A stretch of DNA of 64,000 bases, taken from Deltaproteobacteria bacterium HGW-Deltaproteobacteria-19 (lineage in GTDB: Bacteria > Desulfobacterota > Syntrophia > Syntrophales > PHBD01). The stretch spans positions 1-64,000 of the forward strand of contig PHBD01000011.1 of the NCBI GenBank assembly GCA_002841865.1, in the 5' to 3' direction. The position numbers and the translations under genes are program-made. The notes below the pieces were generated by a model, which was not told the DNA's origin, searched no databases, and saw only the letters and a program-made list of their open reading frames with translations. Positions 1 through 64,000 of the stretch are shown piece by piece; position 1 is the first letter of the stretch, and each line of letters opens with the position of its first letter.

Positions 1-42
1 AAATCCTGATGGTGAAATCGGTGATGACAAGGAGGATGAGAT

Positions 43-402
43 ATGAAGAAAACCGGCTGCGTCGTAGCGATAGCTGTTATCTTTGTCCTGCTGGCCGGCA
101 TATCGGCAAACCCTGCCTATGCAGTCGGCTGCAAAAACCACTATATCGCCTGCTGCATTGATGGCAAGTCGAAGAAGATGGTGGCGGATACTTACTTCAC
201 CATGTGTTGGAGTTGGAAGTCGGCCAAGTGCAAACCCTGTCACGGCGGAGGGAAATGGAGTTGGTTTGCCGAGTGGTGTAACGAAAACTATGCCCAATGC
301 GAGGGAAATTGCCAGGGGTGCTGGTGGGATCAAGACGTTGATTGTCTGCGAGGATTTCGATGCTATGACAAACATGGGAAAAATACGTGTCATTGGCCGT
401 GA
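43..402 (+). CDS. Exported 13-cysteine mini-protein, copy 1
   Basis: A 119-residue protein of unrecognised family. An n-region with two lysines and a hydrophobic stretch end in an AYA site near residue 27, a typical Sec/signal peptidase I leader. The mature part of about 92 residues carries 13 cysteines, including a CC pair, a MCWSW motif, a CxPCHGG motif, WCNEN, and closely spaced C residues near the C-terminus. All 13 cysteines recur in the paralogue starting at 682. AAGGAGG at 29-35 fixes the ATG at 43. It lies upstream of, and on the same strand as, a TolC/MacA/MacB-type exporter. A disulfide-rich secreted peptide or a metal-binding protein are both possible. The window starts only 42 bases upstream, so further copies may precede it. 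Confidence 0.8.
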   Translation: MKKTGCVVAIAVIFVLLAGISANPAYAVGCKNHYIACCIDGKSKKMVADTYFTMCWSWKSAKCKPCHGGGKWSWFAEWCNENYAQCEGNCQGCWWDQDVDCLRGFRCYDKHGKNTCHWP

Positions 403-681
403 TTGATGAATAGCGGCATTCCCTGGGGCAACACACAAGGGCGGCCTGATTCATCAGCGGTGGTTGTGACAAGAAGGCACCTGTTTGGCCGGGAGGTCCT
501 CGTTCTCTTGGAGAGACGATTGTGAAACGAGTGGGGGCGGGCTTTCTTTGGTGGGACCACACCCCAAAAGGCAGGCTTTTCGTGATTCAAGATGATGTTA
601 CGGTACCCTTGGTTGAGAAGCGCTCCTTTTCACCGGAAGACTTTCTGGTGGTGATATTTGAGAGAACAAGGAGGAAGCAGC
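403..681. other. Intergenic spacer between the two 13-Cys genes
   Basis: No gene is supported here. A loose inverted repeat (TGATGAAT / ATTCATCA with a loop of about 36 bases) follows the first stop codon. Otherwise the stretch holds only the leader of the second mini-protein gene. Confidence 0.4.
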
Positions 682-1029
682 ATGAAAAAATCGGGCTGCA
701 TCGTGATCATGGCGGTTTTCTTTCTCCTGATTGCGGGTATATCCGCAATCCCGGCTTATGCCCTCGACTGTGGGGAGTTGAGAGTCCTCTGTTGTATTGA
801 TGGAAAATTATCGCATACCATTGCCAAGACAACATTCAGCATGTGCTGGAGCTGGAGCAAGTTTGAATGTGTGCCGTGTCATGGGGGGCACAAATTTTCC
901 TATCTTGCGAAGTGGTGTAACGAGAACAACGACCAATGCGAAGGGAAATGCAGAGGGTGTTATTCGCATTTTCGTTATTGCTATGGACGAATCTGTGTGG
1001 ACACGAACGGAAAAGAATATTGTCAATGA
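682..1029 (+). CDS. Exported 13-cysteine mini-protein, copy 2
   Basis: A 115-residue paralogue of the gene at 43. The ATG at 682 is chosen over an upstream in-frame ATG at 658 because AAGGAGG lies at 668-674 and the resulting leader matches copy 1 (MKK[TS]GC followed by a hydrophobic core and an AYA cleavage site). All 13 mature cysteines align with copy 1, as do the CCIDGK, MCWSW, CxPCHGG and WCNEN motifs, while the residues between them differ freely. The gene stops about 230 bases before the outer-membrane efflux gene. The family is not recognised; the cysteine spacing implies a disulfide-knotted or metal-binding exported protein, which is inference. Confidence 0.8.
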   Translation: MKKSGCIVIMAVFFLLIAGISAIPAYALDCGELRVLCCIDGKLSHTIAKTTFSMCWSWSKFECVPCHGGHKFSYLAKWCNENNDQCEGKCRGCYSHFRYCYGRICVDTNGKEYCQ

Positions 1030-1108
1030 GATGAATGAAGGAGCATGGATGAGACGCAAACCGATTGTCCGCTACACATGAATCGCCATTCGTCTTTCCA
1101 TCGTTCGG

Positions 1109-1137
1109 TTGATAATATTAACAGAAATGTCTATATG
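1109..1137 (+). promoter_or_regulatory. Candidate sigma-70 promoter for the exporter operon
   Basis: TTGATA at 1109-1114, a 17-base spacer, then TATATG at 1132-1137, in the AT-richer gap between the second mini-protein gene and the TolC-like gene. It leaves a leader of about 115 bases. If real, the exporter has its own promoter and is not merely read through from the mini-protein genes. Confidence 0.4.
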
Positions 1138-1258
1138 AAAGCGGGTTTCCCAGACGCTTTTTGAGAAAATTGTAACGGTCAACATTCCCATGAGCTCAAG
1201 ATCTTGTTTTTCAAAAGATATGAGACGGTAAGGAAAATGTGACCATTAAGTGTGGATA

Positions 1259-2833
1259 ATGGAATCAGGCCGATCGGTATCGACATCTTCGCAAGTCCGC
1301 CTCCTGTTCTTTGTATCTTTTCTCCTCGTGTTTTTTGTCTCTGCCGTTCCGGCGCTCTGCGAAGAGAAACAGGAGATTCCGAGCGTACAACAGGGATCGA
1401 AGAAACTGACCCTGTCCGATTGCGTTTTTCTTGCCCTGCAGAACAACGTTTCCATCCAGACCGCTTACCTGGACAGAATCTCCCAGCGGATGGAGCTCCG
1501 CGTCGCCGAGGACAAGTTTGTTCCCCAGCCGAGCCTGAGCTTTTCGACCCGCGCCACGTCCACCTACAATACGGACGGCACCCGGACCCGGGCATCCACT
1601 CAGGACGGGCTGTTTGCAACGACCTTGAACCTTCCCACGGGCGGATCCGTAATCTTCAGCTGGGACAACCCGGCGACGAAAGCGGACATTGGCCAAGACT
1701 ATGGCTACAGCTCAGGCTGGAGCGTCCAGTTCATCCAGCCGCTCCTGAAAAATGCCGGCGTGGATGTCGCCACACAGTCCATCCGGCAGGCCAGGGTGGC
1801 TGAGGAACAGTATATCCTCGACCTGAAAGACACGCTGGCCACCACGATCACGACGACAATCACGGATTACCGGGCCTACGTGTCGGCCCTGCGCAGCTAC
1901 GATATTCAAGCCAAAGGGCTGGAGACGGCCCGCCGAACCCTGGAGACGAACCAGGCGCTCATCGATGCCGGGCGCATGGCCCAGACGGAAATCCTCCAGG
2001 CTGAGAATGACGTGGCCAATCGCGAATTGAGCGTCATAACCGCCAGGAACGACGTCGACTCGGCGCGGCTCACCCTTCTCCAGATCCTCAATCTGGACAA
2101 GAATACAAACTTCCTGCCCGTTGAAGAAGGGGAGCAGTTTGTTCCTCCTCCCTCCCTGGAAGAAGCCATTGCCGTGGCCCTGAAAAACCGTTCCGATTAC
2201 ATCAAGTCCGTGCAAAACATGGAGCTGGCCAAACTGGACCTGGCCGTCAACAAGCGAAACCTTCTCTGGGATCTCTCGCTGGTAACAAGCGTCGGACGAA
2301 CCGGGACGGGCGACACATACGGGAGGGCGCTGGCGGACCAGCAGGTCGGAAAAAGCGACTGGGATGTCTCACTGCAGCTCAACATCCCCCTGAGGGACCT
2401 GCAATCGGAAAGCAGTTATGTCACGGCGAAAGTGACCCTCGAAAAAGCAGGTATCAATCTGAAGAAACTCGTGAGCGACATTGAAATCGACGTCCAGAAT
2501 AAAATCAGGAATATCGACGTCAATTACAGGAGCTATGTGCTCGCGAAAAAGGGGCGTGAGCTTTCGGAGCGGAAACTGGAAATCGAACGGGAAAAACTTC
2601 GGCTGGGACGATCGACCAACTTCCAGCTTGTGTCTTTCCAGAACGACGTCCTCGATCAGCAGACGATGGAGCTGCAGGCCCTGATCACGTATCTCAACTC
2701 CCTGACGGATCTGGATCAGTCGCTGGGAGTTACGCTCGACCGCTGGAGCATCAGCGTCAAGCGCGAGGACGAAAATGTCAAGCTGTCGGAGGACCGGAAG
2801 AAGGAAGTCAACGAGAAGCTAACGGCAAAATAA
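1259..2833 (+). CDS. TolC-family outer membrane efflux protein
   Basis: A protein of 524 residues from the ATG at 1259 (a GTG at 1250 in the same frame is also possible; neither has a strong ribosome site). The N-terminus has a hydrophobic signal peptide ending near PALC. The remainder is long amphipathic helices arranged as the two repeats of the outer-membrane efflux family, with typical A.Q...... NR.LS...A.ND.D.AR.. helix patterns. TolC proteins trimerise into an outer-membrane channel plus periplasmic tunnel used by tripartite pumps. Its stop is 13 bases before the adaptor gene, so it is the first gene of a TolC-MacA-MacB operon. The substrate is not determined; the neighbouring cysteine-rich exported proteins are candidates. 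Confidence 0.88.
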   Translation: MESGRSVSTSSQVRLLFFVSFLLVFFVSAVPALCEEKQEIPSVQQGSKKLTLSDCVFLALQNNVSIQTAYLDRISQRMELRVAEDKFVPQPSLSFSTRATSTYNTDGTRTRASTQDGLFATTLNLPTGGSVIFSWDNPATKADIGQDYGYSSGWSVQFIQPLLKNAGVDVATQSIRQARVAEEQYILDLKDTLATTITTTITDYRAYVSALRSYDIQAKGLETARRTLETNQALIDAGRMAQTEILQAENDVANRELSVITARNDVDSARLTLLQILNLDKNTNFLPVEEGEQFVPPPSLEEAIAVALKNRSDYIKSVQNMELAKLDLAVNKRNLLWDLSLVTSVGRTGTGDTYGRALADQQVGKSDWDVSLQLNIPLRDLQSESSYVTAKVTLEKAGINLKKLVSDIEIDVQNKIRNIDVNYRSYVLAKKGRELSERKLEIEREKLRLGRSTNFQLVSFQNDVLDQQTMELQALITYLNSLTDLDQSLGVTLDRWSISVKREDENVKLSEDRKKEVNEKLTAK

Positions 2834-2846
2834 TCAAGGGACAACC

Positions 2847-4631
2847 ATGAGCCAGGATCCGATCATCTACAGAAACATTCTGGAAAACATGACCGACGGC
2901 GTCATGACCGTTTCGCTCGACGGCCGCATCATGACGTTCAACGAGGCGGCGGAACGGATTCTGGGCCTCCGTGCCGAGGATGTCCTTGGCCGGTCGCTGG
3001 GCGAAGTGTTCCTTGGCAGGGAGGGGAGCGACGCCTTCAACCAGGCCATCCTGGATGCCGTTTACAGCGAGGCGGTGACTCAGAACGGCATCGTCCTGTA
3101 TACGGCCGGTGAGAAGCACATCGTTCTTTCCGTTACGACCTCTTTTCTCCGGTCCGACGAGACGGGACAGAAAAAGAAGGCCGCCGTCATCGCGGTCTTC
3201 AGCGACCGGACGGAAGTGGAGACTCTGCGAGAGACGGAGCAGAGCCTCACGGAGGAGATCAAGGCGAAACACAAGGAACTGCAGACGTCCTACTCCGAGC
3301 TGGAGGATTCCAACACAAGTCTTAAGGCCGCCCTGAGAAAAGTGCAGATGATCCGCATTGCCGCGACGGCGCTGGTGATCCTTCTCTTTTTATCCATCGG
3401 GATCCTGACGTGGATCAAAGGTACGCCGGGAAGATCCGGACAGTCTTCAACCGCCGATTCGCGGACGGGCGCAGTGAAGACCTACAAGGTGGCGCTGCGG
3501 CCCCTCATCGACAAAATCTCTCTCAGGGGCACTCTCAAACCGATCCAGGTCGTGAACGTGACGAGCCCCTTCGCGGGCACGGTCACGGAAAAGCTTTTCG
3601 AATACGGACAGACCGTCACCAAGGGGCAGCTTCTTCTGCGCCTCGATACCAGGGAAATAGAATCGAAATGCCGCGAAGCGAAATCGGCTTTTATCAAGGC
3701 AAATGAAAAAAGAAAGGAAATGAAGGACTGGAAGAACACGGATGAAATGGTCAAGGCGATGCGCTCCCTGGACAAGGCGAAGAGATCCTACGAAGAAACG
3801 GAAACTCTTTTCAAGAAAGGCATCGTGTCGGCCGATGAATACAACAACGAAAAGAACAATTACGAGAACGAGCTCCTGACGTACAAGACCACAAAGGCCA
3901 AAGGCGAGGGTGATAACGTGACCCTGGCAAAACTCGACTATTACAATGCAAGGGCGAAACTCGCCGATCTGGAAAATCAGCTCAGCAAAGCCAATGTCCT
4001 CGCACCGGTGTCCGGAACGGTCATCCTCATGGACACTGCGGGGGATAAGGACAGGAAAGGAAAGGCCGTCGAAAAGGGGACTTCTTTCGGCGAGGGGGAG
4101 ATCATGCTGGCCGTCGGTGACACGAACGGTCTTTCGGTTTCCACCGAGGTGGACGAGATCGAGGTGACGAAGATCAAGAAGGGGCAGCAGGCCATCATCA
4201 CGGGAGACGCTTTCCCGGATGTGTCCCTCAAGGGAAGTGTCGATCACATTTCGTCCCAGGCGAGCGTCAAGGGAGGGGAAGGGGGGGCGAAGAAAGCGGC
4301 TTCCTTCGAAATCCTGATCCGGGTGGACAGGCTTTCTCCGGAAATGTTTGACAAGATCCGCCTCGGCATGTCCGCCAATCTATCCATCGAGATCCTGAAC
4401 AAGCCCGACAGCATCCTGGTGCCCATCGGGGCCGTGCAGACGGACGGCGCCGATCGTTACGTCATGATGAAGGAGACGGGTAAGACGGAAGCGAAGAGGA
4501 TGAACGTGAAGACGGGCATTACGACTCTCGATTCCGTGGAGATTCTGCAGGGATTGAAAATCGGCGACGAAGTCCTGGTAAAGGAGGAAGCGGTCCGGAA
4601 TGTCCATGTTGAGGACAGTGAACATCCATAA
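2847..4631 (+). CDS. PAS domain-periplasmic adaptor (MacA/HlyD-like) fusion
   Basis: A protein of 594 residues with unusual architecture. Residues 1 to about 118 form a PAS domain (DGVMTVSLDGRI, FNEAAERILG, later a VFSDRTE ending), residues 120-168 are a charged predicted coiled coil, and 169-190 are one membrane helix (ATALVILLFLSIGIL). Residues 200-594 are a membrane-fusion adaptor: lipoyl/barrel segments (PFAGTVTEKLFEYGQTVTKG and VLAPVSGTV) flank a helical hairpin at about 265-385. Standard MacA has only a short N-terminal anchor, so a cytoplasmic sensor here could couple a ligand or redox signal to export. The reading frame is continuous, which argues against a sequencing artefact. The end overlaps the ATPase gene by 32 bases. 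Confidence 0.85.
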   Translation: MSQDPIIYRNILENMTDGVMTVSLDGRIMTFNEAAERILGLRAEDVLGRSLGEVFLGREGSDAFNQAILDAVYSEAVTQNGIVLYTAGEKHIVLSVTTSFLRSDETGQKKKAAVIAVFSDRTEVETLRETEQSLTEEIKAKHKELQTSYSELEDSNTSLKAALRKVQMIRIAATALVILLFLSIGILTWIKGTPGRSGQSSTADSRTGAVKTYKVALRPLIDKISLRGTLKPIQVVNVTSPFAGTVTEKLFEYGQTVTKGQLLLRLDTREIESKCREAKSAFIKANEKRKEMKDWKNTDEMVKAMRSLDKAKRSYEETETLFKKGIVSADEYNNEKNNYENELLTYKTTKAKGEGDNVTLAKLDYYNARAKLADLENQLSKANVLAPVSGTVILMDTAGDKDRKGKAVEKGTSFGEGEIMLAVGDTNGLSVSTEVDEIEVTKIKKGQQAIITGDAFPDVSLKGSVDHISSQASVKGGEGGAKKAASFEILIRVDRLSPEMFDKIRLGMSANLSIEILNKPDSILVPIGAVQTDGADRYVMMKETGKTEAKRMNVKTGITTLDSVEILQGLKIGDEVLVKEEAVRNVHVEDSEHP

Positions 4632-5295
4632 GACGTATCCGGTCGGTCCCACGGAAGTGAACGTCCTCAAGGGCATTTCCCTGGAAGTCGAGCAGGGGGA
4701 ATTCCTGTCCGTTGTTGGAGCGTCGGGCAGCGGCAAGTCCACGCTGATGCATATTCTCGGTCTTCTCGAACAGCCTACATCGGGAGAGTATTATTTCGAG
4801 GATGCCCGGATCCGGTACGAGGACGACCGCGAGCTCTCCATTCTCCGCAACCGGAAGATCGGATTCGTGTTCCAGCAGTACTGCCTTCTGCAGCGGCTGA
4901 CAGCCCTGGACAATGTGGGGATTCCCCTCATCTACCGGGGGATGGGCAAACCGGAAATCCGGGAGCGCTCCATGGCCTATCTGCAGAAAGTCGAAGTGGC
5001 GGATCGGGCGCATCACCGGCCGAACGAGATGTCCGGAGGGCAGCAGCAGCGCGTGGCCATCGCCCGGGCCATGGTGGGAAATCCGGCCCTGATCCTCGCC
5101 GACGAGCCCACGGGTGCCCTGGACAGCCGGACCGGGCAGGAGATCATGGACCTCTTCCGCAAGCTCAATGAAGAGGAAGGGATCACGATCATCGTCATCA
5201 CCCACGATCCCAAGATTGCCGCTCAATGCCGGCGCAGCGTAGAGATCATCGACGGGCTCGTCACCCCTCCGGCGGACGACGGGAAACCTCATTGA
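4600..5295 (+). CDS. MacB/LolD-type ABC transporter ATPase
   Basis: A 231-residue ATPase of the MacB/LolD/FtsE group. It shows Walker A GASGSGKS, the Q-loop region FVFQQYCLL, signature MSGGQQQRVAIARA, Walker B LILADEPTGALD and a switch histidine in ITHDP. The start lies inside the adaptor gene, indicating translational coupling. Unlike E. coli MacB, where ATPase and permease are fused, the two parts are separate genes here. Together with the permease at 5335 it should energise transfer of a periplasmic substrate through the adaptor and TolC. Confidence 0.92.
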   Translation: MSMLRTVNIHKTYPVGPTEVNVLKGISLEVEQGEFLSVVGASGSGKSTLMHILGLLEQPTSGEYYFEDARIRYEDDRELSILRNRKIGFVFQQYCLLQRLTALDNVGIPLIYRGMGKPEIRERSMAYLQKVEVADRAHHRPNEMSGGQQQRVAIARAMVGNPALILADEPTGALDSRTGQEIMDLFRKLNEEEGITIIVITHDPKIAAQCRRSVEIIDGLVTPPADDGKPH

Positions 5296-5334
5296 AGATC
5301 CGGGCGCCGCGGGGCGTCCGGAATCCTGGACATC

Positions 5335-6507
5335 ATGATCCTGAAAGCAAACATTTCCGAAGCGTTTACCAGCCTTGCAAACGCCAGACAGCGGACAATC
5401 CTTGCCATTATCGGCATCGTCATCGGCATCGGCTCCGTCATCGGCATGGTCTCCATCGGCTCCATTGCGGAAAACGAGGCCCTCAAGCAATTCAAGGATA
5501 TGGGCGTGGATGTTGTCATGGTGAGGCTGACGAAGGGCAGTCCATCGGCGAACGTGACCCTCCGGGACATCACTGCCTTGAAAGAAGAGGAGCACTCGAT
5601 CCTCGATGTCGCGCCTTATTTGCGATCCAGCGGCAGTTACAGCATCGGCAAGAAAAGCATCTATCTGGAGCAGATGGGTGTTACCGCCAGCTTCTTCGGC
5701 ATGAACAAGATCCGGCTGGCGGAGGGGCGATTCATCTCGGACCTCGACGAGAATCGCTATTTCTGCGTCGTCGGGATGGAAACGGCGGCCTTCCTCCGGG
5801 GGATCGGGTTGAATCCTCTCCTCGGCAGCCAGATTCCCCTCGGAAACAGGATTTTCACGATTGTCGGCGTTCTTGACAACGTCTCGGATGGAGGCATGAG
5901 GCCCTACGGACTCAACAGCTCCGTCGTCATGCCCATTACCACGGCCGGGCGGTTCTTCGAGAAAAGCGACATCGACAGCTTTCTTGCCCTGGTCGGGAAC
6001 ACCGTCTCCCCGGTCCAGGCCAAGACGGATATCCAGAATTACTTCCGCGTGAAATCGCGGGAGCTCAAAGTCAGGGTCACTACGGCGGAAGAGCTGATCG
6101 CCAACATGAAGAAGCAGATGCAGATCTTTTCGCTGCTTCTCGGCGCCATCGGGAGCATCTCCCTGATCGTGGGAGGCATCGGTGTCATGAACGTCATGCT
6201 CATCTCGGTTACGGAGCGCCGGATGGAGATCGGTCTCCGGCGGGCGCTGGGAGCCCAGCAGGGCGACATCCAGAGCCAGTTCATCATGGAGGCGCTGGTT
6301 CTGTGCCTTGTCGGCGGCGTGATCGGGATTGTCCTCGGAGTCATCGTCTCCTTCATTTTTGCGAGGGTCTCCCACTGGGAATTCCTGATCTCGTACGGAT
6401 CCATTATTCTCGGCTTCGGCGTGGCCGCGGCGGTGGGTGTTTTTTTCGGCTACTATCCGGCACGTTCCGCCGCCAGGCTGGACCCAATCAAGGCCTTGCG
6501 TTCCTGA
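5335..6507 (+). CDS. MacB/FtsX-type ABC transporter permease
   Basis: A 390-residue permease with the MacB layout. One N-terminal membrane helix (residues about 20-45, IIGIVIGIGSVIGM) is followed by a large periplasmic domain (about 50-260) and three C-terminal helices. The GGIGVMNVMLISVTERRMEIG and GARRALGA-like region matches the FtsX family (seen here as GLRRALGA). MacB-type permeases act as mechanotransmitters that drive extrusion of periplasmic substrates; E. coli MacAB-TolC is known to export the cysteine-containing enterotoxin STII. The gene starts 39 bases after the ATPase and is followed by a strong terminator. Confidence 0.9.
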   Translation: MILKANISEAFTSLANARQRTILAIIGIVIGIGSVIGMVSIGSIAENEALKQFKDMGVDVVMVRLTKGSPSANVTLRDITALKEEEHSILDVAPYLRSSGSYSIGKKSIYLEQMGVTASFFGMNKIRLAEGRFISDLDENRYFCVVGMETAAFLRGIGLNPLLGSQIPLGNRIFTIVGVLDNVSDGGMRPYGLNSSVVMPITTAGRFFEKSDIDSFLALVGNTVSPVQAKTDIQNYFRVKSRELKVRVTTAEELIANMKKQMQIFSLLLGAIGSISLIVGGIGVMNVMLISVTERRMEIGLRRALGAQQGDIQSQFIMEALVLCLVGGVIGIVLGVIVSFIFARVSHWEFLISYGSIILGFGVAAAVGVFFGYYPARSAARLDPIKALRS

Positions 6508-6535
6508 TCGCCGGGAGCACGTTCTTTTCCCCGTC

Positions 6536-6592
6536 GGCCCGGCCGGGGACGTCCCGAAGTGTTTTGGGCGTCCCCGGCCGGGCCGTTTTTTT
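6536..6592 (+). terminator. Rho-independent terminator of the exporter operon
   Basis: A perfect 16-bp stem (6536-6551 with 6569-6584), with a loop that can extend by three more GC pairs, is followed by a run of seven T at 6586-6592. It closes the plus-strand efflux operon and separates it from the minus-strand genes that end at 6613. Confidence 0.9.
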
Positions 6593-6612
6593 GCATCAGG
6601 GATGAAGGAAAC

Positions 6613-7770
6613 CTACAGGAGAATTTCCAGGTCCTCCAGGGGATAGGCGGCGCAGGAGTGGATATAGCCATGCTGCCGGTCGGACCGCCGGACCGGCGTC
6701 CCTTCCGGCTGGTAGACCCGCCCCGCCAGCAGCTTCAGCCGGCATTGGCTGCACTCCCCCGAGCGGCACAGGGATGGAATCACGATGCCTCCACGCTCCA
6801 GGGCGACAAGCAGCGGCTCCCCGGCCTTCGCAGGGATGCTTTTCCCGCCCTTGACCGAAACGATGAAGCGGTCGTCTTCTCGCACTTCCACCGGCCAGCC
6901 GGGGGAGCGGGAGATCGATTTCGGCGGACCGAAGACTTCCCGGCGGATCTTCCCGGCGGGCACTTCCAGGGAGAGGATCTCGGGGATGCAGAACCGGTAC
7001 ATCTCGCCGGGGCCGCAGATAAAGAAGGTCTTTCCCGCAGCATCTCCGATCTCCCGGCGGATCAGGTCCGCCGTGATGTAGCCGCAGGCCCCGCCGTATC
7101 CGGGGGAGGGATTCTCGATCACCGGGATGTACCTCAGATTCGTGAAGCGGGCCGCCAGGCGCTCCAGTTCCTCCCGGAACATCGCCTCTCCGGGTTCCCG
7201 GTCTCCGTGAAAGAGCCAGAATGTGCGTTCCAGGCCGCTTTCAAGGGACTCCCGGATCATGCTCATGAAGGGGGTCACGCCGCTACCGCCTGCCAGAAGC
7301 ACCAGGGCACGGTCGTGGAGGATCGGGTTGAAATGGAAATGCCCCTCCGGTCCGGAGGTCTCCAGGATATCGCCCCGCCGGATGTCGTTCAGCAGGTGGT
7401 CCGAGACGAAACCGTCCTCCACGGCCTTGACGGTGATGTCGTAATACCCCCTGTGGCCGGGTGGCGAGGAGAGGCTGTAGGGGCGGCCGGTACGGACGCT
7501 TCCGATGTCGCAGTACACGCAGACGTACTGGCCCGCCTGGAAGGGCGGAAGGGGGCCGTTGGGAGAGACAAGGCGGAAGGTTTTTGCGGACGGGGTCTCT
7601 TCTATGATCTCCGCCACCTTCAGGTGCATCCGGTCGGGGTGGAGCCGCCGGACGTATTCTTCCACGGCGCCGCGTTCGACGCTGAAATCGGTTCCGTATT
7701 TCCTGCAGGTCTCCCGCTCCCGGACGACCCGGTCGTATCCTTCGATTTTCGTGAGAATGTCCGGCCTCAT
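6613..7770 (-). CDS. FAD/NAD(P)-binding oxidoreductase with C-terminal [2Fe-2S] ferredoxin domain
   Basis: A 385-residue reductase. After about 50 N-terminal residues comes a ferredoxin-reductase FAD domain with GRPYSLSSPPG, then an NAD-binding domain with LLAGGSGVTPFMSM and FFICGPGEMY. The C-terminal plant-type [2Fe-2S] domain has CxxxxCxxC (CRSGECSQC) and a later cysteine in HSCAAYP. The ATG at 7770 is preceded by an AAAGGAGAA ribosome site; a longer in-frame start at 7866 has no such support. The ATG overlaps the stop of the upstream flavoprotein gene (ATGA), so the two are translationally coupled. It likely moves electrons between NAD(P)H and that flavoprotein, an inference from coupling. 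Confidence 0.88.
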   Translation of the reverse strand: MRPDILTKIEGYDRVVRERETCRKYGTDFSVERGAVEEYVRRLHPDRMHLKVAEIIEETPSAKTFRLVSPNGPLPPFQAGQYVCVYCDIGSVRTGRPYSLSSPPGHRGYYDITVKAVEDGFVSDHLLNDIRRGDILETSGPEGHFHFNPILHDRALVLLAGGSGVTPFMSMIRESLESGLERTFWLFHGDREPGEAMFREELERLAARFTNLRYIPVIENPSPGYGGACGYITADLIRREIGDAAGKTFFICGPGEMYRFCIPEILSLEVPAGKIRREVFGPPKSISRSPGWPVEVREDDRFIVSVKGGKSIPAKAGEPLLVALERGGIVIPSLCRSGECSQCRLKLLAGRVYQPEGTPVRRSDRQHGYIHSCAAYPLEDLEILL

Positions 7771-9275
7771 CGCGCGTTCTCCTTTCTGCTCATCTCCCGC
7801 AGGATCGCCCGCGCCGCCGCGGCCCCCGAGGTGAGGGTCGGCTGGTAACCCGGCATTCCGTACCACGCCCCGGTTCCGTAAAGTCCCTTGACGGGCGGCT
7901 TGGGGTTGCGGAACAGGGTCGAGTCCTTGACGTGCTGCTCGAACCCGTAGGGGCTCCCCCCGGGGTGTCCCAGGTAGCGCATATGGGTGATCGGCGTAGC
8001 GACCTCCATCTCTTCGATGTTCGCCGTGAAGCCCGGGAAGTGCGGCTCGATCCGCCGGAGAATCGTCTCGGCGGAGCGGTACTTCTCGGCGGCGTATTCT
8101 TCAGGCGGCACGCGGAGCCATGGCTCGGCGTACTTCATCGTCACGATGGCCGCCTGGCAGGTCCCCTCCGGCGAGAAATCCGGGTCCGACACGTCATAGC
8201 AGCTAATGATGAGCGGCGGCTCACTCACGTCGAGGGTTCGGCAGAGGGCGAAGTCGCGGTCCATGTCGGTGGAGGTGCAGATGAAGTTGGTCGTCTCCGT
8301 GATGGAGACGTCTCCGGGGGGGCACCGGAGACCCGTGTAAAGCGTGAGAAATGAAGTACCCACCACCGCCCCCCGGACCTCTTTCAGGGCTTCTTTCCGT
8401 TTTTCTCCATCGTCCAGGAGACCGGCGAAGGTGGCCACCGCGGAGGCGTTGGAGACGACGTAGCGGGTGGTGATCTCCTCTCCCCGGTCCGTCACGACGG
8501 CCTGCACGGCGCCGTCCCGTGTGACGATGCGCTCCGCTCCGCAGGAGAAGCGGATCTCACCGCCGGCGTCCAGGACGGCCGCGGCCATCGCATTGGAAAG
8601 GGCCTGTGAGCCGCCCTTGAGATGCCAGGGCTTGAACTCGATATAGGCGAAGAGGAGCGCCGCCAGGTCGCTGAAGGCAAGCAGGCGCGGCGGCAGCCCC
8701 ATGTAGCCCCAGTAGCCGGCGACGGTCAGCTTCAGGTAGGGATCCCGGAAATACTCGTCTATGACACTCTGTGAGTCCCGGAAGGCGTACTGGAAATACA
8801 GGGGGTACTTCTCCGGCGTCACCTCGGGGTCCCGGAGGTAGAAGGCGCTGATGACCTCCTGGAAAAAACGGTAAACCAGATCGAAGAAGCGTTCGATTCC
8901 ACCCTTTTCATCGGGGAACCGCTCCAGGAGGACCCGGATAATGCCGGCCCGGTTTGCCGGCAGGGTCAGGTCCACCTTGTCCGGTACGATGAAGCGGAAC
9001 AGGTTCTCCATCTCCACGAATTCGAGTTTGCTGAGAACCCCCAGGTTCTGCAGGAGTCCCCGGAGGGGGCCCGGGAACTCGGGGCGCCCGAGGCCGGAGA
9101 GTTGATGGAGGGAGACCTCGAATTCGAACCGGCCCCGGCAAAAGCTCGTGGCGCATCCACCGGGTATGTTGTGTCGTTCCAGAACCAGCACCCGGGCTCC
9201 GCCCCGGGCCAGTGCGGCTGCGGCGGCGAGCCCGCCGTTGCCGGCACCGATGACAATGGCCTCATAATCGATCAT
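7767..9275 (-). CDS. Phytoene desaturase/retinol saturase-like FAD oxidoreductase
   Basis: A 502-residue protein with an N-terminal dinucleotide-binding motif (VIGAGNGGLAAAAAL, then LVLERHNIPGGC) typical of the CrtI/CrtISO family. Its C-terminal FAD contact region is LYGTGAWYGMPGYQPTLTSGAAAA. Family members desaturate, saturate or isomerise polyenes. No other carotenoid gene is nearby, so the substrate is unknown. The translationally coupled [2Fe-2S] reductase downstream suggests a dedicated electron donor or acceptor, in which case the reaction may be a double-bond reduction. Confidence 0.8.
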   Translation of the reverse strand: MIDYEAIVIGAGNGGLAAAAALARGGARVLVLERHNIPGGCATSFCRGRFEFEVSLHQLSGLGRPEFPGPLRGLLQNLGVLSKLEFVEMENLFRFIVPDKVDLTLPANRAGIIRVLLERFPDEKGGIERFFDLVYRFFQEVISAFYLRDPEVTPEKYPLYFQYAFRDSQSVIDEYFRDPYLKLTVAGYWGYMGLPPRLLAFSDLAALLFAYIEFKPWHLKGGSQALSNAMAAAVLDAGGEIRFSCGAERIVTRDGAVQAVVTDRGEEITTRYVVSNASAVATFAGLLDDGEKRKEALKEVRGAVVGTSFLTLYTGLRCPPGDVSITETTNFICTSTDMDRDFALCRTLDVSEPPLIISCYDVSDPDFSPEGTCQAAIVTMKYAEPWLRVPPEEYAAEKYRSAETILRRIEPHFPGFTANIEEMEVATPITHMRYLGHPGGSPYGFEQHVKDSTLFRNPKPPVKGLYGTGAWYGMPGYQPTLTSGAAAARAILREMSRKENAR

Positions 9276-9303
9276 CCGTTACTCCTTTCTTCCCGATGCC
9301 TTT

Positions 9304-12273
9304 TCATTTCAGGCGGAAATCCACCCGGCTGTTTTTCAGTTTTTCCTTCTTCTGCGGGGTCAGGGACTTCGGCTCCACGATGAACACCCGGTCCGGCGTC
9401 ACATCTCCGGACTTCAGGAGAACGTCCCGAACCCGGAGGGCCCGCTGGGATGCCAGGAGCCGGAGGTCCTCGTCCCGGACCTCGATGTTGGTCAGCATCA
9501 GCTTTTCCATCTCCGCCGGCGGGAGGCTCTTGGCCATGCCGATGATGTTCCGCGGTTTCGGGAATTTCTCGGCGCTGTAGGCCATCTTGAGGTAACGGTC
9601 CCGCTCCCCGGGTTCGATTTTCACATCGTCCACGGGCACTGCGGCGGCGCCCTTTTTCAAGGTCTCGTTCAGCTTCTGTACCTTGATCTTCCGCTGGAAC
9701 AGGGTTGTCCGGAGACCTTCCCGGTCTTTCTCCCTGTCCACGAACCCCTCGATGTCGAGTTTCAGGGCCGGCCGTTCCTGCAGCGCCTTCCCGAGCGTCG
9801 CCAACTTCTTGATGTTCGCCTCGCCGACGGCGATGCCCCCGGCATCGAACTCCACGTAGCTCATCTCCTCCCCGCCGCCCATCAGGGATCCCAGGAGGGC
9901 GAAGGGCGCCGTGGCCGCCTTGGTGAGGATGTTCACCAGGACCTGGACGATGATGCGCCAGACGCTGAATTTCGGGTCGTCGAGGGTTCCCGCCACGGGA
10001 ATGTCGAGCTTGATCTGGCCGTGGCGGTCCTTCAGGAGGGAGATGGCCAGGGAGACAGGGAGCTTCGTGGCCTGGGGACTCTCGACTTTTTCCCCCAGGG
10101 TGAGCTGGTCGATAAAAACGACGTTCTGCGATTCCAGCTTCCGCTTGGCAATCAGGTATTTCAGGTCGAATGAGAGTTTACCCTTCTCGATGGCGTAGCC
10201 CGCATATTTGCCCGAGTAGGGTGTTACCGGGCTCAGGTCCATGTCCTTGAAGGACATCTTCAGGTCCACGAAAAGATCCTTGCTCAGGGGATTGATCTTG
10301 CCGGTGATCTCCAGGGGGGCGTACCCGTCGAGCCGGCCTTTCAGGTCCACGTCCGCCTGGATTGCCTCCCGGGAGGACATCCTGCCGATGCGCCCCCCGA
10401 TTTCCACCAGCCGTCCGGAGAAGGTGGGCTTGATGTGGCGGTCCAGGAAATCGATCTCGCCGCCCTGGAGAGTGATGGCGTCGATGGTGATATCAGGCCC
10501 CGCCTTCGGTTTCTCCTTCCCGTCTTTCGCCGGCTCTTTCGGCGGCGCTTGCGGCCCGGCCGCTTCGTCTTTCGCCGACGGCTTCCCCGCTTCTTCTTTC
10601 TTCTCAGAAGCAATTTTCTGGACGTTCAGGGTGGCGTCGGGATAGACCATGACCCGGCTGTAGAAGTCCGTCAGCGCCACCTGCCGGATTTGCACCTTCA
10701 GGGGGGACACATTGACATCGAGGTCGTTCAGGTACAGGGACTTCCATTTCAGGAAATCCGCCGCCTGGACCTTGTCGATGGAGGCGAACCGGGTGATCAT
10801 GAGACGCCCTGCGTACCGGATCTTGGGGGTCTTCTCCGCGAGGGAGACCGTCAGGGATCCCCGGGTGCCGATCTTGCCCCCCGTCACGTGGAGATTGACC
10901 GCCTCCATCCAGTAGGGCTGGAAACCCGGCAGGTCGATGCCCTTCGCGTCAATGGCCAGTTTCGTCGAGACCGGCGTGATGGTGAACGGCCCCTTCAGGG
11001 AGAGTGTGCCCCCCTTCGGGAAACCGATGGAGAGATCGATGGTTCCCTCCTTCCCGGCGGCGGTGGAGAGGCTGCGCCCCTCCAGGCGGATGTCCCGGAG
11101 CGGCAGCGAGAAAGGCTGCGGGGTCGTTTCGTCCCGGAAGAAGACGGTTCCTTTTTCGAGGAGCAACTCGTCGATGTCGACGACCGGGCCAGCCTTGTCC
11201 GGAGTCGGAGCGGTCTTCGCTGCAGGCAGGCCCTTCTTTTCCTCCGCTTTCTTCTCGTCTTTCGCTTTTTCCGGAGCGAGGGTCAGGAGGTTGATCTCCC
11301 CCGCCGCGTTCCGGCGGACGTTCACCTCCGGTTCCTTCAGGACCACTTTCGCCAGGTGAATTTTCCCGAGCAGAGGCTCCACGGCGGCTATGTCCACGGT
11401 GAGGGCCGGGAAGCGGATCAGCCGCGCCTTGCGCAGATCCTCCAGGACGACGTCACGGAGTCCGGCCATGCCTTTGATGATCAGCGCCGGCGTCTTGCTC
11501 CTTTCCTGGCGATACGTGAGGGTGGAGTCGACGTCCAGCTTCGCCGAGGGGAGCCGAAAGTTCAGCTTCATCGGTACGTAGGCCAGGTAATGCGGGATGT
11601 CCAGGTCCTTGAACGAAATCCGGAACTCCGTCTCCCGGGAGTCTGCAAAGGGTTTGGTCTCCCCCTTGAGTGTGTAGGGAGTTCCGTTGATCACGGCGGA
11701 AAAGGACGGTTCGACTTTCGTCTCCAGGGCGTAGGCCATGTTCGAGAGGAAGGGGATTGCGGCCTGGATGTTTTCGGCGGTGTGCTTCGTGTCTTTCGGA
11801 TTGTCCAGGAACTCGACGCGGCCGTCGATGACGCGGATGTTGTTGACGGAGAAGAGGAACGGTTTCCCCGGCTCTTTCTTTTCTTCCCCCGGCTTCTTCT
11901 CCAGGAGATCGGAGAAGTTGTAGCTTCCGTCGGCGCTCCGCAGAATCCGGACGGAGGGCTTGACCAGCTTGACCTCGTCGAGGACGAGCGCCCGCTTGGC
12001 CACGGAGAGGATCTGCAGGTTCACGAAGAGTTCCTGGAAGGAGACAAACGATTCAGTGCCGCCCCTCTCCCGGATGCCGAATCCCTGGACGGACAGGGCG
12101 AGGGTGAAGGGATTGAAATGAATCCGCTCCAGGGTCACCTCGCGATGAAGGGATTCGGAGAGCTTTTTCACGAGGACGGACTTCAGGATCGGCGGGACCA
12201 GGAAATACGAGGAAACCATCAGGATGACGAATAACAGACCCAGCGCGACCGTGATCTTTTTGAATCGGCTCAT
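9304..12273 (-). CDS. DUF748/AsmA-like envelope protein
   Basis: A 989-residue protein with one N-terminal membrane helix (residues about 7-28, VALGLLFVILMVSSYFLV). A long repetitive beta-rich periplasmic region follows, with recurring blocks such as ALSVQGFGI, VDIDELLLEKGTVFF and ITLQGGEIDFLDRHI typical of DUF748/AsmA-like proteins. Two Lys/Glu/Pro-rich linkers (near 330-365 and 560-600) split the repeats. The tail with RALRVRDVLL and DRVFIVEP resembles the usual DUF748 C-terminus. AsmA-like proteins are thought to bridge the envelope and affect lipid transport or outer-membrane assembly. The gene is in the same orientation as its neighbours, 28 bases before the flavoprotein gene. Confidence 0.8.
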   Translation of the reverse strand: MSRFKKITVALGLLFVILMVSSYFLVPPILKSVLVKKLSESLHREVTLERIHFNPFTLALSVQGFGIRERGGTESFVSFQELFVNLQILSVAKRALVLDEVKLVKPSVRILRSADGSYNFSDLLEKKPGEEKKEPGKPFLFSVNNIRVIDGRVEFLDNPKDTKHTAENIQAAIPFLSNMAYALETKVEPSFSAVINGTPYTLKGETKPFADSRETEFRISFKDLDIPHYLAYVPMKLNFRLPSAKLDVDSTLTYRQERSKTPALIIKGMAGLRDVVLEDLRKARLIRFPALTVDIAAVEPLLGKIHLAKVVLKEPEVNVRRNAAGEINLLTLAPEKAKDEKKAEEKKGLPAAKTAPTPDKAGPVVDIDELLLEKGTVFFRDETTPQPFSLPLRDIRLEGRSLSTAAGKEGTIDLSIGFPKGGTLSLKGPFTITPVSTKLAIDAKGIDLPGFQPYWMEAVNLHVTGGKIGTRGSLTVSLAEKTPKIRYAGRLMITRFASIDKVQAADFLKWKSLYLNDLDVNVSPLKVQIRQVALTDFYSRVMVYPDATLNVQKIASEKKEEAGKPSAKDEAAGPQAPPKEPAKDGKEKPKAGPDITIDAITLQGGEIDFLDRHIKPTFSGRLVEIGGRIGRMSSREAIQADVDLKGRLDGYAPLEITGKINPLSKDLFVDLKMSFKDMDLSPVTPYSGKYAGYAIEKGKLSFDLKYLIAKRKLESQNVVFIDQLTLGEKVESPQATKLPVSLAISLLKDRHGQIKLDIPVAGTLDDPKFSVWRIIVQVLVNILTKAATAPFALLGSLMGGGEEMSYVEFDAGGIAVGEANIKKLATLGKALQERPALKLDIEGFVDREKDREGLRTTLFQRKIKVQKLNETLKKGAAAVPVDDVKIEPGERDRYLKMAYSAEKFPKPRNIIGMAKSLPPAEMEKLMLTNIEVRDEDLRLLASQRALRVRDVLLKSGDVTPDRVFIVEPKSLTPQKKEKLKNSRVDFRLK

Positions 12274-12351
12274 CGTGTCACCTCCCGTTAAGTGCCCCGG
12301 AGTTCACCGGCATGCGATCCACCGGAGACAAAGCTCCGGCGGCTTTACGGT

Positions 12352-13122
12352 CTATTCCGGCCGGGCGGCCAGGAACGCGGCCCCGATGGCTCCGGTGAGC
12401 TGGGCCTGCGGGGAGACCCGGAGGGGGAGGTCGAGTGCCTTCCCCAGCGCCTGCACGACGCCTGCGTTTTTGGCCACGCCCCCGGTCATCATCACCGGCG
12501 GGACCATCCCGAGCCGCCTGGCCATGGCGGAGACGCGGGAGCCGATGGATTCGTGGATCCCGGCAATGATGTTCTCCCGCTTTTCGCCTCTGGCAATGAG
12601 AGAGATCACCTCCGATTCGGCGAAGACCGTGCAGAGGCTGCTGATCCTGGCCGGGTTTTCCGCCTGCAGGGAGAGGGCGCCGAACAGATCCAGGTCCACT
12701 TCCAGAGCCCGGGCCATGACCTCCAGGAAGCGGCCTGTCCCGGCGGCGCACTTGTCGTTCATGGCGAAGGTCTTCACCCGCCCGTCGGCATCCAGGACGA
12801 TGGCCTTGCTGTCCTGGCCGCCAATGTCCACGACGGAGCGGATCTCCGCATCCAGGTAGCGCGCTCCCGCGGCATGACAGAGAATCTCCGTAACGGCCCG
12901 GCCGGCAAAGGAGACGCTCTTCCGGCCGTAGCCGGTGGCGATGATCCCGCCGACGGCATCCTCTGTCAGTCCGGACTCCTGCAGGATCTCCTCAAAGATC
13001 CGCCGTCCTGCCGCCTCGGCGTTGTAGCCGGTGAAGGCGACCCGCCCCCGGACGAACCGGCCGTCCTCGAGAAGGACCGCCTTGGTACTGATGGAACCGA
13101 CGTCGATGCCTGCTGTCAGCAT
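12352..13122 (-). CDS. 2-hydroxyacyl-CoA dehydratase/benzoyl-CoA reductase-type activase (BadF/HgdC family)
   Basis: A 256-residue ASKHA-fold ATPase. Motifs in order are GIDVGSISTKAVL (phosphate 1), GYGR, VVDIGGQDSK, and KCAAGTGRFLEVMA, whose cysteine with a second Cys ligates the [4Fe-4S] cluster bridging the homodimer. These ATPases inject a high-energy electron into the dehydratase. The length matches HgdC-type activators. It starts 2 bases after the SDR gene and about 0.8 kb downstream of a dehydratase subunit, consistent with a shared operon. Confidence 0.92.
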   Translation of the reverse strand: MLTAGIDVGSISTKAVLLEDGRFVRGRVAFTGYNAEAAGRRIFEEILQESGLTEDAVGGIIATGYGRKSVSFAGRAVTEILCHAAGARYLDAEIRSVVDIGGQDSKAIVLDADGRVKTFAMNDKCAAGTGRFLEVMARALEVDLDLFGALSLQAENPARISSLCTVFAESEVISLIARGEKRENIIAGIHESIGSRVSAMARRLGMVPPVMMTGGVAKNAGVVQALGKALDLPLRVSPQAQLTGAIGAAFLAARPE

Positions 13123-13124
13123 GG

Positions 13125-13889
13125 TCAGACGATCGACGCCCCGCCGTCGACGGCGATGGTCTGGCCCGTGATGAAGTCGGAGCAGCCCGAGCAGAGGAAC
13201 AGGACCGAGTGGACCAGGTCCGACGGTTCGGAGATCCGCCCGGCGGGTGTTTCCCTGATGATCAGCTCGGCCAGTTCCGGTGAGGACCAGAAGAGCTTGC
13301 TGAAATTGGTCTTCACGAGGCCCGGGGCGATGGCGTTGGCCTGGACGTTGAAGGGCGCCAGTTCCGCGCCGAGAACTTTCGTCATCATCTCCAGGGCGGC
13401 CTTGGCGATGCCGTAGACGCTCATGCCCGGCGTGGCCCGGGTGCCTGCCAGCGAGGAGATGCTGACGATCTTGCCCCGCTTTTTCTCCCGCATGATCCTG
13501 CCGGCCCGGCGGGAGCAGAGGAAGGCCCCCGTGAGGTTCCCGTCCATGATCCGCTGCCAGACGGCAAGGTCTGTATCGACCAGGGATGCACTCATCAGGT
13601 TCATCCCCACGTTGTTAATGAGTATGTCAACCGTTCCGAATTTCTCCAGGACGGCATCGAAGAGCCTCTCCACGTCCTGTTCCCGGGATATGTAGGCTTG
13701 TACGGCCAGCAGGTTGTTCCCGCCGTTAAGGATGCCTCGGGCCGAGTCCAGTCCGTCCTGCTTTCGTCCGCAGATGGCCACCTTTGCCCCCTGCTGGAGC
13801 AGGTTGTCCGCGATCTCCAACCCGATTCCCCGGCTGCCGCCGGTGACCACTGCCACCTTGCCGCTCAGGTCATAGGTGATGCCGTTCAT
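13125..13889 (-). CDS. SDR-family oxidoreductase (3-hydroxyacyl-CoA dehydrogenase-like)
   Basis: A 254-residue classical short-chain dehydrogenase. The TGGSRGIG cofactor loop, NNVG, the serine of SISSLAG, YGIAK (catalytic Tyr-Lys) and a C-terminal GQTIAVDGG are all present. The ATG at 13889 is used because AAGGAGG is 6 bases upstream; the in-frame ATG at 13895 directly abuts that site and cannot be served by it. Lying between a dehydratase subunit and the activase, it plausibly interconverts a hydroxyacyl-CoA and ketoacyl-CoA in the same pathway. Confidence 0.88.
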   Translation of the reverse strand: MNGITYDLSGKVAVVTGGSRGIGLEIADNLLQQGAKVAICGRKQDGLDSARGILNGGNNLLAVQAYISREQDVERLFDAVLEKFGTVDILINNVGMNLMSASLVDTDLAVWQRIMDGNLTGAFLCSRRAGRIMREKKRGKIVSISSLAGTRATPGMSVYGIAKAALEMMTKVLGAELAPFNVQANAIAPGLVKTNFSKLFWSSPELAELIIRETPAGRISEPSDLVHSVLFLCSGCSDFITGQTIAVDGGASIV

Positions 13890-13908
13890 TTGCATCCTCC
13901 TTGCAGTA

Positions 13909-15138
13909 TCAATTCTTCCGGTTCCGGATCACTTCCATGAAGGCGTCGATCCGTGTGTCGATCTGGCTCTCCGAGAATGCCCGCTCGTCCACCATGTCCG
14001 CCTCGATCATGAGCGACGGAATGCCCTTTCGTTCTTCCACGATCCGCTGGATATCGTACTGGCCCAGGGAGTAAGGCTTGCAGCTCCGGTTGGAGTGCAG
14101 GACGACGCCGTCGACGCCGTACTTGTCGACCATGGCGGCGACCGTGTCGGCCATCTCGTCGACCCCGATGTTCAGGTAGATGCGGCTGTAGCCCTCGGCC
14201 ATGCTGCCCAGGAAGTCGTTCTCGTCCATGTACTTCAGAGAGCCGCACCAGGCGGAGGTGTACGTGTCCGCCACGAGGCAGGCGCCGTGGGAGGCGAACT
14301 TCTCCGAGAGCCACTTCGTGCGGTACCAGACCGGCAGGTTGTCCCAGAGGAGCCGGTATTTCTCGTTGGGGATGGAGCCGATGCCCTCCGCCGCCCGCTC
14401 CCGCATCTCCGCCAGGAGTTCCCGGTAGTAGTCCACGGCAATCTGGGTTCCCCTGAGGGTCACGATCAGGGCCAGGTGGAAGAAGGCATCGAAGGCGCTG
14501 ATGGGGGCCGGCCGGTTCATGGCCGTGTCCAGGACCTGCTGCCAGGTTCGCTGTCCCTCGACGGAGAGGCGGCCCACCTCCTTCATGCGGTCGAAATCGA
14601 AGGGCCGGCCGCAGGCCTCCGCCAGGAAGGCGGTGTACTCGTCCACCTGCCGGCGGACGTACCGCCGCATGTCGTCGTTGAATTCGGTGTGGCAGAAGGG
14701 GGTATCGAAGATGAACAGGGGGCAGCCGAAATACCTGGCCTGGACCTCGTACCATTTGAGGACGGTGCCGCAGATGTTGTTCCCGCAGATGAGCATGTCC
14801 GGCCGGGGCAGTCCGCCGATGGGGCCGCCGTTGACGGTGGCGCAGGCGATGTCCGACCGGGCGTAGGAGCACAGGTCGCTGGCGTATCCCATGGCCTCCG
14901 CCTTCTCACAGAGGTCGACCCCCATCTTGCTGGCCCCGATCATGGCCCCGTGGTTCTCCGGGTAGACGGGGATGACGTCCATCGCCAGGAGCGGCTCCAC
15001 GGGTCCGCCGCTGGTGATCCAGGCAACCTTCCTGCCCGTCTGGGCCGCCGTCTTGGCCTCGATGTAGTAGGTCGTCATGATGTCCTTCATCTTCTTGACG
15101 GCCTTCACTTTCCGCTTGTCTTCACCGGTCGATGCCAT
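13909..15138 (-). CDS. 2-hydroxyacyl-CoA dehydratase/benzoyl-CoA reductase-type subunit (HgdB/BcrB-like)
   Basis: A 409-residue subunit of the HgdB/FldB/BcrB family. Recognisable segments include WITSGGPVEPLLAMDVIPVYPENH near the N-terminus, SYARSDIACA, LICGNNICGT with cluster-type cysteines, and the C-terminal SNRSCKPYSLGQYDI motif. In this family three cysteines hold a [4Fe-4S] cluster and the two subunits act as a heterodimer fed by the activase. The partner subunit is at 17746-18867, beyond an intervening tex gene. Its ATG follows an AAGGAAAG site. Whether the substrate is a 2-hydroxyacyl-CoA or an aromatic acyl-CoA cannot be told from sequence alone. Confidence 0.87.
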   Translation of the reverse strand: MASTGEDKRKVKAVKKMKDIMTTYYIEAKTAAQTGRKVAWITSGGPVEPLLAMDVIPVYPENHGAMIGASKMGVDLCEKAEAMGYASDLCSYARSDIACATVNGGPIGGLPRPDMLICGNNICGTVLKWYEVQARYFGCPLFIFDTPFCHTEFNDDMRRYVRRQVDEYTAFLAEACGRPFDFDRMKEVGRLSVEGQRTWQQVLDTAMNRPAPISAFDAFFHLALIVTLRGTQIAVDYYRELLAEMRERAAEGIGSIPNEKYRLLWDNLPVWYRTKWLSEKFASHGACLVADTYTSAWCGSLKYMDENDFLGSMAEGYSRIYLNIGVDEMADTVAAMVDKYGVDGVVLHSNRSCKPYSLGQYDIQRIVEERKGIPSLMIEADMVDERAFSESQIDTRIDAFMEVIRNRKN

Positions 15139-15196
15139 GATTCTTTCCTTGCCCCGTTGTGCTGAAATCTCGGGAGTTGCAGATTATCCAAACCAT

Positions 15197-15233
15197 GGTT
15201 GAATATCAGCCATGTGGCGGCTGAATTTCAACC
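15197..15233. repeat. Nested inverted repeat between tex and the dehydratase gene
   Basis: GGTTGAA (15197-15203) pairs with TTCAACC (15227-15233), and inside it TCAGCC (15206-15211) pairs with GGCTGA (15219-15224). Only small A/T bulges interrupt the two arms. On the minus strand the T-rich run lies before, not after, the hairpin, so it is not a canonical terminator for tex. An operator for the downstream dehydratase gene or an RNA processing hairpin are alternatives. Confidence 0.4.
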
Positions 15234-15250
15234 CTAAAAAAATCTCACGT

Positions 15251-17638
15251 TCACTTCTTCCCGAAGACCGCGGCGAAGGGATTGTTGAAGGGGACTTTTT
15301 CGTCCTGCCCCTTCTCGTGCTTTTTCCCGTCTCCCCGCCGGTCCCGCTTCGGTCCGCCCGGTCCGGGACGGCCCCGCTCTTCCTTGCCACCCCGCGTTGC
15401 TCCCGCACCGGGACGGGTTTCGCCCGCGTCCCGTGCCGGCCGGTTCGCGGAGGAACCTCCGGCAAGGTCCGGGTTTTTCTTCAGGGACAGGGAAATCCGT
15501 TTCCGCTCCAGGTCCACGGACAGGACCGTCACCTCGACAGCCTGGCGGACTTTCAGGATCTCCCCGGGGTCCTTCACAAAGCGATCGGCCAGCTGGCTGA
15601 GGTGGACGAGGCCGTCCTGGTGGACGCCGATATCAACGAAGGCCCCGAAGGCGGTCAGGTTCGTCACGATCCCCGGGAGCTTCATCCCCGCCTCCAGATC
15701 CTCGATCTTCTCGATTCCCTCGGCAAACCGGAAGGCCTCGAACTGTGCGCGGGGATCCCGGCCGGGCTTGGCCAGCTCGGACAGGATGTCGTTCAGGGTC
15801 GGAAGGCCGGCATCTTCGGTGACGTAGCGGGTCGGGTCAATCCGTTTCCGGATCTCCGCGTCCGCTAGGAGGTCCGGTACTGTGCAGCCCAGGTCCGACG
15901 CCATCCGGTCAACAATTCCATAACGTTCGGGATGGACGGCGGAGGCGTCGAGGGGATTTGCCCCGTCCCGGATCCGGAGAAAGCCGGCAGCCTGCTCGAA
16001 GGCTTTGGCTCCCAGCCGGGGCACCTGTTTCAGCTCCTCCCTGGAGGAAAAGGGGCCGTGCTCGTCCCGCCGGGCGACGATGCGGCCCGCCAGCGACGGC
16101 CCGAGACCGGAGACGTAGGTAAGGAGTGCGGCGCTGGCGGTGTTCACCTCCACACCGACGGCGTTCACGCAGCTCATAACGGTGTCGTCCAGGCTCTGCT
16201 TCAGGCCCGCCTGGTCCACGTCGTGTTGATATTGTCCGACGCCGATCGCCTTCGGATCGATCTTGACGAGCTCCGCCAGGGGGTCCGTCAGGCGGCGGCC
16301 GATGGAGACGGCCCCGCGGACGGTGACGTCCTCGTCGGGGAACTCCTCCCGAGCAATCTTCGAAGCCGAGTAGACCGAGGCGCCGCTCTCGTTGACCATG
16401 ACGACGGGGACTGCCTCGGGCAGGCCGATCTCCCGGAGGAACGCTTCGGTCTCCCGTCCCGCCGTGCCGTTCCCGACGGCGATGGCCTCAACCTGGAATT
16501 TTGCTGTGAGTTCCCGCACCCGCTCCGCCGCCTCGCCCCGCGCCCGCTCGGAGAGATGGGGAAAGATCGCGTCGTGATGCAGGAGTTTTCCCTGGGCGTC
16601 GAGGCAGACAAGCTTGCACCCCGTCCGGAAACCCGGATCCAGGGCCAGGAGCCGCTTCTGCCCGAGGGGCGGGGCGAGGAGAAGCTGGCGAAGATTTTCG
16701 GCAAAGACGCGGATCGCCTCTACGTCGGCCCGCTTCTTTGTGGCCAGGCGGATCTCCGTCTCCATGGCCGGGCACAGAAGGCGCCGGTAGCCGTCCTCGA
16801 CGGCCAGCCGGACCTGTTCCGACGCAGCGCCGCCGCCCTTCACAAACATCTCCATGAGGAGGGCCAGCGCCTCCGCCTCCGGAGGAATGACCCGGAGAAA
16901 CAGGAACTCCTCCCTTTCGCCCCGCCGCATGGCCAGGATCCGGTGGGAGGGCGCTCTGGAGGCGGGCTCCTCCCAGTCGAACCAGTCGCGGAAGCGGCTG
17001 CCTTCGGTCTCCTTTCCCGGGACGCTCCGGGACTGGAAGACGGCCTTCTCCGAGAAGAATGCCCGCATCCGGGACCGGGCCTCCTCGCTCTCGTTGATCC
17101 GCTCGGCGATGATGTCCCGCGCACCGGCGAGGGCCTCCTCCACGGAGGCCACACCCTTTTCGGCATCGACGAAGGCGGTTGCAGAGGCAACGGGGTCGAA
17201 ATCCGCCTCCTGGGCGAAGATCATGTCTGCCAGAGGTTCCAGGCCCTTTTCCCGGGCGATCATGGCCCGGGTCCGCCGTTTGGGCCGGAAGGGGAGGTAG
17301 ATGTCTTCCAGGACGGAGAGGGTGTCGGCGGCGGCGATCTTTGCCGCCAGCTCGTCCGTCAGGAGTTCCCGCTCCACCAGCGACTTCAGGATCGCCTCGC
17401 GCCGCTTGTCCAGCTCGGCAAGCTGGGCGAGGCGGTCCCGGATCTCCGTGATCTGGACCTCGTCAAGGGTGCCCGTTGCCTCCTTGCGGTAGCGGGCGAT
17501 GAAGGGCACCGTACCCCCCTCTCCGAGGAGTCGCGCCGTGGCCTCGACCTGGCCCGCCGCGATGCCGAGCTCCCCGGCGATTTTTCGAATATGTGCTTCC
17601 GCGGGTTCCCCCGCTGTGTTGGTTGTCTGTTCCGTCAT
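15251..17638 (-). CDS. tex: Tex-family RNA-binding protein
   Basis: A 795-residue protein with the full Tex layout. It has an N-terminal helical domain, a YqgF-like domain (LALDPGFRTGCKLVCLD), helix-hairpin-helix motifs (TYVSGLGPSLAGRIV, and QVPRLGAKAFEQ) and a C-terminal S1 domain (GIVTNLTAFGAFVDIG, DGLVHLSQL). A basic Gly/Arg/Lys-rich tail of about 60 residues follows the S1 domain. Tex proteins bind nucleic acid and affect transcription processes. The gene sits between two dehydratase subunits on the same strand, with gaps of about 110 bases on each side, so it may have been inserted into that operon. Confidence 0.93.
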   Translation of the reverse strand: MTEQTTNTAGEPAEAHIRKIAGELGIAAGQVEATARLLGEGGTVPFIARYRKEATGTLDEVQITEIRDRLAQLAELDKRREAILKSLVERELLTDELAAKIAAADTLSVLEDIYLPFRPKRRTRAMIAREKGLEPLADMIFAQEADFDPVASATAFVDAEKGVASVEEALAGARDIIAERINESEEARSRMRAFFSEKAVFQSRSVPGKETEGSRFRDWFDWEEPASRAPSHRILAMRRGEREEFLFLRVIPPEAEALALLMEMFVKGGGAASEQVRLAVEDGYRRLLCPAMETEIRLATKKRADVEAIRVFAENLRQLLLAPPLGQKRLLALDPGFRTGCKLVCLDAQGKLLHHDAIFPHLSERARGEAAERVRELTAKFQVEAIAVGNGTAGRETEAFLREIGLPEAVPVVMVNESGASVYSASKIAREEFPDEDVTVRGAVSIGRRLTDPLAELVKIDPKAIGVGQYQHDVDQAGLKQSLDDTVMSCVNAVGVEVNTASAALLTYVSGLGPSLAGRIVARRDEHGPFSSREELKQVPRLGAKAFEQAAGFLRIRDGANPLDASAVHPERYGIVDRMASDLGCTVPDLLADAEIRKRIDPTRYVTEDAGLPTLNDILSELAKPGRDPRAQFEAFRFAEGIEKIEDLEAGMKLPGIVTNLTAFGAFVDIGVHQDGLVHLSQLADRFVKDPGEILKVRQAVEVTVLSVDLERKRISLSLKKNPDLAGGSSANRPARDAGETRPGAGATRGGKEERGRPGPGGPKRDRRGDGKKHEKGQDEKVPFNNPFAAVFGKK

Positions 17639-17671
17639 GTCTGATTCCTCTGTTGCTTTGATTCCGGGGAT

Positions 17672-17696
17672 CGCCCGGGTTTGTGATCGCCGGGCG
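17672..17696 (-). other. Small hairpin between dehydratase subunit and tex
   Basis: CGCCCGG at 17672-17678 pairs with CCGGGCG at 17690-17696 across an 11-base loop. No T-run follows on the minus strand, so this could be an RNA structure in the intercistronic leader rather than a true terminator. Confidence 0.25.
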
Positions 17697-17745
17697 AACC
17701 GACCCGCTGCTCGCTCACGGCTGGTCGGGGCCGGCGAGTCGGGGT

Positions 17746-18867
17746 TTACAGCATCTCGAGAAATGCCTCGATGCGGGTCCGGAGCTGCCCTTCCGGCGGA
17801 AGGGGGTCCTCCACTTCCATCAGGAGGCTGGGAACGTCCTCCCGGTCGAGGGCGGCCTTCAGATACGGATAATCGAAGGCGTGGGGGTCGCAGAACTTGA
17901 GAAGCAGGAAGATGATGCCCCGGGCGTCTTTCTCCTTCACGAGGCTCACCAGGTGGTCCGCCCGGTTCGTGAGGCCTCCGTGCTTCGCCGGGCAGACAGC
18001 CCGCTTCACGAGGCGGTCCGCCATCCTCTCGATCGGGTCTCCGCCGGCAGGGATCGGCTCCTCGAAGGCCCTGCCTCCGGTGCAGAGGTCGTCCCAGACA
18101 ACGGCGCCGCCGGCGTCGGCGATCATGCCGTAGACGTCCGGGGCGTTGCAGACGCCGCCGGAGAGGATCAGCCGGTGGGGCGGCTTCGCTGCGGCCGGCG
18201 CGTCCTTTCCGCTTGCCTCTGCCAGGAACTCCTCCAGGAGGGCAAGGAACCGCCGGCGGTCCATGATCATGGAGGCTCGGACGATCCGGTGAATGTCGCT
18301 GCCGGAGATCCGCCCGGGATTCGCCGCCCGAAGCTCGTAGAGGCGCCGCAGGGCCGCCCGGATGCTGTTGGTCAGATCGATGGCCTCCCGCAGGGCCTCG
18401 TCGGTTATGGTTACCGAGAGGGATTTTTCAAGGTCCCCTCGGAATTTCCGGAGGACGTCCGCCATGTAGTCCCGGGCGCTTGCGGTGGTCAGCTTTACCG
18501 GCAGGACCACGTCGGCGTGGAAGCCGAAGGGAATGTTGAGGCGCCAGATGTCGGAGAGGCGCTGGATCGAGTCGCAGGTGTGGGGAAAGACCATCCCGTC
18601 CAGGAAGTCCATGTTTCCCGACAGGGCCTCCTCCAGGATGCCCCGCACCAGGGAGCAGCAGTAGGTCTGGAGGTGGGCGTCAGCGCGGTGGATGGCCTGC
18701 TGCGTCCCGAGGAGACGGAGCGGGTGGGCCCCCGCCGCCAGGATCAGTTCTTCCGGTGTGTAGGAGCAGACGTAGCCCACCGTCCTGCCGTTCGTCCGTT
18801 TCTTGAGGTCTCTTGCGTATGTTCCGGCGTCCGCCAGGGTCGCCGTGATTTCAGCCATCGGATTCAT
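17746..18867 (-). CDS. 2-hydroxyacyl-CoA dehydratase-type subunit (HgdA/BcrC-like)
   Basis: A 373-residue member of the dehydratase D-component superfamily. YVCSYTPEELILAAGAHPLRL near the N-terminus gives a cluster-ligand cysteine, followed by YCCSLVRG, VFPHTCDSIQRLSDIW and the C-terminal LLKFCDPHAFDYP. It is the probable heterodimer partner of the subunit at 13909-15138 and depends on the activase at 12352. It follows the acyl-CoA synthetase gene by 71 bases, so a CoA ligase feeding the dehydratase is plausible. An in-frame ATG at 18858 is an alternative start. Confidence 0.83.
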   Translation of the reverse strand: MNPMAEITATLADAGTYARDLKKRTNGRTVGYVCSYTPEELILAAGAHPLRLLGTQQAIHRADAHLQTYCCSLVRGILEEALSGNMDFLDGMVFPHTCDSIQRLSDIWRLNIPFGFHADVVLPVKLTTASARDYMADVLRKFRGDLEKSLSVTITDEALREAIDLTNSIRAALRRLYELRAANPGRISGSDIHRIVRASMIMDRRRFLALLEEFLAEASGKDAPAAAKPPHRLILSGGVCNAPDVYGMIADAGGAVVWDDLCTGGRAFEEPIPAGGDPIERMADRLVKRAVCPAKHGGLTNRADHLVSLVKEKDARGIIFLLLKFCDPHAFDYPYLKAALDREDVPSLLMEVEDPLPPEGQLRTRIEAFLEML

Positions 18868-18938
18868 CGATGTCGATCTCCTGTTGTGGTTTCCGGTCTG
18901 TATGTCGCAGCAGGCGATCTTTCACGCCCGTGCGGCGG

Positions 18939-20657
18939 CTATTCCCCGGAGAACTTGCCGCAGGCCTTCAGCTTCTCGATTTCCTCCTGCTCCAGGGCGT
19001 TGTAGGCGATCTTGCCCACCAGCGTGCAGGGGAGGGTGTCCCGGAACTCGATCTCCCGGGGGCAGCACCACTTGATGAGGTGATCCTGGCAGTGACGGAT
19101 CAGCTTCGCTTCCATCTCCGGGGACTCGTTCGCCCGGTCCTTCAGGACGACGAAGGCCTTCACCCGCTGGACCTGGGCTTCGTCGGGGACGCCGATGACG
19201 CAGGCGTCCTTCACCTCCGGGTGGGCGTAGAGGATGTCCTCCACCTGCGCCGGATAGACGTTCATCCCGGAAGATTTGATCATCCGCTTGAGGCGGAGCT
19301 TGAAATAGAAAAAGCCGTCGGCGTCCATGGAGGCGACATCACCCGTGTGGAGCCAGATCCTGCCGTCGGCGTGGGTCCGGAGCGTCCGGGCCGTCTCCTC
19401 CGGCGCGTCCAGGTAGCCCATCATGACCGCCGGTCCGGAGACGCAGAGCTCGCCCTCTTCGCCGAGGGGCGCTTCCTCCGTCGTGTCGACCGTCACGACC
19501 TTTGCCAGCATGTCCGGAAAGGGCACACCGACGCTTCCCTCCCGGTATTCCTGGATCGGGGTGGCCATGATGGCCGTCACCGCCTCGGTGAGGCCGTAGC
19601 CCTCCAGGAGCTTCACATTTCCTCCCCGCTCCTTCACCAGCGCCTCGAAGCGCTCCTTCACGGGCCGGGGCAGGGTGTCGGCACCGCTGAAGGTGGCCAT
19701 CAGGCAGGAAAGGTCGGCGTTTTGGAAGACGGGATTCCGGCAGAGGGCCTCGAAGAGCGTGGGGACCCCCACCACGAAGGAGGGGCGCTTCTTCTTGATC
19801 AGGCTGGCCACGATCTCCGGGGTGAACTGGGGGACCAGGATGCTCTTGGCACCGCCCATGAATGCGGCATTGATGCAGACCCCCAGGCCGAAACCGTGGA
19901 AGATGGGCAGGATGGCCAGGATGCCGTCGTTCTTCCCCAGGTTTCCCCAGGCGGAGACCATCATGCCCTCGCTGATGAAATTGTAGTTGGAGAGCATGAT
20001 CCCCTTGGGGGTGCCCGTCGTGCCGCCGCTGTAGAGGATCACCGCCAGGTCGTCCGTGTCCATGTCGGACTTCGGTGCCTTGGGCCAGGAGGCGGCCATC
20101 ATGTCCTTCCACCAGGTCACCATCGGATCCGCCGGCACCGGCGGGATCTTCCGGCCCTTCGTCAGGTTAAAGCCGATCTTCTTGATGAGGCCCAGGTAAT
20201 CGGGGATCCGCGTCAGGATCAGCCGCTCCAGCGGCGTCCCGTCCTTCACCTCCCGGAACTTCCCGTAGAAGGCGTCCAGGGTCAGGGCGAAGCGGCTCTT
20301 GCTCACATTCAGGTAGAAGGCGATCTCCTTCGCGGTGGAGAGGGGGTGGATCATGCTGGCCACGGCTCCCAACCTGTTGGCGGCGTAGAAGGCGATGACC
20401 CCCTGGGGGCTTGTGGGCATGGAGATGGTGATCCGGTCACCCTTTTTCAGGCCGAGACCGGCCAGGGCGTCGGCGCAGCGGTCGATCTCCCGGGCGAACT
20501 CGCGGTAGGTGGCCGTGGTGTCCAGAAAATCCCAGGCCACGGCATCGGGAAACTTCTCCACTGTCCCCATCAGGGCCTCGTACATGGTCACCCGCGGATA
20601 GTCGAGGGACTCCGGGACGTGGCCATAGAACTTCACCCAGGGTTTGTTGCCGCCCAT
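18939..20657 (-). CDS. Long-chain/medium-chain acyl-CoA synthetase (AMP-forming)
   Basis: A 572-residue adenylate-forming enzyme. It carries the AMP-binding P-loop VILYSGGTTGTPKG, the GYGLTEAVTA adenine motif, WLHTGDVASMDADGFF, and the hinge/K-loop RLKRMIKSSGMNVYP, with a C-terminal catalytic domain. The start is the ATG at 20657, preceded by GAAAGGAGG; a much longer upstream reading frame overlaps ftsH and is not coding. It makes acyl-CoA thioesters from carboxylates with ATP. Its position 16 bases after ftsH and before the dehydratase subunit suggests it activates the acid handled by that pathway. Confidence 0.9.
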   Translation of the reverse strand: MGGNKPWVKFYGHVPESLDYPRVTMYEALMGTVEKFPDAVAWDFLDTTATYREFAREIDRCADALAGLGLKKGDRITISMPTSPQGVIAFYAANRLGAVASMIHPLSTAKEIAFYLNVSKSRFALTLDAFYGKFREVKDGTPLERLILTRIPDYLGLIKKIGFNLTKGRKIPPVPADPMVTWWKDMMAASWPKAPKSDMDTDDLAVILYSGGTTGTPKGIMLSNYNFISEGMMVSAWGNLGKNDGILAILPIFHGFGLGVCINAAFMGGAKSILVPQFTPEIVASLIKKKRPSFVVGVPTLFEALCRNPVFQNADLSCLMATFSGADTLPRPVKERFEALVKERGGNVKLLEGYGLTEAVTAIMATPIQEYREGSVGVPFPDMLAKVVTVDTTEEAPLGEEGELCVSGPAVMMGYLDAPEETARTLRTHADGRIWLHTGDVASMDADGFFYFKLRLKRMIKSSGMNVYPAQVEDILYAHPEVKDACVIGVPDEAQVQRVKAFVVLKDRANESPEMEAKLIRHCQDHLIKWCCPREIEFRDTLPCTLVGKIAYNALEQEEIEKLKACGKFSGE

Positions 20658-20673
20658 AAAACAGGACCTCCTT

Positions 20674-22467
20674 TCACAGCAGTGCCTTGATTTCCTCTCC
20701 GTCGAGCTTCTCCTTCTCCAGGAGCAGCTTTGCCCCCCGGACGAGGGATTCCTTCTTCTCCCGCAGGATGTCCTTCGCCACGGTATACTGGGCGTCGAGG
20801 AGTCCCTTGATCTCACGGTCGATGGTGCGGGCGGTCTCGTCGCTGTAGTCGCTCGCCTCCCTGGCCGCGGGGTCCAGGAACATGGAGCGCCGCTCCCCGG
20901 AGAGATAAACCTGGCCCAGCCCTTCGCTCATGCCGTATTCCTTGATCATGCTCTTGGCGATCTCCGTCGCTCGGGACAGGTCGTTGTGGGCCCCCGTGGA
21001 GATGTCTCCGAAGACGATCTCCTCCGCCGCCCGGCCCCCCAGGAACGTGGCGATCTTATTGAGAAGCTCGGTCCTCGTCATGAGGAACCGGTCCTCCGTG
21101 GGGACCTGCATGGTGTAGCCCAGGGCGGCGATGCCCCTTGGGATGATGGAGATCTTCTGCACCGGGTCCGTCCCCGGCAGGGACAGGGCCACCAGGGCGT
21201 GGCCCATTTCGTGGTAGGCCACCGTCTCCCGCTCCTTGGGATTGATGAGGCGGTTCTTCTTCTCCAGGCCGCCGACGATGCGCTCCACCGCCTCCGAAAA
21301 CTCGGCCATGCTTACATCCACCCTGTCCCTCCGGACCGCCAGCAGGGCCGCCTCGTTCACCAGGTTGGCGAGATCCGCCCCCACCATCCCCGGCGTCATG
21401 GCGGCGAGGCGCTCCACGTCCAGGTCCGGGGCCGTCTTGATTTTCTTCAGGTGGACCTTCAGGATGTCCTCCCGCCCCTTCCTGTCCGGCCGGTCCACCA
21501 GGACGTGGCGGTCGAACCGCCCGGCCCTGAGCAGCGCCGGGTCGAGGATCTCCGGTCGGTTCGTGGCGGCCATGAGGATGACGCCGACCTTTGGGTCGAA
21601 GCCGTCCATCTCCACGAGGAGCTGGTTGAGGGTCTGCTCCCGCTCGTCGTGGCCACCCATGGCGCCGAACCCCCGGGCCTTCCCCAGGGCGTCCAGCTCG
21701 TCGATGAAGATGATGCAGGGGGCCTTCTGTTTGGCCTGGACGAAGAGGTCCCGCACCCGGGCGGCGCCCATGCCGACGAACATCTCGACAAACTCGGAGC
21801 CGCTGATGCTGAAGAAGGGGACGCCGCTCTCCCCCGCTACGGCCTTGGCCAGGAGGGTCTTCCCCGTCCCCGGGGGGCCGACAAGCAGGATGCCCTTGGG
21901 GATCCTGCCCCCAAGAAGCCCGAACTTTCCGGGATTCTTCAGGAAGTCGATCACCTCCACCAGCTCCTGCTTCGCCTCGTCTACGCCGGCCACGTCGTCG
22001 AAGGTGACGTTCAGTTCGTTTTCCACGTAAATCTTCGCCTTGTTTTTCCCCAGGGTCATGAAGCCCGCCTGCTGGCTTCCCATGCGCTTCATGAGGAAAT
22101 ACCAGATGCCCACGAAGATCAGGACCGGCAGGACCCAGGACAGGAGGTCCCGGAGGAAGGTGGATTCGATCTCTCCCTTGAAGACCACCGGGTACTGGGC
22201 AAGCATGTTGGAAAATTCCGGGTCGACGCGGATCGTCTTGAATGCCTTTGTGTCCTCCGCCTTTCCGCCCTCGACCTTCATCTTCCCCTGGATCTGGTTG
22301 GCCGTGATGGCGATCTCGGTGATTTTGCCGCTCTTCAGGAGGGTGAGGAACTGGCTGTAGGGGATCACCTGGGCGGCGAAAAAGGAGGCGAGGTAACTCT
22401 GGATGAGCAGGACCGCCCAGACGGCCAGGAAGACGTACCAGATGGAAAAACGGTGCTTCTTGTCCAT
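20674..22467 (-). CDS. ftsH: ATP-dependent zinc metalloprotease FtsH
   Basis: A 597-residue membrane AAA+ protease. It has an N-terminal membrane helix (about 10-30), a periplasmic segment and a second helix (about 108-127, [17 protein letters not shown]). The AAA domain has GPPGTGKT (197-204), pore loop [13 protein letters not shown] and [11 protein letters not shown], with the arginine-finger region [10 protein letters not shown]. The zinc protease site is HEMGH. The length is near the usual 600-650. FtsH degrades misfolded membrane proteins and short-lived regulators. It is 86 bases downstream of the KdsD-like gene on the same strand; many genomes hold more than one ftsH, so this may not be the only copy. 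Confidence 0.95.
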
Positions 22468-22553
22468 GTCGTATTCTCCTCGCGGGGACGCCCGCTTTTT
22501 GGTGAAGGATGAACGGTGCTCGCGCTGAGACGCCCGGGGGAGATTCGGGAATC

Positions 22554-23543
22554 CTACGGGATGACGGTCATCTTCAGGGTGCCGCCCCGTCCGAGGATGT
22601 CGTGGAGGTGGACGTAGCCCATGAGCCGGTTTTTCCCGTTGACCACCACCAGGGTGGTGATTTCCCGCTGCTGCATCGCCTCGATGGTCTCCCCGAGGGT
22701 GGTGTCCTCCCCGATGGTGCGGGGATTCGGGGTCATGAATCCGTCGATGGGACCCTGGAGCGTTCGTCCCTTCCGGATGTGGCGGCGAACGTCGCCGTCC
22801 GTCAGGATTCCCAGGAGCCGATCCTTTTTGTTCGTCACGAGGACGAAGCCCATGTTCTTCTCGTCCAGCACCTCGATGGCCTGCAGAACAGGGGTGCCCT
22901 TGAAGACCCGGGGGATCCGCTCTCCGCTGATCATGACGTCCCGCACCTTTTCCCGGAGCCGGAGACCCAGGGTGCCGCCGGGATGGAGCTTGTAGAAGTC
23001 CTGCTCCCGGAACTTGCGCTTTCCGATGAGGGCCACCGCCAGGGCGTCCCCCATGGCGAGGGCGGCGGTGGTGCTGGATGTCGGGGTCAGCCCGAAGGGG
23101 CAGGCCTCCCGCTCGACCCCCACATCGATGACGACCTCGCTTACCCGGGCAAGGCTGGAGGCGGGATTGCCCGTGAATACGATGAGCGGCGTCCCGATCG
23201 CCTGGACGCTGCCGATGATCATGAGGAGTTCCTGGGTCTCGCCGCTGTTGGAGATGGCCAGGAGGACGTCGTCCTTCGTCACGATGCCCAGGTCGCCATG
23301 GAGCCCTTCGACGGGATGAAGGAAGAGGGCATGGGTGCCCGTACTGGTCAGGGTGGCGACGATTTTCTTGCCGATGAGCCCGGATTTTCCGATGCCGGTG
23401 ACAATGACCCGGCCCTTGGACTTCCAGATGAGGTTGACGGCCCGGGAGAAATTCCGGTCCAGCCGGTTCATCAGGCTGAGGATGCTTTCCGCTTCGATCT
23501 TGAGGACTTCTTTTGCCTGGGCGATGGTTTGGTCGGTTGCCAT
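22554..23543 (-). CDS. kdsD: Arabinose-5-phosphate isomerase (KdsD/KpsF family)
   Basis: A 329-residue protein, the normal length for KdsD. The SIS domain carries VTGIGKSGLIGKK and HPVEGLHGDLGIV, with catalytic-type His residues, followed by two CBS domains (from about residue 205). The ATG at 23543 gives the family N-terminus; an in-frame extension to 23657 lacks family similarity. The enzyme converts ribulose-5-phosphate to arabinose-5-phosphate, the first step toward Kdo of lipopolysaccharide, which fits a Gram-negative envelope. It heads the long minus-strand run and is divergent from the RlpA-like gene. Confidence 0.93.
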   Translation of the reverse strand: MATDQTIAQAKEVLKIEAESILSLMNRLDRNFSRAVNLIWKSKGRVIVTGIGKSGLIGKKIVATLTSTGTHALFLHPVEGLHGDLGIVTKDDVLLAISNSGETQELLMIIGSVQAIGTPLIVFTGNPASSLARVSEVVIDVGVEREACPFGLTPTSSTTAALAMGDALAVALIGKRKFREQDFYKLHPGGTLGLRLREKVRDVMISGERIPRVFKGTPVLQAIEVLDEKNMGFVLVTNKKDRLLGILTDGDVRRHIRKGRTLQGPIDGFMTPNPRTIGEDTTLGETIEAMQQREITTLVVVNGKNRLMGYVHLHDILGRGGTLKMTVIP

Positions 23544-23758
23544 GGAGCGTTTGATCCTTTGCGCGCCGCGGACGGGGTGTCCCGGCAGGTAGTGAATATC
23601 GCTTGGAAATTTATCTGAAACTGTCGGAACGCTACCAGAAATCCGGCGTCGTGGCAAGAGGCGGTTTCGGGACGGTCCGGATCGAAGATTTGATTCCGCC
23701 GGTGAGTATGGTATGGAATGATCCGCTTGCGTGGAAATTCATTGCCGGGGAGTCGTGC

Positions 23759-24217
23759 ATGCACCCAGTGAATCGGATCGGCAAGATCGCATGGATTGCC
23801 GCCGCCTGCCTGCTTGTTTTTCTCGCCGCCATCCTGCCCCTCCGGGCGGAGGAGCCGTCCGCCCGAGAAACCGCCGCGGTGGAAAAGGCGGATGCGTCCG
23901 CCGGGGAACAGCAGGAAGGGATGCTCGGGAAGGCCTACTATTACCACAAGCGCTACAACTTCCGGAGAACCAGCTCGGGGGCGGTCTACGACCCCCGGAA
24001 GATGACGGCGGCCCACCCGACGCTGCCCCTGGGCACGAGGGTGAAGGTGATCAACCTTGCCAACGACCGGTCGGTCGTCGTGACCGTCAACGACCGCTGC
24101 CGCAGTCATAGCTTCGAATTCATCGACCTGTCGCGGGCGGCGGCGCGGGAGCTCGGCTTTTTTGGACGGGGGATGGCACAGGTGCGGATCGTCCCGATGA
24201 TCGAAGAGCAGCCGTAG
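23759..24217 (+). CDS. RlpA-like double-psi beta-barrel exported protein
   Basis: A 152-residue exported protein. From the ATG at 23759 (GGGGAG upstream) it has a short basic n-region and a hydrophobic core (IAWIAAACLLVFLAAIL), with a likely cleavage near LRAEE. The RlpA-type domain follows: GKAYYYHKRYNFRRTSSGAVYD, LPLGTRVKVINL, VVVTVNDRCRS and FIDLSRAAARELGF. RlpA proteins bind or cleave denuded peptidoglycan glycan strands. There is no SPOR domain, so it is a short form. An in-frame extension to 23603 lacks a signal peptide and is rejected. Confidence 0.85.
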   Translation: MHPVNRIGKIAWIAAACLLVFLAAILPLRAEEPSARETAAVEKADASAGEQQEGMLGKAYYYHKRYNFRRTSSGAVYDPRKMTAAHPTLPLGTRVKVINLANDRSVVVTVNDRCRSHSFEFIDLSRAAARELGFFGRGMAQVRIVPMIEEQP

Positions 24218-24250
24218 TGATGCCGGGGGCATGACCGGCGGCGCCGGAGC

Positions 24251-24299
24251 GGCGGCATCCCGGATCCCGTTCAGGACCCGGCGAGTGGGATGCCCCGCC
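24251..24299. terminator. Hairpin between convergent rlpA-like and lysR genes
   Basis: GGCGGCATCCC (24251-24261) can pair with GGGATGCC plus CCGCC (24287-24299) with one bulge. It lies between two converging genes, where a shared terminator is expected, but there is no T-run on either side. Confidence 0.3.
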
Positions 24300-24365
24300 G
24301 GTTGAAGGCAAAGAAGACCAACCCCCGCGCTCTGCCTTTTCTCCTGCCTCGAGCGTGCCGTCCGG

Positions 24366-25268
24366 CTACCTGCACGGGGAAAGCGAACGCGCCGTTTTCC
24401 TGGCGATGTCGATGAAATTCCGCAGGACCGGTGACGGATTGCCGGTGACCCAGGCCATGTCGAGAACCGTCTCCACGCCGCCTGCAATCGTTCGGAATAC
24501 GACGCCCTTCATGCGGGAACGCTGCATGGAGGCGGGCAAGATCGATACGCCGATTCCCGTTGCCACCAGGCCGATGACCGTGTGGAACTGCGACGCTTCG
24601 AGGACGATATGGGGGCTGAAGCCTTCCTGCTGACAGAGGGCGATGATGGAATCGAAGAAGCCGGGTCCCCGCTGTCTCGGAATCATGATGAAGGATTCTT
24701 TTGCCAGCAGGCGCAAGGGCAGAGGGGTCTCCCCTTTCAGGGGGTGATGGCCGGGAATGGCCGCGACCAGCGGTTCCCGAAAGACCGGCTCCACGGATAT
24801 TCCTTCGTTTTCGATGCCCCGGGGCGGCCGCATGAACCCCACATGGATCCGGTCATCGCGGAGAGCCTCCAACTGATGGCTTGTGTTCATCTCCGTCAGG
24901 GAAAGCTCGACCTCCTGGTATTGCTTCCGGAAATCGAGAATGACCCGGGGGAGTACGCTATAATTGGCGGATCCGATGAAGCCGATAGCCAGGCTCCCGA
25001 GCTCTCCCCTGTCGGCGCGGATCGTCTGACGGACCGCTTCTTTTGTCAGCGCCATGATGCGTCGGGCCTCCGTCAGGAACACGAGTCCGGCCGCGGTGAT
25101 TTCTACACGCCGCCGGGTGCGGTTGAACAGCCGGACCCCGATTTCTTCTTCCAGTTGCCGGATCTGCTGGCTGAGAGGCGGTTGAGAAATGTTCAGTCTT
25201 TTCGCGGCTCGGCCGAAATGAAGCTCTTCGGCAACGGCGATGAATGAGGTGATGTGTCGAAGTTCCAT
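24366..25268 (-). CDS. LysR-family transcriptional regulator
   Basis: A 300-residue regulator. The N-terminal winged helix-turn-helix (ITSFIAVAEELHFGRAAKRL then QPPLSQQIRQLEEEIG) and the substrate-binding domain from about residue 90 (SLAIGFIGSANYSVLP) are typical. It is divergent from the phosphotransbutyrylase/butyrate kinase operon and so is its probable regulator. There is no ribosome site before the ATG, and a TATAAC at 25280-25275 on this strand would place the transcript start almost at the ATG, so a leaderless mRNA is possible. Confidence 0.92.
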   Translation of the reverse strand: MELRHITSFIAVAEELHFGRAAKRLNISQPPLSQQIRQLEEEIGVRLFNRTRRRVEITAAGLVFLTEARRIMALTKEAVRQTIRADRGELGSLAIGFIGSANYSVLPRVILDFRKQYQEVELSLTEMNTSHQLEALRDDRIHVGFMRPPRGIENEGISVEPVFREPLVAAIPGHHPLKGETPLPLRLLAKESFIMIPRQRGPGFFDSIIALCQQEGFSPHIVLEASQFHTVIGLVATGIGVSILPASMQRSRMKGVVFRTIAGGVETVLDMAWVTGNPSPVLRNFIDIARKTARSLSPCR

Positions 25269-25288
25269 TGATTTGTTATAGATATCAA
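25268..25288. promoter_or_regulatory. Putative LysR operator (TTGAT-N11-ATCAA)
   Basis: TTGAT at 25268-25272 and ATCAA at 25284-25288 form a perfect inverted repeat with 11 bases between, containing the T-N11-A core expected for LysR-family binding sites. It overlaps the lysR start codon and faces the divergent AT-rich promoter region (25289-25335). Binding here could both repress lysR and control the butyrate operon. Confidence 0.55.
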
Positions 25289-25427
25289 TTAGAGACGAAT
25301 AATATATTTTTTATTTTGTGCCTTTTATATTAGCCTCCCTGTCAAGTCAATGAATCCATGGATTGACACGGCGGTACCAAGGGGCGTTACCCTGGCTGCG
25401 CGACAGTCCTGACGAAGGGGGTTGACC

Positions 25428-26345
25428 ATGATCCGATCGTTGGCAGATTTTACCCGGATAGCGAAGGAGAAGGGACCGAAGAAGCTCGCCGTGCTTGCGC
25501 CGGAGGACGAGGACTTCATGCGGGCGGTCAAGACAAGCTGGGAGATGGGCTACATCGAGCCCGTCCTCATCGGAAACAGCGAGAAGATGGAGCGGGTGGC
25601 GGCCAAAGTCGACTTCGACATCGGGAAATTCGAGAAGATTCCCGGCGTCGAGCAGCAGGGCATCTCCGACCTGGGGATTCGCATGCTCTTCTCCGGCGAG
25701 CTGCCCATTGCCAGCAAGGGCCAGATCCCGACCTCCTACATCTACCGCTCCATCATCCGCGAGGAGGCGAAAGCGGCCTCCGGCATGACCGTGAGCGTCG
25801 TCACGTTCTGGGAGATCCCCGGCATCGACCACCTGGTGGTCTTCACGGACACGGGTGTCAACATCAAACCCGACGCCAGGGCCAAGGCGGAGATCATCAA
25901 GAACGCCGCCTTCGTCTACCACCTCATGGGCGTCCCGAGGCCGCGGGTTGCCATCCTCTCGGGTCACCGGGAGGTGGGCGGCGATCTGGCCTCCTACCGG
26001 GACTACCGGTTTCTCAGGAAGGCGGCGGCCGCCGGCGAGCTGGGGGAATGCGAGATCGTCGACGCCACCTCCTTCACGGAGATCTTCCGGGGCTCCCGGA
26101 GGCCGGGGGCCCCGGCCGGAGACGTCAGGCGGGAGATGCCCCACATCCTGGTGGTGCCCTGCCTCGACACGGGCAACGTCATCTGCAAGCTCGACTTCTT
26201 CCTCGACGTGACGCGCAGCTCGCTCGTCGCCACATCCCGGGGGCCGGTGTGCATCCCCGCCCGGTCCGACTTCAGCGACAACATCGTGCAGCAGCTGGCC
26301 ATGTGCGTCGTCCTGGCCGACCGCATGGGAAAGGAGGTGCACTGA
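25428..26345 (+). CDS. Phosphate acyl (butyryl) transferase, first copy
   Basis: A 305-residue enzyme of the phosphate acetyl/butyryltransferase family. The sequence includes AVLAPEDEDFMRAV near the N-terminus, a central AEIIKNAAFVYHLMGVPRPRVAILS and a C-terminal ILVVPCLDTGNVICKLDFF. It interconverts acyl-CoA plus phosphate with acyl-phosphate plus CoA. The ATG at 25428 follows GAAGGGGG and is preferred over TTG at 25422. It is the first gene of an operon with a second transacylase, butyrate kinase and an acyl-CoA dehydrogenase, and diverges from lysR. Confidence 0.85.
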   Translation: MIRSLADFTRIAKEKGPKKLAVLAPEDEDFMRAVKTSWEMGYIEPVLIGNSEKMERVAAKVDFDIGKFEKIPGVEQQGISDLGIRMLFSGELPIASKGQIPTSYIYRSIIREEAKAASGMTVSVVTFWEIPGIDHLVVFTDTGVNIKPDARAKAEIIKNAAFVYHLMGVPRPRVAILSGHREVGGDLASYRDYRFLRKAAAAGELGECEIVDATSFTEIFRGSRRPGAPAGDVRREMPHILVVPCLDTGNVICKLDFFLDVTRSSLVATSRGPVCIPARSDFSDNIVQQLAMCVVLADRMGKEVH

Positions 26346-26346
26346 G

Positions 26347-27264
26347 ATGATCCGGTCCTTCAAAGACATCCTGGAAGCGGCCATGCAGGCGGGACCGAGG
26401 CGGATTGCCGTTCCTTTTCCCACGGTCGAAGATATCCGGATCCTCTCCCGGGCGTCGTCGTCGGGACTCGCTGTTCCCTGTCTGATCGGCAGGGCGGAGG
26501 CACTGAAAGCCGCCGTCGGCCGGACGCCCATGGCATCCCGTGAGCATGAGATCTTGGACGAGGGCGACCGGAAAGAAGCCCTGCGACAGGCGGTGGTGCG
26601 GGTCCGGGAAGGCCGGGCCGACATCCTGATGCAGGGGGGCGCTTCGCATCGGGCCGTGATGAAAGCCGTGCTGGATCCCGCCGGTGGCCTGAAGAAAAAG
26701 GGCGGCACGGCGAGCTACATCTCCGTCTTTCCGCTCATGAAACGGGAGAAGCTGATCCTCATTACGGACACATTCCTCAACGACTTCCCGGGCCTGGTCG
26801 AGAAGCAGGGGATCCTGAACAACGCCCTACAGCTTGCGCGCCGGCTCGGCATCGAGACGCCGAACGTGGCCGTCCTGGCGGCGATCGAGCAGGTCAATCC
26901 GGGCATCCCTTCGACGCTGGACGCGGCGATCCTCTCCAAAATGGGGGAGAGGAGGCAGTTCGGCAAGGCCGTCGTCGAGGGTCCCGTGGACATCGACTGC
27001 GCCCTGAGCAAGGTCGCGGCGGACCGGAAGGGACTGCAAAGCGCCGTCACCGGCAATGTCGACATTTACCTGGTTCCCGAGATCGATACGGGCCACCTGC
27101 TGGCGGAATCGCTCGTCTTCTTCGGGGGCATGCAGACGGTGGGCGTTGTCGCGGGAACGGCCGGGCCGGTGCTCCTGAAGCTTCCCTTCACGTCCGCGGA
27201 AAACCGGGTCGTGGAAATCGCCCTGGCCGGCCTGATGAGCGGCAATGGAGCGAACCATGGATAA
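26347..27264 (+). CDS. Phosphate acyl (butyryl) transferase, second copy
   Basis: A 305-residue paralogue of the preceding gene but clearly diverged. Family features include RIAVPFPTVEDIRILS, ILMQGGASHRAVMKAVLD, a central NNALQLARRLGIETPNVAVLAA and IYLVPEIDTGHLLAESLVFF at the C-terminus. It starts one base after the first copy's stop with AAAGGAGG at 26331-26338, so the pair is translationally coupled. Two tandem transacylases may form a hetero-oligomer or prefer different chain lengths. It overlaps the butyrate kinase start by 8 bases. Confidence 0.83.
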   Translation: MIRSFKDILEAAMQAGPRRIAVPFPTVEDIRILSRASSSGLAVPCLIGRAEALKAAVGRTPMASREHEILDEGDRKEALRQAVVRVREGRADILMQGGASHRAVMKAVLDPAGGLKKKGGTASYISVFPLMKREKLILITDTFLNDFPGLVEKQGILNNALQLARRLGIETPNVAVLAAIEQVNPGIPSTLDAAILSKMGERRQFGKAVVEGPVDIDCALSKVAADRKGLQSAVTGNVDIYLVPEIDTGHLLAESLVFFGGMQTVGVVAGTAGPVLLKLPFTSAENRVVEIALAGLMSGNGANHG

Positions 27265-28330
27265 GGAATTTCTTCTGCTCGCCATCAACGTCGGCTCGAC
27301 CTCGACGAAAGTCGCCTTCTTCCGGGGGGAGCAGGCCGTCGCCCAGGACAACATCGTCTACCGGGGGGAGGACCTGTCCCGCTTTTCCTCCCTGGCGGAG
27401 CAGCTTCCCCTGCGCGAGGAAGGCGTCCTGAAGTTCCTGGAGAAAAACGGGATCGGCCTGGAGGAGATCGACATCGTGGTCAGCCGCGGCGGCCTGGGAC
27501 GGCCGGCGCCCGCCGGGGCCTACCGAGTGGACGACACGATGCGCCGCGACCTCCTGGAGGGGGTCTACGGGACGCATCCCTCCGCCCTGGGGCCGTCCAT
27601 GGCCCTCGATTTTTCGAAAAAAATCGGCATGCCCTCCATTGTCATCGATCCGCCCAGCACCGACGAGTTCGAGCCCCTGGCCCGGATCTCCGGGATTCCC
27701 GAGATCGAGCGCAAGAGCGGGCTCCACGCCCTGAACCAGAAGATGGCGGCGCGGCGGTGCGCCGCCGGGCTGGGTAAGAAGTACGAGGAGATCGACGTCG
27801 TCGTGGCCCACCTGGGGGGAGGCATCACCATCGGCGCCCACCGGAAGGGCCGGGTGGTCGACTGCACCCACGGGCTCGCGGAAGGCCCCTTCACGCCGGA
27901 GCGGGCCGGGGCGCTGCCGACGATGGACCTCCTGGACCTCGCCCTTTCCGGGACGATGGACAGGAAGCAGCTCCAGGGGCGCCTGGTGGGAAAGGGAGGA
28001 CTGGCGGCGTATCTCGGCACGACGGACGCCCGGGTCGTCGAGGAGCGGATCCGGGGCGGGGACGAAAAGGCCGGGCTCGTTTTCGAGGCCATGGCCTACC
28101 AGGCCGCCAAGGACATCGGCGCCATGAGCACGGTCCTGGCGGGGCGGATCGACGGGATCGTCCTGACGGGCGGGCTGGCCCACTCGGAGATGCTTACCGG
28201 CCGGATCGGGGAGCGGGTCCGCTTCATCGCCCCCGTCTTCGTGTATCCCGGCGAGGACGAGATGACGGCCCTGGCGGAGGGGGGGCTCCGGGTTCTCCGG
28301 AACGAAGAGGACGTGAAGCCGTACTCGTAG
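27257..28330 (+). CDS. buk: Butyrate kinase
   Basis: A 357-residue acetokinase-family protein, the usual length for butyrate kinase. Motifs are AINVGSTSTKVAFF at the N-terminus, GAYRVDDTM, VVVAHLGGGITIGAH and IDGIVLTGGLAHSEML. It makes ATP and butyrate (or a related acid) from the acyl-phosphate supplied by the two upstream enzymes, or runs in reverse to activate acids. The ATG at 27257 has GGAG upstream; the in-frame ATG at 27245 lies deeper in the previous gene and is less likely. Confidence 0.92.
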   Translation: MDKEFLLLAINVGSTSTKVAFFRGEQAVAQDNIVYRGEDLSRFSSLAEQLPLREEGVLKFLEKNGIGLEEIDIVVSRGGLGRPAPAGAYRVDDTMRRDLLEGVYGTHPSALGPSMALDFSKKIGMPSIVIDPPSTDEFEPLARISGIPEIERKSGLHALNQKMAARRCAAGLGKKYEEIDVVVAHLGGGITIGAHRKGRVVDCTHGLAEGPFTPERAGALPTMDLLDLALSGTMDRKQLQGRLVGKGGLAAYLGTTDARVVEERIRGGDEKAGLVFEAMAYQAAKDIGAMSTVLAGRIDGIVLTGGLAHSEMLTGRIGERVRFIAPVFVYPGEDEMTALAEGGLRVLRNEEDVKPYS

Positions 28331-28366
28331 CCGAACCGGCAGGGATCCGAACCGGAGGAGGCCGCC

Positions 28367-29515
28367 ATGGATTTTCAGTGGACCGAGGAGCAGGACCTGA
28401 TCCGCAGGAACATGCGGGAATTCGCCGACCGGTACGTGGAGCCCATCGCCGCGGAGATCGACGAGAACAGCCGCCATCCGGCTGAGGTCTTCCGGAAGCT
28501 CGGCGAAGACGGCTGGATGGGCATTCCCATTCCCCGGGAGTACGGGGGCGCCGGGGCGGACTTCCAGACCCATGCCGTCGCCGTGGAGGAGATCTCCCGG
28601 TCCTGCTCGTCCACCGGCTTCACCCTGTCGTTCCACGCCGGCATCATCGGCCTGGCGATCCTCCTCTCCGGGACGGAGGAGCAGAAACGGAAATACCTGG
28701 TCCCCCTGGCGGAGGGCCGCCACCTGGGGGCCTTCCTGCTGACCGAGCCGGGCGCCGGGACCGACGTCATGGCCGTCCGCACGGAGGCCGTGCGGGAGGG
28801 GAGCGATTACGTCATCAACGGGACCAAGACCTTTGTCTCCAACGGTCCCATCGCGGACACCTACATCGTCTTCTGCTGGACCGATCGCTCCGCGGGCAGG
28901 AGGGGCATGAGCGCCTTCCTGGTTCCCCGGGGGACCCCCGGGCTGGAGCCGGGGCAGCCCTTCCACAAGATGGGCCTCCGGGCGTCCCAGACGTCGGAGG
29001 TCCACTTCCGCAACTGCTGCATTCCTGCGGAAAACATCCTCGGCGGCGAGGGAGGGGGGCTTGGCGTCGCCATGAAGGGATTCGAGCGCGGGCGGGTCGG
29101 GATCGCCGCCCAGGCCGTGGGCATCCTGCAGGCGGCGCTGGACGAGTCGGTCCGGCATGCCCGGGAGAGGGTCCAGTTCGGCAGCCCCATCGCACGCCAG
29201 CAGGCGATCGCCTGGATGATCGCCGATATGGCGACGGACCTGTCCGCGGCCCGGTACCTCGCCGGCCATGCCGCCTGGCTCCTGGACAACGGACAGCCCT
29301 TCGGTACGGAGGCCTCCATGGCCAAGCTGTTTGCCACGGAGGCGGCGATGCGGCACACCGTCAAGGCGGTCCAGGTCCACGGCGGATACGGGTATGTCAA
29401 GGGAGCGAAGGTGGAGCGCCTGATGCGGGACGCCAAGATCGCCGAGATTTACGAAGGTACGTCGGAAGCGCAGCGGATGGTGATATCCGGAAGCGTAATG
29501 CGTCGGGGTGGCTGA
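28367..29515 (+). CDS. Acyl-CoA dehydrogenase
   Basis: A 382-residue acyl-CoA dehydrogenase of normal length. It has the N-terminal helical domain, FLLTEPGAGTDV (FAD/substrate loop), FVSNGPIADTY and the C-terminal QVHGGYGYVKG. The catalytic glutamate lies in IYEGTSEAQRMVI. It oxidises an acyl-CoA to the 2,3-enoyl-CoA using FAD and passes electrons to ETF. It follows butyrate kinase by 36 bases, suggesting a butyryl-CoA-like or branched short-chain substrate. Confidence 0.93.
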   Translation: MDFQWTEEQDLIRRNMREFADRYVEPIAAEIDENSRHPAEVFRKLGEDGWMGIPIPREYGGAGADFQTHAVAVEEISRSCSSTGFTLSFHAGIIGLAILLSGTEEQKRKYLVPLAEGRHLGAFLLTEPGAGTDVMAVRTEAVREGSDYVINGTKTFVSNGPIADTYIVFCWTDRSAGRRGMSAFLVPRGTPGLEPGQPFHKMGLRASQTSEVHFRNCCIPAENILGGEGGGLGVAMKGFERGRVGIAAQAVGILQAALDESVRHARERVQFGSPIARQQAIAWMIADMATDLSAARYLAGHAAWLLDNGQPFGTEASMAKLFATEAAMRHTVKAVQVHGGYGYVKGAKVERLMRDAKIAEIYEGTSEAQRMVISGSVMRRGG

Positions 29516-29674
29516 AGGGCGGGCATCCGCCTCGATCCGGTCATCCCTCCGGGACGCCGGGATCGAGGTTTGTGACTCCTTGGGGGCGGATCCCGTCACG
29601 GCCATCCGTTTCATATTGCAGACCGGTCCTCATATGGAATGGACCTTACGACCAGGTACGGGGAGGCGAACGTG

Positions 29675-30589
29675 ATGCCGGCTATCCGGAAGGTTTCCAT
29701 CATCGGGGCGGGTGCCCTCGGGGCGGCCTACGGCGCGCTGCTGTTCGACATGGACAGGGACTGCGTGTCCTTTGTCGCAGCCGGCGAGCGCTTCGAGCGG
29801 CTCAGGCGGGAAGGGGTAATCGTCAACGGCCGGCATTACGCCATCCCCGTTCTTGCGCCGGAAGACACATCACTGCCGGCGGATCTCGTGATCGTCGCCG
29901 TCAAGAACCACCACCTGGACGCGGCGATCGGGGAGATGAAAAACCGGGTCGGCAGGGATACAATCATTCTCTCCCTTATGAACGGGATCGACAGTGAGGA
30001 GCGCATCGGCGCCGTCTATGGCATGGACAAGGTCCTGTACGCCCTGACCATGGGGATCGACGCCCTCCGGGAGGGCAACCGGGTTATCTACACGACGCAG
30101 GGAAGGATCTTTTTCGGGGAGGCGAAGAATCCCGCCGTGACGGAGCGGGTCGCCCGGGTGCAGGCGCTGTTCGACCGGGCGGGGATCGCCTGGGAGACGC
30201 CGCCCGACATGCTGCGGACCCTCTGGTGGAAGTTCATGGCCAACGTGGGCATCAACCAGGCCTCGGCGGTCCTTCGGGCTCCCTATTCCGCATTCCAGGC
30301 TCCGTCGGAGGCGAGGGACCTGATGCTGTCGTCCATGCGCGAGGTGATCGCCGTCGCGGAAAAAGCAGGAGTCAGCCTGACGGAGGAGGACATCGAGGCC
30401 TTCGACCCGATCCTGGCCCGCCTGAGCCCCGAGGGCAAGACGTCCATGCTGCAGGACGTGGAGGCCCGCCGGAAGACCGAGGTGGAGATGTTCGCCGGGA
30501 CGATGATCGCCCTGGGGGAGAAATACGGCGTCGCCGTGCCGGTGAACCGGAGGCTCTTCGAAGCCATCCGGGATATCGAAAAAGCCTGA
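29675..30589 (+). CDS. 2-dehydropantoate 2-reductase (ketopantoate reductase) family
   Basis: A 304-residue protein of the PanE/ApbA family. It has the N-terminal Rossmann motif SIIGAGALGAAYGALL, the central VAVKNHHLDAA, and a C-terminal helical domain with the conserved WWKFMANVGINQASAVLRAPY region. The ATG at 29675 follows GGGGAGG at 29660-29666, so it is chosen over the ATG at 29639. Members reduce ketopantoate or related 2-oxoacids with NADPH. No other pantothenate gene is nearby, so the real substrate may differ. Confidence 0.85.
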   Translation: MPAIRKVSIIGAGALGAAYGALLFDMDRDCVSFVAAGERFERLRREGVIVNGRHYAIPVLAPEDTSLPADLVIVAVKNHHLDAAIGEMKNRVGRDTIILSLMNGIDSEERIGAVYGMDKVLYALTMGIDALREGNRVIYTTQGRIFFGEAKNPAVTERVARVQALFDRAGIAWETPPDMLRTLWWKFMANVGINQASAVLRAPYSAFQAPSEARDLMLSSMREVIAVAEKAGVSLTEEDIEAFDPILARLSPEGKTSMLQDVEARRKTEVEMFAGTMIALGEKYGVAVPVNRRLFEAIRDIEKA

Positions 30590-30681
30590 TTCGGGGCAGG
30601 AGACGAGACCGCCGGCTGCCGGTCCATGCTCAGGGACGGCAGAACCGAGCCGGGATGTTCCGAGGGACCGCATGCCCCCGG

Positions 30682-31413
30682 TCAAGGGTGATCAAACAGG
30701 TATCCCACCGAGCGGAGGCTCTTGAAGTAGACAGGGTGCTCAGGATCCCGCTCGAAGTATTTCCGCAGGCGGACCATGAAGCTGTCCACCGTCCGCGTCG
30801 CCGTCACACCCGAGTACCCCCAGCCCACCTCCAGGAGCACCTTGCGGGAGAGGGGCTTCCCCCGGTTCGTGATAAACACCCGGAGCAGCTTGATTTCCTG
30901 GTCCGTAAGCTGAATAAGCCCCTGCCTGCACTGTGCCGTCTTTTTTTCGAAGTCGATGATGTTCTCGCCGAAGGTATAACTGTTCGCGGCTTCGCGTCCC
31001 GTCCTCCCACCGTCCGCTGTGCCGCCCCGGCTCCAGGAGGATCTCATGAGGAGCCGTTCGACCCGGAGCAGAAATTCATCCAGGTTAAAAGGCTTGGCCA
31101 GGTAGTCGTCGACGCCGCAGGAAAACCCCCTGATCCGGTCATCGGGCTCCCCTTTGGCGGAAAGAATCAGAACGGGGAGCCTCTCGTCCTCCAGGCGGAT
31201 ATGGCGCAGGACCGACAGGCCGTCCAGCCCGGGCAGCATGATGTCGAGGACAATCAGGTGGGGATTCCACTCTTTCCATAGGTCAAGCCCCCGCGTTCCG
31301 CTGCCGGCAATCGCCGTCTCGTACCCTTGAAGGGTCAGGTTCAGCTTCAACCCTTCGGCGATGTGCTCGTCGTCTTCGATGATGAGGATGCGCCTGGTCG
31401 GAGTCTCTTTCAT
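30682..31413 (-). CDS. OmpR/PhoB-family response regulator
   Basis: A 243-residue response regulator. The receiver has acidic residues in IIEDDEH, the phosphoacceptor aspartate at about residue 57 (LIVLDIMLPG) and the conserved lysine in YLAKPF. The C-terminal winged-helix domain has LTDQEIKLLRVF and RTVDSFMVRLRKYFE, ending in RSVGYLF. It begins 2 bases after the kinase gene, so the two form a single unit. A two-copy TTGTAAAA direct repeat with an 11-base period upstream of the divergent radical SAM gene is a candidate binding site. Confidence 0.95.
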   Translation of the reverse strand: MKETPTRRILIIEDDEHIAEGLKLNLTLQGYETAIAGSGTRGLDLWKEWNPHLIVLDIMLPGLDGLSVLRHIRLEDERLPVLILSAKGEPDDRIRGFSCGVDDYLAKPFNLDEFLLRVERLLMRSSWSRGGTADGGRTGREAANSYTFGENIIDFEKKTAQCRQGLIQLTDQEIKLLRVFITNRGKPLSRKVLLEVGWGYSGVTATRTVDSFMVRLRKYFERDPEHPVYFKSLRSVGYLFDHP

Positions 31414-31415
31414 GG

Positions 31416-32384
31416 TTATCCTTTTTTCATTGCCGGGCGGCGCAGGGACAGGGTGAACACCGATCCCTTCCCGATTCCATCACTCTCGGCCGTCATGTTC
31501 CCCTGGTGGAGCCTGGCGATCTGCTGGGCGAGATAGAGGCCGATGCCGCTTCCCCCGGCGGGTATCTGTTCACTCCGGTGACGTCCCTGGTAGAACTTCC
31601 TGAATATATTTTTAAGATCCTTCCCGTCGATGCCGATTCCGTTGTCCCGGAAGTGGATCAGGATGCGTTCCTTGTCCCGCCCGAAGGAGATCCGGACGAG
31701 GGGATTCGCGGAATCGTTGTATTTCATAGCGTTGGTCAGGGTATTCATGAGCAGCATTTCAAACAGGGGGACAACGACGGGATAAAGGATTGCCCCGCCT
31801 GACGGGTTTTCCAGGCTGATTTCACAACCCCGGAAGAGATGGCGGTTGCCGGCCAGGAACTCCCGGATGAGCTCCACCAGGTCCACCGTCGTGAAGTCGC
31901 CTCGGTAAACCCTGCTTTCAATCCGCGCCAGGTTCAGGATGCTGTTGATGTTGCCGGCCAGCCTCTCCACGTCGCGGAGCATGAAGTCGATATACCGGAG
32001 CTGGTCTTCTCTCGGTATCTCATGTTTCGCGAAGGTTTCAAGGTAGAGTTTCAGCGACGTGACCGGTGTTTTCAGCTCGTGGGTGAAGTTGTTGATGAAC
32101 GTGTTCTGCAGGCGGTAGAGGTGCATCGTCTTGACATTGTAGATGAAGATCATGAGCACGCCGACCAGGATGACGCCGACCAGGAGCGACAGGATGACGA
32201 TGACCACCCAGGTCCTTGCCTCGAAAAACTGGTTCGGATCGAGATTGTAGCGAAGGCTCAGCGCCTTGAGTCCTTCGCTGACTCCGACATACCAGTAGAT
32301 GTAGAGAAAAAGCGAGATGGCCAGCGCGATCACGGAAAGGACGAAGGTGAATACGGGGCGGAAAAACCATTTTGCCTGTTCCAT
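31416..32384 (-). CDS. Membrane sensor histidine kinase
   Basis: A 322-residue kinase from the ATG at 32384 (AAGGAATC upstream). Two membrane helices (about 10-32 and 60-82) enclose a short periplasmic loop of about 28 residues. Then follow the H-box FTHELKTPVTS, N-box NAMKYN, DNGIGI, and GSGIGLYLAQQI. There is no obvious PAS or HAMP domain. The small loop suggests sensing in the membrane or through a partner. It is co-transcribed with the regulator at 30682 and divergent from the radical SAM gene. Confidence 0.94.
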   Translation of the reverse strand: MEQAKWFFRPVFTFVLSVIALAISLFLYIYWYVGVSEGLKALSLRYNLDPNQFFEARTWVVIVILSLLVGVILVGVLMIFIYNVKTMHLYRLQNTFINNFTHELKTPVTSLKLYLETFAKHEIPREDQLRYIDFMLRDVERLAGNINSILNLARIESRVYRGDFTTVDLVELIREFLAGNRHLFRGCEISLENPSGGAILYPVVVPLFEMLLMNTLTNAMKYNDSANPLVRISFGRDKERILIHFRDNGIGIDGKDLKNIFRKFYQGRHRSEQIPAGGSGIGLYLAQQIARLHQGNMTAESDGIGKGSVFTLSLRRPAMKKG

Positions 32385-32574
32385 GATTCCTTCCTGCGGG
32401 TGCGGGCTTCCTCCCACGGCCTCCATGAGGAAGAAGCGCTCGTGATGAGCCGGTTTGCCGATAAAATGAGACGGGTCGACGTTATCTGCGGAGACGCGAC
32501 GGCATGGGAGGGAACCTATATGACGGCGGGCCTCCTGTCAATCGTTCCCAATGGCTGCGTCACTCCGGTGTGCA

Positions 32575-32593
32575 TTGTAAAAGTATTGTAAAA
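32575..32593. promoter_or_regulatory. Direct repeat TTGTAAAA x2, 11-base period
   Basis: TTGTAAAA occurs at 32575-32582 and again at 32586-32593, exactly one helical turn apart, as in PhoB/OmpR-type operators. It lies in the divergent region between the two-component genes and the radical SAM gene, 86 bases before the latter's start. No clear -10 box was found at the expected distance. Confidence 0.45.
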
Positions 32594-32678
32594 CAACGAC
32601 TTGGGTCTTCCTTTTGGCCGGCATCCATACTAAAGGCAACTCACCCGCAAAAATCATCCCTTTTCACAGGAGAAAAGA

Positions 32679-34415
32679 ATGACCAACCAGCCCCGGCATC
32701 CGCTCGGTATCCGCGCCAGCATCCTGCTGACCAGCGTCTTCGGACCTTATGCACAAGATGATGAATACGGCAGCCGCCGGATCAACCCGATGGAGCTTTA
32801 CCAGAATCAGGTGACCCGCGTTCAGGGCGGATTCTCCCTCAGGATGTTTCACCGCTCCTTCGGGCTCATGATGATCCAGGCCAATCTGGAGGCGCCCTGC
32901 ACCCTCCTCGATTTTCCCGACCGGGAGCGTTTTATCGAGGAAATCCGGGATCACTCCTATGACGTCATCGGCATCAGCGGGATCCTCCCCAACGTCGGCA
33001 AGGTCCGGGAGATGTGCCGGCTGATCCGGCAGTACCAGCCCGCCGCCACGATCATCGTCGGCGGCCATGTCACCGGGAAGGAAGGACTTGAGCAGATGAT
33101 CGACGCGGACATCATCGTCCGTGGCGAGGGGATCCGGTGGTTTCAGCGGTACCTGGGACAGGACGACAAGACGCCGATCCGGCACCCCATGGCAATATCC
33201 GGCTTCGGCAGCAGGATGCTGGGCATCAATATCGGTAGCCGGCGCGGTGGCACGGCGGCGATCCTGATTCCCTCCGTCGGCTGTCCCGTCGGATGCAACT
33301 TCTGTTCGACCTCGGCCCTGTTCGGCGGCAAGGGCAACTGCATCCATTTCTATGAAACGGGGGATGAGCTCTTTTCCGTCATGTGCGAACTCGAGAAGAA
33401 TCTCGAGACGAGGTCCTTCTTCACGCTGGACGAAAACTTCCTCCTCCACAAGAAGAGGGCGCTCCGGCTCCTCGAGCTGATGGAGGCCCACAACAAGAGC
33501 TGGGCCGTCTATGTTTTCAGCTCCGCCCGGGTCCTGAAATCCTACAGCATCGACCAGCTGCTGAGGCTGGGCATAAGCTGGGTCTGGATGGGGCTGGAAG
33601 GGGAAGAGAGCGCCTATGACAAGCTGAAGGGCGTGGACACCCGCGAGCTGGTGAAGACCCTGCAGTCGCACGGTATCCGGATCCTGGGCTCCTCCATCAT
33701 CGGGCTCGAAGAGCACCGGCCCGAGACCATGGATGCCGTGATCGACTATGCGATCAGCCATGAAACGGTTTTTCACCAGTTCATGCTCTATTCACCGGTT
33801 CCGGGGACGCCGCTCTATGAAAAGCACAAACAGGACGGGACGCTGCTTTCTGACTCGGAGTTCCCCGTTGCCGATGCCCATGGGCAGTATCGATTCAACT
33901 ACCACCACCGGCATATCAAGGAGGGGCAGGAAGAGAAATATTTACTGGAGGCCTTCCGGCGTGACTTCAGGGTCAACGGGCCCAGCCTGCTTCGCATGAT
34001 CAAGGTAATGCTGGACGGATGGAAGGCGAACAGGGATCAGGCACCGCGGGTGCGGGAGCGTCTGGCCCGGGAGGTTTTCCCCTTGAGATCGAGCTATGCC
34101 GGCGCCGTCTGGGCGATCCGGAAGTGGTATCGCCGCAGCAATCCGCAGATCGCCGGGAAGGCCGACCAGCTCCTCGGGGATCTCTATGAGACCTTCGGCT
34201 GGACGACTTGGCTGATCGCGCCGGTTGTGGGCCGCTATGCCCATCTCATGCTGCAGAGGGAAGAAAAACGACTGGCCGACGGCTGGACGTACGAGCCCGG
34301 CACCTTCTGCGAGAAGAACGCCGCCGCTGTGCTTCTGGAACAGGAAGAGGCGGCAAAGGCAAAAGCGGTCACGGGAAAGATTCGTCCTGTCGTCCGTGAA
34401 CCACGCCCTGCCTGA
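32679..34415 (+). CDS. B12-binding-domain radical SAM protein
   Basis: A 578-residue protein. The N-terminal part (about 1-150) resembles a cobalamin-binding Rossmann domain (DVIGISGILPNVGKVREM, TIIVGGHVTG, IIVRGEG). The radical SAM core begins with CPVGCNFC (CxxxCxxC) near residue 206 and continues with FFTLDENFLLHKKRALRLLE and WVWMGLEGEESAY. The C-terminal 180 residues are unassigned. Such enzymes methylate or rearrange unactivated carbons, but the substrate cannot be deduced. It is divergent from the two-component system, which may control it. AGGAGAAAAG precedes the ATG. Confidence 0.85.
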   Translation: MTNQPRHPLGIRASILLTSVFGPYAQDDEYGSRRINPMELYQNQVTRVQGGFSLRMFHRSFGLMMIQANLEAPCTLLDFPDRERFIEEIRDHSYDVIGISGILPNVGKVREMCRLIRQYQPAATIIVGGHVTGKEGLEQMIDADIIVRGEGIRWFQRYLGQDDKTPIRHPMAISGFGSRMLGINIGSRRGGTAAILIPSVGCPVGCNFCSTSALFGGKGNCIHFYETGDELFSVMCELEKNLETRSFFTLDENFLLHKKRALRLLELMEAHNKSWAVYVFSSARVLKSYSIDQLLRLGISWVWMGLEGEESAYDKLKGVDTRELVKTLQSHGIRILGSSIIGLEEHRPETMDAVIDYAISHETVFHQFMLYSPVPGTPLYEKHKQDGTLLSDSEFPVADAHGQYRFNYHHRHIKEGQEEKYLLEAFRRDFRVNGPSLLRMIKVMLDGWKANRDQAPRVRERLAREVFPLRSSYAGAVWAIRKWYRRSNPQIAGKADQLLGDLYETFGWTTWLIAPVVGRYAHLMLQREEKRLADGWTYEPGTFCEKNAAAVLLEQEEAAKAKAVTGKIRPVVREPRPA

Positions 34416-34432
34416 TCCTTCATCGTACCGGT

Positions 34433-34464
34433 CGCCTGGAGGAATCCCTTTCTGCCTCCAGGCG
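34433..34464. terminator. Hairpin between convergent radical SAM and permease genes
   Basis: CGCCTGGAGG (34433-34442) pairs perfectly with CCTCCAGGCG (34455-34464) over a 12-base loop. A short T-run appears only at 34477-34480 on the plus strand. Its place between converging genes supports a terminator role. Confidence 0.5.
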
Positions 34465-34555
34465 CTGCTGATCCTGCTTTTCCCCGTTTCCCCTCATCCC
34501 ATATCCGCTCGAAACGGACACCTCCATGTCCGTCATGCGTCTTTGCGCCCGCCGG

Positions 34556-36091
34556 TCAGACCCCATCCTCCGCCTTCAGGCTGAGGAAGATGGCGGACAG
34601 GATGACGTAGGCCAGGGCGATCATGTACGGCTGATTCGAGCCGGCTTCCCAGGGAAGGTAAATCTCGCCCGTGGGCAGGATCGAGTGGATGAAGCCGAAG
34701 AGGCTGAAAACAGCGCAGAGAAAGGCGCACAGGGCCGCCGGGCGCGGCTTCCGATCGATGAGAAACGCCACGACGCTTCCCCAGAGCAGGCCGGTCAGGA
34801 TGAAGCCGTTGCTGAGGACGGTCAGCGTCTGGAACATCGTCTGAAGGCGCGCCGGAAGCGCGTTCGGGTTGACCTCCAGGGCGCCCAGGAACTGGCCCAG
34901 GATGATGATCACGAGGTTGGCGACGACGGGCAGGAAGCTCATGCTGACGGCGGGTGAATGGGCGTCGGGGGCCTCCCGGTAGGCCTGGCGGATGATTTCC
35001 AGGCCGATGAAGATGAAGATCGGGGCCAGGACGGCCCGCGGGATGAGGCCCACAATCAGGGACAGGAGGCCGACGACGGAGCCGATGCCGATGAGGAGGC
35101 CCGTCAGGAGGGTGTACCAGTGGGTTGCCCCCATCTTCTTGTAGGCCGGGTGGCCGATGTAGGGCGTCGTCTGCGCTACGCCGCCGAAAAACGAGGCGAC
35201 GAGGGAGGTAACGGCCTCCGTCAGCAGGATGTCCCGGGTCCTGTAATCGTCCCCCGCCAGGCGGGCGCTTTCCGTGTTGTTGATCCCGCCGATGATGGTC
35301 AGGATCGCGAAAGGAATGGCGATGGGCAGATACTGGATGCTCTGGGGCAGGCTCTTTAGAAAGGAAAGCGAGAAGACAGGGATACAAAGAGACATCTCGA
35401 AGCTCGGGGCCTTGAACTCCGGGATGTATCCGCCGTAACCGAGTGCGAAATGGAGGGCCGATCCCAGGACGACAGCCAGGAGGATGCCGGGAATCCGCCC
35501 GGGCAGTTCCATCCGGCCCAGGAGGGCGGCGAAGATCAGCCCCAGGGCCACCATGCCCACCACGACCTCGTTGAATATCTCCAGAAGCGGCAGAAAACCC
35601 AGCAGGAGGAGCCCGATGCCGGCGAGGGAGCCCAGGATGCCGGCGGTGGGGACGATGCGCTGCACCCAGGCGCCGAAGAACGACATCGCCACCTTGGCCA
35701 GCCCGATCATGAAGAGGGTGGCCATGCCGATCTGCCAGGTCAGCTCCGCGTTCTTCGTGGCGATATAGGCGGGTCCCAGGACGGCGTAGACGAGGCCGAT
35801 GCTGGAGGGAGTGTCGAGGCCCAGGGGCATGGCCGTGACGTCGGTCCGTCCGGTCTTTCTCCTCAGGCGGACGGCCAGCCATGTGTAAACGAGATCTCCG
35901 AAAAAGACGCCGATGGCCGTCCCGGGGATCATCCGCTTCAGGATGATCTCCGCGGGGTAGTTGAAGGTGAACATCAGGATGGCGCTCATGAAGACGAGAA
36001 CGCCCACGTTGTCGAGGAACAGGGCCAGGAAGGCCGTGGTCTCGCCCCAGAAACGGCTCCTGCGGTGTGCTCCGTTTTCAGGATTGGTCAT
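34556..36091 (-). CDS. Xanthine/uracil (NCS2/AzgA-like) permease
   Basis: A 511-residue integral membrane protein with about 12 hydrophobic segments. Family-like regions include FLALFLDNVGVLVFMSAIL, TAMPLGLDTPSSIGLVYAVL, IIGGINNTESARLAGDDY and SFFGGVAQTTPYIGHPAYK. NCS2 permeases import purines or pyrimidines with protons. The gene stands alone and converges on the radical SAM gene. There is no purine-binding leader that I can recognise. The exact substrate is not predictable from sequence. Confidence 0.83.
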   Translation of the reverse strand: MTNPENGAHRRSRFWGETTAFLALFLDNVGVLVFMSAILMFTFNYPAEIILKRMIPGTAIGVFFGDLVYTWLAVRLRRKTGRTDVTAMPLGLDTPSSIGLVYAVLGPAYIATKNAELTWQIGMATLFMIGLAKVAMSFFGAWVQRIVPTAGILGSLAGIGLLLLGFLPLLEIFNEVVVGMVALGLIFAALLGRMELPGRIPGILLAVVLGSALHFALGYGGYIPEFKAPSFEMSLCIPVFSLSFLKSLPQSIQYLPIAIPFAILTIIGGINNTESARLAGDDYRTRDILLTEAVTSLVASFFGGVAQTTPYIGHPAYKKMGATHWYTLLTGLLIGIGSVVGLLSLIVGLIPRAVLAPIFIFIGLEIIRQAYREAPDAHSPAVSMSFLPVVANLVIIILGQFLGALEVNPNALPARLQTMFQTLTVLSNGFILTGLLWGSVVAFLIDRKPRPAALCAFLCAVFSLFGFIHSILPTGEIYLPWEAGSNQPYMIALAYVILSAIFLSLKAEDGV

Positions 36092-36387
36092 GAATCAACC
36101 TCTCGTTTGCGGCCGGGCCCGATCTCAGGAGAATTTTTCCGGAACTGCTTTTAACCTGTCCCGGAACGATTTGTCATCCGTAAAGTGGGTGCGGGCCCTT
36201 TCCTCGATCATGGACATGATTTTTTCTCGATGAAGCCCTTGACCGGAAGTCAAGCGGCAGACCGGGTGGTTGCAGAGGGAAGAGCACCGGATTTGCTGGT
36301 GGGGTTTCTTCGATGAGGAAGGATAGGATGGCTGTTTTCTGAAAAGCGTTTCACCGGCTCAAGGAACGATATGCATCCCGGTGGAGA
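36092..36387. other. Intergenic region upstream of the permease
   Basis: About 300 bases without a gene. The only feature noticed is CTTGAC-CGGAA-GTCAAG at 36238-36254, a 6-bp inverted repeat about 150 bases upstream of the permease ATG that could be an operator. Confidence 0.3.
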
Positions 36388-36429
36388 AGAAAAAAGACGG
36401 TCACGACCCCCCTTCCTTTCGTGACCGTC
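36388..36429 (-). terminator. Rho-independent terminator closing the Cys-rich array
   Basis: A perfect 10-bp stem, GACGGTCACG (36396-36405) with CGTGACCGTC (36420-36429), is followed on the minus strand by six T (36395-36390). It lies 41 bases after the last array gene, the only clear terminator seen in the array. Confidence 0.9.
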
Positions 36430-36469
36430 TTTGCAGAACCTGTTTAGTAGAAATATCGGACTTTTTGGA

Positions 36470-36874
36470 TCATTTCCACCCAAACGTACAGGTCTGGGTG
36501 GTGTTTCCATTTTCGTCCTTGCTTTCTACAACACCTTTCCCCAAAACGTCATTGACGTCAACCCACCCGTGTTTTGCGACATCGACTCGACAAACACCTT
36601 TACTGCTCCAGGTAAAGACGTCTACGTACCCTCCCTTCCCCGGTCGGCATTCATGGTTCCCTGCATGGATCTTCCAGTCATTATGGCAGAACCAGCCGCA
36701 GTAAAAGTTAACGATGATCTCTCTCGCATCTGTTTTGTTGTAAAAGCAGGATGCCTCGGCGTCTTTGGGGATCATCATGGTTCCCGTCATCAGGAAGATG
36801 GCGATGATCGCCGCCCACATGGTTCCGTTCTCCGGCAACCCCCGACGGACAGTTTTTGTCAATGCATTCTTCAT
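36470..36874 (-). CDS. Exported six-Cys array protein A
   Basis: A 134-residue protein, the last of eight tandem paralogues. The leader (hydrophobic AAIIAIFLMTGTMMI) ends in AEA before SC, so signal peptidase I cleavage after residue 41 is likely. The mature part of 93 residues has the six array cysteines: SCFYNK, CGWFC, CRPGKGG, GVC and TCTFGW. VAKHGWVDV and VESKDENGNT are the other family motifs. It is most similar to copy B (CGWFCHNDWKIHAG in both). The ribosome site is AAAGGAGAG. No family is recognised; a small disulfide-bonded beta-rich extracytoplasmic protein is the inference. Confidence 0.8.
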   Translation of the reverse strand: MKNALTKTVRRGLPENGTMWAAIIAIFLMTGTMMIPKDAEASCFYNKTDAREIIVNFYCGWFCHNDWKIHAGNHECRPGKGGYVDVFTWSSKGVCRVDVAKHGWVDVNDVLGKGVVESKDENGNTTQTCTFGWK

Positions 36875-36984
36875 GACTCGACTCTCCTTTTCGCTGCCTT
36901 CGTTCCGAGTCGGACAGACTCAGTCCGTTCAACCGAACGGAGACAATCTTGAAAGCTGGCATCCATACGAGGGAACATCTTTTG

Positions 36985-37010
36985 CCCGCTTGGACGTGAT
37001 TTCAAGCGGG
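36985..37010. other. Hairpin between array genes B and A
   Basis: CCCGCTT (36985-36991) pairs with AAGCGGG (37004-37010). On the minus strand it is followed by CAAAAG, not a T-run, so it is more likely an mRNA structure between the cistrons than a terminator. Confidence 0.3.
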
Positions 37011-37019
37011 TATAAAAAT

Positions 37020-37421
37020 CTACCAATCCAATACGCATGTCTGAGTCGTGTTTCCATTATCGTCTTTGCTTTCAATAACGGCTTTACTCGAAACATCATG
37101 GACCTCGACCCAACCGTGTTTTGCAACATCGACTTGACAATACCCCTGACTGCTGGAGGCGAAGACGTGCACGAACCCTCCCTTCCCCGGTCGGCATTCG
37201 TGTCCCCCTGCATGGATCTTCCAGTCGTTATGGCAGAACCAGCCACAGTAAAAGTTAAACGTTACATCCTTTTTGTCCGTTTTGTTGTAAAAGCAGGATG
37301 CAGCGGAGTCCTTGGGAAGAATCATGGTTCCCGTTAACAGGGTGATGACGAAGACAGCCGTCCACATTGTTCCTGTCCTTCGCAATCCGCCGCCGACTGA
37401 TTTCGGAAAGATGTTTTTCAT
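37020..37421 (-). CDS. Exported six-Cys array protein B
   Basis: A 133-residue paralogue. The ATG at 37421 is chosen because AAGGAGGATCGAGCC precedes it, as in other copies; the in-frame extension to 37484 overlaps gene C. The signal peptide ends in SAA before SC. Cysteines lie in SCFYNK, CGWFC, CRPGKGG, YC and TCVLDW. The KHGWVEV and ESKDDNGNT motifs are kept. It starts 25 bases after the stop of gene C, so the two are in one transcript. Function unknown. Confidence 0.8.
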   Translation of the reverse strand: MKNIFPKSVGGGLRRTGTMWTAVFVITLLTGTMILPKDSAASCFYNKTDKKDVTFNFYCGWFCHNDWKIHAGGHECRPGKGGFVHVFASSSQGYCQVDVAKHGWVEVHDVSSKAVIESKDDNGNTTQTCVLDW

Positions 37422-37446
37422 GGCTCGATCCTCCTTATTCCGGATC

Positions 37447-37872
37447 TCATGGGGTAGGGGTCGGCTTATCTTTATGCCAGTCAAATGTGCATGTCCGTGT
37501 TATGTTTCCATTGTCGTCTTTGCTTACGACAACGCCCTTGTCTCCGGCATGAGTGACTTCAACCCAGCCGTGTTTTGCAACCTCGATGTCGCAACTGTTC
37601 AATTTTTCAGAAGGCCTGATGGTTGCTATTCCTCCCTTTCCCGGCCTGCACTTATGCTGATCGGGGTTGATCGTCCACTTGTTCCCGCAGAACCAGCCGC
37701 AATTGAAGGATACTGCGATATCGCCGTCCGCTTTGTTGTAGAAGCAGCATGCCTTGGCGTCTCTAGGGATCATCATGGCACCTGTTATCAGGGAGACGGC
37801 GATGACCGCCACCAACATCGTTCCTTTCATTCGCAACCCTCGACTCATTGCTTTCAATAATATGTTTTTCAT
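37447..37872 (-). CDS. Exported six-Cys array protein C
   Basis: A 141-residue paralogue with a signal peptide ending in AKA before CC. The mature domain has an extra adjacent cysteine (CCFYNK) plus CGWFC, CRPGKGG, SC and TCTFDW. KHGWVEV and VSKDDNGN are present. A short Pro/Lys tail (HKDKPTPTP) extends past the usual FDW end and is unique in the array. AGGAGGATCGAGCC precedes the ATG. Confidence 0.8.
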   Translation of the reverse strand: MKNILLKAMSRGLRMKGTMLVAVIAVSLITGAMMIPRDAKACCFYNKADGDIAVSFNCGWFCGNKWTINPDQHKCRPGKGGIATIRPSEKLNSCDIEVAKHGWVEVTHAGDKGVVVSKDDNGNITRTCTFDWHKDKPTPTP

Positions 37873-38195
37873 GGCTCGATCCTCCTCTTTCGTTCCGCGT
37901 CAGCCAAATCCAATTCATTCGGCCTTTCGTTGATATTCTCATATCCGGCATCGACGTTGGTGGGTATGCATACCCGTTTTGTCGAGATAACCGGCAACTG
38001 TTAACCGTTCTTTGAAAAGAGGTTCTGGCTTTGAATCGATCTTGAATGAAAAGTTCAAATATCTTGCCCGCCGGACGCTCAATGGCGGTTTCGATTGCCA
38101 GGAGATTGGAGACGGCCACGGCCCCGCCTTATGCCTCGTGGCCGTCTCCACAACAATCAGTGTACTCGGGACGCCGGGCAGCAGTTCTACTGAGA
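37873..38195. other. Gap between array genes D and C
   Basis: No gene is supported in these 323 bases. The region holds a strong hairpin (38109-38150, listed separately). It also holds the leader of gene C, which may therefore have its own promoter, though none was pinpointed. Confidence 0.4.
38109..38150 (-). other. 13-bp perfect stem-loop after array gene D
   Basis: GGAGACGGCCACG (38109-38121) pairs perfectly with CGTGGCCGTCTCC (38138-38150) over a 16-base loop, 46 bases past the stop of gene D. No T-run follows on the minus strand. It may stabilise the 3' end of an upstream transcript or act as a terminator that lacks the usual tail. Confidence 0.45.
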
Positions 38196-38606
38196 CTAAT
38201 GCCAATTGAAATAGCATTTGTTGACGACGACACCATCGGCATTTTTGCTTTCCACTCGACCCTCACCACCTGGAGGATAGGCATGGGTGACGTCAACCCA
38301 GCCATGCTTTTCAACAGGTATATTGCAGAAATCAACACCTCCGATGCGCCTGACGTTCGCAACCCCTCCTTTTCCCGGCCGGCACTTGTGTTCCCCGGGT
38401 TCGAGAGTCCAGACGTTTCCGCAGAACCAGCCGCAGTTGAAGGAAATATGTATCTTGCCGTCACTCTTGTTGTAGAAGCAGCATGCCTCGGAGTCCCCGG
38501 AAATCAGTATAGTTGCCGCGATCAATACAATCGCAAAGGTAACCATCCACATTGCTCCTCTGTTTCCCAACCGTTCGCAGATTGGTTTCGACAATTCATG
38601 CTTCAT
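38196..38606 (-). CDS. Exported six-Cys array protein D
   Basis: A 136-residue paralogue. The ATG at 38606 has AAGGAGGATCGAACC upstream; the longer frame to 38735 is not supported. The leader ends in SEA before CC. The mature domain has CCFYNK, CGWFC, CRPGKGG, FC and KCYFNW; the last motif is slightly changed from CxFDW. EKHGWVDV is kept, but the loop before VESK is longer (HAYPPGGEGR). Function unknown; same disulfide pattern as the rest of the array. Confidence 0.78.
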   Translation of the reverse strand: MKHELSKPICERLGNRGAMWMVTFAIVLIAATILISGDSEACCFYNKSDGKIHISFNCGWFCGNVWTLEPGEHKCRPGKGGVANVRRIGGVDFCNIPVEKHGWVDVTHAYPPGGEGRVESKNADGVVVNKCYFNWH

Positions 38607-38741
38607 GGTTCGATCCTCCTTCCCAGTGATTTCACTCCGTGTCAAACAGCCCGTTCTGCTCGACTCTGCTCGACAAGACGGAGGTGTTTTGCAGCCCGGC
38701 ATCGGTAAATTGCCTGTGTTATTGAGTAGCGTCACAGTTCC

Positions 38742-39146
38742 TTATTTGCCCCAGTCGAACTCGCACACATTGGTCGTGTTTCCATTTTCATCTTTGCTTT
38801 CCGCAACGCCTTTATCCTGAACATGATAGACGTTGACCCAGCCATGTTTTGCAACCGGCAGAAGCTCACAAGGATCCTTTTTGTTATGGTAGAGGGTAAC
38901 GTATCCTTGTTTTCCCGGCCGGCATTTATGTTTTCCAGGGCTGAGATCCCAGACGTTCCAGCAGAATACGCCGCAGTCAAACTTGACCGTGATTTTGTCA
39001 TCCGCCGAGTTGTAAAAGCAGCACGCCTCCGATCTCACAGGGATCGTCAGGTATCCCGCAATCAGCGCAACGGCGATGATAACCGTCCACATCGTTCTCT
39101 TCTCTCGTATCCACCAACAAACCGGTTTCGACAATCTGTTCATCAT
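38742..39146 (-). CDS. Exported six-Cys array protein E
   Basis: A 134-residue paralogue starting at tandem ATG codons (39146, 39143) behind AAAGGAGGATCGGGCC. The leader ends in SEA before CC. Cysteines occur in CCFYNS, CGVFC, CRPGKQG (the last Gly-Gly is Gln-Gly here), PC and VCEFDW. AKHGWVNV and ESKDENGNT are conserved. Lysine content is higher than in its neighbours. Function unknown. Confidence 0.78.
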   Translation of the reverse strand: MMNRLSKPVCWWIREKRTMWTVIIAVALIAGYLTIPVRSEACCFYNSADDKITVKFDCGVFCWNVWDLSPGKHKCRPGKQGYVTLYHNKKDPCELLPVAKHGWVNVYHVQDKGVAESKDENGNTTNVCEFDWGK

Positions 39147-39281
39147 GGCCCGATCCTCCTTTCCGCTGCCTTCATTTGCCGGTGGACCATCATCCTGTCT
39201 GCAGCGCAACCATGTTGCCCTCGGAATCCGGTGTCGGCAAAGAGTCGGCTCTACTGAAAAATGCCGTCTCGTTGTTCATCA

Positions 39282-39701
39282 TCACCAGTCAAAGGTACAG
39301 GTTTGAATCGTGTTTCCGTTTTCATCTTTGTTTTCCACAACGCCCTTGTTCATGCCCTGAGCCGAAACATGATGGACCTCGATCCAGCCGTGTTTCTTAA
39401 CCCACATGTACCAGCATGCATGGTAACCATGTTTGGATTTCGAGATCGTCTCGGCATTTCCTCCCTTTCCCGGCCGGCAGGCGTGATCTCCGGGTTCAAT
39501 ATCCCAGTCGTTCCAGCAGAATACGCCGCAGCTAAAAGTAACGTGAATCTTCGTGTCGGTATAGTTGTAGAAGCAACATGCTTCGGTGCTCTTGGGAAAC
39601 ATTACTGTTCCTGCGATCAAAGCCATGGTGATGAATGCCATCCAAATCACTCCCTTGTTTCGGGGCCCTCTACAGACTGGATTCAACAATGTGTCCTTCA
39701 T
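39282..39701 (-). CDS. Exported six-Cys array protein F
   Basis: A 139-residue paralogue. The signal peptide ends in TEA before CC. Mature cysteines are in CCFYNY, CGVFC, CRPGKGG, AC and TCTFDW. KKHGWIEV and ENKDENGNT are kept, with two extended loops (a His/Tyr/Trp-rich one before KKHGW and AQGMNKG after it). The upstream element at 39785-39795 is shared with G and H. AAAGGAGGATTGGGCC precedes the ATG. Confidence 0.78.
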   Translation of the reverse strand: MKDTLLNPVCRGPRNKGVIWMAFITMALIAGTVMFPKSTEACCFYNYTDTKIHVTFSCGVFCWNDWDIEPGDHACRPGKGGNAETISKSKHGYHACWYMWVKKHGWIEVHHVSAQGMNKGVVENKDENGNTIQTCTFDW

Positions 39702-39784
39702 GGCCCAATCCTCCTTTGCTGTGCTGGTGTCTTCTGTCAGATAAACTCAATCTCCGTGCTGCGATTATAGAATGGATCAATTCA

Positions 39785-39795
39785 TGCCGGTGGCA
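39785..39795 (-). promoter_or_regulatory. Palindromic upstream element of array gene F
   Basis: Plus-strand TGCCGGTGGCA. It lies 84 bases upstream of the F start codon within a block of about 75 bases homologous to the regions before G and H. On the minus strand a TATAAT follows 21 bases after the TTGCCA that overlaps it, aligned with TAAAAT and TGCAAT in the other copies. Confidence 0.45.
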
Positions 39796-39808
39796 ATGCT
39801 TGTTCATT

Positions 39809-40213
39809 TCATTTCACCCAGTCGAACGTACAGGAATCGATGACGTTGGCGTTATCATCTTTGCTTAGGACGAGGCCTTTGTTTCCTGTACGGGTTACTT
39901 CAACCCAACCATGTTTCTTGACGGTAGAGATATCGCATGTCTGTCCTGCCCTCCTGATCGTCGCGTCTCCCCCTTTTCCCGGGCGACACTTATGCTCCCC
40001 AGGCTCTAAATGCCATGTATTTCCACAGAAAACCCCACAACTGAATTCTGCATCGATGCCTCCCTTGTCCACCAGGTTATAGAAGCAGCATGCTTCGCTG
40101 ACCCGCGGTGCGAGTCCGATTCCAACAACAATGGCCATGACAATAATTGTCGCCCACACCCACTGCTTTCTTTCCAACCGGCTGTCGCTCTTTGTCATCA
40201 ACACGTTCTTCAT
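39809..40213 (-). CDS. Exported six-Cys array protein G
   Basis: A 134-residue paralogue, recent sister of H. The first 34 residues differ from H at only two positions, and the upstream DNA is nearly the same, while the mature domain differs widely. The leader ends in SEA before CC. Cysteines lie in CCFYNL, CGVFC, CRPGKGG, TC and SCTFDW. KKHGWVEV and LSKDDNAN are retained. GGAGGATTGAGCC precedes the ATG. Function unknown; the pattern resembles diversifying exported peptides. Confidence 0.8.
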   Translation of the reverse strand: MKNVLMTKSDSRLERKQWVWATIIVMAIVVGIGLAPRVSEACCFYNLVDKGGIDAEFSCGVFCGNTWHLEPGEHKCRPGKGGDATIRRAGQTCDISTVKKHGWVEVTRTGNKGLVLSKDDNANVIDSCTFDWVK

Positions 40214-40810
40214 GGCTCAATCCTCCATTCCGATGATTTGTCTTCTGGTGTACAAACTCAATCTTCCTGATGCGATTTTAGAATAGATCATTTCATGCCA
40301 GTGGCAATGCTTGTTCATTTCATAGGTAGAGTAGGTGCTCATCCGGTTTCGGTTGTAAAGTTGGAGAGATGTAATGCTATGGGGGAGAGAGGGGTCAAAA
40401 AAGAAAAGATTGTCCTTCTGTTGAATCCGGTGATCCTGTGGCCAGGCCGCTCGATTTCGTTTCATCTTGGAAGTCCTTTGTCTCGATCCTGTTTTCCCGA
40501 TGGCCACTAGATAGAGAACCCCATGATTCATTTGGATGCAGGTGAAATCGACGCACCTGATATGGCCTGGCTGCGCCGATTTCAATCCCCTCAACAGATC
40601 ATGACAATTCGGGTGCTCCGGTGACGGCACAAGCAGTCTTCTTCGATGTACCTCAATCTTCCCGGATCATTTGTCATTGGATGGCCTGGAAGTTCCCGCA
40701 GCGAACATCGTCATTCGATTGCCCGAGATGACAGTAACAGTCCGGGGTGCGGCTCAGTGCCATCTTTTTCCAGTTTCCGGTGCCAATCCGAAAACACCTG
40801 GGGCAACCGC
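40214..40810. other. Gap between array genes H and G
   Basis: No gene or decayed array copy was found on either strand in these 597 bases. The first 230 or so bases (to about 40445) are a repeat of the region upstream of H (41228 to about 41460), including the palindromic element at 40296-40306. The remainder shows nothing recognisable. Confidence 0.5.
40296..40306 (-). promoter_or_regulatory. Palindromic upstream element of array gene G
   Basis: Plus-strand TGCCAGTGGCA, a perfect 5-1-5 palindrome, 83 bases before the G start codon. The counterpart before H keeps the symmetry with paired base changes, which supports function as a protein-binding site. Confidence 0.5.
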
Positions 40811-41227
40811 TTATTTAACCCAGTCGAACTCACAGGCATCAATCCTTTGGCCGTTCTCATCTCTGCTGGCGACAAGGGCTTTGCGTCCTGAAACGGTTAC
40901 TTCAACCCAACCATGTTTCGCGACGCTTAAGCCGCGATCGCAGAACTGTGACTTCCGATTGATCGTCACGTGTCCCCCTTTCCCCGGGCGACACTTGTGC
41001 TCTCCCGGCCATAAATCCCAAGTATTCCAACAGAATAATCCGCACTCGAACTCAACTTTGAAGTTTCCCTTAGGCTGGCCGGTCACCTTGTTATAGAAGC
41101 AGCTTGCTTCGCCGACCCGCGGCATAAGACCGATTCCGGCAACAATGGCCATGACAATAATTGTCGCCCACACCCATTGCTTTCTTTCCAACCGGTTGTC
41201 GCTCTTTGTCATCAACACGTTCTTCAT
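40811..41227 (-). CDS. Exported six-Cys array protein H
   Basis: A 138-residue paralogue and first gene of the array in transcription order. The leader ends in GEA before SC. Cysteines are in SCFYNK, CGLFC, CRPGKGG, FC and ACEFDW. AKHGWVEV and ASRDENGQ are kept. The N-terminal loop (VTGQPKGNFKVE) is longer than in G. AAAGGAGGATTGAGCC precedes the ATG. About 250 bases separate it from the upstream Tat-exported flavodoxin gene on the same strand. Confidence 0.8.
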   Translation of the reverse strand: MKNVLMTKSDNRLERKQWVWATIIVMAIVAGIGLMPRVGEASCFYNKVTGQPKGNFKVEFECGLFCWNTWDLWPGEHKCRPGKGGHVTINRKSQFCDRGLSVAKHGWVEVTVSGRKALVASRDENGQRIDACEFDWVK

Positions 41228-41309
41228 GGCTCAATCCTCCTTTCCGGTGATTTGTCTTCTGGTGTACAAACTCAATCTTTCTGATGCGATTGCAGAATAG
41301 ATCATTTCA

Positions 41310-41320
41310 TGCCGGCGGCA
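41310..41320 (-). promoter_or_regulatory. Palindromic upstream element of array gene H
   Basis: Plus-strand TGCCGGCGGCA, a 5-1-5 palindrome, 83 bases before the H start codon. Relative to the site before G both arms changed together (A to G on one side, T to C on the other), leaving the symmetry intact. Confidence 0.5.
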
Positions 41321-41476
41321 ATGCTTGATTATCTCGTAAGTATGGTAGGTGCTGATCTGTATACGGGCGTGAATATGGGTGGATACGATGCTATTGGGGA
41401 AAGGGGAATGGGAAAAGGAGTGGCTTATAATGCTGTCGAATTCTGCGATTGCATGGCCTGGCCCGCGTCTCCGGTT

Positions 41477-42469
41477 CTATCCCTGAAATTCCTTGGGCTC
41501 TTGGATACGAATATCGTATTTCCGCAGAAAATCCTTGAAGCCGTAGACTTTTTCCCCCATGAAGACCATGTCGATTGCCTGGGCCGGGCAGTTGTTGACG
41601 CAGCCCATGCAGGCGATGCAGCGGTCCTGGTCCACCCTGTGCTGTGCAGGGTGTGTGGCGCCGACGGGGCACACCCGGACGCAGGTGCCGCAGCCGATGC
41701 ATTTCGCCGCGTCGATGGTATGCCGGGAGATCAGTAGTTTCGTGAATTTCATCATCACGGATCCCTTGAAGACGTCGCCGTAATGAAACTCCTTCCGCAC
41801 GGGAGAAATCGTGCCTCCGCTCCGGACTGTCTGCAAAACCTTTTTGGCGAACTCCCGGACCTGCGTATAGGTCTCCTCGTTCGGCCGGTCCTTGTATTTA
41901 AGGATGCGCGCCTCTTTCCCGGACGACCAGGTCGGGGCGAAGGTGGACATGTTGCCGAAGGAGGCGATCCCTACGGGAATGGCTCCCTTGGCGCACAGCA
42001 ACCGGAGGGTGGAGAAGGCGGTGTTGTACTGGTTGTCCCCGGGGCCGCCGAAGGTGGAATAGGCCGCTGCCGGGATGCCCTGAATATCCGGAATTGACGC
42101 CAGCCAGGATTGGACGTTACCGGGCGTGTCCAGGTAATAGACCGGGGTGCCCATGACGATGAGGTCGTAGTCTTTCATGGTGGCTCTCTCGCACTGACGG
42201 ATATCCAGGGCCGTCACCGTCAGTCCGTTCTGCTCGAGAACCTTTCCGATCAGCTTGCCGTTCCGCTCCGTGTGGCCCGCCTGGCTGTACCAGAGGACAA
42301 GCGCCGTACGGGGCTGCGTGGACTTCAACGGTATTTTCGAATCGGGAATGGTTTCCCTCGTGCATCCGTTCAGACTTATGGCCGCCGCGGCTCCGGCCGA
42401 CCCGGCGAGAAATGTCCTTCGTGTACAGGTGCTCCATTTGCCGGTTTGCTTTTCGTTATGCTTTCCCAT
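41477..42469 (-). CDS. Tat-exported flavodoxin/bis-[4Fe-4S] ferredoxin protein
   Basis: A 330-residue protein. A twin-arginine signal (TRRTFLAGSAGAAAA) is followed by a lipobox-like SLNGC, so it may be a Tat lipoprotein. Residues about 55-200 form a flavodoxin-like FMN domain (LVLWYSQAGHTERN, GTPVYYLDTPGN, TFGGPGDN). Residues about 255-310 carry two [4Fe-4S] motifs, CIGCGTCVRVCPVGA and CIACMGCVNNCPAQA. Related EFR1-type flavodoxin-ferredoxin proteins are generally cytoplasmic, so export is unusual. It lies directly upstream of the Cys-rich array, same strand, and diverges from the CRP-like gene. A role in extracytoplasmic electron transfer is inference. Confidence 0.83.
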   Translation of the reverse strand: MGKHNEKQTGKWSTCTRRTFLAGSAGAAAAISLNGCTRETIPDSKIPLKSTQPRTALVLWYSQAGHTERNGKLIGKVLEQNGLTVTALDIRQCERATMKDYDLIVMGTPVYYLDTPGNVQSWLASIPDIQGIPAAAYSTFGGPGDNQYNTAFSTLRLLCAKGAIPVGIASFGNMSTFAPTWSSGKEARILKYKDRPNEETYTQVREFAKKVLQTVRSGGTISPVRKEFHYGDVFKGSVMMKFTKLLISRHTIDAAKCIGCGTCVRVCPVGATHPAQHRVDQDRCIACMGCVNNCPAQAIDMVFMGEKVYGFKDFLRKYDIRIQEPKEFQG

Positions 42470-42594
42470 TGCCTGTTTCCCTCTGCGGTGTTTTTGCTTG
42501 ACAGAATACGGGGCGGAGATGAATCAATCCGGATGGCCATTTATCACAGAGAGGGCATCAAAATCACGATCAATCATGTAGGGGAGGAGCAGAG

Positions 42595-43095
42595 ATGGAT
42601 ACACATTCTCTTCAGAACCATGACGAGCTGATTCAGAAAGTGAAAAAGATGGCCACGTTCCGGTCTTTTGAAAAAAAGGATTTCTACCGGATCCTCAATT
42701 TCAGCAAGATCAGGGAATACGAACCGGGTGAGACGATCCTGGAGGAAGGGAGCTACGACAACTGGATTTTTTTTATCATCTCGGGGAAGGTGCGCGTCGT
42801 GCGGCACGACAGGGAAATCGGCATCCTGGGCCGTACCGGCGATATCTTCGGGGAGATGGGGATCATCGACGGTTCGGCCCGGTCCGCCTCCGTCTCCGCC
42901 CTCGAAAAGACCATCTGCCTGGCGACGGATATCTCGTTCATGGATCGCCTGACCGGCGACGACCGGCTGGCGTTCACGGCCATTCTTTATCAGCTTCTGG
43001 CGGAGATCCTGGCCGTCCGTCTGAGAACGACCAGTGAAGAGCTGGTCCGGGCCAGGGAGGAGATCGCCGCCCTGAAGGGCGGGGCAGGCCGGTAA
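42595..43095 (+). CDS. Cyclic nucleotide-binding domain protein without a DNA-binding domain
   Basis: A 166-residue protein. Residues about 20-130 are a cNMP-binding-like beta barrel (YEPGETILEEGSYDNWIFFIISGKV, RTGDIFGEMGIIDGSARSASVSAL). The usual CRP helix-turn-helix is missing. The C-terminus is a short helical, coiled-coil-like segment (TSEELVRAREEIAALKG). It could sense a nucleotide and bind a partner. GGGAGGAGCAGAG precedes the ATG. Divergent from the Tat-flavodoxin gene. Confidence 0.85.
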   Translation: MDTHSLQNHDELIQKVKKMATFRSFEKKDFYRILNFSKIREYEPGETILEEGSYDNWIFFIISGKVRVVRHDREIGILGRTGDIFGEMGIIDGSARSASVSALEKTICLATDISFMDRLTGDDRLAFTAILYQLLAEILAVRLRTTSEELVRAREEIAALKGGAGR

Positions 43096-43226
43096 ATGCC
43101 GGAAAGGTTGATGTCGCTTCTTTGATGCGATTACAGTCCCCTTCAACCATAACAGCTGCGAGCAGGGAATTTCAGACACGTGCGGGCGGCAGATCAAGTC
43201 CATCCCGCGAAAATGGAGGTTTCGAC

Positions 43227-44051
43227 ATGAGAAGGGTTGATGAAAGACAGCATGGACGGATGTACGATCGGATTCGATATGCCGTGGTGATCTTGTTGCT
43301 TCTGTTCATTCTTGTTTTTCCCGTTTCCGCAGGAGCCGAGGTTCGCGAGACAACGGATCTGAAGAGCCTGGAGAAGGAGGTGACCGCAGGCACTCTGGTC
43401 TGTTTCGATCTCGACAATACCCTGATCCGGGCCGAGCAGATGCTGGGGAGCGACCAGTGGTGGGACGACGTTGTTTATGAACTGGCCGCGTCCGGTCTGT
43501 CCGGGCGGGAAGCAACCATCAAGGCCTACCGGATCTGGCTTCCGCTCCAGACCGCCGGCCGGTTCATCCCGGTGCAGCCGGACGGTCCGGCAGTCGTACG
43601 CGGCCTCCAGGAACGGGGCGTCAAGGTGCTGGGACTCACGGCCCGTCCCTCCATGATCGCATCCCTCACTTACAAGCAGCTGGCGTCCATCGGCATCGAT
43701 CTCCGCCGGGGAGAACCCCGGAGCGAGCCGTTGAACCTGACCCTGAAGAACACCGCTCGTTACGAGAACGGCATCCTGTTCGTCGGGGAGCAGAACAGCA
43801 AAGGTGAGGCGCTGAAGGGCTTCCTGGCCGCAACGGGGATGAAGCCCGCGAAGATCGTCTTCGCCGACGACAAGAAGAAGCATGTCGACGAACTGGAAAG
43901 GGTTTTCGGGAGCGGTCCCATCCCCTACATCGGTTTCCGGTATGGCGGGGCCGATGAATGGGTGAAGCGCTACGACCGGGGCATTGTGGAGATCCAGAAG
44001 AAGTACCTGGGCCGCATCCTCCCCGACGATGTGGCGGCAAGGTTGAAATAA
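43227..44051 (+). CDS. Exported DUF2608/HAD-type phosphatase-like protein
   Basis: A 274-residue protein from the ATG at 43227 (GGAGG at 43215-43219). It has a signal peptide (IRYAVVILLLLFILVFPVSAGAE) and then HAD motif I VCFDLDNTLI, motif II-like LGLTARPS, and the acidic motif FADDKKKHVDEL. This fits the DUF2608 family of HAD-fold exported proteins. The substrate is unknown. An in-frame upstream start at 43122 would bury the signal peptide and is rejected. Confidence 0.83.
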   Translation: MRRVDERQHGRMYDRIRYAVVILLLLFILVFPVSAGAEVRETTDLKSLEKEVTAGTLVCFDLDNTLIRAEQMLGSDQWWDDVVYELAASGLSGREATIKAYRIWLPLQTAGRFIPVQPDGPAVVRGLQERGVKVLGLTARPSMIASLTYKQLASIGIDLRRGEPRSEPLNLTLKNTARYENGILFVGEQNSKGEALKGFLAATGMKPAKIVFADDKKKHVDELERVFGSGPIPYIGFRYGGADEWVKRYDRGIVEIQKKYLGRILPDDVAARLK

Positions 44052-44131
44052 GATGAAACGATGCAAAACAATTTATACAAACAGCCGCACGCCATAGCCC
44101 GGTGGGTTGTCTCTTCGTCGGGCGTGAAAAA

Positions 44132-44557
44132 ATGAGGGGGAAGCCTTTGAAGTATATTGAGATCGACAAAAACGATATACAGCTCGTCGAAGCCGCCGTG
44201 GACGTGATCCGACGAAATTACCGGGACGAGAGGCACACTGTTGGGGCGGCGGTGCTGTGTGGTTCCGGGAGAACATATGTCGGCGTCAACATTGATTCGT
44301 GCGGGTACGGGCCTTGTGCCGAACCCATCGCCATCGGCTCGGCAATCAGCAGTGGCGAACGGGAATTCCTGTCCATCGTCGCAGTAGGCGGCTGGGATAA
44401 CAACCATCCGGTCCTGCCGCCTTGCGGGAACTGCCGGCAGCTCTTTCTGGATTATGCTCCCGAGTCAATGGTCATCCTTGAGTATGACGGTAGACTTGTT
44501 AAAGTAAAAGCCAGGGATCTCCTGCCGGTGGCCTATATCAATTTCAACGACAAATAG
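44132..44557 (+). CDS. Cytidine deaminase-like zinc enzyme
   Basis: A 141-residue protein with the zinc deaminase signature: CAE in GPCAEPIAIG (catalytic Glu and first zinc ligand) and PPCGNCRQ (two further cysteine ligands). The length and motif spacing match tetrameric cytidine deaminases and blasticidin-S deaminase. The start is uncertain: the ATG at 44132 lacks a clear ribosome site, and a GTG at 44102 is in frame. Free-standing; no pathway context. Confidence 0.85.
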   Translation: MRGKPLKYIEIDKNDIQLVEAAVDVIRRNYRDERHTVGAAVLCGSGRTYVGVNIDSCGYGPCAEPIAIGSAISSGEREFLSIVAVGGWDNNHPVLPPCGNCRQLFLDYAPESMVILEYDGRLVKVKARDLLPVAYINFNDK

Positions 44558-44685
44558 GGATAGCAACCGACTTCCTGACCGGCAGGCAGGCGTGGCTTCG
44601 CATCACCGGAAGAGCCTTTTTCTGCTTTCTGGGCATCCGGACCTTTGCGTCCGGACCCGCGGATCCGAGTGACAGGAAGAAAAGA

Positions 44686-45297
44686 ATGGAAACACTTGCC
44701 GAAAAGGTGGCCCGCGTGGTGAAAGAGGAGGTGGCTGTTGTGCCGCACGATCCCGGCTGGGCGGAGGTGTTCGAGCGGGAGCGGCGCCATCTTCGGTCCT
44801 GCCTGCCCGCAGACCTGCTCGGAAGGATCGAGCATTTCGGCAGCACCGCCGTTGCCGGTCTCCCGGCCAAGCCAATCGTCGACATGCTGGTCGAGGTGAC
44901 GAGCCTGGAAGAAACGAAGCGGCGCATCGCGCCCGTTCTGGAGGCGCAGGGGTATGAATACTTCTGGAGACCCTCCTGGGGAGATGACACGCCTCCCTTT
45001 TATGCCTGGTTCATCAAGCGGGATGCGCGTGGGAACAGGACGCATCACATCCACATGGTCGAGTCCGGATTCGAGCAGTGGGACGGACTCCTGTTCCGGG
45101 ACTACCTCCGGGAGCATCCGGATGCAGCCCGGGAGTACGGCGATCTCAAAATAAAACTCTCCGGTGTTCACGCGCGTGACCGCGTAGCCTATACGACGGC
45201 CAAGGGAGACTTTGTCCGGAGGGTTACCGAACTGGCCAGGCGGCTCTACGGAAAAGACCAGCGAATGCACGGGGCGGATGAGCCGCCGCGCGGGTAA
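44686..45297 (+). CDS. GrpB family protein (nucleotidyltransferase fold)
   Basis: A 203-residue protein of the GrpB/UPF0157 family. VVPHDPGWAEVFERE near the start, then IEHFGSTAVAGLPAKPIVDMLVEV and HHIHMVESG are characteristic. The fold resembles nucleotidyltransferases and the GS..(x)D pattern is retained. The biochemical function of this family is poorly known. AGGAAGAAAAGA precedes the ATG. Confidence 0.87.
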   Translation: METLAEKVARVVKEEVAVVPHDPGWAEVFERERRHLRSCLPADLLGRIEHFGSTAVAGLPAKPIVDMLVEVTSLEETKRRIAPVLEAQGYEYFWRPSWGDDTPPFYAWFIKRDARGNRTHHIHMVESGFEQWDGLLFRDYLREHPDAAREYGDLKIKLSGVHARDRVAYTTAKGDFVRRVTELARRLYGKDQRMHGADEPPRG

Positions 45298-45375
45298 CGC
45301 TCGCAATCGGGGAGGACCCGCATCCAGGACATGAAGAGCCTGTCCTGACAGAGGACCGATCGGGGGAATCGTAAC

Positions 45376-45876
45376 ATGACATTTACAGAGTGGCAGTGGC
45401 TCTTTCCGCTGGCTATCACCCTGCACAACCTCGAGGAGGCGGTCTGGCTGCCCGACTGGTCGCAGCGGGCCGGCCGGTGGCATCGCCCTGTGGAGCCGTT
45501 TGCCTTCCGTTTTGCCGTGATCGTCCTGACGGTTCTGGCGTACGCCGCAACGGCCTGGAGCGCTGCCGGGGGGCCGCGAAGCGTCGGTGCCTACCTTCTT
45601 TCCGGGTATGCCCTGGCCATGCTTCTCAACGTCTTCCTGCCGCATCTCTTGGCGACCGTGGCCCTGCGCCGCTATGTGCCGGGACTGGCGACGGCGCTGG
45701 TCTTCAACCTTCCGGTCACGGTTGGATTGCTGCACGCCGCCTTTGCCGAGGGGTATGTGAAACTCCCGATGTTTGCGTACTATGCGGTGCCGGTCTGTCT
45801 GGGGCTTGTCGCTTCCATTCCCGTTCTCTTTACCGTCGGGAGAAGGATAAAGGGCGGTTCCGGGGACGGTCGTTGA
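45376..45876 (+). CDS. HXXEE-domain membrane protein
   Basis: A 166-residue protein with the HNLEE motif (HXXEE) near residue 17 and four or five hydrophobic segments. This matches the HXXEE domain family, whose function is unknown; the conserved polar motif in a membrane setting suggests an enzyme or metal site. It starts 78 bases after the GrpB gene and ends 33 bases before the next gene, so the three may be co-transcribed. Confidence 0.75.
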   Translation: MTFTEWQWLFPLAITLHNLEEAVWLPDWSQRAGRWHRPVEPFAFRFAVIVLTVLAYAATAWSAAGGPRSVGAYLLSGYALAMLLNVFLPHLLATVALRRYVPGLATALVFNLPVTVGLLHAAFAEGYVKLPMFAYYAVPVCLGLVASIPVLFTVGRRIKGGSGDGR

Positions 45877-45909
45877 ATTTTGAACCGGGCTGAAAAGGGA
45901 AGGTGATTC

Positions 45910-46761
45910 ATGAAGGTCTCTCAATACATCCACGCCATCCGGCTTCCGTTTGAAATACCGGTTGCACCGGGAGTCCGGGTCGAGCGGACGGTTTACTCCT
46001 ACATCGTTTTCGGGGACGGGATCGCCCTCATCGACAGCGGTGTCTCCGGTGCGGAGGCCGTCCTGTTCGAGTACATCCGGAAGAGCGGCAGGAACCCTCA
46101 GGAGATCTCGACGCTGGTCCTGACCCATTCCCACCCGGACCACGTCGGATCGGCGAAGGCGATCCGGGAAGCCACCGGCTGTGGAGTCTGGGCGCACGCC
46201 GGGGAGAAGGACTGGATCGAGGACACGGAAAGACAGTGCCGGGAACGGCCGGTTCCCGGATTTCATGACCTGGTGGGTGGGCCGGTCCCCGTCGACCGGG
46301 TTCTTGCGGATGGGGAACTCATCGATCTTGCCGGGAGTGTCCGCTGCAGGGTCATCCACACTCCGGGTCACTCGGCGGGCTCGCTCTCTCTGTTTTGCGA
46401 AGCGGAAAAGGTCCTGATCTCGGGAGACGCGGTCCCTCTGCCCGGCGATATGCCGATTTACGATGACATCGGGGACTGCATGGCGTCGATGGAAAAACTG
46501 GCGCGACGCGGGGAGGTCGAAACACTGCTCTCCTCCTGGGAAGCACCGATCCGGGGACGCGAGGCCGTGGCCGAACGCATGGATGCAGGGCTCGCATATC
46601 TGCGGCGCATCCATGAAACCGTCCTGAAAGCGGGTGGCGCCGGACAGCAGGATCTGATGGAATTGTGCCGCCATGTCGTCCGGGAACTGGGGCTGCCGCC
46701 CGGCGCGGCAAACCCGCTTGTGGCCAGGGCATTCGCCTCCAGCCTGAAGGCATCGCTCTAA
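45910..46761 (+). CDS. Metallo-beta-lactamase-fold hydrolase
   Basis: A 283-residue protein. The zinc motif is HSHPDHVG (HxHxDH), with a further His in VIHTPGHSAGS and Asp in ISGDAVPLPG. GGAAGGTG precedes the ATG. MBL hydrolases include lactonases, glyoxalases and thioesterases; the C-terminal helical part (230-283) does not identify the substrate. Convergent with the acyl-CoA ligase gene. Confidence 0.88.
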   Translation: MKVSQYIHAIRLPFEIPVAPGVRVERTVYSYIVFGDGIALIDSGVSGAEAVLFEYIRKSGRNPQEISTLVLTHSHPDHVGSAKAIREATGCGVWAHAGEKDWIEDTERQCRERPVPGFHDLVGGPVPVDRVLADGELIDLAGSVRCRVIHTPGHSAGSLSLFCEAEKVLISGDAVPLPGDMPIYDDIGDCMASMEKLARRGEVETLLSSWEAPIRGREAVAERMDAGLAYLRRIHETVLKAGGAGQQDLMELCRHVVRELGLPPGAANPLVARAFASSLKASL

Positions 46762-46849
46762 TCCTTGCCCCGTCCTTCCGCACGATCCGGCGGCCGAGCC
46801 GATCCCCCGCCGGGAGGACCGATTCAAAGCCCGGGAGGCATTGGCCTGA

Positions 46850-48547
46850 TCAATCCTTTTTGCTTTCCATCATCATGGCCTTGATCTCCCGCTTGAGGAC
46901 CTTGCCGACCCCGCTCGTGGGAAGTTCGTCCATGAACTCGATCCGTTTCGGGATCTTGTACGACGCCACGTGTTCCTTCAGGTATTGAATGATCGCGTCC
47001 TTTTGTGAATCGGTTTTCTCGACGCCCGGTTTCAGGATGATCGCGGAGGCGACGCGCTCGGAACCGGGACGCTCGGGGTCCGGAATACCGACCGAGGCCG
47101 CCTGGGCAATGTCGGGATGGTTCACCAGCACTTCGTCCAGTTCCCGGGTGAACACCTTGAATCCGGAAACGATCACCATGTCTTTCAGCCGGTCCACGAT
47201 GAAGAAATACCCGTCCTCGTCCATGATCGCGATGTCGCCGGTGAAGAGCCAGCCGTTCCGGATCGCCCGGGCGGTCTCCTCCGGCTTCCTGAAGTACTCT
47301 TTCATGAGCTGGGGGCCCCGGACGGCAATCTCCCCGGGCTCGCCCTGTTTTACCGGCTGCCCCGTTCCCGGGTCGATGAGGACGAATTCGGTGTCCGGGA
47401 CCGGCATGCCGATGGAACCGGCCTTTTTCACGCCGTAACGCGGGTTGCAGCATGTCACCGGCGATGTCTCGGTCATCCCGTACAGCTCGATGAAATTGCC
47501 CTTTCCGATGATGGCTTCCAGCTCACCGATGCTTTCCTTCGGAAACGGTGCCGCGGCGCTGAGGCACCACTTGAGGTTCTTCAGGTCCAGGCGCCTGAAT
47601 TCCGGATTTTTCATGAGCTCGTAAAAAACCGTCGGGACATTCACGATGTAGTGAGGCTTGCAGGCCTTGATCGCCTCGATGATGAAATGCGTGTCCCGGG
47701 GGTTGGGCACACACACCTGCGTGGTGCCGTGGGCCATGGAAAAACCGCCCAGGGCGAGCCCGGCGATGTGAAACAGGGGGAACGCCGACAGGATCGTGTC
47801 CTCCGCCAGGATGTCGGTCCAGGCAAGGACCTGCTGGCGGTTGCACATATAGCTCCGCTGGGTGAGGACCGCGCCCTTGGCCGGGCCCGTCGTGCCTCCC
47901 GTGTACATGATGAAGATTGCATCGTCGAACCCGCGCTTCACGTCGACGGGTCCCGATGGCGTCTCCCGGATGACATCCATGAACTTCAGCGTCTTTTTTC
48001 CGGCAAGAGGCGTGACTTCCGCGGTAGGGATCTTTTTCAGGAGCGTTCCCAGGATGCGCTTCATACCCGGCAGAAAGTCGGCGATTCCCGAAACCACCAC
48101 CGTTCCGGTGTCGATCCGGTCGGCGATCTCGGCGATTTTCCCGAAGAGCAGGTCGATCGTGAAGATCATTTTTGTTCCGGAGTCCCGGATCTGGTTGACC
48201 AGTTCACCCGGCGTCAGGAGCGGACTCAATCCGGTGGAGACGCACCCCGCCTTCTGGATGCCGACGATGCTGATATAGTGGGCGGGAATGTTCGGCAGGT
48301 GCAATCCCACGACATCATCGGGTTTCAACCCGCATTGGACAAGGTATCGGGCAACACGGTCGGAAAGATCGTCCAACTCCCGAAATGTCAGGCGCTTTCC
48401 CATGTAGATGAGCGCCACCTTGTCCGGATAGGCCTCGACCACTTCCCTGAATTTTTCGACATAGGTTTTCGTCTCGTAATCCAGCGCAGGCTTCACATTT
48501 CGATCGTAATTCTTCAACCAGCGTTTATCGACTTGTACCTCGCTCAT
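46850..48547 (-). CDS. Long-chain fatty-acid-CoA ligase (AMP-forming)
   Basis: A 565-residue adenylate-forming ligase. It has the P-loop IMYTGGTTGPAKGAVL, LYGMTETSPVTC, GWLFTGDIAIMDEDGYFF, and the C-terminal hinge DRLKDMVIVSGFKVF and K-loop PTSGVGKVLKREI. The ATG at 48547 follows GGAAGGGAGG, so it is preferred over 48586. The length and N-terminal extension fit FadD-like enzymes. It activates fatty acids at the membrane; no pathway neighbour adjoins it. Confidence 0.93.
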   Translation of the reverse strand: MSEVQVDKRWLKNYDRNVKPALDYETKTYVEKFREVVEAYPDKVALIYMGKRLTFRELDDLSDRVARYLVQCGLKPDDVVGLHLPNIPAHYISIVGIQKAGCVSTGLSPLLTPGELVNQIRDSGTKMIFTIDLLFGKIAEIADRIDTGTVVVSGIADFLPGMKRILGTLLKKIPTAEVTPLAGKKTLKFMDVIRETPSGPVDVKRGFDDAIFIMYTGGTTGPAKGAVLTQRSYMCNRQQVLAWTDILAEDTILSAFPLFHIAGLALGGFSMAHGTTQVCVPNPRDTHFIIEAIKACKPHYIVNVPTVFYELMKNPEFRRLDLKNLKWCLSAAAPFPKESIGELEAIIGKGNFIELYGMTETSPVTCCNPRYGVKKAGSIGMPVPDTEFVLIDPGTGQPVKQGEPGEIAVRGPQLMKEYFRKPEETARAIRNGWLFTGDIAIMDEDGYFFIVDRLKDMVIVSGFKVFTRELDEVLVNHPDIAQAASVGIPDPERPGSERVASAIILKPGVEKTDSQKDAIIQYLKEHVASYKIPKRIEFMDELPTSGVGKVLKREIKAMMMESKKD

Positions 48548-49012
48548 GTTTCGCCCTCCCTTCCTGAGGTGGATCCTGGATTGCATCTGCTTGCGGTTGT
48601 GAGGTCATGGCCACAGGCCTGACAGCGTGTTCCATGGGTCGCGAACGTTACACTAGGCTTTGGGAGAGAATCGGTGAGGAAGGAACGACGACCGCTTTGC
48701 CGTCCGACGCGCTGAGGGCGATGAAAGGGTGGTTGACCAGGGGCCGCCGTTTCGTCCGGGAAATTCTTGCCCGTTCAGCAATAACTAAGGAGGATGACAG
48801 GAGTCGATTATACAGGGTCAGTGGATAAGAATGTCAAGAAATTTCATGCGATAACGACTGATGCCCTCGTGACGGGCCGCCGGCTGCCGGAAGAGCCGCG
48901 GTAACGCCGTCCCAACCGCATCGGCGGCGATCCCCGCCGTTCGATTGACACGATGGAGAGGCCTGATGTATGAATCGACTATGGAACCCCGATGTCTCCG
49001 GAGTTTTTCCCG
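48548..49012. other. Divergent intergenic region (acyl-CoA ligase / transglutaminase)
   Basis: No gene is supported. A TTGACA at 48945-48950 with TATGAA at 48969-48974 (18-base spacer) is a candidate promoter for the transglutaminase operon; it would give a leader of about 30 bases to the ATG at 49013. The rest holds nothing recognisable. Confidence 0.4.
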
Positions 49013-50440
49013 ATGAGCCCCGATCTCTCCCCGGACCGAAGCCCGCGTTCTTCGCTTCTTGCCCGCTGGCCCTGGGCTGCGGGGGCGCTTGTCCTGGCGG
49101 TCTTCCTGGTACTTCTGGCCGTCCGGATGGACTGGATCCCCCGGGCCTTCAAGCCGGCCGGCATCCAGGTGGGGCAGGCGGGAGGCCTGGTCGAGCGTGA
49201 CCTCTGGATGAGCATCCTCCAGAACGGCCGGAAGATCGGCTACACCCACCGCGTCACGGAATCTTCCCCGGATGGATGGATAGTCAGGGAAGACGTGTCC
49301 ATGCGGATCAACACCATGGGGTATCCCCAGAGCCTCACCTTCCACACGGTGGGAGATCTCTATCCCGACCTGACCCTGAAGGCCTTCAGGTTCGATCTGC
49401 AGTCCAGCCTGTTCCGTTTCTCCGCCCGGGGTCTCGTGGATGGAGACACCCTCATTGTCGCCTCCGGGCTGCCGGGTGAGGAAAAAACTTCGCGGCTTCC
49501 CCTCCAGTCGGCGCCGCGCCTGTCCGCAGGGATCCTGGAGGCTGTCTGGGCGGCGAAGCTGAAGGAGGGCGAGAGACTTACGTTCCAGGTCTTCGACCCG
49601 GTGGCGATGGGACAGCGCCCCGTGACCGTGATCGCGGGCGGCAGGGAGATCGTGAAGATCCAGGGAGTCAGGCACAAGGCGCGGAAGTTCGATGTCGATT
49701 TCATGGGAGCCCGCCAGACCGCCTGGATCGGGGAAAACGGGGACGTTCTGAAGGAGGCGGGCGTCCTCGGCATATCCCTGGAGCGCACCACCCGGGAACT
49801 GGCCCTTGAAGGCCATGCCTCGGATGCATCGGCGGATCTGACCGAGCCGAACCTCGCACTGAACGGTGACCGGCAGCGCGTCGAGGATAACGTCGTTACC
49901 ATCTTGAAGGAAACCCTGACGCCAACGAGGCAGGCGGACCATGCCTACCTGGTCAAGGGGGCCTACCTGGGGAGTGATCCGTTCATTCAGTCGGATGACC
50001 GGCGGATCCTGGCTCAGGCCCGTGAAATCGTCGCTCCCGAGGTTCCGGACTATATCAAGATACTCAAGATCGTCTACTGGGTTTTCCGGAACATCGAGAA
50101 GAAGCCCGTCCTGTCCGTGCCGAACGCCCTCGATACCCTTGAGAATCGGGTCGGGGATTGCAACGAGCACGCCGTCCTCGTAGCGGCCCTGGGGCGCGCC
50201 TCCGGCATCCCGACCGTCGTCGAGGCGGGACTGGTGTACCAGCGGGGGCGATTCTATTACCATGCCTGGAATGCCTTCTACATCCGGGAATGGGGCAAGT
50301 GGGTGACCGCCGACGCGGTCTTCAACCAGGTGCCCGCCGACGTGACCCACCTCCGCCTTGTCCGGGGCGATATGGACCGGCAGATGGACCTGTTGGGCCT
50401 GATCGGCCGGCTGCGCCTCGAGATCCTTTCGGCATCGTAG
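49013..50440 (+). CDS. Membrane-anchored transglutaminase-like protein
   Basis: A 475-residue protein. The ATG at 49013 has GGAG at 49000-49003; an in-frame ATG at 48992 is the alternative. One membrane helix (ALVLAVFLVLLAVRM) is followed by a long extracytoplasmic region. The C-terminal transglutaminase-like catalytic core has Cys in RVGDCNEHA, His in YHAWNAFYI and Asp in WVTADAVFNQ. Such proteins can act as peptidases or cross-linking enzymes at the cell surface. It is the first gene of an operon with an ABC ATPase and permease; the link in function is not known. Confidence 0.83.
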   Translation: MSPDLSPDRSPRSSLLARWPWAAGALVLAVFLVLLAVRMDWIPRAFKPAGIQVGQAGGLVERDLWMSILQNGRKIGYTHRVTESSPDGWIVREDVSMRINTMGYPQSLTFHTVGDLYPDLTLKAFRFDLQSSLFRFSARGLVDGDTLIVASGLPGEEKTSRLPLQSAPRLSAGILEAVWAAKLKEGERLTFQVFDPVAMGQRPVTVIAGGREIVKIQGVRHKARKFDVDFMGARQTAWIGENGDVLKEAGVLGISLERTTRELALEGHASDASADLTEPNLALNGDRQRVEDNVVTILKETLTPTRQADHAYLVKGAYLGSDPFIQSDDRRILAQAREIVAPEVPDYIKILKIVYWVFRNIEKKPVLSVPNALDTLENRVGDCNEHAVLVAALGRASGIPTVVEAGLVYQRGRFYYHAWNAFYIREWGKWVTADAVFNQVPADVTHLRLVRGDMDRQMDLLGLIGRLRLEILSAS

Positions 50441-50446
50441 GGAATC

Positions 50447-51178
50447 ATGATCGAACTGAAACAGCTTTCCAAGCATTACGGCCACACCTTGGCGGTGGAT
50501 CGGCTCGACCTCTCGGTGCCGCCGGGGGAGATCTTCGGCTTCATCGGGCCCAACGGGGCCGGAAAGACCACCACGATCCGCATGATGGGGGGCATCCTGG
50601 CCCCGACCGCGGGAACCGTGAGGATCGGGGGTGTCTCCATGGCGGAGGATCCCGTCCGGGCTAAGCGGGCCATCGGCTTCATTCCCGACCGGCCCTATCT
50701 TTACGAGAAACTCACGGGGATGGAGTTCCTCCGTTTTTCCGCCGATCTCTACGGTGCGGCGGGAACCGGGTTCCGGCAGAAAGCCGGTGCGCTCCTGGAG
50801 AAGTTCTCCCTTGCCAATTGGGCCGACGAACTGGTGGAGGCCTACTCCCACGGGATGAAGCAGCGGCTCATCATCGCCGCGGCGCTTCTCCACGACCCGC
50901 AGGTGCTCATTGTCGACGAGCCCATGGTAGGCCTGGACCCGGGAGGCATCAAGATGGTGAAGGACCTGTTCCGGGACCTGGCCGGCGGGGGGACCACCAT
51001 CTTCATGTCCACCCACACCCTCCAGGTGGCCGAGGACGTGTGCCACCGCATCGGCGTCATCCACCGGGGCAGTCTCATCGCCCTGGGGACGACGGGGGAA
51101 CTGCAGCAGACGGCCGGCGCCGGAGAGGCCGACCTGGAATCGGTTTTCCTCGTCCTGACGGCGGAGGAAGCGAAGTAA
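50447..51178 (+). CDS. ABC transporter ATP-binding protein (ABC-2 type)
   Basis: A 243-residue ATPase. Walker A GPNGAGKTTT, the modified signature YSHGMKQRL (usual for ABC-2 exporters), Walker B VLIVDEPMVGLDP and the switch histidine in STHTLQ are present. It starts 6 bases after the transglutaminase stop and ends 3 bases before the permease, so all three share an operon. Confidence 0.93.
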   Translation: MIELKQLSKHYGHTLAVDRLDLSVPPGEIFGFIGPNGAGKTTTIRMMGGILAPTAGTVRIGGVSMAEDPVRAKRAIGFIPDRPYLYEKLTGMEFLRFSADLYGAAGTGFRQKAGALLEKFSLANWADELVEAYSHGMKQRLIIAAALLHDPQVLIVDEPMVGLDPGGIKMVKDLFRDLAGGGTTIFMSTHTLQVAEDVCHRIGVIHRGSLIALGTTGELQQTAGAGEADLESVFLVLTAEEAK

Positions 51179-51181
51179 TCC

Positions 51182-52876
51182 ATGAACGCCGTCTGGACTC
51201 TGCTCACCCCCCGGATCCTCTCCTTCCGCAACGGCGCCATCGTCGACGCCCAGCGCTACCGGATCCGCGCCGCCCTTTTCGGGTCCCTGGGCCTGCTCTT
51301 CTGGGCAGGAATCTTCGCCGTCTTCTATCGGGTCCTGAAATATTTCCGGGGCGCCGAGGGGTTCGGCGACATTCTCGCGGCGAAGCTTCTCTCGATGGTG
51401 CTGGTGACGTTCTTCGCGATCCTGGTCTTCAGCAGCATCATTACGAGCCTCTCCAAACTCTACCTGAGCCGGGACCTTGTCCTCGTCCACGCCCTGCCTG
51501 TTTCGCCTGCTCGGATCTTCCTGTCCCGCTGGATCGAGAGCACCGCCGACAGCTCCTGGATGGTGGTCATCTTCAGCCTGCCGGTGTTCCTCTCCTACGG
51601 GATCGTCTATGCGGCGGGTCCCGGGTTCTACGCCACCGCCGGCCTGTCGCTCCTGTCGATGTGTCTGATCGCCTCGGGCATCAGCGCCCTGGTGGTGCTT
51701 GTCGTCGCCGTCGTTCTGCCGGCGGGGCGCCTGCGGACGGTATTCCTGTTTCTCGCCGTGATCATCACGCTGGGGCTCATCCTGGCGTTCCGTCTCATGC
51801 GGCCGGAGCGGCTGGTCAACCCCGAGCAGTTCCAGACGGTGATGGCCTACCTGAAATCCATGGAGACGCCGGGGTCGCCCTTCCTGCCCACGACTTGGAT
51901 GATGGATGCCCTCCTGGCCTCGCTGAAGGGCGCCTGGCGAGAATCTCTCTTTCACCAGGCCTTGTCCTGGAGTTGCGCGGTGTCCTTCGTCTTCGTCGCG
52001 ACGGGACTTGCCGGGATTCTGTATTTCCCGGGATTTTCCCGGGCCCAGACGGCGGCCGAGCGGCTGTTCCCGACCCGTTGGCTCCGGCCGGGGCGACGGC
52101 CCGTCCTGCTTCGTTTCCTGCCGCCTCCCGTCCGGGCCCTGGCTTTCAAGGAGACCCGCAGCTTCTTCCGGGATCAGACCGCCTGGCCTCAGCTGTTCAT
52201 GGTGGTGGCCCTCATTGCGGTATACCTCTATAATTTCTCGGTCCTGCCCCTGGACAAGACACCCATCCGGACGGTCTATCTTCAGAACCTGTTCTCATTC
52301 CTGAACATGGGACTGGCGTCGTTTGTGCTCACGGCCATCGCGTCGCGTTTCGTCTTTCCCGCCGTGAGCATGGAGGCGGAGGCCTTCTGGATTATCCGCT
52401 CCGCCCCCGTCTCGATCCGGACGTTTCTATGGGTGAAGTTCTTCCTCTACTATGTGCCGCTCGTGATCCTGGCGGAGATCCTGATCGTCGTTTCCAACCT
52501 CCTCCTGGGAGTCACCCCGTTCATGATGGGCCTGTCGACAGTCACCGTGTTCGCCATGGTCCCCGGCGTCGTGGCCCTGGCGGTCGGCCTGGGGGCGGCC
52601 TATCCGGACTTCAAGTCCGAAAATCCCGCCCAGGCAGTGACCAGCTTCGGGGGGCTCCTGTTCATGATCTGCTGCGCCGGATTCATCGGTGTCGTCATCA
52701 TCCTGGAGGCCGGCCCGGTGTACCAGGTCTTCATGGCGGGCCTCCGTGGGGGGGCTCTTTCATTCTTTCAGTGGGTCTGGCTCGTCGTTTCTTTCGCGGT
52801 CTCCCTGGTCCTCTGCATCCTGGCCATCGTCCTGCCCATGCGGATGGGAGAGCGGCACCTGCTGAATCTCGAATAA
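51182..52876 (+). CDS. ABC transporter permease (ABC-2/putative exporter type)
   Basis: A 564-residue membrane protein with about 12 hydrophobic helices (e.g. LFGSLGLLFWAGIFAVFY, LLSMVLVTFFAILVF, LVVLVVAVVLP, and the last VSFAVSLVLCILAIVL). It pairs with the ATPase just upstream. The long cytoplasmic middle segment (about 285-330) carries Arg/Pro residues. Substrate unknown; the transglutaminase partner suggests a surface or cell-wall related export process, an inference. Confidence 0.82.
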   Translation: MNAVWTLLTPRILSFRNGAIVDAQRYRIRAALFGSLGLLFWAGIFAVFYRVLKYFRGAEGFGDILAAKLLSMVLVTFFAILVFSSIITSLSKLYLSRDLVLVHALPVSPARIFLSRWIESTADSSWMVVIFSLPVFLSYGIVYAAGPGFYATAGLSLLSMCLIASGISALVVLVVAVVLPAGRLRTVFLFLAVIITLGLILAFRLMRPERLVNPEQFQTVMAYLKSMETPGSPFLPTTWMMDALLASLKGAWRESLFHQALSWSCAVSFVFVATGLAGILYFPGFSRAQTAAERLFPTRWLRPGRRPVLLRFLPPPVRALAFKETRSFFRDQTAWPQLFMVVALIAVYLYNFSVLPLDKTPIRTVYLQNLFSFLNMGLASFVLTAIASRFVFPAVSMEAEAFWIIRSAPVSIRTFLWVKFFLYYVPLVILAEILIVVSNLLLGVTPFMMGLSTVTVFAMVPGVVALAVGLGAAYPDFKSENPAQAVTSFGGLLFMICCAGFIGVVIILEAGPVYQVFMAGLRGGALSFFQWVWLVVSFAVSLVLCILAIVLPMRMGERHLLNLE

Positions 52877-52901
52877 ACATCACAGAAACGTTATAGGATT
52901 A

Positions 52902-52931
52902 TTGCCAATCCGGTGTGTTGTCTGTTATAGT
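52902..52931 (+). promoter_or_regulatory. Candidate sigma-70 promoter for the MBL-fold hydrolase gene
   Basis: TTGCCA at 52902-52907, an 18-base spacer and TATAGT at 52926-52931 (each five of six consensus bases). The expected transcript start is near 52938, 22 bases before the ATG. Confidence 0.55.
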
Positions 52932-52959
52932 TCGCGCCGTTTGACAGGGGGGAATATTC

Positions 52960-53919
52960 ATGTATGTCCATTTCTGGGGGACCCGCGGATCCCTGCCGGT
53001 CTCCATGACGGCGGATGCGGTCCGCGAAAAAATACGTCGGGCCTTGCTGGAGAGCCGGAAGTACAAACTGAAAACGGATCATGACGTCGAGGCGTTTCTG
53101 GAGACGCTGCCGTTTTCCATCCGGGGCACTTACGGCGGCAATACGGCCTGCGTGGAGATCGGGGGGGGCGCGGAGACCGTGCTCTGCGACGCCGGCACGG
53201 GGCTCCGCGACTTCGGAAACGCCTTCCTCAAGTCCGGCCGCGGTTCCGGAAACAGTCCCGCCGTCTTTCATCTCTTCATCACCCATGTCCACTGGGACCA
53301 TATCCAGGGATTTCCGTTCTTCGTCCCGGCCTATATCCCGGGGAACCAGGTCATCATATACGGAGTCCATCAGGATCTCCGACGGCACCTTGCCCAGCAG
53401 CAGCAGAGTCCCTTCTTCCCGGCTCCGCTCTCGTCCATGAGGGGGGACATCCGGTTCGTCACTCTCCAGGAGGACAGGGAGTACGAGATCGCCGGGCTAA
53501 CGGTTCGGGCGATCCGCCAGAACCACCCGGGGGACTCCTATGGTTACTCCTTCGGGAAGGACGGCAAAAAGGTCGTCTTCTCCACCGATGCCGAGCATAA
53601 GGGGGAGAACGACCGTAATACGAACGGCATCGTGGATTTTTTCCGCGACGCCGACCTCCTGGTCTTTGACGCCCAGTACACCCTTCTGGACGCGATCGAC
53701 ACGAAGGAGAACTGGGGACACTCGAGCAACCTGACGGGTGTGGAACTGGCCGTCCAGGCCGGGGTGAAGCGGCTGTGCCTGTTCCACACGGAACACAGCT
53801 ACCCCGACGAGATGATCGAGCAGTTCCACCAGGACACGAGAAAATACCTGAAGATCCACGCCGAATCCCATCCCATGGAGATTCTGGTGGCCTACGACGG
53901 CTTGTTGATCGAGCTCTGA
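52960..53919 (+). CDS. Metallo-beta-lactamase-fold hydrolase (RNase Z-like subgroup)
   Basis: A 319-residue protein. It starts with HFWGTRGSLPVS, has the zinc motif THVHWDHIQGFPFF (HxHxDH), and FSTDAEHK as the later acidic/His ligand region. The TRGS start is typical of a bacterial subgroup of RNase Z/cyclic-nucleotide-phosphodiesterase-like proteins. The exact substrate (RNA, cyclic nucleotide, or other phosphodiester) is unknown. GGGGGGAATATTC precedes the ATG. Confidence 0.83.
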   Translation: MYVHFWGTRGSLPVSMTADAVREKIRRALLESRKYKLKTDHDVEAFLETLPFSIRGTYGGNTACVEIGGGAETVLCDAGTGLRDFGNAFLKSGRGSGNSPAVFHLFITHVHWDHIQGFPFFVPAYIPGNQVIIYGVHQDLRRHLAQQQQSPFFPAPLSSMRGDIRFVTLQEDREYEIAGLTVRAIRQNHPGDSYGYSFGKDGKKVVFSTDAEHKGENDRNTNGIVDFFRDADLLVFDAQYTLLDAIDTKENWGHSSNLTGVELAVQAGVKRLCLFHTEHSYPDEMIEQFHQDTRKYLKIHAESHPMEILVAYDGLLIEL

Positions 53920-54095
53920 AAAAGCAGCCCGTTCCGGGCGCGTCCGGAAGGCTGTGTCCATCGTTCCTGCTCGTGGGCCGTTGCGCGAGGCGGTCTCCCG
54001 GAACGGCTGCCTGTATTCTTTTTCAAAAAGAGCAACCTGTTGCTCCCCCCTGCCGGACTTTTCGTTTTGCCGTGCCGATGGATGTTTCATTCGGT

Positions 54096-54131
54096 GAACA
54101 ACATATGGATTCTCCATGCAGCATGTTGTTC
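54096..54131. promoter_or_regulatory. Putative enhancer-binding-protein site 1 (inverted repeat)
   Basis: GAACAACAT (54096-54104) and ATGTTGTTC (54123-54131) form a perfect 9-bp inverted repeat with an 18-base spacer. It ends 74 bases before the -24 box of the sigma-54 promoter at 54205. A matching element stands 73 bases before the second sigma-54 promoter. Such spaced palindromes are the normal binding sites of sigma-54 activators. Confidence 0.6.
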
Positions 54132-54204
54132 GTAATTTCCTGTCCGCTCCGGTCGAACAATCTGTATTATGCCGATATCATTAACTTGTAATCTCGTCGC
54201 AAGA

Positions 54205-54220
54205 TGGTATCCTTCTTGCG
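54205..54220 (+). promoter_or_regulatory. Sigma-54 promoter 1
   Basis: TGGTATCCTTCTTGCG, with GG and GC exactly ten bases apart and TTGC at -12. It matches the -24/-12 consensus well apart from T for C in TGGCA. It lies 346 bases upstream of the nitronate monooxygenase start. Confidence 0.6.
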
Positions 54221-54252
54221 ATTCCGTTCTCCAGGTACCAGGCAAGTCACCG

Positions 54253-54269
54253 GCCCCGGCGGCCGGGGC
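54253..54269 (+). other. GC-rich hairpin early in the sigma-54 leader
   Basis: GCCCCGG (54253-54259) pairs with CCGGGGC (54263-54269) with a 3-base loop, about 20 bases after the predicted transcript start. It is followed by AAACGTCTTTT rather than a pure T-run. It may be an attenuator or simply a structured leader. Confidence 0.3.
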
Positions 54270-54565
54270 AAACGTCTTTTCCTTACTTTTCCCGCAGCAG
54301 ATCCGAACAAGGCGATGCTCAAGATCATCAATCTTTCGACGCCCCGCCATTCCAGCCTGATCCTCGAGACGGACGGAAAAAGAAGCGCTTTGTCGTCGTC
54401 GAACCGGTCCACGAACCTGGGACGCCCCGGTAAATGCGTGGGGCCGGGCAGATTCGCGGGCCTGAAGGCGATGCATGCAGATAACCGGCGGGTGAAAGGA
54501 TGATCGAGATCCCGTGATGCCGGGACGGTGCCCGCTGCAACCCGATTCATGAAGGAGGGGCGAGG

Positions 54566-55483
54566 ATGAAGGTTCCGGGGAAAATCCGGACGGAACTGAC
54601 GGAGATGCTGGGCATCGACTACCCTATCATCGGGGCGCCGATGTTTCTCGTCTCCTACGAGAAACTCGCGGCGGCGGTTTCCCTGGCCGGAGGGCTGGGG
54701 ACGCTTCCACTGCCGAATTTCCGAACCGTCGATGAACTGCGGCGGACCCTCGAATCAGTCCGCCGCTGCACCGACCGCCCCATCGGGGTGAACATCCACC
54801 TGTCGGGCAAGTTCGCCTGGCGGGAGCAGATGGCGGTCTGCCTGGACTTCGGCGTACGCTTCTTCCTGACTTCCCTGGGAGACCCGCAGTTGATTCTCGA
54901 CGCCGTACACGGGAAGGGCGGCGTTGTCTTTGCCGATGTCGTCTCGCTTCGCCAGGCCCTCCGCGCCCGGGAAAAGGGCGTCGACGGCCTGGTGGCCGTG
55001 GGCTCCGCCGCGGGCGGGCACTCCGGGACAACTCCCACCATGATTCTCGTTCCCTATTTGAAGGCGAAGACCGGCCTGCCCATCGTGGCTGCCGGAGGCG
55101 TCAGCACCGGCGCCCAGATGGCGGCGGCCATTGCCGTCGGGGCCTGCGGTGTGGTTGTGGGGACACGGCTGATTGCCACTCCGGAGGCCCGGGTCGCGAA
55201 GGCTTACAAGGATGCCGTCGTCCGCGCCGATCCCGACGACATCGTCACGAGCGACCGGATTACCGGAAACCCGGCCAACTGGCTGGCGGAGAGCATCCGG
55301 GTCTTCGATGAGCGTCCCGATCCCGCCTCGAAGCGGTGGCGGGACTTCTGGAGCGCCGGTCGCAGCGTGGCCCAGACGGAGGAGGTCCGCCCCGCCGGGG
55401 AGATCGTCCGGGAGATGGCGGCGACCTATTTCGAGGCGGTCCGCGTCCTGAAGGGGACGCTGCCCGGGGAAGACCCGCGTTGA
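54566..55483 (+). CDS. Nitronate monooxygenase/enoyl reductase-like FMN protein
   Basis: A 305-residue TIM-barrel flavoprotein of the NPD/FabK family. YPIIGAPMFLVS at the start, GGLGTLPL, GVNIHLSG, VAVGSAAGGHSG (FMN phosphate/active-site loop) and the AAGGVSTGAQM and GVVVGTRLIAT barrel-end motifs are characteristic. It oxidises nitronates or reduces enoyl thioesters depending on subgroup. GAAGGAGG precedes the ATG. The shared sigma-54/inverted-repeat control with the acyl-CoA operon suggests a role in that pathway. Confidence 0.87.
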   Translation: MKVPGKIRTELTEMLGIDYPIIGAPMFLVSYEKLAAAVSLAGGLGTLPLPNFRTVDELRRTLESVRRCTDRPIGVNIHLSGKFAWREQMAVCLDFGVRFFLTSLGDPQLILDAVHGKGGVVFADVVSLRQALRAREKGVDGLVAVGSAAGGHSGTTPTMILVPYLKAKTGLPIVAAGGVSTGAQMAAAIAVGACGVVVGTRLIATPEARVAKAYKDAVVRADPDDIVTSDRITGNPANWLAESIRVFDERPDPASKRWRDFWSAGRSVAQTEEVRPAGEIVREMAATYFEAVRVLKGTLPGEDPR

Positions 55484-55835
55484 TGTTCTCGCACCCACGC
55501 CTCGGCGGGAAAGTCAGACCCGGATTATCCGGGAAAGACAGTGCCCGGGAGGCGGGCTTCCCTGCGCTCAGAAGCGTTTTCTGACCCTGCAGCGTCTCGC
55601 TCCGCTGCAACGTCAAAACTCGCGCCAAGGCGCAGAGACGGATGACTTTGCAAGCGCTGCACTGTGACGGCAGGGTGCCCGGAAAAAGCCTTTATTCGCG
55701 CTCCGGGAAGCGCCTCTTCCTTGCATCCGCGGGGGCGCGGTCGGGTTCCCGAATAAGCAATAGATTTGAAATCTCTTCTTTTTTCCGCCTCCTGGAAGAA
55801 CCGGGCCGGAATTCATGTCCCCTCGGCGGGAAAGC

Positions 55836-55872
55836 GCACAACATACAGGTGGTCCTGCGCAACATGTTGTGC
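55836..55872. promoter_or_regulatory. Putative enhancer-binding-protein site 2 (inverted repeat)
   Basis: GCACAACAT (55836-55844) and ATGTTGTGC (55864-55872) form a perfect 9-bp inverted repeat with a 19-base spacer. The core ACAACAT...ATGTTGT is the same as in site 1. The right arm also lies in a CAACATGTTG palindrome. It ends 73 bases before the sigma-54 promoter. Confidence 0.62.
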
Positions 55873-55944
55873 AGAATGAGGGGGCACACCTCCCCACGTT
55901 ACTGTAACTATCAGATATAAAAAAGATATATACGTTCCAGCGGA

Positions 55945-55960
55945 TGGCATCGATCTTGCA
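55945..55960 (+). promoter_or_regulatory. Sigma-54 promoter 2
   Basis: TGGCATCGATCTTGCA matches the -24/-12 consensus (TGGCAY ... TTGCW) with one mismatch at the R position; GG and GC are ten bases apart. The transcript would begin near 55972, about 95 bases upstream of the SDR gene that opens the operon. Confidence 0.72.
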
Positions 55961-56064
55961 AAATTAGCCTGCATGACCGTCCATCGGTCTTTACCATTTC
56001 AATCGGGAGCGGGTCTCATGCCGCGCCCACCAACAGGCAAATCCACGCAGAAAGGAGAACAGCT

Positions 56065-56829
56065 TTGGATACTTCTTACTTGGCCCTGGAAGGAAAGGTA
56101 GCTCTCGTGACAGGCGGGAGCCGCGGGATCGGCAAGGCCATCGCCCTGGCCCTGGCCGATGCGGGGGCGGATGTGGCGGTCGTCAGCCGCAAACTGCCGG
56201 ACCTGGAGATCGTGGCGGAGGAGATCCGCGCCAAGGGGCGGCGCGCCCTGGCCGTCTCAGCCCACATGAGGGAGGTGGAAGAGATCCGCAAGATGGTGGA
56301 GGCCGTCAAGAACGAATTCGGCCGGATCGACATCCTGGTGAATAACGCCGCCACGAATCCCGGCATGGGACTCCTCGTGGACATGGAAGAGAAGATGTAC
56401 GACCAGATCATGAACACGAACCTCAAGGGCTATACCATGACGAGCATCCTGGTCGGCAAGATCATGCAGGCCCAGAAGAGCGGCAACATCATCAACATCT
56501 CCTCCGTGGGCGGCGTGTCGCCTGACATCGGACTTGGCCTCTACTGCATCAGCAAGGCCGGCATCAATATGATGACCCGGGCGATGGCAAAGGAGATGGG
56601 ACCCTACGGGATCCGTGTCAACTGCATCGCCCCCGGTGTCGTGCAGACCAAGTTCAGCAAGGCCCTCTGGACGAACGAGCCCCTGCTGAAGCAGGAGATG
56701 GGTCATACGCCCCTCGGGCGGATCTCCCAGCCGGAAGAGGTGGGAAGGGTAGCCCTGTTCCTGGCCTCGGACGCCTCGTCCTACATGACCGGCCAGATCC
56801 TTGTGGCCGACGGCGGCGGCTCCATTTAG
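56065..56829 (+). CDS. SDR-family oxidoreductase
   Basis: A 254-residue classical SDR with TGGSRGIG, NNAAT, the serine in NISSVGG, YCISK (Tyr-Lys pair) and GQILVADGG. It uses a TTG start at 56065 with AAAGGAGAA six bases upstream. It is the first gene behind sigma-54 promoter 2. It likely acts as a hydroxyacyl-CoA dehydrogenase or an alcohol dehydrogenase for the pathway encoded downstream. Confidence 0.88.
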   Translation: MDTSYLALEGKVALVTGGSRGIGKAIALALADAGADVAVVSRKLPDLEIVAEEIRAKGRRALAVSAHMREVEEIRKMVEAVKNEFGRIDILVNNAATNPGMGLLVDMEEKMYDQIMNTNLKGYTMTSILVGKIMQAQKSGNIINISSVGGVSPDIGLGLYCISKAGINMMTRAMAKEMGPYGIRVNCIAPGVVQTKFSKALWTNEPLLKQEMGHTPLGRISQPEEVGRVALFLASDASSYMTGQILVADGGGSI

Positions 56830-56921
56830 CGGTTAAGACCAAGCGCCCGGCCCCGCGGGAGAAATGAAGGATCGGGGATCGGCCTTCGACGAGGCCGACC
56901 AATCAAAGGAGGCAATTCGAC

Positions 56922-58367
56922 ATGGGTTTGATGACAGCGCAGGAATACAGGGACAGTCTGAACGACGGCCGCATCGTCTACTACAAGGGCCGGAAGATCG
57001 AGAACGTGGCAACGGATCCCGATCTGATGGCCTGCGTCGAGACCGTTGCCGTCGATTATCTGATGGCCCACGATCCCAAATACAAGGACCTGGCCCTCGT
57101 CTATGACGAGGAACTGGGAGAAAACATCAGCCGGTACAACCACGTACCGAAGAACGGGGAGGACCTGCTCAAGCACCTGGAGCTCATCATCAAGGCGACG
57201 GAGCTGGGTGACGGGTACATTCCCCTGGCCCACGACATCGGCGCCGACGCGATGAACGCCATTTCCATCACGGCACGGACGATGGGGGATGCAGGGAAGG
57301 TCTACCTGGAGCGGATCGAGAACTACCGGACGTACCTGAAGAAGACCGACAAGTGCGTCGTTGCCGGTGTCACCGACGTAAAGGGCGACCGGAAGCTCCG
57401 GCCCTCCGATGCGGGCCAGGCCCATCCGGATTTCCACGTTCGGGTCGTCGACAAAAACGACGAGGGTGTCATCGTCCGCGGCGCAAAAGTCCACATCACC
57501 GGGGCAGCCTACTGCAACGAGTTCTTCGCGATTCCCTGCCGGGCCATGAGCGGCCCGGAAGACGCCCCCTACGCGATCGCCTTCGCCATCCCGGCGAACA
57601 CGAAGGGGATCCGCCAGATCGTCCGGCCTTTCCACGGGCGGATCAGCGATATGGAGTTCCCCCTCGAGAGTCCTCTCCGGCGGATGCACACGGACTCCCT
57701 GATCATCTTTGACGACGTCTTCGTCCCCTGGGATCGGGTCTTCCTGTGCGGCGAGTGGAAAATGGCCGCCACGATGGTCTACAACTTCGCGCTGATGCAC
57801 CGCCGCACGGGCTGCGCCTACCGCATCCCGCTGAGCGAACAGCTGCTGGGCGTTGCCGTGGCCATCGCGGATTACAACGGCGTGAGCGACGCCCCCCACG
57901 TCCGGGAGAAAATCACCGAGCTGGTCATCTACCTGGAGACCCTCTCGGCCCTGTCCCGCTCGGCCTGCCTTGATTTCGTGAACCACGCGGGAATCCCGGT
58001 GCCGAACCCCATCACGACGAACATCGCCAAGTACCACTTCGCCCACAACTACCACAAGGTCTGCGAGATCATCCAGGACCTGGCCGGCGGCCTCCTTGTG
58101 ACGGCGCCGACCTACAAGGACTGGCAGAATCCCGAGACCCAGGAAGACATCAAGAAGTACCTGCAGGGGAAGGCCTCCGTCCCGACGGAAGACCGGCTGC
58201 GCATGTTCGACCTGATCCGCCGGATTACCTCGGCGGACCTGGAGACGATCTGCCTGCATGGCGAGGGCTCCCCCTTCGCCGAGCGGATGACGATATTCAT
58301 GGAGGCCAGGAAGATCATCGGCCGGTGCAAGGGCATCGCCGAAGGTCTCGCGGGCATCAAGAAGTGA
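56922..58367 (+). CDS. HpaB/4-hydroxybutyryl-CoA dehydratase superfamily flavoprotein
   Basis: A 481-residue protein with the acyl-CoA-dehydrogenase-like fold typical of HpaB and AbfD (YIPLAHDIGADAMNAISIT, TDVKGDRKLRPSD, ARKIIGRCKGIAEG). AbfD needs three cysteines and one histidine for its [4Fe-4S] cluster (C99, C103, H292, C299). Here residues 90-115 have no cysteine at all, while MHRRTGC (His 293, Cys 298) keeps only a His/Cys pair. It is therefore probably not an Fe-S dehydratase; a flavin-only isomerase or hydroxylase-type enzyme are alternatives. AAAGGAGG precedes the ATG. Confidence 0.78.
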   Translation: MGLMTAQEYRDSLNDGRIVYYKGRKIENVATDPDLMACVETVAVDYLMAHDPKYKDLALVYDEELGENISRYNHVPKNGEDLLKHLELIIKATELGDGYIPLAHDIGADAMNAISITARTMGDAGKVYLERIENYRTYLKKTDKCVVAGVTDVKGDRKLRPSDAGQAHPDFHVRVVDKNDEGVIVRGAKVHITGAAYCNEFFAIPCRAMSGPEDAPYAIAFAIPANTKGIRQIVRPFHGRISDMEFPLESPLRRMHTDSLIIFDDVFVPWDRVFLCGEWKMAATMVYNFALMHRRTGCAYRIPLSEQLLGVAVAIADYNGVSDAPHVREKITELVIYLETLSALSRSACLDFVNHAGIPVPNPITTNIAKYHFAHNYHKVCEIIQDLAGGLLVTAPTYKDWQNPETQEDIKKYLQGKASVPTEDRLRMFDLIRRITSADLETICLHGEGSPFAERMTIFMEARKIIGRCKGIAEGLAGIKK

Positions 58368-58500
58368 CGGGTCGGCGGGCGGGGCCCCTTTCCCCCGCCC
58401 GCCGGGTTGCAGCAATCATTGAAGACAGGACGTACGCCTCCGGGGGCGTGGCCTTCGAGCCCCGCTCGCCCGGATGTGGAACGGAGAAGGAGCAGTTACC

Positions 58501-59967
58501 ATGATCGGTATCGTATCGTACGGGGGTTACATCCCCCGCCTGCGGCTCAGCCGCAAGGTCATCGTCCAGAACATGGCATGGTATTCGCCCGTCATCTTCG
58601 CCTATGCCCAGGGGGAAAAGGCTGTAGCCAACTGGGACGAAGACGCCCTCAGCATGGCCGTCAACGCCGCCTGCGACTGCCTGGCCGGGCAGGAGAAGGC
58701 CGCTGTCGATGGCGTGTACCTCGCCTCGACGACCCTTCCTTACGCAGACCGGCTGAATGCGGACATCCTGGCGACAGCCCTCCACGTCCGTGAAGCCGGG
58801 CTTGGTGCTGCCGACTTTACGGGCTGTCTCAAGGCGGGCACCACCGCACTGATCTCCGCCCTGGATGCACTGGCGGCAGGCAAGAAGAAGTCCGTCCTCG
58901 TGGCGGCGGGCGACCAGCGCCGGACAAAAATGGCCTCGGCCCAGGAAATGCTTTACGGCGACGGGGCGGCGGCGCTTCTCGTGGGCGGCGACCGGGTCAT
59001 CGCCGAGTTCCAGGACAGCTATTCCGTCAGCTGCGATTTCGCGGACCACTATCGCGGGGCCGGCAAGGAATTCGACTATTCCTGGGAAGAGCGGTGGGCC
59101 CGCGAACAGGGGTTCGGAAAGATCATTCCCGAGGCGATCACGGGCTTCCTGAAGAAGACCGGCACGTCCATCGGGGACTACGACCGGATCGTCTACCCCT
59201 GCTACTTCGCCGCGACGCACGCGGGGATTGCCCGGCGGCTGAAGGCGGACCCGGCAAAGGTTCAGGACCCCATGCACGCCGTCTGCGGAGACACGGGGGC
59301 GGCCCATCCGCTCGTCCTTCTGCTGGCAGTCCTGGAGGAGGCGAAACCGGGCGACCGGATCCTCCTGGCTGGCTTTGGCCAGGGATGCGATGTCCTCTCT
59401 TTCCGGGTGACCGAGGAGATCCGGAACCTGAAACCGCGCCGCGGCATCCGGGGCTCCCTGGCGAACCGGGCGGAGATGACGAACTACGCCAAGTACATCA
59501 AGTTCCGGGACCTCATCGAGGCGGACCTGGGCATCCGGGGAGAGGCCAATCCCAACGCGTCCCTGACGATTCTATGGCGGAACCGCGCGAAGCTCCTTGG
59601 CCTCGTGGGCGGGAAGTGCCGCGGCTGCGGGACGCCCCAGTATACCTTCACGCCGGTCTGCGTGAATCCCGACTGCCAGGCCATCGGCCAGATGGAAGAC
59701 TACGAGTTTGCCGACAAGGGCGGCGCCGTCTTCATGTATACGGGAGACATGCTGGCCGCCTCCGTCGATCCGCCGGCCATCTATGGCATCGTCGACTTCG
59801 AGGGTGGCGGGCGGCTCCTGGCGGACTTCACGGACTGCACGCTGGACGCCATCCGCGTCGGGCTTCCCGTACGGATGTCCTTCCGGAGGCGGGTGAAGGA
59901 CGACATGCGGGGTTTCACGGGCTATTTCTGGAAGGTCGTTCCGCAAGCGACCGAAGCGAGGAGCTGA
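58501..59967 (+). CDS. HMG-CoA synthase-like protein fused to a DUF35 (zinc ribbon/OB) domain
   Basis: A 488-residue fusion. The N-terminal 330 residues resemble 3-hydroxy-3-methylglutaryl-CoA synthase-like thiolase-fold enzymes, with a nucleophile-type Cys in FTGCLKAGTTAL and VYPCYFAATHAG. The C-terminal 130 residues form a DUF35 protein with CRGCGTPQYTFTPVC (zinc ribbon) and an OB-fold. The ATG at 58501 has AAGGAG upstream. It may condense acyl-CoA units or split a beta-hydroxyacyl-CoA. The ATG of the next gene follows 3 bases after its stop. Confidence 0.83.
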   Translation: MIGIVSYGGYIPRLRLSRKVIVQNMAWYSPVIFAYAQGEKAVANWDEDALSMAVNAACDCLAGQEKAAVDGVYLASTTLPYADRLNADILATALHVREAGLGAADFTGCLKAGTTALISALDALAAGKKKSVLVAAGDQRRTKMASAQEMLYGDGAAALLVGGDRVIAEFQDSYSVSCDFADHYRGAGKEFDYSWEERWAREQGFGKIIPEAITGFLKKTGTSIGDYDRIVYPCYFAATHAGIARRLKADPAKVQDPMHAVCGDTGAAHPLVLLLAVLEEAKPGDRILLAGFGQGCDVLSFRVTEEIRNLKPRRGIRGSLANRAEMTNYAKYIKFRDLIEADLGIRGEANPNASLTILWRNRAKLLGLVGGKCRGCGTPQYTFTPVCVNPDCQAIGQMEDYEFADKGGAVFMYTGDMLAASVDPPAIYGIVDFEGGGRLLADFTDCTLDAIRVGLPVRMSFRRRVKDDMRGFTGYFWKVVPQATEARS

Positions 59968-59970
59968 ACC

Positions 59971-61179
59971 ATGGCGACAGGAATTCGAGACAAGGTGGCC
60001 ATCATCGGGATGGGCTGCTCCCGGTTCGGAGAGCGGTGGGACGCGGGTCCCGACGACCTGATGGTGGAGGCGTTCCAGGAGTGCATCGCCGACGCGGGCA
60101 TTGAAAAGAAACAGATCCAGGCGGCCTGGTTCGGGTCGTGCCTGGACGAGGTCAACGTGGGCAAGAGCGCCCTTCCGCCGTCCATGGCGCTTCGCCTCCC
60201 CAATATCGGGGTGACGCGAACGGAGAATTACTGCGCCAGCGGGACGGAGGCCTTCCGGGGGGCCGTCTACGCCGTGGCCTCTGGCGCCTACGATATCTGC
60301 ATGGCCATCGGTGTGGAGAAGCTGAAGGACATCGGCTACGCGGGCCTCCCCGATTTCGCTTCCGGCATGGGCATGACAAACGTCCAGTGGTTCCCGAACA
60401 TGACCGCGCCGGGCTGTTTCGCCATGCTGGGCAGCAGCTACGCGGCCAAGTACGGCATCGACATGAAGGAGCTGAAGCGAGCCATGGCGCACGTGTCCGC
60501 CAAGAGCCACGCCAATGGGGCACTGAATCCGAAGGCGCACCTCAGGAACCCCGTGACGGAGGAGATCATCCTGAAGTCGCCCATGGTGGCCTATCCCCTG
60601 GGACTCTTCGACTGCTGCGGCGTCTCCGACGGATCGGCCTGCGCCATCGTGGCCACGCCGGAAATCGCCCGGAGCCTGGGCAAGAAGGACTTCGTCACTG
60701 TCAAGGCGCTTCAGGTCAGCCTCAGCAACGGCGAGGAGATGTCCTACACAAACTGGGACGGCTCGGGCTTCGTCACCGCCGCCAAGGCCAGCACCGAGGC
60801 GTACCGGGAAGCCGGGATCACCAATCCGCGCGAAGAGATCAGCATGATGGAGGTCCACGACTGCTTCTCCATCACCGAACTCATCACCATGGAGGACCTG
60901 CACATCTCCTCGCGGGGCCAGGCGACAAAGGACATCATGGACGGTTTCTATGACCTCTCCGGCAAGGTCCCCTGCCAGGTTGACGGGGGGCTCAAGTGCT
61001 TCGGCCATCCCATCGGTGCCTCGGGGCTCCGGATGATCTACGAAATGTATCTCCAGATCCACGGCCGGGCCGGGGAGCGGCAGCTCAAGGACCCGAAATT
61101 CGGCCTCACCCACAACCTGGGCGGCTTTCCGTTCATGAACGTCTGCAGCATCGCCATCGTCGGGAAGCAGGACGCCTGA
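59971..61179 (+). CDS. Thiolase-family protein (SCP2-like) with intact nucleophile cysteine
   Basis: A 402-residue thiolase-fold protein. The nucleophile cysteine is present in ENYCASGTEAF, the HDCFSITELI motif resembles SCP2-type thiolases, and GHPIGASG supplies the catalytic histidine. The C-terminal NVCSIAIVG retains a Cys. It probably cleaves a beta-ketoacyl-CoA. It is followed by a second thiolase-like gene, a DUF35 gene and a MaoC gene. Confidence 0.9.
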   Translation: MATGIRDKVAIIGMGCSRFGERWDAGPDDLMVEAFQECIADAGIEKKQIQAAWFGSCLDEVNVGKSALPPSMALRLPNIGVTRTENYCASGTEAFRGAVYAVASGAYDICMAIGVEKLKDIGYAGLPDFASGMGMTNVQWFPNMTAPGCFAMLGSSYAAKYGIDMKELKRAMAHVSAKSHANGALNPKAHLRNPVTEEIILKSPMVAYPLGLFDCCGVSDGSACAIVATPEIARSLGKKDFVTVKALQVSLSNGEEMSYTNWDGSGFVTAAKASTEAYREAGITNPREEISMMEVHDCFSITELITMEDLHISSRGQATKDIMDGFYDLSGKVPCQVDGGLKCFGHPIGASGLRMIYEMYLQIHGRAGERQLKDPKFGLTHNLGGFPFMNVCSIAIVGKQDA

Positions 61180-61255
61180 GATCTCCACCGACCGCGGCGG
61201 GCAGCGGACAACGCCTCCACCGGGTCGGGTGAATCGCGAAGCAAGGAGGAAGTAT

Positions 61256-62440
61256 ATGAGCAAGCTGAAAGGAAAGGTCGCCATCGTCGGGATCGGCGAG
61301 GTGCCGACGGGACGTTTTCCCGAGACGGCGGCCATCTACCACGGCATGGCCTCGGCCAAGATGGCCATCAAGGACGCGGGGATCGACAAGGACGAGATCG
61401 ACTACGTCATGCCGACGGGAGCCCTCTACAGCCCGGCCTTCAATACGGAGCTCGTCACCTGCCGCATCGCCGAGGAACTGGGCCTCAAAAACGTGAAGAA
61501 GAACTGCCAGATCTTCGCCGGCGGCTCCAGCAGCACCTGTGCCCTCGAGATCGCGGCGGCCCTCATCTACAGCGGCGCCGCGTCGATGATCCTCTTCGTC
61601 CACGCAGATAAGCTGGGCACGGGGGTCACCGCCCAGGGCGCGATCGACCTCTTCTCCACGGCGGGCATCTCGGCGGAGTGGGAGGTTCCCTACGGCCAGC
61701 ACTATTCTGCGGTGACCGCCCTCTCGACGATGCGCTACATGTACGAGACGGGCTGCACGGACGAGCACATGGCGGCGGTCTGCGTCTCCAACCGGAGATG
61801 GGCACAGTTGAATCCGAACGCCTTCTTCCGCAAGCCCCTCACGATCGAGGAGGTCGTCAAGTCGAAGATGCTCTCCACGCCGCTTCGGGCCAAGCAGTCG
61901 AACATGCTCTTCGACGGCGGGGCGGCCTTCATCGTGACCTCCGCCGAGCGGGCACGGGACCTCGTGGAGAAGCCCGTCTACCTCCTCGGGGAGGGAGGGG
62001 TGGTCACACATTTCGTCTACTCCCAGGAGCCCGACGTGTCCCGGTTCGGGTGGGCGAAGGCGGGCCGGATGGCCTTCGAGGAGTCGGGACTCACCGTGGC
62101 GGACATGGACCTCGCCGAGATCTACGACTCCTACCCCATCTTCCAGATCATCGGCTTCGAGGAGTTGGGGTTCTGCAGGCGTGGTGAAGGAGGAGAGATC
62201 TTCCTCCGGGGCGACACCTGGCCGGGAGGCCGGATTCCCTGCACCACCAACGGCGGCATGCTCTCCCAGGGCCACACGGGAGCCGGTGGTTCCGTAGCGA
62301 TCCTCGTGGAGACGGTCCGGCAGCTCATGGGCAAGGCGGGAGAGCGCCAGGTGCCGAACGCCCGGTTTGCCGTGGAGACGGCTGTGGGCGGGACCTATAT
62401 GGACGCCCAAGTGTCCATTCTCGGAACAGAGATCCCTTAG
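61256..62440 (+). CDS. Thiolase-fold protein lacking the nucleophile cysteine
   Basis: A 394-residue protein of the same superfamily. At the place of CASG it has FAGGSSSTCA, so the nucleophilic Cys is replaced (Ala by alignment with the upstream copy). QGHTGAGG still supplies a histidine, but the second Cys near the C-terminus is lost. Such degenerate members (Ltp2-type) act with DUF35 partners as retro-aldolases. AAGGAGG precedes the ATG at 61256; an in-frame ATG at 61229 is not favoured. Confidence 0.85.
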   Translation: MSKLKGKVAIVGIGEVPTGRFPETAAIYHGMASAKMAIKDAGIDKDEIDYVMPTGALYSPAFNTELVTCRIAEELGLKNVKKNCQIFAGGSSSTCALEIAAALIYSGAASMILFVHADKLGTGVTAQGAIDLFSTAGISAEWEVPYGQHYSAVTALSTMRYMYETGCTDEHMAAVCVSNRRWAQLNPNAFFRKPLTIEEVVKSKMLSTPLRAKQSNMLFDGGAAFIVTSAERARDLVEKPVYLLGEGGVVTHFVYSQEPDVSRFGWAKAGRMAFEESGLTVADMDLAEIYDSYPIFQIIGFEELGFCRRGEGGEIFLRGDTWPGGRIPCTTNGGMLSQGHTGAGGSVAILVETVRQLMGKAGERQVPNARFAVETAVGGTYMDAQVSILGTEIP

Positions 62441-62454
62441 AGAGGAGGAACGAC

Positions 62455-62871
62455 ATGGACGCACCGAAGAAACCCGTCCCCGTGGTGAACCCCTGGGCGA
62501 AGCCCTTCTGGGACGCCGCAAAGGAAGAACGGTTCATCATCCAGAAGTGTGCGGATTGCGGAAAATACATCTTCTATCCGCGGATCGCCTGTCCCCACTG
62601 CTTTTCCGACGCCGTCGAGTGGTTTCCCGCCTCGGGACGGGCAACCGTCTACACCTACACCGTTGTCGAGAGCAACGCCCCCTCGGCCTTCATCGCCGAC
62701 ATGCCCTATGTCATTGCCGTGGTCCGGCTGGAGGAGGGAGGGGTCCAGATGCTGACCAACATCGTGGGCTGCAAGCCCGAGGATGTCCGTTGCGACATGC
62801 CCGTGGAGGTCGTCTTCGAGAAGCTGAACGACGACTTCAATCTGCCCAAGTTCCGACCCGCGGCGAAGTAA
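62455..62871 (+). CDS. DUF35 zinc-ribbon/OB-fold protein
   Basis: A 138-residue DUF35 protein. The rubredoxin-like zinc ribbon CADCGKYIFYPRIACPHC is followed by an OB-fold domain (ATVYTYTVVES). DUF35 proteins are partners of thiolase-fold enzymes (for example Ltp2 and ChsH2 in steroid catabolism). The position just after the Cys-less thiolase gene fits a complex of the two. Confidence 0.9.
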   Translation: MDAPKKPVPVVNPWAKPFWDAAKEERFIIQKCADCGKYIFYPRIACPHCFSDAVEWFPASGRATVYTYTVVESNAPSAFIADMPYVIAVVRLEEGGVQMLTNIVGCKPEDVRCDMPVEVVFEKLNDDFNLPKFRPAAK

Positions 62872-62903
62872 GCGGACCGTCGGGACCGGGAAAGGAGAAA
62901 GCC

Positions 62904-63359
62904 ATGCCTGACAAGTACTGGGAAGATTTCGACCCGGGATTCCATTTCCAGACCCCCTGCATCACCGTCACGGAGACCCACGTGGTGAACTGGGCGGGCC
63001 TTACCATGGACTTCTATCCGCTTCACACGGATGAGGTCTACGCCCAGAAGACGGTCTTCAAGGGGCGGATCGCCCACGGCCCGCTGATCTTCGGGCTCGC
63101 GGTGGGACTGGCGGCGCAGGCCAGGATCGAAGGCGGCGCCATGATCGCCTGGATGGGGACGGACAACATGCGCATGTTCGCCCCCGTGAAGCTGGGCGAC
63201 ACGATCACGGTCCATATTGCCGTAAAGGACAAGAAGGAAACGGCCAAGCCGGCCCAGGGATTCCAGGTCTGGCATTACGAAGTTCGCAACCAGCGGGACG
63301 AGAAGGTCATGTCCCTCGACATGAACTTCCTCATGCACCGGCGGCCCCAGGCGGAATGA
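62904..63359 (+). CDS. MaoC-like enoyl-CoA hydratase
   Basis: A 151-residue hot-dog-fold hydratase. FYPLHTDEVYAQ and IAHGPLIFGLAVGL carry the Asp/His active-site region of MaoC-type R-hydratases. AAAGGAG precedes the ATG at 62904; the longer in-frame reading frame to 62367 is a shadow across the DUF35 gene. It hydrates an enoyl-CoA, the substrate of a retro-aldolase or dehydrogenase. Next to it is an acyl-CoA dehydrogenase. Confidence 0.88.
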   Translation: MPDKYWEDFDPGFHFQTPCITVTETHVVNWAGLTMDFYPLHTDEVYAQKTVFKGRIAHGPLIFGLAVGLAAQARIEGGAMIAWMGTDNMRMFAPVKLGDTITVHIAVKDKKETAKPAQGFQVWHYEVRNQRDEKVMSLDMNFLMHRRPQAE

Positions 63360-63396
63360 TGGAGCGGGGAGCCCGAGCGGAAAAGGAGACGGTGCG

Positions 63397-64000
63397 ATGG
63401 ACTTGAGCTTTACGGAACAGCAGAACGCCCTCAGGAAGACCGTCCGCGACTTTGTGGAGCGGGAGATGCCCCGGGAATGGGTCCGGGCCTTCGACGGCCG
63501 GGACGAGTTTCCCCACGATCTCGTCCGGAAATTCTGCGACCTGGACCTGGCACGGATCAACATCCCGAAAGAATACGGAGGAAAGGGGGGCGGCGTCCTC
63601 GACCTGATGATCCTCTTCGAGGAGATCTCCAAGCGCTTGGCGGTCCTCTCCTGGGCCCTGGGAAACATCCTTCTCTACGGCAATGAGATCATCACCGTCA
63701 ACGGCAGCGACGAGCAGAGGGCGAAGTATCTTCCCCGGCTTGCGAAGGGCGAGATCATGTTCAGCTTCGGCCTGACGGAGCCCAATGCCGGGTCCGATGC
63801 GGCGAGCATCCGGACGAAGGCCGTTCCGGAGGACGGCGGCTGGGTGATCAACGGCAACAAGATGTTCATCACCGGTGCCGGCGTGACGGACTACACCGTC
63901 ACCTTCACCCGGACAAGCGAGTCCAAGTACAACGGGATCACCGCCTTCATCGTCGACACGAAGCTGCCGGGATACAGCACGCGTCCCATCGAGAAGCTGG
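63397..64000 (+). CDS. Acyl-CoA dehydrogenase, N-terminal part (cut by window end)
   Basis: The first 201 codons of an acyl-CoA dehydrogenase that runs off the window. It has the N-terminal helices (DLSFTEQQNALRK), IPKEYGGKGGG, FSFGLTEPNAGSDA and WVINGNKMFITGAG, the usual FAD/substrate loop. AAAAGGAG precedes the ATG. The catalytic Glu is beyond the end. It probably supplies enoyl-CoA to the MaoC hydratase upstream. Confidence 0.9.
   Translation, partial: MDLSFTEQQNALRKTVRDFVEREMPREWVRAFDGRDEFPHDLVRKFCDLDLARINIPKEYGGKGGGVLDLMILFEEISKRLAVLSWALGNILLYGNEIITVNGSDEQRAKYLPRLAKGEIMFSFGLTEPNAGSDAASIRTKAVPEDGGWVINGNKMFITGAGVTDYTVTFTRTSESKYNGITAFIVDTKLPGYSTRPIEKL

Follow-up and report, generated by a model that had tools for sequence, protein, structure and literature searches.

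Matched enhancer and sigma-54 promoter pairs in a Syntrophales genome point to one regulon with a candidate TPR-GAF activator

Gene content of the locus

The window analyzed is a stretch of 64,000 nucleotides on contig C31 of the draft assembly (3.98 Mb, 87 contigs) of Deltaproteobacteria bacterium HGW-Deltaproteobacteria-19; many of the relatives used for comparison are metagenome-assembled. Its distal part carries two enhancers (UASs) with sigma-54 promoters, designated P1 and P2, and the genes behind them, all on the forward strand. The gene nearest to P1 (54566-55483) encodes a nitronate monooxygenase/FabK-like flavoprotein (NMO-like), which scored 143 bits against PF03060 (gathering score 28) and fell under the cut-off of the FabK model. 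The first gene behind P2 encodes an SDR oxidoreductase with a TTG start (56065-56829), in keeping with the preliminary description, which had placed the second site before an SDR/thiolase operon. It is followed by a gene for an enzyme of the HpaB/4-hydroxybutyryl-CoA-dehydratase fold (56922-58367) and by genes for an HMG-CoA-synthase-like/OB protein, two thiolase-like proteins and a ChsH2-type OB/zinc-ribbon protein (58474-62871).

The nearest PDB entry to the HpaB-fold protein is 1u8v, a 4-hydroxybutyryl-CoA dehydratase. The window's enzyme is not of the Fe-S type; in the alignment with 1u8v, the two Cys of TASCFQRC and the Cys after HRQSYGGC were not conserved and the His alone was kept, residues which we take to be the [4Fe-4S] ligands of 1u8v. 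Homologues 56-58% identical to the HpaB-fold protein were observed in Dehalococcoidia (L119-L121). The HMG-CoA-synthase-like and first thiolase genes (58434-61234), located between the HpaB and second thiolase genes, are missing there in the same-genus genome G020 and are present in the related clusters L104 and L105.

Enhancers and sigma-54 promoters in the window

The P1 enhancer (GAACAACAT-N18-ATGTTGTTC, 54096-54131, forward strand) and the P2 enhancer (GCACAACAT-N19-ATGTTGTGC, 55836-55872, forward strand) contain the cores ACAACAT-N18-ATGTTGT at 54098-54129 and ACAACAT-N19-ATGTTGT at 55838-55870, respectively. The right half of the P2 enhancer, GCGCAACATGTTGTGC, is a near-perfect 16-bp palindrome. 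Downstream of the enhancers lie the -24/-12 elements TGGTATCCTTCTTGC (54205-54219, forward strand) and TGGCATCGATCTTGC (55945-55959, forward strand), both with the canonical GG-N10-GC spacing. Repeats and promoter elements were thus found where the preliminary description had reported them. With the left arm's first base as the starting point, the distance to TGG is 109 bp at both promoters, while the end of the full arm lies 73 bp (P1) and 72 bp (P2) from TGG. The matched geometry claimed earlier was confirmed; its values of 74 and 73 differ from these according to where the arm is taken to end.

The chance expectation of the core repeats in the window was 0.00. The genome-wide search for the repeat that had been proposed yielded two exact copies, both at the window's promoters, and no excess of the motif was seen elsewhere in the genome. 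The pattern TGGNAN6TTGC occurred in the window at 54205 and 55945 only, with approximately 1.5 occurrences expected by chance. Since bare -24/-12 motifs are no commoner than chance in 64 kb, the case rests on the arrangement of enhancer and promoter, and it is for this arrangement that the earlier judgment of chance as unlikely holds. The genome encodes rpoN (PF04552 at C18:183562-184038, E 1.7e-65).

A further palindrome resembling the enhancer half-sites, GAGCAACCTGTTGCTC, was observed at 54030-54045, 50 bp upstream of the P1 enhancer. It has no counterpart in G020 and is possibly part of the terminator of the preceding gene.

Promoter P1 in the genus

Both promoters are present in unchanged order in G020. 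There, P1 has the arms GCGCAACAT/ATGTTGTGC and the -24/-12 counterpart TGGCATCCTTCTTGC (L055:11361), and P2 has the arms GCACAACAT/ATGTTGTGC with an identical TGGCATCGATCTTGC (L055:19744); the P2 enhancer is also kept in L056 and in other genomes. The genes after P1 in G020 are, in order, livF, livG, an AMP-forming acyl-CoA ligase gene, livH, livM, a periplasmic binding protein gene and, last, the NMO-like gene, with the intact transporter/ligase operon spanning L055:11473-18164. Relative to G020, approximately 6.6 kb is missing behind P1 in the window. The scar (54315-54503, forward strand) joins the start of livF, of which the first 20 bases remain (54315-54334), to the end of a frameshifted binding-protein gene, whose C-terminal remnant begins at 54351; the remnant ORF has 62 codons. 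The NMO-like gene lies directly behind P1 because this deletion removed the operon between them. Misassembly is a less likely explanation of the scar, since the binding-protein remnant has diverged. A genome-wide search for the deleted binding protein, run without a positive control, gave no match at E 1e-40.

The comparison indicates that P1 formerly served a branched-chain-type ABC transporter/acyl-CoA ligase operon together with the NMO-like gene, and that the NMO-like gene is its sole target now. The preliminary description, in which the first site precedes a nitronate monooxygenase gene, is accordingly right for this genome and does not extend to relatives, in which P1 heads the transporter/ligase operon. 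P1 represents a recent example in which loss of an intervening operon has moved a gene up to a promoter.

A third promoter and conservation beyond the genus

A third promoter, P3, was located on contig C6 upstream of an FAD oxidoreductase gene (GCACAACATATGGAC...AACAACAT with TGGCACTTTCTTTGC; enhancer at C6:18767, 110 bp from left arm to TGG). The right arm of its enhancer is degenerate in this genome. The gene, whose product is 81% identical to the G026 homologue, heads the Desulfomonile-type operon and stands alone on C6 here. The same arrangement was present in G020, G025, G026, G027 and G112, the last of which has a perfect P3-type UAS and promoter and no EBP (bacterial enhancer-binding protein) orthologue at the threshold used. 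The G112 gene with its strong enhancer and sigma-54 promoter (L237; G112:C61:78984-80600) contains an in-frame TAA.

The combined enhancer and sigma-54 pattern occurred in exactly three places in this genome and in three in G020. Across 155 genomes of the order, 12 of its 17 places were promoters of this kind, and the reversed control gave four matches. Exact matches to the arms were also found in G014, G015, G032, G040, G041 and G101, none of which were among the combined matches. As a search motif, the 12-bp palindrome RCAACATGTTGY (one mismatch allowed) yielded 18 places and seven in the reversed control, and was uninformative alone.

Genomes G025, G026 and G027, close relatives of one another from another family, contain both operons, each with an equivalent enhancer and sigma-54 site, and their clusters encode HpaB-fold proteins 83-85% identical to that of the window. 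The equal clusters L101-L103 have UASs with the EBP absent from the fetched stretch; in G025-G027 it is encoded farther along the contig. Furthermore, when 65 HpaB-related loci of named genomes were scanned, enhancers paired with CGG/TGG -24/-12 elements were seen in five more Desulfobacterota-type loci, namely L107 (Desulfomonilaceae), L114 (Desulfatiglandales), L115 (a Desulfomonile tiedjei MAG), L117 (a Deltaproteobacteria MAG) and, more weakly, L118 (Desulfobacterales). In L107, L114, L115 and L117, an EBP orthologue of 67-70% identity is oriented divergently to the orthologous operon, with the UAS between the two; in this operon the FAD oxidoreductase gene comes first and is followed by the HpaB gene. 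The fetched stretches of L104, L105, L106, L113 and L119-L121, in which the HpaB gene is present, had no UAS, sigma-54 site or EBP. G095 had neither an EBP orthologue nor an enhancer and sigma-54 promoter at its SDR gene.

Enhancer anatomy and a putative IHF site

The distance from left arm to TGG was 108-114 bp in 21 of 24 promoters, the exceptions being 96, 100 and 124 bp. The aligned enhancers gave the consensus GCRCARYATATGGATK for the left arm and AAACRRCATRTTGTGC for the right, and each half contains an invariant C-N8-G dyad around an AT center. The gap between the arms is 18-20 bp, which places the dyad centers 20-22 bp apart. Because the gap varies and the dyad recurs in both halves, each enhancer probably comprises a tandem pair of dimer sites separated by two helical turns, a reading preferred to that of one large inverted repeat. 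The repeats described earlier are hence real, while their label as inverted repeats probably is not the best one.

Between enhancer and promoter, 15 of 18 promoters carry a sequence of the IHF type (YAAN4YTGATW, no more than two mismatches) that lies 40-41 bp upstream of TGG; other registers gave matches in zero to two of the 18. An IHF site approximately 40 bp upstream of TGG is therefore probable in most promoters. At P2, the IHF-like site TAACTATCAGATA (55905-55917, reverse strand, one mismatch) occupies this fixed register. The best P1 candidate, TATCATTAACTTG (54176-54188, forward strand, one mismatch), is accompanied at the common register by a weaker reverse-strand match with two mismatches at about 54165-54177.

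Candidate activator

No activator gene lies in the window, as had been stated, and the likely EBP gene starts 9.5 kb past its end (C31:73537-76692, reverse strand), 17.7 kb downstream of the P2 enhancer and adjoining neither P1 nor P2. Its product is the sole sigma-54 EBP on C31, out of approximately 30 in the genome. The predicted protein of 1051 aa has a TPR-GAF-AAA+-HTH architecture, beginning with a TPR region about 550 residues long that is followed by the GAF domain. The AAA+ sigma-54 interaction domain (PF00158, Sigma54_activat, E 2.2e-69) contains GAFTGA at residue 817 and the Walker A motif GETGVGKE, and a putative C-terminal Fis-type HTH, searched as an isolated C-terminus, matched HTH_8 at E 6.7e-4 with 19.8 bits, slightly below the Pfam cut-off of 22. 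Three further EBPs of TPR-GAF type, each about 1050 aa and about 35% identical, are encoded on C2, C6 and C13 (L232, L224 and L215, respectively), and the class is common in the order.

An orthologue of the C31 EBP is encoded at the end of the cluster in G020 (92% identity) and in G025-G027 (71-72% over its length). Among the 155 genomes, the degenerate enhancer was found in 17 and an EBP orthologue (at least 44% identity) in 22. The two co-occurred in 10 genomes compared with 2.4 expected (P=4e-6, uncorrected for relatedness, so that kinship is ignored), and in nine of these 10 they share a contig. The reversed control of the degenerate enhancer gave three matches, and some of the enhancer matches in genomes lacking an EBP orthologue are probably due to chance. 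Distant orthologues (44-50%) mostly had no recognizable UAS nearby.

An activator gene with the same motif in its own promoter had been suggested as a further line of evidence; the region of this genome's EBP gene (L057) contains no UAS, giving no sign of autoregulation. In G082 and G110, weak UAS-like repeats closely precede the EBP gene. At L208:204-241 (G110:C16), immediately before an EBP orthologue, the 16-bp dyad TCGCAATATGCTGCGA occurs twice in identical form at a distance of 22 bp, a pair that fits the reading of the enhancer as two tandem dyads.

Regulon model and alternative explanations

Taken together, P1, P2 and P3 very probably belong to one sigma-54 regulon, whose activator is most likely the TPR-GAF-AAA+-HTH protein encoded on C31. 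The earlier proposal of one EBP for both promoters is supported, at the level of sequence, by conservation across families, the linked EBP orthologues, the presence of rpoN and the lack of a motif excess elsewhere. From sites, spacing, conservation and EBP co-occurrence as read in the sequence, we infer binding, bending, activation, signal and substrate as follows. Dimers of the EBP would bind both dyads of a UAS, two helical turns apart, and an IHF-type bend in the spacer of approximately 72 bp would carry the AAA+ ring to the sigma-54 RNA polymerase at -24/-12. Once the TPR/GAF region senses its signal, ATP hydrolysis would open the promoter. The targets would be the NMO-like gene (P1, at present), the SDR-HpaB-thiolase operon (P2) and the FAD oxidoreductase gene on C6 (P3).

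Another EBP of this genome might instead be the activator, with some 30 to choose from and the C6 member of the three TPR-GAF paralogues encoded about 6 kb from P3. This is very unlikely, given that G026 and G027 keep all three UAS promoters with the orthologue of 72% identity as their sole match at the threshold and none to a paralogue, and that the orthologue is divergent beside the UAS in four loci. The surroundings of 20 paralogous EBPs (363 kb) also contained no enhancer of real-site strength, their top motif scores being 16-19 compared with 21-31 for most real sites. Recognition helices point the same way, reading PPSTLAFRM or PASTLAFRM in the UAS-bearing orthologues and mostly of KRTTL- or NRTTL-type in the approximately 35% identical paralogues; as the paralogue helices are not uniform (L222 reads KPTTLEFRI), these differences are supportive only. 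It is extremely unlikely that the repeats are operators of a non-sigma-54 regulator, such as an acyl-CoA metabolism repressor of the TetR or MarR type, beside coincidental -24/-12 motifs. Many repressors typically use inverted repeats, and chance alone would place the bare motif in the window 1.5 times; however, in 24 promoters from many genomes the -24/-12 element is conserved at a constant distance from the repeat, the repeat is in an activating rather than a blocking position more than 70 bp upstream, and the conserved linked regulator is a sigma-54 EBP.

Membership of P1 is a separate matter. It could be a non-functional leftover of the transporter deletion, with P2 (and P3) alone still active, as the loss of the operon, the failure to find the binding protein elsewhere in the genome, and drift relative to G020 in the arm ends (GCGC to GAAC) and the -24 element (TGGCAT to TGGTAT) would suggest. 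Against this, P1 has kept its ACAACAT/ATGTTGT cores, its GG-N10-GC element and its 109-bp spacing intact, and the NMO-like gene downstream, which belongs to the regulon in G020 as well as in G025-G027, retains its direction and reading frame. A defunct P1 is thus rather unlikely.

The genes of the proposed regulon encode a branched-chain-type ABC transporter, acyl-CoA ligase, SDR, HpaB-fold enzyme, FabK/NMO-like flavoprotein, thiolase-type proteins and FAD oxidoreductase, an inventory that would suit a carboxylic acid being taken up, activated with CoA and oxidized. More specifically, and with a likelihood just short of even, this may be a hitherto undescribed regulon for anaerobic catabolism that is widespread among Desulfobacterota. 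An organic acid would be taken up by the branched-chain-type ABC transporter, activated with CoA and converted by the HpaB-fold enzyme (lacking Fe-S ligands), the FAD oxidoreductase and a BbsB-like thiolase/OB pair. The TPR-GAF EBP would sense the substrate or its CoA ester and act through enhancer, IHF site and promoter, arrayed with almost constant geometry. No description of the regulon was found in the literature searched. Two motif sightings have become a regulon that can be put to the test: a candidate activator has been named, the enhancer has a consensus, P3 adds another target gene, and a bend site is probable. The regulon also joins an unexplained gene cluster as one functional unit. 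As proposed, it spans sulfate reducers, both cultured and uncultured, and bacteria of the syntroph type.

Comparison with known systems

In Desulfovibrio vulgaris, sigma-54 regulons usually have a palindromic UAS less than 100 nt from -24/-12 and the regulator gene beside the target operon (Kazakov et al. 2015, PMC4641369). That study likewise describes one- or two-component EBPs, UASs with -24/-12 elements and regulons derived by comparative genomics, while the UAS sequence and target genes differ here; its text mentions neither a tetratricopeptide-type EBP nor a branched-chain transport regulon. IHF is needed for the sigma-54 promoters of the orp operons of this related sulfate reducer (PMC3897727); the IHF site proposed here is a prediction from the consensus and its constant register.

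The arrangement resembles aromatic-responsive promoters of the XylR/DmpR type, in which an upstream UAS, an IHF bend (predicted here) and a sigma-54 promoter control catabolic operons. XylR acts through paired UASs. The active form of DmpR is a tetramer built from two dimers (PMC7264223), an assembly that would suit two dyads per UAS here. Unlike XylR/DmpR, the present system has a TPR and GAF sensor, another UAS sequence and dyad centers 20-22 bp apart. The best curated models over the GAF-AAA+ part of the EBP were NifA, the formate hydrogenlyase activator (FhlA) and NorR, all below their cut-offs, and EBPs of these types differ from the C31 protein, in which the long TPR region precedes GAF. 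As far as sequence comparison goes, the regulon is new and the type of switch is already known.
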